This document shows, piece after piece, positions 1 through 27,595 of a stretch of 27,595 nt of DNA; the first letter of the stretch is position 1; each line of letters opens with the position of its first letter. The notes below the pieces were generated by a model. It made no database searches and was not told where the DNA came from. It was given only the letters and a program-made list of their open reading frames with translations. Both the position numbers and the translations under genes were made by a program. Source of the DNA: a virus; the IMG/VR virus record IMGVR_UViG_3300030108_005810, positions 1 to 27,595 of that record. One strand, 5' to 3'.

Positions 1-356
1 GCAATGTAAGAGCAGAATTTATGATGGATGGCACATCAGGCACATCAAATACATTGTTTTTTAAAACACATGATGGATCATCTTTATCTGAAAGATTAAG
101 AGTAACACACACAGGAGCAAAAGTTTCAGGAAGATTAGAAGTTGATGAAATTGTTGGTGCTGATTCCTCTGCGATACAAATTAGCAATTTAGATACAAAT
201 GTAATTTCGTCAAGTGACTCTTCACAAGTTACTGTGGAAGATGGACTGACCATAAACGGGATTGTAGTAATGATGGCAAATCTTCCTACATCTGATCCAG
301 GAAACGCAGGTCAACTGTATAATGATTCAGGTGTTCTTAAAGTATCATCTGGCTAG
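1..356 (+). CDS. C-terminal part of a phage tail-fibre or other structural protein (partial)
   Basis: The frame is open from base 3 and runs to TAG at 354-356, so the 5' end lies outside the window. The first ATG at 21 is probably internal. The visible 117 or so residues are rich in Ser, Asp and Thr with DSS triplets, and alternate short beta-like stretches with turns. They end in LPTSDPGNAGQLYNDSGVLK, a C-terminus seen in many marine phage fibre or neck-associated proteins. The same DSS-rich texture appears in the fibre genes at 2559 and 4089, so all probably belong to the virion adhesion apparatus. Which fibre this is cannot be decided. The gene ends five bases before the stop of the minus-strand radical SAM gene. 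Confidence 0.7.
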   Translation, partial: NVRAEFMMDGTSGTSNTLFFKTHDGSSLSERLRVTHTGAKVSGRLEVDEIVGADSSAIQISNLDTNVISSSDSSQVTVEDGLTINGIVVMMANLPTSDPGNAGQLYNDSGVLKVSSG

Positions 357-361
357 TATAT

Positions 362-2224
362 CTATTTTTTGACAACTTTGGTTTTCCAATTTTGATTTAA
401 TCTGCTAGATACAATAAAATTTCCATACGTCTTAAATTTTTTTTCAATGCCAGAATTTTTTACTACATAAACATTCTGCTGTTCTTTTAAATTTTCATCA
501 GCATACAAATATTCAAAAACATTTGTATCCATTAATATTTCATATTCTAATTCTTGACCAAAATGTTTTTGTTTATGGTTTTGTAATTTGATTACATCTT
601 CTGTCTGGAATACATCATATGTTTTCATAAATGTGTCTAATTCTTGTAAAAACTTATTTCTTTGATAATCTCCTATGTCGTTAAACATGCCAATGAACTG
701 TATTCCTTCTAATAATTTTTCTGTGTTTCTTTGTTCAACATGATCAACTAATATTTGAAAGTGACTGTATAGTACTGTGCTTGAGTTTCCTACAAAATAT
801 TCATACAAACTATAATACACGTCTGTGAGCTTTATATTTTTCTGTTTTGATATGTACCGACAGACAACATCACAAAAGCCACTACTGTTCAAATGTTCCA
901 TTAAAAATGTAATAGTGCTGGCTTTTTCAAATTCTTTTACACTCATAGAATTTGTACCAATTACTTTTTCAACCACTTCTTTAACATAAGGACTGTCACC
1001 TATTTGATTAGTTTGTGTAATGATGCCATATTTTTTTCTATACTCTGGAGATGACATCTCAGCATTGGGTAACATTGTTAATAAATTTACTGTAGCCACT
1101 ATACCTAGATCATGAAATCTTTCAAGTGTCGAGACAAAACTATCATAGGTTTCTTCGGGCAAAGGCAAAATTAGTTCTGTGGCAATGTTCACATCATTTT
1201 CTTCACATATCTTAAAAATTTTATAAAAATTTTCTAAAGATATATTTTTCCTTTTAATTGCTTTGCCTGTAAGTTCATTTAGAGATTGGAATGATGCCAT
1301 AAAACGTCTTACAAGTTTTTTTTCTGTCAATGGTCTCACAATATCCAAAAGTGATTCTGTAAACACTTTGTTCCAGTTGGTATCAAATATTTGTGGATAG
1401 TTGTATTTGTTGTGTAACTGTACCATGTATTCAGCTATTTCTACATCTCTGTCTTTAAAAATGCCAAAGTTAGCATCAGCATTAGAAACTAGTTCAACTT
1501 CATTTTTTGCCATCCATTCAAGTTCTTGTTTTACTCGATGTATTCCAACTTTTTTTACTTTACCAAATTCTAGATTCCCCCAATCACAAAAAGTACAACC
1601 AAAAGGACATCCTCTATTTGTTTCTATTATAGCATTTAAAACTACTTTGGTTCCTTTGTATTTTTTAATTAGATCATCAAACAATCCCAAAGTGTAAGGA
1701 CTTGGAATATCATCTAAGTTTACTATCCGATGACATGGAAAAGTTTTCAGTGTATTCTCTTCTAAGTATCCAATGCTACCCATGTCGACTTCTTTTCCTA
1801 AAATATGGTTCAATAAATTAACAAACGCTAATTCTCCTTCTCTATAAATTACAAAATCAATAAAATTATTTTCTTTTAAAAAATTTTCATCCTGATATGG
1901 TACACTTGGACCGCCAAAGAATATAATACAACTTGGAAATTTTTTTTTAATTGCTTTTGCTAAAGTAACATTATATTGATGATTCCAAACAAAACTGCTA
2001 AAACCAAATATAGCAGGGTTGTCTAAACTATTGACAATGTCTTCAATCGGTTCTTTCTTTATTAAAAATTCTTTCAAAGCAAAGTGTTTCATAATGTTTT
2101 GGTCTAACGTAGCATTAGCCCAGAGCACTCCTACACTGTATGGAAAATACATAAACTCATGCTGTGATTCTGAAGGGGTTTCAATGTTAAATTGACAAAG
2201 ATATACATTCATTTTTTTAATCAC
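362..2224 (-). CDS. B12-binding-type radical SAM protein
   Basis: A 620-residue protein with the layout of cobalamin-dependent radical SAM enzymes. The N-terminal Rossmann-like part includes FFGGPSVP at about 102-109 and YREGE at 127-131, both typical of B12-binding radical SAM proteins. The SAM/4Fe-4S motif follows as C206-x3-C210-x2-C213 within RGCPFGCTFCDWG. The long C-terminal region (about 430-620) is unassigned. The start is GTG at 2224-2222, which overlaps the TGA stop of the upstream zinc-ribbon gene by four bases (GTGA), so translation is probably coupled. An ATG five codons in is an alternative start. The gene lies antisense between tail-fibre genes, so it looks like an inserted accessory unit. 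Substrate unknown: members of this broad class methylate or rearrange unreactive carbon centres. The radical SAM assignment is firm. The B12 dependence is likely from the N-terminal motifs. Confidence 0.85.
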   Translation of the reverse strand: MIKKMNVYLCQFNIETPSESQHEFMYFPYSVGVLWANATLDQNIMKHFALKEFLIKKEPIEDIVNSLDNPAIFGFSSFVWNHQYNVTLAKAIKKKFPSCIIFFGGPSVPYQDENFLKENNFIDFVIYREGELAFVNLLNHILGKEVDMGSIGYLEENTLKTFPCHRIVNLDDIPSPYTLGLFDDLIKKYKGTKVVLNAIIETNRGCPFGCTFCDWGNLEFGKVKKVGIHRVKQELEWMAKNEVELVSNADANFGIFKDRDVEIAEYMVQLHNKYNYPQIFDTNWNKVFTESLLDIVRPLTEKKLVRRFMASFQSLNELTGKAIKRKNISLENFYKIFKICEENDVNIATELILPLPEETYDSFVSTLERFHDLGIVATVNLLTMLPNAEMSSPEYRKKYGIITQTNQIGDSPYVKEVVEKVIGTNSMSVKEFEKASTITFLMEHLNSSGFCDVVCRYISKQKNIKLTDVYYSLYEYFVGNSSTVLYSHFQILVDHVEQRNTEKLLEGIQFIGMFNDIGDYQRNKFLQELDTFMKTYDVFQTEDVIKLQNHKQKHFGQELEYEILMDTNVFEYLYADENLKEQQNVYVVKNSGIEKKFKTYGNFIVSSRLNQNWKTKVVKK

Positions 2225-2502
2225 AGTTTTATCTCAGTTGAACTAGCGTCAATCCTATAAATTTTACGCATCTCAACGCCCACCTTTTGGGCATATCTAT
2301 AAACATCACACTTTGGACAAACATGATGAAACTTGTTAGAAGCTCTCGAAGGAGTTACTTTTGATTTAGCTCTTAAAAATCCTTTATTACAAGAATCGCA
2401 CTGAAAGTGACACACAGTCCTGCGTCTTTTAAAATTATGTAGATTTCCCAACTTAGATCGACGCTGGTGTAGATGTATTTCTGTGGTTTCTTTGATAAAC
2501 AT
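2221..2502 (-). CDS. Small zinc-ribbon protein
   Basis: A 93-residue basic protein with two CxxC knuckles, C35-x2-C38 (CDSC) and C62-x2-C65 (CPKC), 23 residues apart. This is the spacing expected of a four-cysteine zinc ribbon. C31 and the H59/H60 pair lie close by. An Arg/Lys-rich stretch (about 14-28) precedes the ribbon, which suggests nucleic-acid binding, but no named family is recognised. It is the first gene of a two-gene minus-strand unit and shares a GTGA overlap with the radical SAM gene, so the two may work together. Its ATG lies about 20 bases downstream of a minus-strand late-promoter motif, and no strong ribosome site is visible in that gap. It could be a transcription or translation modulator, or an accessory to the radical SAM enzyme. 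That is inference. Confidence 0.7.
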   Translation of the reverse strand: MFIKETTEIHLHQRRSKLGNLHNFKRRRTVCHFQCDSCNKGFLRAKSKVTPSRASNKFHHVCPKCDVYRYAQKVGVEMRKIYRIDASSTEIKL

Positions 2503-2522
2503 TTACTTTAGGTTTGTAGAAA

Positions 2523-2535
2523 TATTTAGTAAATA
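2523..2535. promoter_or_regulatory. Divergent, overlapping late promoters (inverted TAAATA motifs)
   Basis: The bases TATTTAGTAAATA form an inverted repeat around position 2529. Read on the plus strand, AGTAAATA (2528-2535) matches the T4-like late -10 element. Read on the minus strand, ACTAAATA (2530 to 2523) does too. The plus side would serve the 462-aa fibre gene through a leader of about 18 bases. The minus side would serve the zinc-ribbon and radical SAM pair. The T4 late motif TATAAATA and its cyanophage form NATAAATA are established. The bidirectional use is inferred. Confidence 0.6.
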
Positions 2536-2558
2536 AACTTACCAGAGGAGAACATAAT

Positions 2559-3947
2559 ATGTCACAACAGAGTATTAACATAGGATCGGCGGCAAACGAC
2601 GGAACCGGTGATCCGCTTAGAACGGCGTTTGATAAAATAAACGACAACTTCAATGAAGTGTATGACAAACTAGGTGGTTCATCACTTTCAAACATAACAC
2701 TTTCAGGATCAACAATCACTAACACAATTACCAATGGCGATATCACTATAGACCCAAACGGTACAGGCACAGTTTTTATTAATGGCCCATTAGAAGTAAG
2801 AGGCTCATCAACAGAAATCAATACAACCTCTTTACAGGTAGAGGACAATTTATTAGAACTCAACAGAAACTCCTCTGGTGGAGATGTTGACGCTGGTATT
2901 TTTATAAACAGAGGCGCGGCACTTGATTCTGCGTTTTTCTATTGGAATGAAGGTGAAGATAAATTTAAGGCAGTAACATCAACATCAGATGATTCAGTAA
3001 CAACTGCTGTAACTGATACTGCTACAGCAACTATCGTTGCTAATATTGACACACAAAACATGAATGCTATTGATGGTCAAAGCATCGTTGTAGAAGATTC
3101 CATGCAGATCAGAGGAACCCTGCATGTCGACAACAACGATTCATCATCGAGATCAGTTTTTGTAGAAGGTAGCATTGATGCCACTGACGGTGTGTTTGCT
3201 AGTTTTGTAACAGCTGACAACTTGAATGGTTTTATTTCAGGTGATTTTGGAACACAAAACAATATTAATAAAATTGGTAGCGGTGCTGTTAAATTTAACA
3301 CAAACGGAGAGATAAAAGACGCAAACACAAACGATGTGCAGATCAATAATTTGACCACAAACGGAAACATTGTGCTACAACCACAAGGCACAGGCGGCGT
3401 GATTATCAATGGACCTATATCTTCATCTGACTCTTCAGAACTAGAAATCAATGAGATTTTGAAAGTAAATGAAACTCTTATTGTTAATCAAATTGGTTGT
3501 GAAGACTCTTCATCAGTTATTTTCCAAGATCCTGTCCAAGTAAATGGTGGATCTTTAACTGTGTTGGCCGGAAAAGTTGCTGGACAATTTTTTGAAAATC
3601 AAGTCCAGAATGATTTAACAACATCCACCACAGCGTTATCTTTAACTGCTGGCGTTCATTTATTAGCATCTGGTGAAGCTGATTACACACTTGCCGCTGG
3701 TTCAGAAGGACAAGTAATGTATCTAGCAATCGCTGGAGGTGATTCCACTACAGGATCAATTGCTAACACAGCTGTTACTTTAAGCCAAGTAAGAGATCCA
3801 GACGATGGTGATGTTTTAGCCACTTACAAGTGGAAGCCTTTCATAGGAAACACAGAAGGCGATTCATCAACACCTAAACGTACATTAGCAATATGTGTGT
3901 TTGCTGGTGGCGCTTGGAACTTAGATAGATTTGGTGACGGCACATAA
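2559..3947 (+). CDS. Phage tail-fibre/structural protein with NDGTGD N-terminus
   Basis: A 462-residue virion protein. The N-terminus, INIGSAANDGTGDPLRTAF followed by DKINDNFNEVYDKL (about 6-38), is the signature found at the start of many T4-like and marine phage fibre or baseplate-associated proteins. An internal duplication is visible: TNGDITIDPNGTGTVFINGP (about 58-77) recurs as TNGNIVLQPQGTGGVIINGP (about 267-286). DSS-rich beta repeats lie between and after. The C-terminus (about 360-462) is less repetitive. The start is well supported by the ribosome site GAGGAG about nine bases before the ATG, in a short leader downstream of the late promoter at 2528-2535. It probably contributes to host recognition or baseplate attachment. 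The exact fibre position is unknown. Confidence 0.8.
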   Translation: MSQQSINIGSAANDGTGDPLRTAFDKINDNFNEVYDKLGGSSLSNITLSGSTITNTITNGDITIDPNGTGTVFINGPLEVRGSSTEINTTSLQVEDNLLELNRNSSGGDVDAGIFINRGAALDSAFFYWNEGEDKFKAVTSTSDDSVTTAVTDTATATIVANIDTQNMNAIDGQSIVVEDSMQIRGTLHVDNNDSSSRSVFVEGSIDATDGVFASFVTADNLNGFISGDFGTQNNINKIGSGAVKFNTNGEIKDANTNDVQINNLTTNGNIVLQPQGTGGVIINGPISSSDSSELEINEILKVNETLIVNQIGCEDSSSVIFQDPVQVNGGSLTVLAGKVAGQFFENQVQNDLTTSTTALSLTAGVHLLASGEADYTLAAGSEGQVMYLAIAGGDSTTGSIANTAVTLSQVRDPDDGDVLATYKWKPFIGNTEGDSSTPKRTLAICVFAGGAWNLDRFGDGT

Positions 3948-3968
3948 AATCTAAACTAGTATAAATTT

Positions 3969-4000
3969 ATTAGACTGTGTGCTTAAATACACAGTCTAAT
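3969..4000 (+). terminator. Perfect 12-bp stem-loop downstream of the fibre gene
   Basis: ATTAGACTGTGT (3969-3980) pairs perfectly with ACACAGTCTAAT (3989-4000) around an eight-base loop. It starts 22 bases after the stop of the 462-aa fibre gene, which suits a terminator or mRNA 3' stabiliser. There is no T-run after it, so classic intrinsic termination is uncertain. The loop and first bases of the right arm contain CTTAAATA (3982-3989), itself similar to a late -10 element, so the same DNA could start the next transcript. Confidence 0.55.
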
Positions 4001-4004
4001 AGAA

Positions 4005-4082
4005 CTCACATAAAAGTGAGACTTATGCGGTAACATCCTCCGCGTAGTGGCTAGAACCCACGTTGGACAGAAACAAAAGGAG
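4005..4082 (+). promoter_or_regulatory. Structured leader of the 157-aa structural gene
   Basis: Three further stem-loops follow the 3969-4000 hairpin. They are CTCAC/GTGAG (4005-4009 with 4016-4020), TATGCGG/CCGCGTA (4024-4030 with 4040-4046, one G-U pair), and GTGG/CCAC (4047-4050 with 4058-4061), which directly abuts the previous stem. The loop of the second contains TCCT (4036-4039), complementary to the AGGA of the ribosome site AAAAGGAG that precedes the ATG at 4089. This could mask the site, or the fold could protect an abundant late mRNA. No known riboswitch family is recognised. The pairings are seen in the sequence. The regulatory role is inferred. Confidence 0.5.
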
Positions 4083-4088
4083 AATAAA

Positions 4089-4562
4089 ATGGGAAGACCA
4101 ATTAATCCAAGTAAAATAGGATCCGGCTCAGGCAAGATCCAAGTTACCAACTACAGACTAACAGGAGAACTAGAAGCAGGAGCTGAAGAAGGCTTAGGTG
4201 CATTCATTGTATCACAAAGATCAACAAGAAAGTTCAAAGTTTCCGCTACAAAACCTTCTGATTCATCAACAGTGACAGAAGTACTCACTCTAGTAAACAA
4301 AGCTGCCGGCGCATTAGGTGAAGGCGAGTTTAGGATTTCGGTTATAAATCCTCTTGACTCATCAACAGACAACGCTTCTAAACTAACCAACAGAACCGTT
4401 GTTGTGGGTGGTATTGGAGCAGATGCTTCATCAGGATCGGACAAGTTCAAGGTGTCTATCGCTGATGGTAATGCTACACAAGGTGGAGCTGCTGTAGGCG
4501 ATGAAGATTTTGATGCCACATCAGTTGCGGCATTAGGTATCGCAAACATAGACTCACAGTAA
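4089..4562 (+). CDS. Small repeat-containing virion protein (MGRPIN family-like)
   Basis: A 157-residue protein starting MGRPINPSKIG, an N-terminus I associate with small conserved structural proteins of marine T4-like phages. Its body has three related units, FKVSATKPSDSST, FRISVINPLDSST and FKVSIADGNATQ, at roughly 50-62, 82-94 and 119-130. This suggests a beta-repeat fold. The start at 4089 is preferred over an in-frame ATG at 4047 because AAAAGGAG sits seven bases upstream and the 4047-4088 segment is part of the hairpin-rich leader. It lies between two fibre-type genes and is followed by its own downstream late promoter, so a virion role is likely. The function within the particle is unknown. 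Confidence 0.7.
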   Translation: MGRPINPSKIGSGSGKIQVTNYRLTGELEAGAEEGLGAFIVSQRSTRKFKVSATKPSDSSTVTEVLTLVNKAAGALGEGEFRISVINPLDSSTDNASKLTNRTVVVGGIGADASSGSDKFKVSIADGNATQGGAAVGDEDFDATSVAALGIANIDSQ

Positions 4563-4601
4563 TCTAAATCAACAGTGGGTGTTTCCACATCCACTGTTTC
4601 C

Positions 4602-4609
4602 AATAAATA
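4602..4609 (+). promoter_or_regulatory. Late promoter motif AATAAATA, six bases before the ATG
   Basis: AATAAATA followed by TTACAA and then the ATG at 4616. T4 late promoters place this element at -13 to -6, so transcription would start one base before or at the start codon. No ribosome site fits in the gap. The spacing and the bases ATACAA/TTACAA match the site at 7328 closely. Confidence 0.6.
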
Positions 4610-4615
4610 TTACAA

Positions 4616-5713
4616 ATGGCATTACCAACCTGGCAAACTCCTTCTGGATCATTGGGCGAAATAGATGAAAGAACTAGTTACTCCAATCAGTTATCTGTGA
4701 CTGATGCGGATGGAGACAATCTAACATTCTCATTACACGCTGGATCACTGCCTTCTGGATTGAACCTATCAAAAACAGGATTGATATCAGGCACACCCAC
4801 TGAGGTCATTGAACGCACGGAGAAACAATTTGTGGTAAGGGTAACTGATGGCGTCAATAGTGTTGATAGAACATTTAAACTGTTTGTTGAAGGATCTGAT
4901 GCTCCAACATGGACCACCGCAGCTGGATCTTTAGGTACAATTAACGATGGTGAATATTTAGACTTCCAATTGGTAGCTACTGATAATGATTCTGATATAA
5001 AATTTTATAAAATTGTTGCTGGCGATTTGCCAGGAAATGTAACTTTAAACACTGAGACTGGAAAACTTTCTGGCGTAATACTTCCTGTGCCACAAGTTGC
5101 TTACGATTCATCTGCTTTAGGATTTGATGCTGTGGCATTTGATGAATCTCAACCATTTGATCTTGTTGTACGATCAGGTTCAATTGACAGATTATATGAA
5201 TTTACAGTGCGAGTGTCTGATGGAATATCACACAGTGATAGGAAGTTTAGCCTTGATGTACGTGGCCTGTCACAAGTAAAGGCTGATACTTTATCATTAT
5301 CAACTGATGATACAACAATTACTGCTGATGCTTCAGATGTTAGATCATTATATTTTATTACACCCGCAGGAAACTTGGCAAATCTTAAACACGACAACTA
5401 TCATATTATTAAACTTCAGGTTATAGATCCTGATGCCGCTTTAGGATTAGACGGAGATAGTTCTTTGTCATACAAATTAACATCCGGTACACTTCCAACT
5501 GGACTTAGTCTTGATTCACAAACAGGAACAATATTTGGTTATGTCAATAGATTTACACAAGCAGTTACAGCTTTTACTTTTACAATTGAAGTTACAAAAA
5601 GTTCAGCATTTTTTGTTGATCAAAAAATATCAAGAAGTTTCCAAATTGATATTTTAGGTGAATTATATCAGGCAGTCCAATGGACTCCAGTTGAAAAGGA
5701 ACTAGTGATTTGA
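4616..5713 (+). CDS. Structural protein with cadherin-like/He_PIG Ig repeats
   Basis: A 365-residue protein built from putative-Ig (He_PIG/cadherin-like) units. The first (about 22-85) has DADGDNLTFSL, GSLPSGLNLS and TGLISGTPTE. The second (about 110-155) has GDLPGNVTLNTETGKLSG. The third (about 265-325) has LPTGLSLDSQTGTIFGYV. Such repeats are common in phage fibres and bind surfaces or carbohydrate. The repeat series seems to continue at the N-terminus of the next gene, which starts at a TTG overlapping this stop by four bases in the -1 frame. The two proteins are probably translated together and may form one complex. The gene is the first after a late promoter with almost no leader. A virion fibre or baseplate role is likely, but the exact T4 counterpart cannot be assigned. 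Confidence 0.75.
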   Translation: MALPTWQTPSGSLGEIDERTSYSNQLSVTDADGDNLTFSLHAGSLPSGLNLSKTGLISGTPTEVIERTEKQFVVRVTDGVNSVDRTFKLFVEGSDAPTWTTAAGSLGTINDGEYLDFQLVATDNDSDIKFYKIVAGDLPGNVTLNTETGKLSGVILPVPQVAYDSSALGFDAVAFDESQPFDLVVRSGSIDRLYEFTVRVSDGISHSDRKFSLDVRGLSQVKADTLSLSTDDTTITADASDVRSLYFITPAGNLANLKHDNYHIIKLQVIDPDAALGLDGDSSLSYKLTSGTLPTGLSLDSQTGTIFGYVNRFTQAVTAFTFTIEVTKSSAFFVDQKISRSFQIDILGELYQAVQWTPVEKELVI

Positions 5714-7329
5714 GTGCTACAATAAACCTAGGAAAAATAACAACTGGGAAGTTAAGTTTGTTTACAATCAAAGCAACTTCCACACAAAATGTTATATTGA
5801 GTTATGAATATAAAGAAGGTAGATTGCCTCCAGGACTTTCAATTGCTGTTGATGGCGGAGTACAAGGCAAGTGTGGCACTGATGTATTTGATGTAGACAA
5901 CGGATTAACCACATTTGATAATGGCAACACAACAACTGACAGAGATTATGTTTTTACTGTGAAGGCCACAGGACAATTTGGAAACGTCTCCAGCGAACAA
6001 AGTTTCAAAATTACTGTGTTAAAAGACACACATGATGAAATATCTAATGTGTTTGGCCAAATATTCGTTGACGAAACACAAAGAGATGCATTCACAAACT
6101 TTGTAACAGACAACAAATTATTTCCTAATGATGATTTATTTAGGCCTTATGACCTTAATTTTGATACCAAGTTTCCAAAATTCCTGTTCCTTTCTGGAGT
6201 ACACTTGAAGTTTCTAAGTGAACTACAATCATACTTAAAAAATAATACCTATGACTTTACATTAAGATTTGGTGAATTTAAGGTAGCACAAGCAAAAGAC
6301 GATATAGGAGATGTGCTGTATGATGTAATATATGCTGAACTAGAAGATCCAAAGACTGGCGCCAACAAATTTACAAATTACAACACCAAATTACCTAATA
6401 TACTTTCTCAAATAAGAGCAGACTCGTTAGGATTATTGTCTGATATGTCTATGAGCATACCTGGAGGTTATGTTAAAAATTTGTATAGTAATGACATCAT
6501 TAATATGCAGGATGAGATAAAGAATCAAACAACAGTTGAAAACTATAAGTATCTTCCTCGCTGGATGCAGTCTTATCAAAACGATAATCAAGTGTTAGGT
6601 TACAAAATTGTTCTGCCAATCAAATTTGTTAAACCAGGACAAGGCGCAAAAGTTTTATATAGAATACAGAATCAAAACACCTATGATATACAAACACTAA
6701 CCGCATCGTTTGACAGATGGATATTCGATAACAATTTAGGTACTAAATTTAATTTTGATACCACAGTGACTGATACTGGTGATGGATCAACTGTATCTTT
6801 TAATTCTCCATATAAAATTACAAAGCCACAACAAGTGGTGGTTACTTTGGATGATGAAATAACTTCATCATTTGTTATTTCTTTTCCAGTTACTTCTGAT
6901 ACTGCTGAGATCACAACAGATAGTGCTGTGTTATCAACAGACATACAAAATCCTAGTACCACCAGGATAGTATTTGCTACAGCACCAGGATCAGGAGTAA
7001 CTATTGTTGTTAAGCTAAAAGAAACAACATTTGGTAAAAAGGTTGTTACTACTTTCGATACCAGTATATCTGCTACTGCTGACACAAATTTAGTAAAAGC
7101 GGATGAAGAGTTATTAACAGCAGATGGATTAGACTTGCCATTGCGATTTGGCCAAGACGATGTTGGCGAACACACAACTTTTGACAATAATGGTACTAGA
7201 TTTATTGGTGAAGAAGTAACTTTTGACAGAAAATCATCACCAGAAACACAACTACTATTCAATAATAAATCCATTCTTGATAATATAACTACTGTATCAA
7301 AACAAAGGAAATTAGTGCGATCACTCTAA
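5710..7329 (+). CDS. Large marine T4-like structural (baseplate/fibre-type) protein
   Basis: A 539-residue protein. The first 110 or so residues hold a further Ig-like unit (GRLPPGLSIAVDGGVQGK, then FTVKATGQFGN). The middle (about 110-310) contains FVDETQRDAFTNFVTDN, PYDLNFDTKFPKFLFLSGV, RFGEFKVAQAKDDIGDVLYD and LPRWMQSYQNDNQVLGYKIV. I associate this arrangement with a conserved structural protein of cyanophages and pelagiphages. The C-terminal 200 residues are Thr/Ser/Asp-rich beta repeats. The TTG start is supported by AAGGAA seven bases upstream and by the TTGA overlap with the preceding stop. The frame is open only 15 bases further upstream, so no ATG start is available. A -1 frameshift fusion to the upstream gene is a less likely alternative. 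Confidence 0.75.
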   Translation: MSATINLGKITTGKLSLFTIKATSTQNVILSYEYKEGRLPPGLSIAVDGGVQGKCGTDVFDVDNGLTTFDNGNTTTDRDYVFTVKATGQFGNVSSEQSFKITVLKDTHDEISNVFGQIFVDETQRDAFTNFVTDNKLFPNDDLFRPYDLNFDTKFPKFLFLSGVHLKFLSELQSYLKNNTYDFTLRFGEFKVAQAKDDIGDVLYDVIYAELEDPKTGANKFTNYNTKLPNILSQIRADSLGLLSDMSMSIPGGYVKNLYSNDIINMQDEIKNQTTVENYKYLPRWMQSYQNDNQVLGYKIVLPIKFVKPGQGAKVLYRIQNQNTYDIQTLTASFDRWIFDNNLGTKFNFDTTVTDTGDGSTVSFNSPYKITKPQQVVVTLDDEITSSFVISFPVTSDTAEITTDSAVLSTDIQNPSTTRIVFATAPGSGVTIVVKLKETTFGKKVVTTFDTSISATADTNLVKADEELLTADGLDLPLRFGQDDVGEHTTFDNNGTRFIGEEVTFDRKSSPETQLLFNNKSILDNITTVSKQRKLVRSL

Positions 7330-7335
7330 TAAATA
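7328..7335 (+). promoter_or_regulatory. Late promoter motif AATAAATA, six bases before the ATG
   Basis: AATAAATA, then ATACAA, then the ATG at 7342. It overlaps the stop region of the preceding gene. The geometry is the same as at 4602, so a leaderless or one-base-leader mRNA is predicted. Confidence 0.6.
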
Positions 7336-7341
7336 ATACAA

Positions 7342-7929
7342 ATGACAAGTGCTATTACAACAACATCAATTGACGCAACTTATCCTGTCGCAGGACAAGA
7401 TAATGATTCACAGGGATTTAGAGACAATTTTTCCCAAATAAAAACACAGTTAGGCACTGCCGCTACTGAAATAACTGCTTTACAATCATCAAGGGCAACA
7501 ACAAATGCCACCACTGATTTTAATGGACACGATGTAAAACGAGCAAATTTACAAGATTGGGGACAAAAAATTGTTGCCAAGGGCACTGTATCAGGATCTG
7601 TCTCATGTGACTTCGAAGATGGCAATGTAGTAACACTAACAACTTCAGGTGATGTAACACTGTCTTTTTCAAACTTTCCATTAGAAGATGATGGCTCAAC
7701 TAATACATTTGCTAGTATGAAAATTCTACTTACTAAAGGCACTTCGACACATTCAGTGACACTTACTGGGGTATCACTTCCTACAAGTTTTGAAAGTCCA
7801 GATTCATCTACTCTTGGACAACAAGAGGCATTTCCTAATAGAAAGTCTACATTTGTTTTTGATGTGTTTTCAGTTGATGGCGGCACAACAAAACTTGCTT
7901 CACAAGTGCTTGAATATCCAGGCAGTTAA
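7342..7929 (+). CDS. Tail-fibre/baseplate-type protein with DNDSQGFRDNF motif
   Basis: A 195-residue protein. Its N-terminus, TYPVAGQDNDSQGFRDNFSQIKTQL (about 14-38, quoted in parts: YPVAGQDNDSQGF then RDNFSQIKTQL), is a recurrent motif at the start of marine T4-like virion proteins. It is analogous to the NDGTGD motif of the gene at 2559. The rest is beta-rich with many Thr, Ser and Gly residues and no enzyme motif. It follows the large structural gene directly, after a late promoter, and precedes two short conserved genes of the same cluster. A short fibre or baseplate component is likely. No symbol is assigned. Confidence 0.7.
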   Translation: MTSAITTTSIDATYPVAGQDNDSQGFRDNFSQIKTQLGTAATEITALQSSRATTNATTDFNGHDVKRANLQDWGQKIVAKGTVSGSVSCDFEDGNVVTLTTSGDVTLSFSNFPLEDDGSTNTFASMKILLTKGTSTHSVTLTGVSLPTSFESPDSSTLGQQEAFPNRKSTFVFDVFSVDGGTTKLASQVLEYPGS

Positions 7930-7932
7930 TAA

Positions 7933-8169
7933 ATGTTTCACCCAACTTTAGACCCCAAAGGGCTGTCTGATTCTGAGTTGGAATCACGTATCAAAGATGT
8001 TACTATTAAATTAAACCAAGCATTAAAAATGAATAATAAAAATTTTTATGATCAATTACTGGCTATTAATAATACCCTACAGCTGGAATCCGAAACAAGA
8101 AAACTAGACAAAAAAAATAATGATCCTGATGCTGATACTCAATTTGATAATTTAATAAATGTTAAATGA
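7933..8169 (+). CDS. Small conserved T4-like phage protein, unknown function
   Basis: A 78-residue, mostly helical, charged protein. It contains DPKGLSDSELESRIKDVTIK at the N-terminus and ends in FDNLINVK. The combination of an LSDxELExRI helix and a terminal LINV is familiar from small conserved proteins of cyanophages next to structural genes, but no function is known to me. The ATG follows the previous stop by three bases (TAATAAATG) with no ribosome site, so reinitiation or coupling is likely. It overlaps the next gene by eleven bases. Confidence 0.6.
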   Translation: MFHPTLDPKGLSDSELESRIKDVTIKLNQALKMNNKNFYDQLLAINNTLQLESETRKLDKKNNDPDADTQFDNLINVK

Positions 8170-8716
8170 AGACGGCATAATCTGGAAAACCAGATTTACA
8201 AACACACTTTTCCTAAAAGACAAATGTTGGCCCAACGATACTGAGGTAAGCATACACATGACTCCAAAAACCAATGAAATAAAAACTCAACATATGTCCT
8301 TTGAAAAATACAAATATGTATTTGCTAAAGTTCTTCAAAACAGTATTTTTGTACAAAACAATAACTTAAAACCATTGGAACATTTTAGTAATGAAATCAT
8401 AGACTTTTTTAATGAACCTGTTGATCAAATTGTAGGAGTTTGTCTTTTTTCGAAACTAAACGCTATAGCAGGAGAACATCTAAGTGTAGATACTCTAGAA
8501 ATTGAATCTTGGCAAGGTGAAAATTTAAGATTCATAATCTCTGAAGATTCACCAGAATATGATCTATTGCGTAACCAAGACACACAAAATCCATGGTGGA
8601 TGGATCCATCCCCAAGATTCGGAAATACCAAGCCTAATTCATTGACATGGGAACAACTTGGCTTTACAATAAGTGATAGTGAAAAAGGTTTTAGAATTAT
8701 TAAAGGCGGACAATGA
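8159..8716 (+). CDS. Hypothetical phage protein, 185 aa
   Basis: No recognised domain. The protein is mixed alpha/beta and ends with a Trp/Pro-rich stretch (NPWWMDPSPRFGN, about 143-155) and TWEQLGFTIS. The start overlaps the preceding gene by eleven bases and its stop overlaps the next start (ATGA), so it sits inside a tightly coupled operon. Codon use and AT content match its neighbours. The position between structural genes and a polymerase-like fragment gives no firm hint. It could be a structural accessory or a replication-associated protein. Confidence 0.55.
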   Translation: MLNEDGIIWKTRFTNTLFLKDKCWPNDTEVSIHMTPKTNEIKTQHMSFEKYKYVFAKVLQNSIFVQNNNLKPLEHFSNEIIDFFNEPVDQIVGVCLFSKLNAIAGEHLSVDTLEIESWQGENLRFIISEDSPEYDLLRNQDTQNPWWMDPSPRFGNTKPNSLTWEQLGFTISDSEKGFRIIKGGQ

Positions 8717-9237
8717 TCAGTAACGAATATGGCCAAGTTAAATTTACTTCTGATGAAATAATTTCTATGATATATTGTAACCAAAACATAGGTGATTGTG
8801 GATTCGAAGACCAACAAGAACTACACAAACATAATTTATATTCAAAAAATTTTGAAATTGAACAACTAAACGATATTAAAACAATCAAAGATTCTCCTAT
8901 AGATTATCATGCTAATTTGTCATCGAATTGGAAAATGCCAGATAATATTAAAAACATGAATATTTTTCAATATCTTTCCGATCAACTAGTGGCAAAAGGA
9001 TACACTGGCAATGATTACAAACAAAGACTTTTAGATGAATTGAATGAGTACAAATCAAGGAACATGTTAAATGTAATAAAATTTTTAAAACATCTAATGG
9101 ATACATGTATGGCAAACAATGTTGTATCGGGAATAGGAAGAGGATCAAGTGTGAGTAGTTTAGTACTTCATTTACTAGATGTCCACTATATTGATCCTGT
9201 TAAATATAATTTGGACTACAAGGAATTTTTGAGATAG
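8713..9237 (+). CDS. DnaE (DNA polymerase III alpha)-like fragment protein
   Basis: A 174-residue protein whose C-terminal third matches the palm entry of bacterial DNA polymerase III alpha. It has VVSGIGRGSSVSSLVLHLLD (137-156), corresponding to the GPGRGSAAGSLVAY motif of DnaE, then YIDPVKYNLDYKEFLR (159-174), corresponding to the iDPlkydLlFERFL segment. The protein stops just where DnaE would go on to the PDFDxDF catalytic aspartates, so it cannot be a polymerase alone. Residues 1-100 are not recognised. It starts within an ATGA overlap and is followed by a ribosome site (AGGAG) for the next gene. Possible roles are binding of DNA, nucleotides or replisome parts, or acting as a decoy of host DnaE. 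The homology is clear by eye. The role is unknown. Confidence 0.7.
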   Translation: MISNEYGQVKFTSDEIISMIYCNQNIGDCGFEDQQELHKHNLYSKNFEIEQLNDIKTIKDSPIDYHANLSSNWKMPDNIKNMNIFQYLSDQLVAKGYTGNDYKQRLLDELNEYKSRNMLNVIKFLKHLMDTCMANNVVSGIGRGSSVSSLVLHLLDVHYIDPVKYNLDYKEFLR

Positions 9238-9246
9238 GAGAAAAAA

Positions 9247-9426
9247 ATGCCCAGAAAAGCACAAGGAAAAAAAGTATATTATTCGATGCAGGGTAAGCCT
9301 GTAGATTTCGAAGCCCTTAGAGTAAAACATGAAAAGACCGTAGCAGTTGGCAACACTCACACCAATGCTAGAGGTGATACTTTAGGTAAAGGCGGAAAAA
9401 TTATAAAAAAACGTGACGAAAAATAA
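9247..9426 (+). CDS. Small basic conserved phage protein, 59 aa
   Basis: A short gene with a strong ribosome site (AGGAGAA, seven bases before the ATG). It reads MPRKAQGKKVYYSMQGK, then VAVGNTHTNARGDTLGKGGK and IIKKRDEK. The VGNxxxNARGDxLGxGGKI block is one I associate with a small conserved protein of marine T4-like phages. Very basic and without hydrophobic segments, it may bind nucleic acid or another virion part. The TAA stop shares its final A with the ATG of the GroES-like gene (TAATG), so the two are translationally coupled. Confidence 0.7.
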   Translation: MPRKAQGKKVYYSMQGKPVDFEALRVKHEKTVAVGNTHTNARGDTLGKGGKIIKKRDEK

Positions 9427-9776
9427 TGCCAACTAGAGTTCAAGGAAAAATAAAACCGTTAAAAAAAAGAGTGCTGGTATCAAATATGCACTTTGGCATG
9501 TTGAAAACAAAAAGCGGACTGATTCTTCCTGATGATGACGGCACTGCGGCAGGAACACATCCTAGATGGGCAAAAGTCTATGCCATAGGGCCAGAACAAA
9601 AAGATTTGGAAATAGGACAATGGGTACTAGTTGCTCACGGACGCTGGACTAGAGGCATTATCCTGGAAGAAAACAATCAAGACATGGATGTTAGAATGGT
9701 GGATGAAAATGACATCCTATTAATGACTGACGAAGAACCAGATATTAACACAACCACTGCGCCCTACAAATCATAA
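9426..9776 (+). CDS. GroES-like co-chaperonin (gp31-type)
   Basis: A 116-residue protein with the GroES beta-barrel pattern. PLKKRVLVSN (about 12-21) comes first. A mobile-loop region KTKSGLILPDDDGTAAG follows (about 27-43). Then come RWAKVYAIGPE, IGQWVLVAHGRWTRGI and ENDILLM, which align with GroES elements (RGEVlAVG, vGdvVif, eeDil). In T4, gp31 replaces host GroES to fold the major capsid protein with GroEL. A similar role is inferred here. It is coupled by TAATG to the upstream 59-aa gene, and the operon seems to end before the gp44 promoter. The fold is probable. The identification as functional gp31 is not proven because the family is divergent. Confidence 0.75.
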   Translation: MPTRVQGKIKPLKKRVLVSNMHFGMLKTKSGLILPDDDGTAAGTHPRWAKVYAIGPEQKDLEIGQWVLVAHGRWTRGIILEENNQDMDVRMVDENDILLMTDEEPDINTTTAPYKS

Positions 9777-9781
9777 TTTTA

Positions 9782-9810
9782 TAGACATCATTGAATAATT
9801 CTGTTATATT
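9782..9810 (+). promoter_or_regulatory. Sigma70-like promoter directly before gp44
   Basis: TAGACA (9782-9787), 17 bases, TATATT (9805-9810), then six bases to the ATG at 9817. The usual start distance puts +1 at or next to the start codon, so a leaderless gp44 mRNA is predicted. Confidence 0.55.
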
Positions 9811-9816
9811 AAAAGC

Positions 9817-10743
9817 ATGAATACACTTTGGGTAGAAAAATATCGTCCTAACACACTTGAGGGATATGTGTTCAGAGATGAGTCTCAGAAGAAACAAGTT
9901 GAACAATGGATAAAATCAAAATCAATCCCGCATCTTCTGTTTTCAGGCGCTCCTGGAGTTGGCAAAACAACACTAGCAAAAATATTATTGAACTTATTAG
10001 AAGTTGTTGGTACAGATATACTTGAAATAAATGCTTCCAGAGAAAATTCAGTTGATGTTATCCGTGACAAAATTACAAACTTTGTACAAACAATGCCATT
10101 TGGCGAATTTAAAGTTGTGTTGCTTGATGAAGCAGATTACATATCGCCCAATGGACAAGCGGCGTTGCGTGGCGTAATGGAAATGTATCATCAGTCAGCC
10201 AGATTTATACTGACTTGTAACTATCCAAATAGAGTTATTCCAGCGTTACATTCAAGATGTCAAGGATTTCATATTGAGAAAATAGATAAAACAGAATTTA
10301 CTGCTCGTGCGGCGGAGATACTGGTAGGAGAAGATGTACAATTTGAGTTAGATACTTTAGACACATATGTGAAAGCAACTTATCCTGATTTGAGAAAGTG
10401 TATTAATACCCTACAAATGAATTCATCCGAGGGTAGTCTACAAGCACCTAATACAGCAGATGTTGGCGAGCAGGATTATCGCATAGAAATGGTAGAACTG
10501 TTCAAACAGGGTAAGATTACTGAGGCAAGAAAATTACTGTGTTCACAGGCACGACCAGAAGAAATGGAAGACATCTATCGTTGGATGTATGATAACATTG
10601 AAATATTCGGGGACAATGAAGATCAACAAGATGAAGCTACACTCATTATTAAACAAGGAATCGTTGATCATTCATTTGTAGCTGAAGCAGAAATAAACTT
10701 ATCAGCCACATTGATCAAACTTGCTAGAATTAAAAATGGCTAA
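9817..10743 (+). CDS. 44: Clamp-loader large subunit, gp44 (RFC small-subunit-like AAA+)
   Basis: A 308-residue AAA+ ATPase of the replication factor C type. WVEKYRP (5-11) is followed by Walker A GAPGVGKTT (44-52), Walker B VVLLDEAD (100-107), sensor-1-like ILTCNYPN (131-138) and the SRC box HSRCQ (145-149), which supplies the arginine finger. The length fits T4 gp44 (about 320 aa). It loads the sliding clamp gp45 onto primer-template DNA during phage replication. It has its own promoter with virtually no leader. T4 gp62, the partner subunit, normally follows gp44. Here a 101-aa gene follows that does not resemble gp62. Confidence 0.93.
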   Translation: MNTLWVEKYRPNTLEGYVFRDESQKKQVEQWIKSKSIPHLLFSGAPGVGKTTLAKILLNLLEVVGTDILEINASRENSVDVIRDKITNFVQTMPFGEFKVVLLDEADYISPNGQAALRGVMEMYHQSARFILTCNYPNRVIPALHSRCQGFHIEKIDKTEFTARAAEILVGEDVQFELDTLDTYVKATYPDLRKCINTLQMNSSEGSLQAPNTADVGEQDYRIEMVELFKQGKITEARKLLCSQARPEEMEDIYRWMYDNIEIFGDNEDQQDEATLIIKQGIVDHSFVAEAEINLSATLIKLARIKNG

Positions 10744-11041
10744 AACAAAATACTTAATTTGTAACTATATAATGGTTCCTAAAAATCCTTCCATCACATC
10801 CATTCCTAATTGGCAAAAAGATCCTAATAACACACAATACGACGAACAGGTATTTTTTGACTCAAAGATCAGGGCCAAAGATGCTAGTGCTTCTGTTATT
10901 CTAAACATGGAAACAAAAACAATTGAAAAAAATAGATTAGATGATAAACTAACCTATGACCAACTCCATGAATATTTTTACAAAGCTTACAAGCAGTACA
11001 TGGATCCAGTTCTTAAAGAACTAAATCAAGTTTCTTCATAA
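10736..11041 (+). CDS. Conserved hypothetical protein downstream of gp44
   Basis: A 101-residue protein starting MAKTKYLICNYIMVPK. The ATG at 10736 overlaps the gp44 end by eight bases, and an in-frame upstream TTG at 10721 is less likely. It contains QYDEQVFFDSKIRAKDASAS, VILNMETKTIEKN and YFYKAYKQYMDPVL, a layout I associate with a small conserved protein of marine T4-like phages, without known function. It sits where the clamp-loader small subunit gp62 would be expected but shows no visible likeness to it. The last 16 bases overlap the 3' end of phoH on the opposite strand, so transcription is convergent there. Confidence 0.6.
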   Translation: MAKTKYLICNYIMVPKNPSITSIPNWQKDPNNTQYDEQVFFDSKIRAKDASASVILNMETKTIEKNRLDDKLTYDQLHEYFYKAYKQYMDPVLKELNQVSS

Positions 11042-11712
11042 ATTTTTAGTGCTTCTGTAACTGCTTTATGCCTGACTATATCCTCCCCCATTAATTGTAC
11101 ATTTGTAATATACTTCGAATAATTTCTCCATAGTTTATGTAGGAAGTCTGCCATTCCATTATTTTTTCCTCGGTCTGTTTGATCGAGGTCCCCTGTAATC
11201 ACAAGTTTAGATCCTTCACCTATTCTTGTTAATAACATCTTAAATTGATTTACTGTGGTGTTCTGCATCTCATCAGCTATAATGTAAGCATTTTCAAAAG
11301 TTCTTCCTCGCATGAATGCCAGTGGAGCAATTTCAATCTGTTCATCTCTGATCATTTTCTGTACCCGGTTTACACTATAATTTTTATAGAATATATCAAT
11401 TAAAGGCCTAGTCCATGGCTCCATTTTCCTTTGAAGCGATCCTGGTAAAAAACCAATATCTTCGTCTGCGCCAACCACTGGGCGAGTAATTACTATCTTT
11501 CCTATCTTTTGTTGTTTCATAAGATCAATGCCATTTTGGGTGGCTAAAAGCGTTTTTCCGCAGCCTGCAGGGCCATGAGCGATAATAATTGACTTTTTAT
11601 CGTCTTTTAGCATATTCCAGTATTTGTGCTGGTTTGCTGATCTAGGGCGTACTTCAAAACGTGAAAAATCGTCACGTAAATCTTCAAAGGATAAGACAGT
11701 TTTGTGTTTCAT
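11026..11712 (-). CDS. phoH: PhoH-like ATPase
   Basis: A 228-residue P-loop protein with Walker A GPAGCGKT (47-54), the PhoH signature TRPVVGADEDIGFLPG (76-91) and Walker B IIADEMQN (144-151), then TRIGEGSKLVITGDLDQTD. PhoH proteins are RNA-associated ATPases that are widespread in marine phages. Their role in infection is unsettled, although host homologues can belong to phosphate-starvation responses. The ATG at 11712 is chosen because GGAG lies seven bases upstream. A frame extension to 11748 would run into the leader palindrome. It is the only minus-strand gene in the right two-thirds of the window and overlaps its convergent neighbour by 16 bases. Candidate early and late promoters both precede it. 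Confidence 0.93.
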   Translation of the reverse strand: MKHKTVLSFEDLRDDFSRFEVRPRSANQHKYWNMLKDDKKSIIIAHGPAGCGKTLLATQNGIDLMKQQKIGKIVITRPVVGADEDIGFLPGSLQRKMEPWTRPLIDIFYKNYSVNRVQKMIRDEQIEIAPLAFMRGRTFENAYIIADEMQNTTVNQFKMLLTRIGEGSKLVITGDLDQTDRGKNNGMADFLHKLWRNYSKYITNVQLMGEDIVRHKAVTEALKIYEET

Positions 11713-11735
11713 TATGTTCTCCGATTGTTTGTGTC

Positions 11736-11749
11736 TATGCGAACGCATA
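11736..11749 (-). promoter_or_regulatory. Palindrome in the phoH leader
   Basis: TATGCG-AA-CGCATA is a perfect six-base inverted repeat. It lies at the predicted 5' end of the late phoH transcript, between the promoter motif at 11756-11763 and the GGAG ribosome site. It could be a 5' stabilising hairpin or a protein-binding operator. Confidence 0.4.
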
Positions 11750-11755
11750 CAAAAA

Positions 11756-11763
11756 TATTTAGA
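11756..11763 (-). promoter_or_regulatory. Late promoter motif TCTAAATA for phoH
   Basis: On the minus strand TCTAAATA runs from 11763 to 11756. The T4 late spacing puts +1 near 11750, giving a leader of about 38 bases with a ribosome site. Unlike most late genes here, phoH would therefore have a normal leader. Confidence 0.45.
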
Positions 11764-11791
11764 GAAGTAGGTTACAGTAATAAGTGTTAGT

Positions 11792-11820
11792 ATTATAAAA
11801 TTGTCGTGTGTATTTGTTTA
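11792..11820 (-). promoter_or_regulatory. Possible sigma70-like promoter for phoH
   Basis: On the minus strand, TAAACA (11820-11815), 17 bases, TATAAT (11797-11792). The -10 is consensus and the -35 matches four of six bases. If used, it would give early expression of phoH from a leader of roughly 75 bases. Confidence 0.4.
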
Positions 11821-11822
11821 GC

Positions 11823-11830
11823 GATAAATA
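11823..11830 (+). promoter_or_regulatory. Late promoter motif GATAAATA, seven bases before the ATG
   Basis: GATAAATA followed by TCTTACT and the ATG at 11838. It decides the start of the next gene, because an upstream in-frame ATG at 11808 would lie outside the transcript. Confidence 0.55.
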
Positions 11831-11837
11831 TCTTACT

Positions 11838-12314
11838 ATGATTGATACCCTTGAAATAATTAGAAATATAAAAAGAATTTATGCTTCTGATCAAATTGTT
11901 GAAACAATTGTAAACTTAGAAAAAGTTTTAGATGATGTAAACATGTATGCTTATAAAAACTGGGCACTTGGAGAGATTGTAGATGGTCCACATGTTACAA
12001 AATATGACACGTCTGCCACATTTATGTGGGAAAAACAAGAGATGCCTGATCCTGAAGCTGGAAAGAGGATATTAAATATTGGCGGCAAAGTAAGATATAA
12101 AAAAGACGTAAAACTTACGCCACGCAAAATTGAATCATATGCGGATTATAGACCTGGAACTAAAAAAGCAAAACTAGATGAGATTCCAGTTTGGTTAGTT
12201 GAGATTACAATCCCTAATCAAGTCATAGAAGACTTCAATGCCGAATCACAAGTTACAAAAACAGTGTCAGGGGCAAGTATAGATCAAGCACCTAAGGACG
12301 CATCTGAACTATGA
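11838..12314 (+). CDS. Conserved T4-like phage protein, unknown function
   Basis: A 158-residue protein starting MIDTLEIIRNIKRIYASDQI. It continues with an amphipathic N-terminal helix region and then ALGEIVDGP, FMWEKQEMPDPEAGKRIL and SYADYRPGTKKAKLDEIPVWLVEITIP. I associate the YRPGTKKxK-xxPVWLVEI block with a conserved protein of cyanophages and pelagiphages, but its function is not known to me. The start at 11838 is preferred over 11808 because a late promoter motif lies between them. It overlaps the following gene by four bases (ATGA), so the two are probably co-translated. Confidence 0.65.
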   Translation: MIDTLEIIRNIKRIYASDQIVETIVNLEKVLDDVNMYAYKNWALGEIVDGPHVTKYDTSATFMWEKQEMPDPEAGKRILNIGGKVRYKKDVKLTPRKIESYADYRPGTKKAKLDEIPVWLVEITIPNQVIEDFNAESQVTKTVSGASIDQAPKDASEL

Positions 12315-13021
12315 AATCGATAAAAAATCTAGAAATGCAAAATCACATAAGTGAACTGATAACAATAGACAATTTTCAGGCTAAACTTGGCAATGACGAA
12401 GATGTGTCAGTGATAAAATTACAAACGGATAACAAAGAAGTTGCACAAGACTTAGTTCACTTCATTGAAACAGGTAACAAATTTGTTTTAGATGCTGATA
12501 ATTCTCCTGCTAAAAATGATGACAAAAGATATGATGTTTTTGTTGAACTAGAAAGGAACGAAAATTTACCAAAACAAATTGTTGAACTAGTAAGAGACAT
12601 CGAACAGGTAAGCGGAATGTTACCATGGCGTTTTATTTTCCATAAACAGAATAAAAGTTATCAACTAAGCGAAGAAAATCTCAACACAGTTATACCAACT
12701 TCAGCTTCCCAGTACAAGTTTTTAACAGATGAAAACATTGATGAAGATATCAATAAATTCTTTGAATCAGCATCTGTCATTACAAAAAGAATTAAAGGCA
12801 AAAATGTCATGCTTAAAAAAGCATTCACAAAGCATGAAATGATAATTGAATCATTCGATCGAGACATACAGGGAACATATAAAATAGACAGAGAATCTAG
12901 TGAACAAGCCTCTTATATAAATCATTGGTTAGGCGGTGGGTATTCAGTTGTAAAAGTAGATGATCTCTTTAAAATAACTAAAGGAACTAAATCTATTTTA
13001 GCAAAAATAAAGGAGCTATAA
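12311..13021 (+). CDS. Conserved T4-like phage protein, 236 aa, unknown function
   Basis: No enzymatic motif recognised. Residues about 50-110 contain FIETGNKFVLDADNSPAKND, YDVFVELERNENLPKQI and then LPWRFIFHK. I associate this pattern with a hypothetical protein common in marine T4-like phages. The remainder is alpha/beta and charged. It is coupled by ATGA to the gene before it and ends one base before the endolysin ATG, with the endolysin ribosome site (AAGGAG) embedded in its last codons. It may therefore be expressed together with the lysis genes. A virion or late regulatory role is possible but not shown. Confidence 0.6.
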   Translation: MKSIKNLEMQNHISELITIDNFQAKLGNDEDVSVIKLQTDNKEVAQDLVHFIETGNKFVLDADNSPAKNDDKRYDVFVELERNENLPKQIVELVRDIEQVSGMLPWRFIFHKQNKSYQLSEENLNTVIPTSASQYKFLTDENIDEDINKFFESASVITKRIKGKNVMLKKAFTKHEMIIESFDRDIQGTYKIDRESSEQASYINHWLGGGYSVVKVDDLFKITKGTKSILAKIKEL

Positions 13022-13534
13022 ATGGCGGCAAAAAATTGGATAAAATGTTTGGAAACAATACTACATCACGAAGGGGGTTATGTAAATCATCCAAAAGATC
13101 CAGGTGGAGAAACAAATTTAGGCGTTACCAAGAAAGTCTACGAAGAATTCGGTGGAGTAAAAGATATGAAGGATTTGACCAGAGAAGACGTAGAACCAAT
13201 ATACAAAAAAAATTATTGGGATAGAGTAAAAGGTGATCAATTACCATCAGGTCTTGATTTATGCGTGTTTGACTTTGGAGTCAACGCAGGTACTGGCAGA
13301 GCGGCCAAATATCTACAAACTTTAATAGGAACAACAGCAGATGGCGGCATTGGCCCAAACACTCTTAAAGCACTTGACAACTATGTAGATGGACATGGAG
13401 TGCAGACAACAATAGAAAATTACCAAGCAGAAAGACAAAAGTATTATGAAAGTCTTTCGACTTTTGATACGTTTGGCAAAGGTTGGACTCGCAGAGTAAC
13501 TGAAACAACTGAACTTGCTGTGTCAATGATATAA
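13022..13534 (+). CDS. Endolysin, GH108-type N-acetylmuramidase
   Basis: A 170-residue glycoside hydrolase family 108 lysozyme. HHEGGYVNHPKDPGGETNLG (15-34) carries the catalytic glutamate (E17 in HEGGY) and the DPGG turn typical of the family. LCVFDFGVNAG and IGPNTLKAL fit the C-terminal part, which contains a peptidoglycan-binding-like helix set. The length is normal. There is no signal peptide, so export through a holin is expected. The ribosome site AAGGAG lies seven bases upstream. It heads the lysis cassette and its stop overlaps the ATG of the i-spanin (TAATG). Confidence 0.88.
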   Translation: MAAKNWIKCLETILHHEGGYVNHPKDPGGETNLGVTKKVYEEFGGVKDMKDLTREDVEPIYKKNYWDRVKGDQLPSGLDLCVFDFGVNAGTGRAAKYLQTLIGTTADGGIGPNTLKALDNYVDGHGVQTTIENYQAERQKYYESLSTFDTFGKGWTRRVTETTELAVSMI

Positions 13535-14022
13535 TGTTTTCAACTTTTAAACTTGTGATGGTGGGCATCTTGATAAGCTCTTTGGCAGGGGCTGGATTAT
13601 ATGTTATGAAACTCCGTTCGGACAATGCCATACTCAAAGCCAACCAGATCAAACTAGAAGAAGCAGTATCATCACAACAAAAAGTTATAGAACAACAAAA
13701 GGCAGACTTTGAAACAATCATGGCTGCCAATAAAAAACTACAAGAAACTAGAGATATTCTTCAAAGAGAACTACAAAATTTAGATGACAAGTTTAACAAA
13801 ACAAACGCATCAGGCAAAAAACGTGACATAGGTGATTTGGCTGTGAACAGGCCTGAATCTGTTGAACGTGTTATTAACCGTGCTTCTGACAATGCTCTGC
13901 GCTGTGTGGAAATAGCCATGGGGGCACCACTAACAGAAAAGGAAATAAATGCAGTTTTACCAAGTGAAATCAATTCTGAATGTCCTTCCCTTGCTAATCC
14001 TAACTACGTTTCTACTCAGTAG
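13534..14022 (+). CDS. Inner-membrane spanin (Rz-like)
   Basis: A 162-residue protein with an N-terminal membrane anchor (about 5-26, LVMVGILISSLAGAGLYVM). A long Gln/Lys/Glu-rich coiled coil follows (about 30-92), then a more globular tail. This is the architecture of an i-spanin, which spans the periplasm and joins an outer-membrane lipoprotein to fuse the two membranes at the end of lysis. It directly follows the endolysin, and the o-spanin gene begins inside its 3' end in another frame. That nesting strongly supports the assignment, although sequence identity within spanins is poor. Confidence 0.82.
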   Translation: MFSTFKLVMVGILISSLAGAGLYVMKLRSDNAILKANQIKLEEAVSSQQKVIEQQKADFETIMAANKKLQETRDILQRELQNLDDKFNKTNASGKKRDIGDLAVNRPESVERVINRASDNALRCVEIAMGAPLTEKEINAVLPSEINSECPSLANPNYVSTQ

Positions 14023-14335
14023 TTGTAGTTCTGTAAAGCAACTGGAGATTTTTAAAACTGAAGTACCAAGGGCAAAATTAGACCTTCCAGATCCTGATAC
14101 TCCTAAAATAGAAGACCTAAATTGGATTATAATAACTTCGGAAAATGCTGAAGAAGTGTTCGCACAACTCAAAGAAAAAAATATTGATCCTGTGTTATTT
14201 GGACTAACAGATGACGACTATGAAATATTAAGCACAAACTTTGCCCAGATACGTGCCTATATGATAAAACAAAAAATAACCTTACAGCAATACAGAGAAT
14301 ACTACGAGTCCGATCAAACTGTTGATGAAAAATGA
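13949..14335 (+). CDS. Outer-membrane spanin lipoprotein (Rz1-like)
   Basis: A 128-residue lipoprotein with a signal peptide (ILNVLPLLILTTFLLSSC) ending in a lipobox LLSS-C, the cysteine at about 26. The mature part has a short proline-bearing segment (LPDPDTPKIEDLNW) and a C-terminal VLFGLTDDDYEILSTNFAQI with a helix after it. That segment is a pattern seen in many Rz1-like phage proteins. The gene starts 74 bases inside the i-spanin gene in a different frame, the classic overlapped spanin arrangement. AGGAAA gives a ribosome site just before the ATG. It acts in the outer-membrane inner leaflet, so the host should be Gram-negative. Confidence 0.85.
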   Translation: MQFYQVKSILNVLPLLILTTFLLSSCSSVKQLEIFKTEVPRAKLDLPDPDTPKIEDLNWIIITSENAEEVFAQLKEKNIDPVLFGLTDDDYEILSTNFAQIRAYMIKQKITLQQYREYYESDQTVDEK

Positions 14336-15287
14336 GTCTCATCGACTGTGGCCAATAATTTCAGGTACACAATTCAGTGATTTTGATATAATAGATTATG
14401 ATGATCTATTTTTCAACAATTATAATAATTTAATTCAACAGTTTGAATATCAAGTTAACAGCAACAACAATATTATTATTGACAAATCTTGTGAACATCT
14501 GCATGACGATCATCCAAACAACATTAAAAAATTAAACACTTTACTCGACACCTATAATTGTAAACACAGATGTATAGTTTTCGACAACACATATAATGAA
14601 AACATTTACAAAAAACAAAATATCAAACACATTAACGCTCCATTTTACATATACTTCTATCTGGCCAAAAACAACCTTAAAATTCCAAAATGGAACCCAT
14701 CTGTTGATAAGCTATTTGTGTGTTTAAACAATACGCACAAACCACATAGGCAAAAATTTGTAGAACTTTTACATGTTAATAAAATTTTAGAAAAAACTAA
14801 ATGGAGTTATAGACAGTCGATTAAATCAAACATAATACAAACTCCAAAATTTCTAGATCAAGATGGTGGCGATTTCGATCAAAGTTTAAATTTAGAATCT
14901 TTATACAATGATACATTGATAGCACTTGTCACCGAAACTGACTTTTATACCAAAAACATTACGCATGTAACTGAAAAAAGTCTATGGAGTATTTTTTATG
15001 GTTGTATCCCAATTATTGTAGGAGTGCCTTATAGTATTAAATTGCTAAGATCATGGGGTATTGACACATATGATGACATTGTCGATCAGACCTATGATAA
15101 TGAATTAGATAACAATAAGCGTTTGGAGATGATAATAAACAGCTGTGTCTATTTGCTGTCAGAAAGATATCCAGAAAGGATAAAAAATTTGTTACCTGCT
15201 AGGGTGTTGCGGAACCAATTATTACTTTCAAACAAAGAATATTGGCAAAACCAAATTAAAAGGATATTATGGGACTATAAATATTAA
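14325..15287 (+). CDS. Glycosyltransferase-like protein (GT10/exostosin-type region)
   Basis: A 320-residue protein. The segment LFVCLNNTHKPHRQKFVELL (about 130-149) and HVTEKSLWSIFYGCIPIIVG (about 214-233), followed by LLRSWGIDTYDDIVDQTYDN, resemble the donor-binding half of fucosyltransferase/exostosin-like proteins. There the pattern is TEKxW-x-glycine-rich-PIIVG followed by LrsLGFdTF. Similar proteins occur in marine phages. The substrate is unknown: it might glycosylate phage or host surface components. The start is ATG at 14325, overlapping the o-spanin end by eleven bases. An in-frame TTG three bases earlier is possible. The location inside the lysis gene run is unusual and may only reflect late expression. 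Confidence 0.6.
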   Translation: MKNESHRLWPIISGTQFSDFDIIDYDDLFFNNYNNLIQQFEYQVNSNNNIIIDKSCEHLHDDHPNNIKKLNTLLDTYNCKHRCIVFDNTYNENIYKKQNIKHINAPFYIYFYLAKNNLKIPKWNPSVDKLFVCLNNTHKPHRQKFVELLHVNKILEKTKWSYRQSIKSNIIQTPKFLDQDGGDFDQSLNLESLYNDTLIALVTETDFYTKNITHVTEKSLWSIFYGCIPIIVGVPYSIKLLRSWGIDTYDDIVDQTYDNELDNNKRLEMIINSCVYLLSERYPERIKNLLPARVLRNQLLLSNKEYWQNQIKRILWDYKY

Positions 15288-15288
15288 C

Positions 15289-15564
15289 ATGTGGGAAATG
15301 ATTGAAAGAATGGCTTCTGATAGACTGTGGATCTACACCGCACTTGTTGGATCGTTGTTTGGATTGGCATTTTCAACATATTTCAAATCAACACGCATAG
15401 GCCTATGGCTATATGCTAAGTTCGATACCATTGTCGATTATCTTGTTGACCGCTGGGGATGGACATGGTTACAACAACCTGAAGATGCTTGGCGTAAGAA
15501 ATATCCATATGTCACAAAGAAAATTGACCAACTTGAAAAACGTATCGAAAAATTGGAGAAATAA
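15289..15564 (+). CDS. Small membrane protein with C-terminal coiled coil
   Basis: A 91-residue protein with one likely transmembrane segment (about 14-31, YTALVGSLFGLAFSTYF). An aromatic amphipathic region follows (about 39-62, Trp/Tyr-rich), then a charged coiled coil (IDQLEKRIEKLEK). The ATG is one base after the preceding stop. Its place between spanins and other small membrane proteins makes a role in lysis or its timing (holin, antiholin or membrane anchor) plausible. There is no sequence proof. Confidence 0.6.
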   Translation: MWEMIERMASDRLWIYTALVGSLFGLAFSTYFKSTRIGLWLYAKFDTIVDYLVDRWGWTWLQQPEDAWRKKYPYVTKKIDQLEKRIEKLEK

Positions 15565-15565
15565 A

Positions 15566-15724
15566 ATGGTAACTTGGATAAAAGATAAGATCAAAAAACG
15601 TGATACACTACATGGGGCTGGAATAATTGTTGCTTGTTTATTAATAATTGCTTTTGGAAGCATGGCAAAAATTTTAGCATATGTTGGCATTGTTTATGGC
15701 TTATGGCAAATTTGTAAAAAATGA
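15566..15724 (+). CDS. Very small hydrophobic membrane protein (52 aa, holin candidate)
   Basis: The sequence reads MVTWIKDKIKKRDTLHGAG, then IIVACLLIIAFGSMA, then KILAYVGIVYGLWQICKK. It has a basic amphipathic N-terminus followed by one long or two short membrane segments and a basic tail. GGAG lies seven bases before the ATG, which selects this start over a longer frame extending back through the neighbouring gene. Its size and topology suit a small holin. The gene starts one base after the previous stop. Confidence 0.6.
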   Translation: MVTWIKDKIKKRDTLHGAGIIVACLLIIAFGSMAKILAYVGIVYGLWQICKK

Positions 15725-15727
15725 TTA

Positions 15728-16252
15728 ATGATTGTTGCCCTAGAAAATAAAAACAAAGTTTCATTATTAACTGGCAACATACCAAACTTTACTGACATTA
15801 AACAAAAAGTAAAATCAATCATAGATCTGTCTGAAGACGTACAAAAAAGCGGCACTAATTTAAAATGTAAAATGACGGACTGGAAACTGCATGAAACTCA
15901 GGAATGTTTTAAAAAGATTGCTGATGTAGTAAAAGATCACGTAACATTCCACCAAAGAAAACATCACAAAAGTGCTCATCCAATCACGGTTACTGATTGT
16001 TGGGGAGCTTTTTATCAAGGTGAAGATAAAGCTAAAGAACATTGCCACTATCCAGCTTTATGGAGTGGTGTAGCCTACATAGATTGTCCTACAGATTCCA
16101 AACCAACTGTTTTTCCTTCTTGCGGATACTCACATCCTGCAGAAGAGGGTACCTATATTATTTTCCCAGGATGGCTGAAACACTATGTAGAATCAGGCAG
16201 CCAGAGTAGATATATTGTTGCTTTTAACATGCGGGCACTAAATATTGTTTGA
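15728..16252 (+). CDS. 2OG-Fe(II) oxygenase-like protein
   Basis: A 174-residue protein with a double-stranded beta-helix pattern typical of phage 2-oxoglutarate/iron oxygenases. It has EHCHYPALWSGVAYID (104-119, providing H105 and H107), FPGWLKHYVE (146-155, with H152) and SRYIVAFN (160-167, with R161 to bind 2OG). Such proteins are abundant in marine T4-like phages and their substrates are mostly unknown. The start lies three bases after the preceding stop with no clear ribosome site, so coupling is likely. The position amid lysis genes is not informative for function. Confidence 0.72.
   Translation: MIVALENKNKVSLLTGNIPNFTDIKQKVKSIIDLSEDVQKSGTNLKCKMTDWKLHETQECFKKIADVVKDHVTFHQRKHHKSAHPITVTDCWGAFYQGEDKAKEHCHYPALWSGVAYIDCPTDSKPTVFPSCGYSHPAEEGTYIIFPGWLKHYVESGSQSRYIVAFNMRALNIV
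16237..16244 (+). promoter_or_regulatory. Possible late promoter ACTAAATA within the oxygenase 3' end
   Basis: ACTAAATA followed by seven bases and the ATG at 16252. It matches the spacing of the other late sites but lies in coding sequence, so chance is more likely here than elsewhere. Confidence 0.3.
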
Positions 16253-16545
16253 TGGCAGATATTAAGAAAAAAATCGAACTAGAACTTGAAGTTGACACAG
16301 CTACAACTGATTCATCTAAAAATCCTTTCCAATGGCTAATACATTTAGCCAAAGCAGTTGATTCTTGGAGAATTTTTCCAAGAGTTTTTATCAGCACATA
16401 CATCTTTTTACTTTATAAAGTGGTTATATGGTACATGGAACTTCCCAATCCAACGATAGAACAATCTGGGCTAGTTTCAATTGTAGTAGGTGCTGGAGCG
16501 GCTTGGTTTGGTTTGTACACCGGTACTTCAAAAAAAGACAAGTAA
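16252..16545 (+). CDS. Membrane protein with two transmembrane segments (holin candidate)
   Basis: A 97-residue protein with a charged N-terminus and two hydrophobic segments: IFPRVFISTYIFLLYKVVIWY (about 42-62, given as family-like text in two parts, IFPRVFISTYI and FLLYKVVIWY), and VSIVVGAGAAWFGLYTG (about 75-91). The WRIFPRxFIS block together with VGAGAAWFGLY is a combination I associate with a small membrane protein conserved in marine T4-like phages. It may be the holin that releases the endolysin. The ATG at 16252 shares its A with the previous TGA stop. The TTG just upstream is not preferred. Confidence 0.65.
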   Translation: MADIKKKIELELEVDTATTDSSKNPFQWLIHLAKAVDSWRIFPRVFISTYIFLLYKVVIWYMELPNPTIEQSGLVSIVVGAGAAWFGLYTGTSKKDK

Positions 16546-16555
16546 GTTACTTGTC
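16537..16555. repeat. Nine-base inverted repeat between the membrane-protein gene and dnaJ
   Basis: GACAAGTAA-G-TTACTTGTC is a perfect inverted repeat. It contains the stop codon of the upstream gene and ends three bases before the -35 box TTGACA. An A-run precedes it on the plus strand, which gives a T-run on the minus strand. It could be an intrinsic terminator, best formed for minus-strand transcripts, or an operator for the dnaJ promoter. Confidence 0.5.
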
Positions 16556-16557
16556 AT

Positions 16558-16585
16558 TTGACAGATAAGCATTATATAATATACT
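16558..16585 (+). promoter_or_regulatory. Sigma70-like promoter of the dnaJ-def-clp operon
   Basis: Consensus TTGACA (16558-16563), 16 bases, TATACT (16580-16585), six bases, then the ATG at 16592. +1 is expected at about 16591-16593, so this ATG would be at the transcript end. The ATG at 16586 would lie upstream of +1. Confidence 0.65.
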
Positions 16586-16591
16586 ATGGAC

Positions 16592-17416
16592 ATGGATCCT
16601 TACTTAACCTTAGGTGTTAACCAATCTGCATCCGATCAAGAAATAAAACAAGCATTTAGAAAACTTGCTGTCCAATATCATCCTGATCGTGGAGGAGATG
16701 AAAATAAATTTAAGGAAATTAACGAAGCATACGATAAAATAAAAACTGCCGATAAAAGGCAACAGTTTGAAGCATCAAAAAGATTTGGCGGAGATGGATT
16801 TAATTTTAATTTTTCCGAAGGCGATCCGTTGGACATGCAAGATATGTTCGCACAATTTTTTGGTGAAGGATTTCGACAAAATAGAAGATATCAAAGACGG
16901 CCACAAAATAAAAATATTCAAGTCAGTTTAGAAATCACTTTAGAAGATTCATTCCAGGGAGTCAAAAAATGGTTTACACTCGATCAATTGCCAAAAAAAG
17001 TTTCTGTAGATATTCCAAAAGGAATAGATTCAGGTCAAACAATAAGATACAAAGGTTTAGGAACCAATGCCATTAAAGAAGCGCCACCTGGTGATTTGTT
17101 GATAAAAATTTATGTGGTGCCGCACAAAACGTTTAAAAGAAATAAATTAGATCTGCACACAGAACATACTGTAAATTGTTATGATGCTATACTAGGAACA
17201 AAAATAATAGTTGATCATATAGACAAAAGTAAAATTACTGTAAAAGTGCCGGCTGGCACTCAACCTGGAACTACCATGCGTATTCCAGAACATGGTATGA
17301 GCAATGTAAACAATCAAGTTGGCCATTTGTATGTGCATATAAATGTTAGTATACCTACTAATTTAACAAAAGAGGATAAAGATGACATCGACAGAATCTC
17401 AAAAAAGTATTCTTAA
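16592..17416 (+). CDS. dnaJ: DnaJ-like co-chaperone (CbpA type, no zinc finger)
   Basis: A 274-residue protein starting MDPYLTLGV. The J-domain occupies about 1-62 with the HPD motif at 30-32 (QYHPDRGGDE), which stimulates DnaK ATPase. A Gly/Phe-rich linker (about 63-100) precedes the C-terminal substrate-binding domains (about 108-270), which have VSVDIPKGIDSGQTIRYKGLG, PPGDLLIKIYV and VKVPAGTQPGTTMRIPEHGM. There is no CxxCxGxG zinc finger. It should work with host DnaK. The ATG at 16592 is chosen over 16586 because of the promoter position. The deformylase gene overlaps its 3' end by 35 bases, so it heads a protein-quality-control operon. Confidence 0.88.
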   Translation: MDPYLTLGVNQSASDQEIKQAFRKLAVQYHPDRGGDENKFKEINEAYDKIKTADKRQQFEASKRFGGDGFNFNFSEGDPLDMQDMFAQFFGEGFRQNRRYQRRPQNKNIQVSLEITLEDSFQGVKKWFTLDQLPKKVSVDIPKGIDSGQTIRYKGLGTNAIKEAPPGDLLIKIYVVPHKTFKRNKLDLHTEHTVNCYDAILGTKIIVDHIDKSKITVKVPAGTQPGTTMRIPEHGMSNVNNQVGHLYVHINVSIPTNLTKEDKDDIDRISKKYS

Positions 17417-17900
17417 ACTTAACTTAGAGGGCAATCCTGTGTTAAGACACAAATTATCGGAAACTGATATAACACAAGATCTTGAATGGGATAAAATATC
17501 TGACTTAATGCACAGAACAATGGTAGCAGCTAATGGAATGGGTCTAGCGGCAAACCAAGTTAATGTAGGATTGAGAATGTTTGTAATGAACAGTGATGCT
17601 AAAACTTTTATCAATCCGCATATTATAGAAACTTCAAAAGAAAAACAATCACAAGAAGAAGGCTGTTTGTCTTTTCCAAATTTATTTTTTCAGGTCACAA
17701 GGCCAAAATATATTTTGGTTGAATATCATAATGAAAAATTAGAAGAAAAGGTTGACAGATTCGAAGATATATGGGCACAATGTATACAGCATGAAATTGA
17801 TCATCTCAACGGAGTGCTGTTTATTGATCATGCCAGTAAACTTAAATTAGATAGAGCAAGGATAAAACAGAGAAAAGCAAATGATACAAGCAGACGATAG
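17382..17900 (+). CDS. def: Peptide deformylase
   Basis: A 172-residue metalloenzyme that removes the formyl group from N-terminal methionine. All three motifs are present: GMGLAANQV (52-60), EGCLS (93-97, metal ligand C95) and QHEIDH (136-141, ligands H137 and H141, catalytic E138). It lacks the long C-terminal tail of some bacterial forms. Phage deformylases are known from marine T4-like phages. GAGGATAAAG gives a ribosome site within the end of dnaJ, with which it overlaps by 35 bases. Its own 3' end overlaps the Clp gene by 20 bases. It probably speeds maturation of phage proteins during late infection. Confidence 0.93.
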   Translation: MTSTESQKSILKLNLEGNPVLRHKLSETDITQDLEWDKISDLMHRTMVAANGMGLAANQVNVGLRMFVMNSDAKTFINPHIIETSKEKQSQEEGCLSFPNLFFQVTRPKYILVEYHNEKLEEKVDRFEDIWAQCIQHEIDHLNGVLFIDHASKLKLDRARIKQRKANDTSRR

Positions 17901-20094
17901 ACTAAAAGCAATTTTTGATGATGCTATTAAAATAGCAAGATCTAACAAACACGAATACATTACTTTAGAACATCTTCTTATGATAATGATTGCACAACCG
18001 GAAATCGAAGAAATGTGTAAAAACCATAAGAAAATGAATCTTGATAATTTAAAATTAGATTTGACTAATCATATAAAAGAAAAAATGAATGACATTAAAA
18101 CAAAAGATGATGTCTATCCAAAACGCACCCAGACCACTGATAGAGCAGTTAATAGGGCATTTACCACAGCAATTTTTCAAGGACATGAACAAGTAAGCGT
18201 TTTACATTTGTTACTTTCGTTTTTCAGTGAAACTGAATCATACGCAACCTTTTATCTACAGAAAAACCATTTCACGAAAAAACAAATTATAGATTATATG
18301 ACTGAATTTGGAGATGACAACATAGAAGAATCCAGAATATCATCAAAACAGGCATCAAAAATTTTAAAACAATACACAGTTAATCTGAATGAACAGGCGA
18401 AACAAAATAAAACATTCACTTGTATTGGCAGACAAGATGTAGTAAATGAAATTGTGCTAGTGTTGGGAAGGAAAATAAAAAATAATGCAATAATGATAGG
18501 CGATCCTGGTGTAGGAAAAACTGCCATAGCAGAAGGACTAGCACATATGATTGTAAACAATCAAGTACCAGACGTTTTAAAAGATCATATAATTTATTCG
18601 GTCGATGTAGGATCACTGATAGCAGGATCCAAGTACAGAGGTGACTTTGAAGAACGCCTTAAGGTATTGTTGAATGTACTAGAAAAAAATAACAAAGCAA
18701 TAATGTTCATAGATGAAGCACACATGATGCATGGAGCAGGGTCAGGTGGGCAAGGTGGCGTTGATCTTGCTAACCTATTGAAGCCACATCTAGCTAGAGG
18801 TGATTTAAAAGTTATTGCTTCGACAACTTGGGAGGAATATAGAAAACATTTTGAAAAAGATAGAGCATTAATGCGTAGATTCGCAAAGGTAAACATTGAA
18901 GAGCCTTCAATTGACCATGCTAAACAAATCATGCACGGATTGAAACAACAATTTGAAGCATATCATAATGTTAAAATCACAGATGAATCAATAGACGCCT
19001 GTGTAGATTATGCGGTGAAGTACATAACCGATAGGCAACTTCCTGATAAATCAATTGATGTATTAGATCGAGCATGTGCTAAAGCTAAAATATTTGACGC
19101 TTTTAGAGATGTAGATACTAAAGATATTCAAGAACAAGTTTCAAAAATATCTGGAGTCAAATTTGAATCTATTATCCAAACTAAGACAGAGTCTTTGGAA
19201 AATTTAAATGAAACAATTAAAACGCAGGTGTTTGGACAGGATGATGTAATCGAAAAGCTTGTAGATACAGTTTTGATTGCCCAGGCCGGACTTAAACAGG
19301 AAAACAAGCCGATTGGATCATTCCTATGCGTTGGACCAACCGGTTGTGGCAAGACAGAAACTGCTAGACAACTTGCTGAAGGAATGAATGTTCCACTTGT
19401 TAAATTTGACATGTCAGAATATCAAGAGAAACATGCGGTGGCGAAACTAATTGGTGCTCCTCCAGGTTATGTAGGATATGATGATGGAACAACTGGATCT
19501 GGACAGTTAATCAATGAATTAGAAAAACATCCTAATGCTGTAATATTATTCGATGAAGTAGAGAAAGCACATCGAGATGTAATGACCATTCTATTACAAG
19601 CAATGGACGATGCTGTAATCACAGCATCAAATGGCAAAAAAGTTAAATTAAACAATTCAGTATTGCTTTTAACTTCTAATCTTGGAGCAGAAGACATGCA
19701 GGCGAATACTCTTGGATTTATGGAAAATGAAACACACGATGGTGAAATCGATATCAATAATTATTTTTCCCCAGAATTCAGAAACAGACTCGATGCTGTG
19801 CTAAGATTTAATCCTTTAGATAAACCAACCATGAATTATATTGTAGACAAATTTATTAAACATTTGTCCACGCAAATAGCTGACAAAAATATAATTTTAA
19901 AATTAAGTGATAGTGCTAAAAAACAGTTAATAGAAGAAGGATTCAATGTGAAAATGGGAGCAAGACCTCTACAACGTGTGATTAATAATAGGATAAAATT
20001 GCCTTTATCAAAACAAATACTATTTGAATCATTACATGACGTGACACTTACGATAAGTTTTGACAAAAACAAAGATGAGTTTACTATAGGATAA
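17881..20094 (+). CDS. clpA: ClpA-type AAA+ protein unfoldase
   Basis: A 737-residue double-AAA+ ATPase of the Clp/Hsp100 class. It has an N-terminal Clp-N-like domain (about 1-140). AAA-1 has Walker A GDPGVGKT (207-214) and Walker B FIDEAH (276-281), with the pore-type segment SKYRGDFEERL. AAA-2 has Walker A GPTGCGKT (485-492), GAPPGYVGYD, Walker B FDEVEKAH (557-564), SNLGAED and sensor-2 GARPLQR. The long ClpB coiled-coil M domain is absent, so it is ClpA/ClpC-like. In AAA-2 the tripeptide LGF (611-613) lies where ClpA and ClpX carry the ClpP-docking loop, so it may feed host ClpP. The gene overlaps the deformylase by 20 bases. The start MIQADDRLK fits the N-domain. Annotation as clpB is the main alternative. 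Confidence 0.9.
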   Translation: MIQADDRLKAIFDDAIKIARSNKHEYITLEHLLMIMIAQPEIEEMCKNHKKMNLDNLKLDLTNHIKEKMNDIKTKDDVYPKRTQTTDRAVNRAFTTAIFQGHEQVSVLHLLLSFFSETESYATFYLQKNHFTKKQIIDYMTEFGDDNIEESRISSKQASKILKQYTVNLNEQAKQNKTFTCIGRQDVVNEIVLVLGRKIKNNAIMIGDPGVGKTAIAEGLAHMIVNNQVPDVLKDHIIYSVDVGSLIAGSKYRGDFEERLKVLLNVLEKNNKAIMFIDEAHMMHGAGSGGQGGVDLANLLKPHLARGDLKVIASTTWEEYRKHFEKDRALMRRFAKVNIEEPSIDHAKQIMHGLKQQFEAYHNVKITDESIDACVDYAVKYITDRQLPDKSIDVLDRACAKAKIFDAFRDVDTKDIQEQVSKISGVKFESIIQTKTESLENLNETIKTQVFGQDDVIEKLVDTVLIAQAGLKQENKPIGSFLCVGPTGCGKTETARQLAEGMNVPLVKFDMSEYQEKHAVAKLIGAPPGYVGYDDGTTGSGQLINELEKHPNAVILFDEVEKAHRDVMTILLQAMDDAVITASNGKKVKLNNSVLLLTSNLGAEDMQANTLGFMENETHDGEIDINNYFSPEFRNRLDAVLRFNPLDKPTMNYIVDKFIKHLSTQIADKNIILKLSDSAKKQLIEEGFNVKMGARPLQRVINNRIKLPLSKQILFESLHDVTLTISFDKNKDEFTIG

Positions 20095-20098
20095 TAAA

Positions 20099-20380
20099 AT
20101 GGAAAGTAAAATAATAAAATTTATGATTGATCATCAATATCTAAAAACAAACTGTATTATAAACGCAACATTTTCAGCTCCAGGCGTAGGTGGACTACCT
20201 GTGCAGGTCACAAAAGATCTGTTGTATGAAGACTGTGCTGAAACGCCAAAAGGAAAAATTTATGTCAAAGGCTGTGATCCAGAAAATCTAAGAGAATATG
20301 TGGTAGGAGCCTCAAAAGTACATCAACTTAATGGCATGGATCAAACAACTATCGAACGTCTGTATCCAGAGATGCCATAA
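20099..20380 (+). CDS. Hypothetical protein downstream of clpA
   Basis: A 93-residue protein without a recognised domain. It includes NCIINATFSAPGVGGLPVQV, GKIYVKGCDPENLREYVVGA and a C-terminal MDQTTIERLYPEMP. The ribosome site AGGA lies seven bases before the ATG, and the start is four bases after the Clp stop, so it is part of the dnaJ-def-clpA operon. It does not resemble the adaptor ClpS by eye. A link with the proteostasis genes is possible from position only. Confidence 0.55.
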   Translation: MESKIIKFMIDHQYLKTNCIINATFSAPGVGGLPVQVTKDLLYEDCAETPKGKIYVKGCDPENLREYVVGASKVHQLNGMDQTTIERLYPEMP

Positions 20381-20383
20381 ATA
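20376..20383 (+). promoter_or_regulatory. Late promoter motif CATAAATA, five bases before the ATG
   Basis: CATAAATA overlaps the stop codon of the previous gene and is followed by TACAC and the ATG at 20389. The T4 late geometry places +1 exactly on the A of the ATG. Confidence 0.6.
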
Positions 20384-20388
20384 TACAC

Positions 20389-20736
20389 ATGCCAACACTA
20401 TCCACAACAGTCCAGTCCCAGGTCAATGCTGACGATTCAACAGCCGCAACAATATCCGAAAAAGTAAAAGCAGATGGATATTATGGAAATGCTGACGGTT
20501 TACACACAGTATCTTATATTTGTTCATCAGATTTTGTTGGTACAATTAAGATGCAGGCATCATTAGCAACTGACCCAACTTCGGACGATTTTTTTGACAT
20601 TGACGGAACTGCTGTGGGAGATGGTTCTTCTGTAGTTGCAACAACTTACAAAAATTTTACAGGAAACTTTGTTTGGGTAAGATCTGTGGTAACTGTAACA
20701 ACAGGATCAGTAACCAAAATTCAACTTAACTTTTAA
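20389..20736 (+). CDS. Small virion-type protein
   Basis: A 115-residue beta-rich protein. YICSSDFVGTIKMQASLATD (about 48-67) and PTSDDFFDIDGTAVG form a block I associate with small structural proteins of marine phages, where it reads roughly sDFvGtIkiQaSLatdPtddDWF. Thr/Ser/Val-rich ends fit a particle surface or fibre protein. It has its own late promoter and stands alone between early-type units, so it is probably a separately transcribed late gene. Confidence 0.6.
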   Translation: MPTLSTTVQSQVNADDSTAATISEKVKADGYYGNADGLHTVSYICSSDFVGTIKMQASLATDPTSDDFFDIDGTAVGDGSSVVATTYKNFTGNFVWVRSVVTVTTGSVTKIQLNF

Positions 20737-20740
20737 ATTA

Positions 20741-20749
20741 TGATATAAT
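20741..20749 (+). promoter_or_regulatory. Extended -10 promoter before the cupin gene
   Basis: TGA-TATAAT, an extended -10 with TG one base upstream of a consensus hexamer. It is followed by seven bases and the ATG at 20757. No good -35 is present. A near-leaderless early transcript is predicted. Confidence 0.55.
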
Positions 20750-20756
20750 TATCTGC

Positions 20757-21101
20757 ATGATAGCAGGTAAAGTATGGGGAACCTCAGAACTAGTTGAACG
20801 CAACGGAGTGCTGGAATTTCACAGGATAGTAACAAACAAAGGCGGAGTATGTTCCAAGCATCTACATGAATATAAATGGAATGGTTTTTTTGTTGAGAAA
20901 GGAAAACTTTTAATAAGAGTCTGGCAGAAAGATTATGACCTATGTGATGAAACAATTCTTACCGACGGTATGTATACCAAAGTTAAGCCTGGACTTCTGC
21001 ATCAGTTTGAAGTGTTGGAAGATACCATTGCTTATGAATTATACTGGGCTGAATTTCCTGAAAAAGACATTCAACGAGACACGGTAGGTTACCAAAAATA
21101 A
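20757..21101 (+). CDS. Cupin-fold protein
   Basis: A 114-residue single-domain cupin. SKHLHEYKWNGFFVEKGKLL (about 34-53) holds the first motif (HxH with a downstream Glu and Gly), and VKPGLLHQFEVLED (about 78-91) gives the second (PGxxHxF). These residues normally bind a metal. Cupins of this size are common in marine phages with unknown substrates. Some relatives are sugar isomerases or dioxygenases, others only bind metabolites. The sigma70-like promoter suggests early or middle expression, unlike the late gene just upstream. The fold is fairly sure. The activity is not. Confidence 0.72.
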   Translation: MIAGKVWGTSELVERNGVLEFHRIVTNKGGVCSKHLHEYKWNGFFVEKGKLLIRVWQKDYDLCDETILTDGMYTKVKPGLLHQFEVLEDTIAYELYWAEFPEKDIQRDTVGYQK

Positions 21102-21113
21102 CAACACATACCA

Positions 21114-21141
21114 TTGACAAATTATTAATCAATAGTACAAT
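21114..21141 (+). promoter_or_regulatory. Strong sigma70-like promoter before the 66-aa gene
   Basis: TTGACA (21114-21119), 16 bases, TACAAT (21136-21141), six bases, then the ATG at 21148. This is the clearest consensus promoter of the window, and +1 is expected at the start codon. Confidence 0.7.
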
Positions 21142-21147
21142 GTTACT

Positions 21148-21348
21148 ATGAGCTTTGATGATAATATAAAAATCCACTGCACAGATAATGACAAGTGGGT
21201 TGATGCTAAAACTATAGATCACACTGATGGATGGGTAACTGCTGTAATTCAACCAGGAGATTTGAAAATTACATTGAAAAAAACAAAACCAAATATATAC
21301 GTAGGAAATATGGCTGGGTTTGAATTTGTTTACAATGCTTCCAACTAA
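21148..21348 (+). CDS. Small conserved-looking hypothetical protein, 66 aa
   Basis: Begins MSFDDNIKIHCTDNDKWVDA and continues with TDGWVTAVIQPGDLKITLKK and NIYVGNMAGFEFVYNASN. The compact beta pattern ends in YVGNMAGFEFV, a segment I have seen in small marine phage proteins. No function is known. It is expressed from a strong early-type promoter with no leader, which suggests a role early in infection. Its 3' end overlaps the next gene by 14 bases. Confidence 0.6.
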   Translation: MSFDDNIKIHCTDNDKWVDAKTIDHTDGWVTAVIQPGDLKITLKKTKPNIYVGNMAGFEFVYNASN

Positions 21349-21769
21349 AATTAATTGTGCTTATGATCATATATGGATTGATCATCCATTAAATGTAGAA
21401 TTTCAAATAGACGGCAGAACCATACACTTAGATGTTGGTGGTTTACAATCAAACAACTTTAATAAGACTATTAAACTTCAAGAAGGAGAACATGAATTTT
21501 GTATCAATATTTTTGGAAAAAATGAGTCAAATACAAAAATTAATGAATTAGGAAAAGTATTAGAAGACTCTTATATTCAATTGAAAAAAATTGACTTTGA
21601 CGGAGTTACTATCAACAGTATGATTAATGATGATGAACATTTTGCTAAATTTTATGTGAAAGACAGTGGGATTGTTAAGTCAAAAAGTTTAATTTTAGGT
21701 GAAAATGGGTGTTTAAAGTTTAAATTTGCTTGTCCTATACACACATGGTTGCTTGAAAAACTGTTCTAA
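21335..21769 (+). CDS. Hypothetical protein, 144 aa
   Basis: No recognised domain. The sequence looks like an all-beta or lectin-like protein: HIWIDHPLNVEFQIDGRTIH, IKLQEGEHEFCINIFGK and KKIDFDGVTINSMINDDEHF. The ATG at 21335 is chosen over an in-frame TTG at 21320. It overlaps the previous gene by 14 bases, so both come from the early-type promoter at 21114. Its last bases precede a late promoter at 21768. A carbohydrate-binding role is only a guess from the beta pattern. Confidence 0.5.
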   Translation: MLPTKINCAYDHIWIDHPLNVEFQIDGRTIHLDVGGLQSNNFNKTIKLQEGEHEFCINIFGKNESNTKINELGKVLEDSYIQLKKIDFDGVTINSMINDDEHFAKFYVKDSGIVKSKSLILGENGCLKFKFACPIHTWLLEKLF

Positions 21770-21775
21770 TAAATA
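21768..21775 (+). promoter_or_regulatory. Late promoter motif AATAAATA, five bases before the ATG
   Basis: It overlaps the TAA stop of the previous gene and is followed by CAAAC and the ATG at 21781. +1 is predicted on the ATG. Confidence 0.6.
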
Positions 21776-21780
21776 CAAAC

Positions 21781-22053
21781 ATGCATGATGAATCTCTAAG
21801 CCAAGCTATCACACAGATAATTTTCCACGATGATGACTTGTATAGACGTCATTTTATTCCAACTGAATTGTACATGCGTAAAAATCCGAAGGACAAAAAT
21901 AGAGTAATGGAGTTAGTTGATAATATGTGTATGAAATTTTCCAAAGAAAATAAAGTCCCTTATAGTATGATAACTCCTGAAGTAAAAAAACAAGTAGCTA
22001 TCAACCTGTACAAGGAAATGATCGAAGATGAAAATTACAGAAGTAGAACATAG
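21781..22053 (+). CDS. Small helical hypothetical protein
   Basis: A 90-residue helical protein. It contains IIFHDDDLYRRHFIPTELYM, MELVDNMCMKFSKEN and EVKKQVAINLYKEMIEDENY. No domain is recognised. It heads a late-type unit and overlaps the nucleotidyltransferase gene by 26 bases, which suggests tight coupling and perhaps co-function. It is possibly a virion or scaffold-like protein, but there is no direct evidence. Confidence 0.55.
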   Translation: MHDESLSQAITQIIFHDDDLYRRHFIPTELYMRKNPKDKNRVMELVDNMCMKFSKENKVPYSMITPEVKKQVAINLYKEMIEDENYRSRT

Positions 22054-22879
22054 CACAGCGGCATTTATATTTGGGCGTTTCAATCCTCCAACTATAGGAC
22101 ACAAAAAATTATACGACAAACTTGCTTCTGTCAGTGATGTGCATTTTGTGTTTGTGTCTCCAACACAAGACTCTAAAAAAAATCCATTATCTAGATCCGA
22201 AAAAATATTTTTTATGGATGCCCAGTTTCCTGCTATGGCAGATAGAATAATCAATGATACTAGCATTAGGACAATAATTGACGTAATGAAATTCTTGGAA
22301 ATAGCAGGCCACAAAAATGTAACCATGGTTGTAGGATCTGACAGAGTAAAATCATTTGAAGAATTATTAAACAAGTATAATGGTAAGGAATATAATTTTG
22401 ATACTATAAATGTTGTATCAGCAGGAGAAAGAGATCCAGATGCAGACACACTTGAAGGGGTATCAGCTTCCAAAGCTCGTGAAGCTGCGGTCCAGGGAGA
22501 CTTTGATGGTTTTGCCACAATGTTTGCTGGTGACGAAGACACTAAAAGAAAAATTTATGATGCTGTAAGACAGGGCATGGGTATCAAAGAAACAATAAAA
22601 GATATCATTAAACAAATAGAAACCAAAGAAGCACCACCTGGCACTTATTTTACCAAAACAGGTAATCTTGTGAAAGGCCGATTAACCAAAGCTGCCAAAG
22701 CCAGAGGAGCAAGAGAAACTGATCCTAAGGATAAACAAAGATCAAAAGTCCCGTCAGTTACCCAACGTAATCCAGAAGAGGCAGCTGGAGTAGGAATAAT
22801 TACCAAACAAAATACTACTAAAGATGTCAACAAAAAAACTTTAAGCAAAATGATGAAAGCATTACGTCTAATCAAGTGA
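22028..22879 (+). CDS. Nucleotidyltransferase (NMN adenylyltransferase/cytidylyltransferase-like) with basic C-terminal tail
   Basis: A 283-residue protein. Residues 1-150 form a HxGH-type nucleotidyltransferase: AFIFGRFNPPTIGHKKLYD (about 12-30, GRFNPPTxGH), VVGSDRV (about 101-107) and EGVSASKAREA (about 143-153), equivalent to the ISSTxxR motif. Such enzymes transfer NMP to NMN, phosphopantetheine or alcohol phosphates, so NAD synthesis is one possible role. The C-terminal 90 residues are basic and end with APPGTYFTKTGNLVKGR and TDPKDKQRSKVPSVTQ, a tail I associate with marine T4-like phage proteins. The N-terminus MKITEV shares a pattern with four later proteins. The domain is clear. The substrate is unknown. 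Confidence 0.78.
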   Translation: MKITEVEHSTAAFIFGRFNPPTIGHKKLYDKLASVSDVHFVFVSPTQDSKKNPLSRSEKIFFMDAQFPAMADRIINDTSIRTIIDVMKFLEIAGHKNVTMVVGSDRVKSFEELLNKYNGKEYNFDTINVVSAGERDPDADTLEGVSASKAREAAVQGDFDGFATMFAGDEDTKRKIYDAVRQGMGIKETIKDIIKQIETKEAPPGTYFTKTGNLVKGRLTKAAKARGARETDPKDKQRSKVPSVTQRNPEEAAGVGIITKQNTTKDVNKKTLSKMMKALRLIK

Positions 22880-22883
22880 TACA

Positions 22884-23417
22884 ATGCTACTGTATGAACT
22901 AGAAACCACTGAAAAAAGGCCCATTTTGTACTTGGATATGGATGGAGTTCTTGCTGATTTTTACACACCATTCAATAACATGGCTGGAGTGTCAAGTTGG
23001 AAGGATGCCTCAAAAGACACCATAAGTGCCGTGTTAAAACAAATAGCCAATAAAAAAGATTTTTGGATTAACTTAGATGTGCTATCTGATGTGCCTAAAT
23101 TATTACAAGCAGTAACCACACTGTTTGGAGGTGAATACAAAATACTTTCTAAAGCTTTAGCAGGTGACAAAGATGTTGTGTCACAAAAAAGACAATGGGT
23201 ACAAACAAATTTACAACCACAACCAAATGAAGTAATCATCATGCCAGCCACTGGAAACAAAGGATCATATGCTCAACAACCTGATGGAACAGCCAATATT
23301 CTAATAGATGATTTTGGATATAATATTAAACAGTGGAAAAATGCTGGTGGGATTGGTATACAGCACACAAATGGATCGGTAAATAATACAATACAACAAT
23401 TGAAAAGTAGTTTATAA
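22884..23417 (+). CDS. HAD-family phosphatase, 5'(3')-deoxyribonucleotidase-like
   Basis: A 177-residue HAD hydrolase. LYLDMDGVLADF (about 16-27) contains motif I DxDG with nucleophile D19 and acid D21. KILSKAL (about 88-94) fits motif II (Ser), KRQWV a motif III lysine, and ILIDDFGYN (about 140-148) motif IV with the metal-binding Asp pair. The layout fits small nucleotidases of the 5'(3')-deoxyribonucleotidase type, which could tune nucleotide pools. It starts MLLYELETTEKRP, sharing the M-x-x-x-E-[ILV] pattern. Its stop overlaps the next ATG (TAATG). Confidence 0.8.
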   Translation: MLLYELETTEKRPILYLDMDGVLADFYTPFNNMAGVSSWKDASKDTISAVLKQIANKKDFWINLDVLSDVPKLLQAVTTLFGGEYKILSKALAGDKDVVSQKRQWVQTNLQPQPNEVIIMPATGNKGSYAQQPDGTANILIDDFGYNIKQWKNAGGIGIQHTNGSVNNTIQQLKSSL

Positions 23418-23896
23418 TGCGTTACAACGAAATATCCAAAATATCAGAATCAATGAGTTTCCATGCTTACAAAAAAAATCCTGGAGACACATATTTTAGT
23501 ATGGTGACAGGAGATGAAGATCAATACAAGGATGAAGTTTATAAAACAGATTTTGACGGTGATCCAAAAGATTTTTTAAATCCAGATTATAATCCAGATC
23601 ATGATCTCAATCTATCAAATTATAATGCAGGAGAAGTGTTTGATGAATTAGGTTATGATGTGTATGCTGGTAGTATTCCTATAGATGAATTCATTGCCAG
23701 AGCAACACAGTGGTTACAAAAAAACATAGGCAAACCATCACAGGCACAGGAACCTGAAACTGAGAAAACTCCAGGAGGCATGACCATCTCATCAGGTGGG
23801 AAGCGTGAAGGCTACTTTAACGATGTCATTATGCGTATGAACAAAATAGCACGAGATGGCAAGTCTATGGGCGCCACACACGTTGGTGCTAACTAA
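23417..23896 (+). CDS. Conserved marine phage protein, unknown function
   Basis: A 159-residue acidic protein beginning MRYNEISKISESMSFHAY. The middle is Asp/Asn-rich (PKDFLNPDYNPDHDLNLSNY). The C-terminus GKREGYFNDVIMRMNKIARD followed by GKSMGATHVGAN is a tail I associate with marine phage proteins. The early ISE (about residues 9-11) resembles the (L/I)xE cleavage context of the T4 prohead protease. It is coupled to the HAD gene by one base. Packaged virion protein is a hypothesis. The rest is unknown. Confidence 0.6.
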   Translation: MRYNEISKISESMSFHAYKKNPGDTYFSMVTGDEDQYKDEVYKTDFDGDPKDFLNPDYNPDHDLNLSNYNAGEVFDELGYDVYAGSIPIDEFIARATQWLQKNIGKPSQAQEPETEKTPGGMTISSGGKREGYFNDVIMRMNKIARDGKSMGATHVGAN

Positions 23897-23940
23897 CACT
23901 TTTCTGCATGGCTGATATGCACACTTTTTAGCCAATTTCA

Positions 23941-23970
23941 TTGAAAGTTGTTTGTAATAAAAATTAAATA
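23941..23970 (+). promoter_or_regulatory. Promoter-like region before the secreted-protein gene
   Basis: The 83-base gap between genes contains TTGAAA (23941-23946), 17 bases, TTAAAT (23964-23969). ATTAAATA (23963-23970), which resembles a late element, overlaps the latter. The ATG at 23980 lies nine bases on. Which factor uses it cannot be told. A weak stem TGGCT/AGCCA lies upstream at about 23908-23934. Confidence 0.4.
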
Positions 23971-23979
23971 TATGTGTAT

Positions 23980-24417
23980 ATGAAAAAAATATTACTATTG
24001 ACTACTTCGATATGTCTATTAACATTACAATTATTATATGCTGAAAATCATAGGTGGTATGCTGGTGACTACGCCCGAGTAGTGTCCATGTGTGAAACAT
24101 CTAATGTTTTAGAAGTAATGGCAGATCTGATGACCACCGATACCAAAGAAGATAGGGCACTAGCTGATACAGTTTGGCTATCTGCTTTACAGTCAGGCGA
24201 ATGTGTGTTTGATGGCAATTACAACTATGTTGTACAATTGACCGAAAAACTTCAAGTATATCCAGATTTATATGGTGATGACCAAAATGGCGAACTGTGG
24301 CAGGCAACTGTTTTGTTGCCCACTGGTAGACTAGTTATTGTGTATGTTGGTATGCTTGAGAGAAAAGCACCAGATGGAAAAATTGAACAAGGACTAAGAC
24401 CAAGTCTTAGTTCATAG
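23980..24417 (+). CDS. Secreted (periplasmic) hypothetical protein
   Basis: A 145-residue protein with a clear N-terminal signal peptide, MKKILLLTTSICLLTLQLLYA, here in parts: basic MKK, hydrophobic ILLLTTSICLLTLQLL, and an A-type cleavage site after YA near residue 21. The mature part has CETSNVLEVMADLMTTDTKE, SGECVFDGNYNYVVQL and LPTGRLVIVYVGMLERK, with two Cys that could form a disulphide. No family is recognised. It would act in the host periplasm or envelope, perhaps in superinfection exclusion or as a lysis accessory. A GTG at 23974 is a possible earlier start. Confidence 0.6.
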   Translation: MKKILLLTTSICLLTLQLLYAENHRWYAGDYARVVSMCETSNVLEVMADLMTTDTKEDRALADTVWLSALQSGECVFDGNYNYVVQLTEKLQVYPDLYGDDQNGELWQATVLLPTGRLVIVYVGMLERKAPDGKIEQGLRPSLSS

Positions 24418-24420
24418 ATA

Positions 24421-24447
24421 TTGTTTTAATGGTTTTTGACCTATAAT
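24421..24447 (+). promoter_or_regulatory. Sigma70-like promoter before the twitch radical SAM gene
   Basis: Consensus TATAAT (24442-24447) with a weak -35 TTGTTT (24421-24426, 15-base spacer), followed by seven bases and the GTG start at 24455. It has the same close geometry as the promoters at 9805, 16580, 20744 and 21136. Confidence 0.5.
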
Positions 24448-24454
24448 TATTATA

Positions 24455-25726
24455 GTGAAAGACCTAAGTAAAATAAAAAAAGATCTCGAGAAAGTATCTC
24501 CTACAATTTGTCATGCAAAGTGGCACTATAATCAAATTAACATGGAGCAAGGTAGAACAGCAAACTGCCACATCAATCCATATCACAAAATCCCGCAAAA
24601 TGCTCGTGGCTTAGATTTTTTTAACACTCCACAAAAAATAAAAGAAAGGCAAGAAATGAGGTCAGGAAAAAAACCTGCAGGTTGTAGTGCGTGTTGGAAG
24701 GATGAATCCCATGGGGTGTTAAGTGATAGAATATGGATGAGTAATAACTTTGTAAGGAGAGGATTTAACAATTCGACTTTTGATAAAGATGTTGTAGTTC
24801 CAGCTTATGTAGGAATAAATTTAGACAACTTATGTAATTTTGCTTGTTCATATTGTGACAACAGCCAAAGTTCTACGTGGGCGAATGTCTTAAGGAAAAA
24901 TGGTCCTTTCAAAAATATTAACACAGACAAAGCTAGAAGATATCAAAGTATTATGAGCAGATTCAAACAAACAGCAGAAGAACGTAAAGACATGTATCAA
25001 AGACTGTTTGACGCAATAAAAGAGAATATAAAGGACATCCAGGATATAGAATTTGAAGGTGGTGAACCAAGTAACAGTCCGAACTTTTGGAAATTTATTA
25101 ACTTTTTAAAAACACTAGACGCAAAACATCTAAGAATATCCCTAGCATCTAATTTATGCCCATCTAACAATTATGATTTAGATAAGTTTAAAGATCTACC
25201 AAAATATTTTAAACAAATAAAAATTACAGGTAGTGTTGAAAACATAGGAAAAATTGCTGAATTCACAAGATATGGAACAAGGTGGCACGACATCAAGCCA
25301 AATATTATCAAACTAATGGATCTGGGCATTCATTTAAGTTTCTCAGCAACAATAAGTGCCTTAACTGTGTTAAACTATGATCAGTTTTTAGAATGGCAGT
25401 CACAAAGTGGGCTCAAAATGTATAATCATAAGACAATGGTTAAAGAGCCAGAATTCCAATCAATTGACGTCTTACCACGGCACATAAGGTTAAAATGTTC
25501 TGATAAAATAGCAAATGTTTTACAAAAAAACAAAAGTTACTTTGATTATCATAACACATTCGAAAAATTACAATCTATTTCTGATGCTTTAAGGGTACCA
25601 AATAAACCTGATGTGAGACTTCAACAAGATCTTAAGAACTTTTTTATTCAATACTGTGACCTAACAAAAAATTCACATGATATATTAGGTAAGGAATTTG
25701 CGGATTGGATCCATTCAGTTAAGTAA
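24455..25726 (+). CDS. Twitch-type radical SAM protein
   Basis: A 423-residue radical SAM enzyme with the cluster motif C127-x3-C131-x2-C134 (NLCNFACSYCDNS) and FEGGEPSNSP as the GGE-type SAM-binding segment. Before it lies PAGCSACWKDESHG (about 74-87), the extra CxxCW block typical of twitch-domain radical SAM proteins in marine phages and cyanobacteria. The substrate is unknown. The GTG start is accepted because TATAAT lies seven bases upstream and no ATG is near. Unlike the radical SAM enzyme at 362-2224, it has no B12 domain and belongs to another subgroup. Early-type expression suggests a role in host or nucleic-acid modification rather than virion assembly. This is inference. Confidence 0.83.
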   Translation: MKDLSKIKKDLEKVSPTICHAKWHYNQINMEQGRTANCHINPYHKIPQNARGLDFFNTPQKIKERQEMRSGKKPAGCSACWKDESHGVLSDRIWMSNNFVRRGFNNSTFDKDVVVPAYVGINLDNLCNFACSYCDNSQSSTWANVLRKNGPFKNINTDKARRYQSIMSRFKQTAEERKDMYQRLFDAIKENIKDIQDIEFEGGEPSNSPNFWKFINFLKTLDAKHLRISLASNLCPSNNYDLDKFKDLPKYFKQIKITGSVENIGKIAEFTRYGTRWHDIKPNIIKLMDLGIHLSFSATISALTVLNYDQFLEWQSQSGLKMYNHKTMVKEPEFQSIDVLPRHIRLKCSDKIANVLQKNKSYFDYHNTFEKLQSISDALRVPNKPDVRLQQDLKNFFIQYCDLTKNSHDILGKEFADWIHSVK

Positions 25727-25729
25727 ATA
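25722..25729 (+). promoter_or_regulatory. Late promoter motif AGTAAATA, five bases before the ATG
   Basis: It overlaps the stop of the radical SAM gene and is followed by CAGTA and the ATG at 25735. +1 is predicted on the ATG. Confidence 0.55.
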
Positions 25730-25734
25730 CAGTA

Positions 25735-25881
25735 ATGAGACTGTATGAAATTAAAAAAAAATTAGGATATCATCCTAGTGTTTTAAGATATCCATATAGG
25801 GTTTCAAGAAAAAACAATAAAGTAGTGCTTAAAAAAGACAAATCCATGGGATTGACAGGCACAAATAAAGGTGTATACTAG
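25735..25881 (+). CDS. Very small basic protein, 48 aa
   Basis: Reads MRLYEIKKKLGYHPSVLRYP, then YRVSRKNNKVVLKKDKSMG and LTGTNKGVY. It is strongly basic and has no hydrophobic segment. It is supported by a late promoter motif at the standard distance, by its two-base gap to the next gene, and by the N-terminal M-x-x-x-E-I pattern shared with four nearby proteins. A small nucleic-acid-binding or packaged protein is possible. Confidence 0.55.
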   Translation: MRLYEIKKKLGYHPSVLRYPYRVSRKNNKVVLKKDKSMGLTGTNKGVY

Positions 25882-25883
25882 AA

Positions 25884-27059
25884 ATGAAATATAGGGAACT
25901 ATTGTTTATGGGCGGAAAATCAGCTGATGTAAGATATACCAGTGAAATAGGATCTTTACTTGCCATGCCTAATGTTCTAAAAGTTCCTATTAATAAACTG
26001 GATATGACACAGCCTATTAATACTTGGATTAATCTCAAAGCAATTTCAAGCGATCCCAATAAATTAGAGAATGACATCAAAAAGTTAGTGTTACCAATTT
26101 TAAACGAGAAGACTATCCCACAAGTAATGGGATGGTATAACAAAGTCAAGAATGAATATCTTCCAGTGATAAAGAAAGAAATGGGTAAACTTCCTACGAA
26201 GTATGGCTGGGCGGCTGGTAGCAATGTTAGTGTTGATGGATCTCCAGTTGATGTAGAATTTTCGGAATCTGATTTTGGAGGAATATCAGTAAAAGATAAA
26301 GGTGGTATAACACTTTTTAGTACATCGCCAAAAACTTTTGGCATCGACGCTCCTAAAGGCATTGATAATGTTAAGTCACTAGCGCCTGCTGAATACACTA
26401 GTTGGATGTCAAATTCAATGAAATCTGTTTTAAAACAAGCAAAACAAAGCCCAGGACAGTTATCGTTTGGAGATCCTAATTACTATGTTGAATACAACCC
26501 GGAAAACAACACATTTACTCTGCAGGGTAAAGGTGCAGGAAAATTAACAAAAGTTGAAAACCAAACGGCAAATGATATTTTAAAAAATGCTGGTCAAAAT
26601 TTAGATCAACATAGAGTATTTGGTGATTGGTATGTAAAGCAAGGAGTTAAACAAGACAACGATTTCATGTCTCCACTGAGAAAAAAGGTAACATCAGAAA
26701 TAGTGGGCAGGGTCGAAAACGCCCTTAACAATCCAAAACTTATAAAACAATTGGTTAGAATAGGACCAAAATCATATTTTTATGCCACTCCGCAAAGCTT
26801 GTATGTAGTGCCAAAAGATGAAGCAGTAGGCGATCTTGTGGCAAGATTATCGCCAGCAAAAGAAGGCAGGAAGGCATCAAGTTTCCTTTTTATTATTTCC
26901 ATGTACGCAAAGCCTGAAGGGGATGAAAAACCTAATCCAAATCCAGCAAAAGCAGAACTATTTTTCCGCTGGAGAAACGGACTATTTGCGTCAAATGTTA
27001 CTGTGGCTATACAAAGTTTAAAAACTCCAGAATCAATCTTCTGGCAAAAACTAGTATAA
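25884..27059 (+). CDS. Large hypothetical protein, 391 aa
   Basis: No family recognised with confidence. It starts MKYRELLFMGG (shared N-terminal pattern). Residues about 108-135 read AAGSNVSVDGSPVDVEFSES and then DFGGISVKDKGG. The D-x-E followed by SVK could be a degenerate PD-(D/E)xK nuclease core, but this is weak. The C-terminal part has IGPKSYFYATPQSLYVVPKD and AKAELFFRWRNGLFASNVTV. It follows the 48-aa gene in one transcript. Alternatives are a virion-internal protein or a nuclease against host DNA. Confidence 0.55.
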   Translation: MKYRELLFMGGKSADVRYTSEIGSLLAMPNVLKVPINKLDMTQPINTWINLKAISSDPNKLENDIKKLVLPILNEKTIPQVMGWYNKVKNEYLPVIKKEMGKLPTKYGWAAGSNVSVDGSPVDVEFSESDFGGISVKDKGGITLFSTSPKTFGIDAPKGIDNVKSLAPAEYTSWMSNSMKSVLKQAKQSPGQLSFGDPNYYVEYNPENNTFTLQGKGAGKLTKVENQTANDILKNAGQNLDQHRVFGDWYVKQGVKQDNDFMSPLRKKVTSEIVGRVENALNNPKLIKQLVRIGPKSYFYATPQSLYVVPKDEAVGDLVARLSPAKEGRKASSFLFIISMYAKPEGDEKPNPNPAKAELFFRWRNGLFASNVTVAIQSLKTPESIFWQKLV

Positions 27060-27073
27060 CAGTGTGTTTTTAT

Positions 27074-27081
27074 ACTAAATA
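27074..27081 (+). promoter_or_regulatory. Late promoter motif ACTAAATA, five bases before the ATG
   Basis: ACTAAATA, GCATT, then the ATG at 27087. +1 is predicted on the ATG. Confidence 0.6.
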
Positions 27082-27086
27082 GCATT

Positions 27087-27595
27087 ATGTCTATAGATAA
27101 GCAATCAGTTGATTACATGAAGCAGGCTCTGAGTGCGATTAACTTAGTAGAAGAGCCAGTAACATATCAAGAATACTTGGATAAAGCAACAGAAGACGGT
27201 CACACAGACACTGATTCTATGCAGGCCAAAACTGCCCAGATCGCCAAAGATGCCATGGCACTAAACCAAATGTTTAAAAACAATCCTGGTGATGAAGAGA
27301 TCATGACATGGATAACAAACAAGTTAGCAGTGGCGGCAGACAAAATCCAAGCAGTAAAAAATTATCTAGAAAATCCTACTGCTGATGCACCAATGGAAGA
27401 TGAAATTGAAGAAAAGCATGGTGGTGAACACAGCACAACTGGTAGAGAAATGACCAAAGGCGAAATGGACAAGAGAGAAAAAATTGTAAAGTCAATGAAA
27501 TCAGACAAAGCTGGCTTCAAAAAACGATACGGTAAAGACGCTGATGCAGTGATGTATGCCACAGCAACAAAAATGGCAATGAAGGATGATATCGA
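27087..27595 (+). CDS. Conserved phage protein with KxGFKKRYG...VMYATATKMA tail (partial)
   Basis: Open from ATG 27087 to the window end (169 codons), so the 3' end is missing. The N-terminal half is helical and charged (MSIDKQSVDYMKQALSAINL, then VTYQEYLDKATEDGHTD). The visible C-terminal part, MDKREKIVKSMKSDKAGFKK followed by RYGKDADAVMYATATKMAM, is a module I associate with the ends of several marine T4-like phage proteins. Late promoter at the standard spacing. A virion or scaffold-related role is plausible. The function is unknown. Confidence 0.65.
   Translation, partial: MSIDKQSVDYMKQALSAINLVEEPVTYQEYLDKATEDGHTDTDSMQAKTAQIAKDAMALNQMFKNNPGDEEIMTWITNKLAVAADKIQAVKNYLENPTADAPMEDEIEEKHGGEHSTTGREMTKGEMDKREKIVKSMKSDKAGFKKRYGKDADAVMYATATKMAMKDDI

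Follow-up and report, generated by a model that had tools for sequence, protein, structure and literature searches.

A recurrent dnaJ-(def)-clpA gene cluster in jumbo phages as a candidate protein quality-control operon

Why should a phage keep a J-protein, a peptide deformylase and a Clp unfoldase in overlapping genes, and on whose proteins would they act? The question arises from a 27.6 kb marine fragment of a jumbo T4-like phage, which we analysed over its whole length (27,595 nucleotides, hereafter the window). The three genes follow each other on the + strand: dnaJ (16592..17416), def (17382..17900) and clpA (17881..20094). An earlier note on this DNA had described them as a proteostasis cluster that may remodel the host proteome. 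Its open reading frames and strands were as stated, and the overlaps of 35 and 20 bases that it reported are exact (17382..17416 between dnaJ and def, 17881..17900 between def and clpA, both on the + strand). Sequence matches are decisive for all three predicted folds: a class B J-protein (PF00226, 1e-18; PF01556, 2e-39), a peptide deformylase (Pfam Pep_deformylase) and a two-module AAA+ unfoldase (Pfam Clp_N, AAA, AAA_lid_9, AAA_2 and ClpB_D2-small).

The dnaJ frame also opens at 16586, the mechanical start, but the start at 16592 is probably right because one relative (L018) lacks the first ATG and the homology in the alignment begins at the second. Immediately upstream, abutting the start of dnaJ, lies a sigma-70-type promoter, TTGACA-N16-TATACT (16558..16585, + strand), which matches the consensus at 11/12 positions, although a single match of this kind is little proof in AT-rich DNA. 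Its spacing and its contact with the ATG are kept in every relative of the window clade except L018, while the flanks drift. This promoter is not common to the whole family: in distant relatives, a TAAATAAGT-type motif and not TTGACA/TATACT precedes dnaJ. From the usual spacing, the predicted transcription start (about 16592) falls on the A of the second ATG, which would make the dnaJ message leaderless. The three genes are probably co-transcribed.

Conservation of gene order in related phages had been proposed as a check, and its lack as a refutation; the order is indeed conserved, across a large jumbo T4-like lineage. Among 186 distinct phage ClpAs, 89 are encoded in dnaJ-def-clpA and 71 in dnaJ-clpA, including those of Sinorhizobium phage Phosso, Agrobacterium phage Atu_ph07 and Pseudomonas phage PA5oct. 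By gene order, therefore, the core of the cluster is dnaJ-clpA, with an optional def between the two that was gained or lost at this one place at least 11 times while dnaJ and clpA stayed together. The proteostasis cluster is thus real and conserved, but its conserved unit is the pair and not the trio. The dnaJ/def overlap is 35 bp in 12/12 close relatives despite a dS of about 1-3, and the def/clpA overlap ranges between 14 and 20 bp in close relatives. All three genes are under purifying selection (pN/pS of 0.15-0.47). The constant overlap, the low pN/pS and the order shared by 89 distinct loci show that the cluster is more than chance. The Def tree separates the window clade from its ClpA sister clade, but joint descent is compatible with the AU test (p 0.35). 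We therefore make no claim that the window clade captured def on its own, since recurrent loss is as good an account. Clp sets in jumbo phages were already known; we found no description in the literature of a conserved dnaJ-(def)-clpA module with its def slot.

The window ClpA retains the Walker A/B motifs, Arg fingers and pore loops of its two AAA+ modules. It aligns with E. coli ClpA (1ksf; 2e-184, 618 bits) in one collinear stretch (residues 12-737 versus 10-745), whereas ClpB matches it only in two stretches. We rejected a ClpB-like disaggregase, because the middle domain is absent and the ClpP loop is present. This docking loop, LGF at residues 611-613, aligns with I617-G618-L619 of E. 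coli and fits [IVL]G[FL], and the N-domain keeps E23, E28, T81, R86 and R90. Every intact ClpA of the module has [ILV]GF at this place and keeps the Walker, pore and Arg-finger residues. In contrast, the Rak2-like phages, where clpA stands alone, have LGM, IGM or IGV loops and eroded ClpS pockets. The window protein is best classed, from these residues, as a class I Hsp100 with a predicted ClpP partnership.

Host ClpP had been expected to be the partner. It is not the default one, because relatives carry ClpP and ClpS genes of their own. ClpP is found in three contigs of the window clade (G008, G012 and G017) and ClpS in the first of these, an example of a phage having ClpA, ClpP and ClpS with catalytic and N-degron residues intact. 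The Ser, His and Asp of ClpP are kept, and so are N34, D35, T38 and H66 of ClpS in most module phages. The clpP and clpS genes are not linked to the operon. The window itself carries only ClpA, and the ClpP and ClpS of its phage are presumed from these relatives. Two long module contigs (G026, 329 kb, and G032, 270 kb) lack both ClpP and ClpS; in them host partners must suffice, or the contigs are incomplete.

The window J-protein has a J domain with HPD, a G/F-rich linker and C-terminal substrate domains without zinc finger, which makes it class B (type II); its best PDB match is Thermus DnaJ2. HPD is present in 148 of 149 module DnaJs and CxxCxG in none. A phage DnaK was rejected as the general partner: only 2 of the 19 related records encode one, so the J-protein most likely uses the DnaK of the host. 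For another phage-encoded J-domain protein, that of RB43, an interaction with DnaK has been reported (Perrody 2012, cited in PMC12619734); it has no known clpA partner.

Taken together with the ClpA data, we regard the cluster, with moderate confidence, as a protein quality-control operon owned by the phage, the likely machine being a phage ClpS-ClpA-ClpP protease plus a J-protein that recruits DnaK. The phage ClpA would assemble with phage ClpP, possibly also with that of the host, and would take substrates directly or via phage ClpS. Such a virus-encoded ClpSAP protease could remove misfolded, stalled or N-degron-bearing proteins of the host, the phage or both, while the J-protein would pass unfolded clients on to the DnaK of the host, which would fold them; folding and unfolding or degradation functions would thus be made together. 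Def, where present, might dock at the ribosome exit and deformylate the burst of phage nascent chains, as a maturation aid co-expressed with chaperones and not as a source of Clp substrates. A close known system is the N-degron protease ClpS-ClpA-ClpP of E. coli, with whose ClpA the window protein is collinear and whose ClpS pocket and ClpP triad are kept in the phage proteins. However, clpS adjoins clpA in E. coli, whereas in the phages clpA adjoins dnaJ or def, clpS and clpP lie elsewhere, and Aat is absent. Besides the long contigs that lack ClpP and ClpS, one genome counts against a protease of the phage's own. Atu_ph07 (PMC6102473) has adjoining ClpA (gp292) and DnaJ (gp293) genes and also encodes ClpP (gp676) and ClpS (gp708), yet its ClpS has lost H66 despite a dnaJ-clpA pair with an IGF loop. 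Its genome has no def. The consulted sections of its report do not present the gene order as a conserved module; its authors suggest roles in aggregate clearance and assembly.

The neighbourhood bears on which proteins are served. The window is syntenic with PA5oct (Arenbergviridae), the order being kept around a GroES-like gene, clamp loader, PhoH(-), two virion genes, dnaJ, clpA and a structural gene. The GroES-like (gp31-type) co-chaperonin that had been announced elsewhere in the window is present at 9426..9776 (+ strand; Pfam Cpn10), outside the operon but in its wider conserved neighbourhood, and is 42% identical to the PA5oct chaperonin gene. The window genes at 11808, 12311 and 20389 match PA5oct gp189, gp188 and gp185, of which gp189 and gp185 were detected by mass spectrometry. 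PA5oct encodes ClpP and ClpS; unlike the window, it has no def, and its J-protein, at 229 aa, is the shorter one and shares only 24% identity. Because both flanks of the module are virion-structure genes, quality control of phage proteins is at least as likely as remodelling of the host proteome. The same flanks, the GroES-like gene in the same block and a tail protein encoded by the gene after next in PA5oct would also suit a set for virion assembly, in which the J-protein and ClpA fold or remodel tail and capsid proteins without proteolysis, like gp31 or MoxR-vWA chaperones, and Def matures structural proteins. We consider this possible, but clearly the less probable reading: a pure chaperone would not need the ClpP-docking loop, which is altered only outside the module, and ClpP is co-encoded.

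The window Def has the motifs GMGLAANQ, EEGCLSFP and QHEIDHL (GxGLAAxQ, EGCLS and HExxH). The catalytic motifs are those of accessory bacterial PDFs (PMC12690207) and of the cyanophage S-SSM7 PDF, which it also resembles as an accessory PDF on a mobile genome; the S-SSM7 enzyme lacks the C-terminal helix, whereas module PDFs keep it and adjoin chaperone genes. Five of the six ribosome-contact residues of E. coli PDF (PMC12690207) are kept in the basic C-terminal helix of the window Def (L149, K150, R153, K157 and K160, with R163 replaced by D); at position 153, L or M is usual in the other Defs of the module. Because of these residues, co-translational maturation seems a likelier role for it than feeding Clp turnover.

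The earlier note had proposed that the free N-termini made by deformylase could affect turnover by Clp. In a sharper form, Def would gate entry into Clp: it would expose N-termini to ClpS, or it would remove formyl-Met degrons and thereby spare phage proteins. A proposal in the literature is that fMet acts as a degron and that deformylase takes it away (PMC4745127). The place of def between two proteostasis genes in so many loci, the ribosome contacts and the co-encoded ClpS with intact pocket fit such a coupling. Nevertheless, def is dispensable, the pair staying together through its gains or losses, and the presence of ClpP and ClpS does not follow that of def: among records of at least 250 kb other than Rak2-like phages, both occur in 7/8 with def (the exception is G032) and 4/6 without, a small sample with no association (Fisher p 0.54). 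Neither Aat nor MetAP is encoded in any of the 19 records, and a free N-terminal Met is not known as a classical ligand of ClpS. The proposal is thus not supported, and the gating of Clp by Def appears unlikely. We give equally little credence to a self-contained N-terminal system, in which ribosome-docked Def would edit nascent N-termini, ClpS-ClpA-ClpP would read them and destroy chosen proteins, and the J-protein would hand over clients; if true, phage and host proteins would be sorted by N-terminus during infection.

It is slightly more doubtful still that the J-protein and ClpA, with or without ClpP, serve counter-defence, with immune proteins or antitoxins of the host as targets to be destroyed or disarmed. 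Work cited in PMC12619734 reports that bNACHT25 requires E. coli DnaJ to sense phage, and a review of jumbo phages suggests that ClpP and ClpS target host proteins (PMC7824862). However, we saw no defence-related neighbour, and the module is kept across very diverse phages beside virion genes and not in a variable anti-defence region. That three host genes, each acquired independently, came to lie together by chance is highly improbable, and already refuted for dnaJ-clpA, as tens of lineages share the order, strand and overlaps under purifying selection, even if def and dnaJ are found without clpA in other phages.

The chaperone and protease genes of jumbo phages have been known as scattered and were usually read singly. 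With a dnaJ-clpA pair, a def slot and genomes that encode ClpP and ClpS, these viruses seem to be equipped with a protein quality-control machine of their own, and phage-run regulated proteolysis becomes a testable question. Phosso, Atu_ph07 and PA5oct are cultured representatives with laboratory hosts. Phosso is the only cultured phage in which we found dnaJ-def-clpA, in the order and strand of the window, and it encodes ClpP and ClpS; it differs from the window by a 42-bp gap between dnaJ and def in place of the overlap, and its ClpA is about 40% identical. The contrast in loop and pocket between the module and the Rak2-like phages is a natural experiment on where coupling to ClpP and ClpS matters. 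Some of our contigs may belong to the Moraphages, an aquatic jumbo lineage with ClpA as a core gene and common DnaJ and DnaK, whose description mentions neither deformylase nor ClpS (PMC12619734). A genome scan for a bacterial origin of ClpA was uninformative, as the two best matches (L312 and L313) appear to be contigs of phages that were binned into MAGs. Finally, a small ORF of 93 aa (20099..20380, + strand), with no match in Pfam or PHROG, begins 4 bp past the end of clpA and is kept in 12/12 relatives of the window clade; it is possibly the last gene of the operon.

The window is a complete IMG/VR record of 27,595 bases and represents a genome fragment. ORFs and Pfam matches bear out the three overlapping + strand genes described in the earlier note: dnaJ (16592-17416) encodes a J-protein (PF00226 and PF01556), def (17382-17900) a peptide deformylase (PF01327, 4e-43) and clpA (17881-20094) a Clp unfoldase with a Clp N-domain, two AAA modules and a D2-small domain. 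Adjacent genes share exactly 35 bp at dnaJ-def (17382-17416) and exactly 20 bp at def-clpA (17881-17900). Automated ORF calling placed the dnaJ start at 16586, but 16592 appears the better start from the alignments because one close relative (L018) has no ATG at 16586 and homology to relatives begins at the next ATG.

To survey gene order, viral contigs were scanned with three ClpA queries, reverse scans were made with Def and DnaJ, and phage records were merged in. Removal of duplicates and bacterial loci left 186 distinct phage ClpAs. Their loci represent the top matches retained from each scan and not a random sample; 89 have the order dnaJ-def-clpA and 71 have dnaJ-clpA without def, so the predicted conservation in related phages holds. 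In 7 loci def is present with no dnaJ directly ahead of it, 10 have neither gene adjoining clpA, and 9 are interrupted by contig ends. Overlaps are also frequent in the 89 dnaJ-def-clpA loci: 78 at def-clpA, 71 at dnaJ-def, and 64 at both junctions. Values of pN/pS range from 0.15 to 0.47 across the three genes. Individually, the Clp and DnaJ genes of jumbo phages were already known: the gene list of Agrobacterium phage Atu_ph07 includes ClpA, ClpP, ClpS and DnaJ (PMC6102473), a jumbo-phage survey handled such genes as scattered (PMC7824862), and in moraphages ClpA is a core gene and DnaJ and DnaK are present (PMC12619734). We found no description of the conserved order, or of its def slot, in the open-access papers that our search covered.

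The def gene is an optional part of the module. When mapped onto a tree of 71 representative ClpAs, its presence changes 16 times, always in the same slot, and at least 11 changes are forced by well-supported branches. At shallow depth the distances between Defs follow those between ClpAs (rho 0.83); at large depth the correlation with ClpA is weak for Def (0.17) and is 0.36 for dnaJ. These changes can be read as gains or losses because the AU test did not reject joint descent of the Def of the window clade (the window and its close relatives) and that of its sister clade.

The promoter TTGACA-N16-TATACT upstream of dnaJ ends at 16585, abutting the start codon. Its boxes, 16-bp spacer and contact with the ATG are common to all window-clade relatives except L018, while the flanking bases differ. 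With usual promoter geometry, transcription (+1) would begin at about the first base of the second ATG (A, 16592), and the dnaJ message may thus be leaderless. Distant relatives have another motif ahead of dnaJ (TAAATAAGT...ATG); hence, the promoter is clade-specific and the gene order is not. The window has one further TTGACA-N16-TATACT, at 25852 (25852-25884), 4 bp upstream of the ATG of a 391-aa gene, the same near-leaderless arrangement.

DnaJ has the HPD motif and C-terminal domains but no zinc finger; its nearest relative of solved structure is Thermus DnaJ2. Def has all three peptide deformylase motifs. Its C-terminal helix, absent from the Def of cyanophage S-SSM7, retains the E. coli ribosome-contact residues L149, K150, R153, K157 and K160 (residues from PMC12690207). 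ClpA is collinear with E. coli ClpA, and Walker, pore and Arg-finger residues are kept across the family. The window's LGF aligns with the E. coli IGL loop. This loop and the ClpA residues E23, E28, T81, R86 and R90 serve in ClpP and ClpS binding. The loop is [ILV]GF in all intact module ClpAs, IGY in Salicola SCTP-2, and LGM, IGM or IGV in the Rak2-like phages and Vibrio phage 2.275, which carry clpA alone.

Partners of ClpA are frequent in related genomes. In two sets of records, many of them fragments, ClpP occurs in 15/19 and 13/25 and ClpS in 15/19 and 8/25; within the window clade, ClpP is found in three contigs (G008, G012, G017) and ClpS in G008. The Ser, His and Asp of ClpP are kept in related phages. 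Most module phages keep N34, D35, T38 and H66 of ClpS (H66 is lost in Atu_ph07), and M62 is mostly T in the first eight compared, a substitution that might shift specificity. In the Rak2-like phages and Vibrio phage 2.275, the ClpP triad is intact and the ClpS-like proteins are eroded, with loss of N-degron pocket residues; the stand-alone ClpA, altered ClpP-docking loop and eroded pocket suggest a repurposed machine. Neither Aat nor MetAP was found in 19 related records, and DnaK occurs in only 2/19. In two related phages (contigs G004 and G007) a DnaK gene lies ~0.7 kb from clpS; the Hsp70 is thus encoded by a few members as well.

The most likely mechanism is a ClpA(P) protease of the phage's own, for which ClpS may serve as adaptor, co-expressed with a J-protein that would recruit host DnaK. 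In phages that have it, Def most probably aids in deformylating phage nascent chains. The host ClpP invoked in the earlier note is not required as a partner, since relatives encode ClpP and ClpS. Its proposal that deformylase-made N-termini could influence Clp turnover is unsupported, as the presence of def shows no association with that of the Clp system. An influence of def on degradation is possible, and could have the opposite sign: fMet is itself a proposed degron (PMC4745127), and its removal would shield phage proteins.

The block has the same gene order in the Pseudomonas jumbo phage PA5oct, from the GroES-like gene (42% identity) through the clamp loader (57%), PhoH (49%), counterparts of virion proteins at 11808 (42%) and 12311 (32%), dnaJ (24%) and clpA (41%) to a structural protein counterpart at 20389 (32%). 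Upstream in the window is a lysis cassette with a GH108 endolysin and an Rz-like spanin. Together, these neighbours make a late, virion-linked context plausible. Just ahead of dnaJ, a small membrane-like protein (16249-16545, phrog_10198), conserved within the window clade and across several sister lineages, is a candidate holin. Directly 5' of it lies a 2OG-Fe(II) oxygenase-like gene (15728-16252, PF13759), and downstream of the module a cupin/cysteine dioxygenase-like protein is encoded (20757-21101, phrog_7851). The window also encodes two radical SAM proteins, an unusual phage cargo: one at 362-2224 (-), with a B12-binding domain, and one at 24455-25726 (+). Finally, the phage dnaJ-clpA pair occurs on two contigs filed under Pacearchaeota and Neomarinimicrobiota MAGs (L312 and L313), which are probably phage contigs binned into these MAGs.
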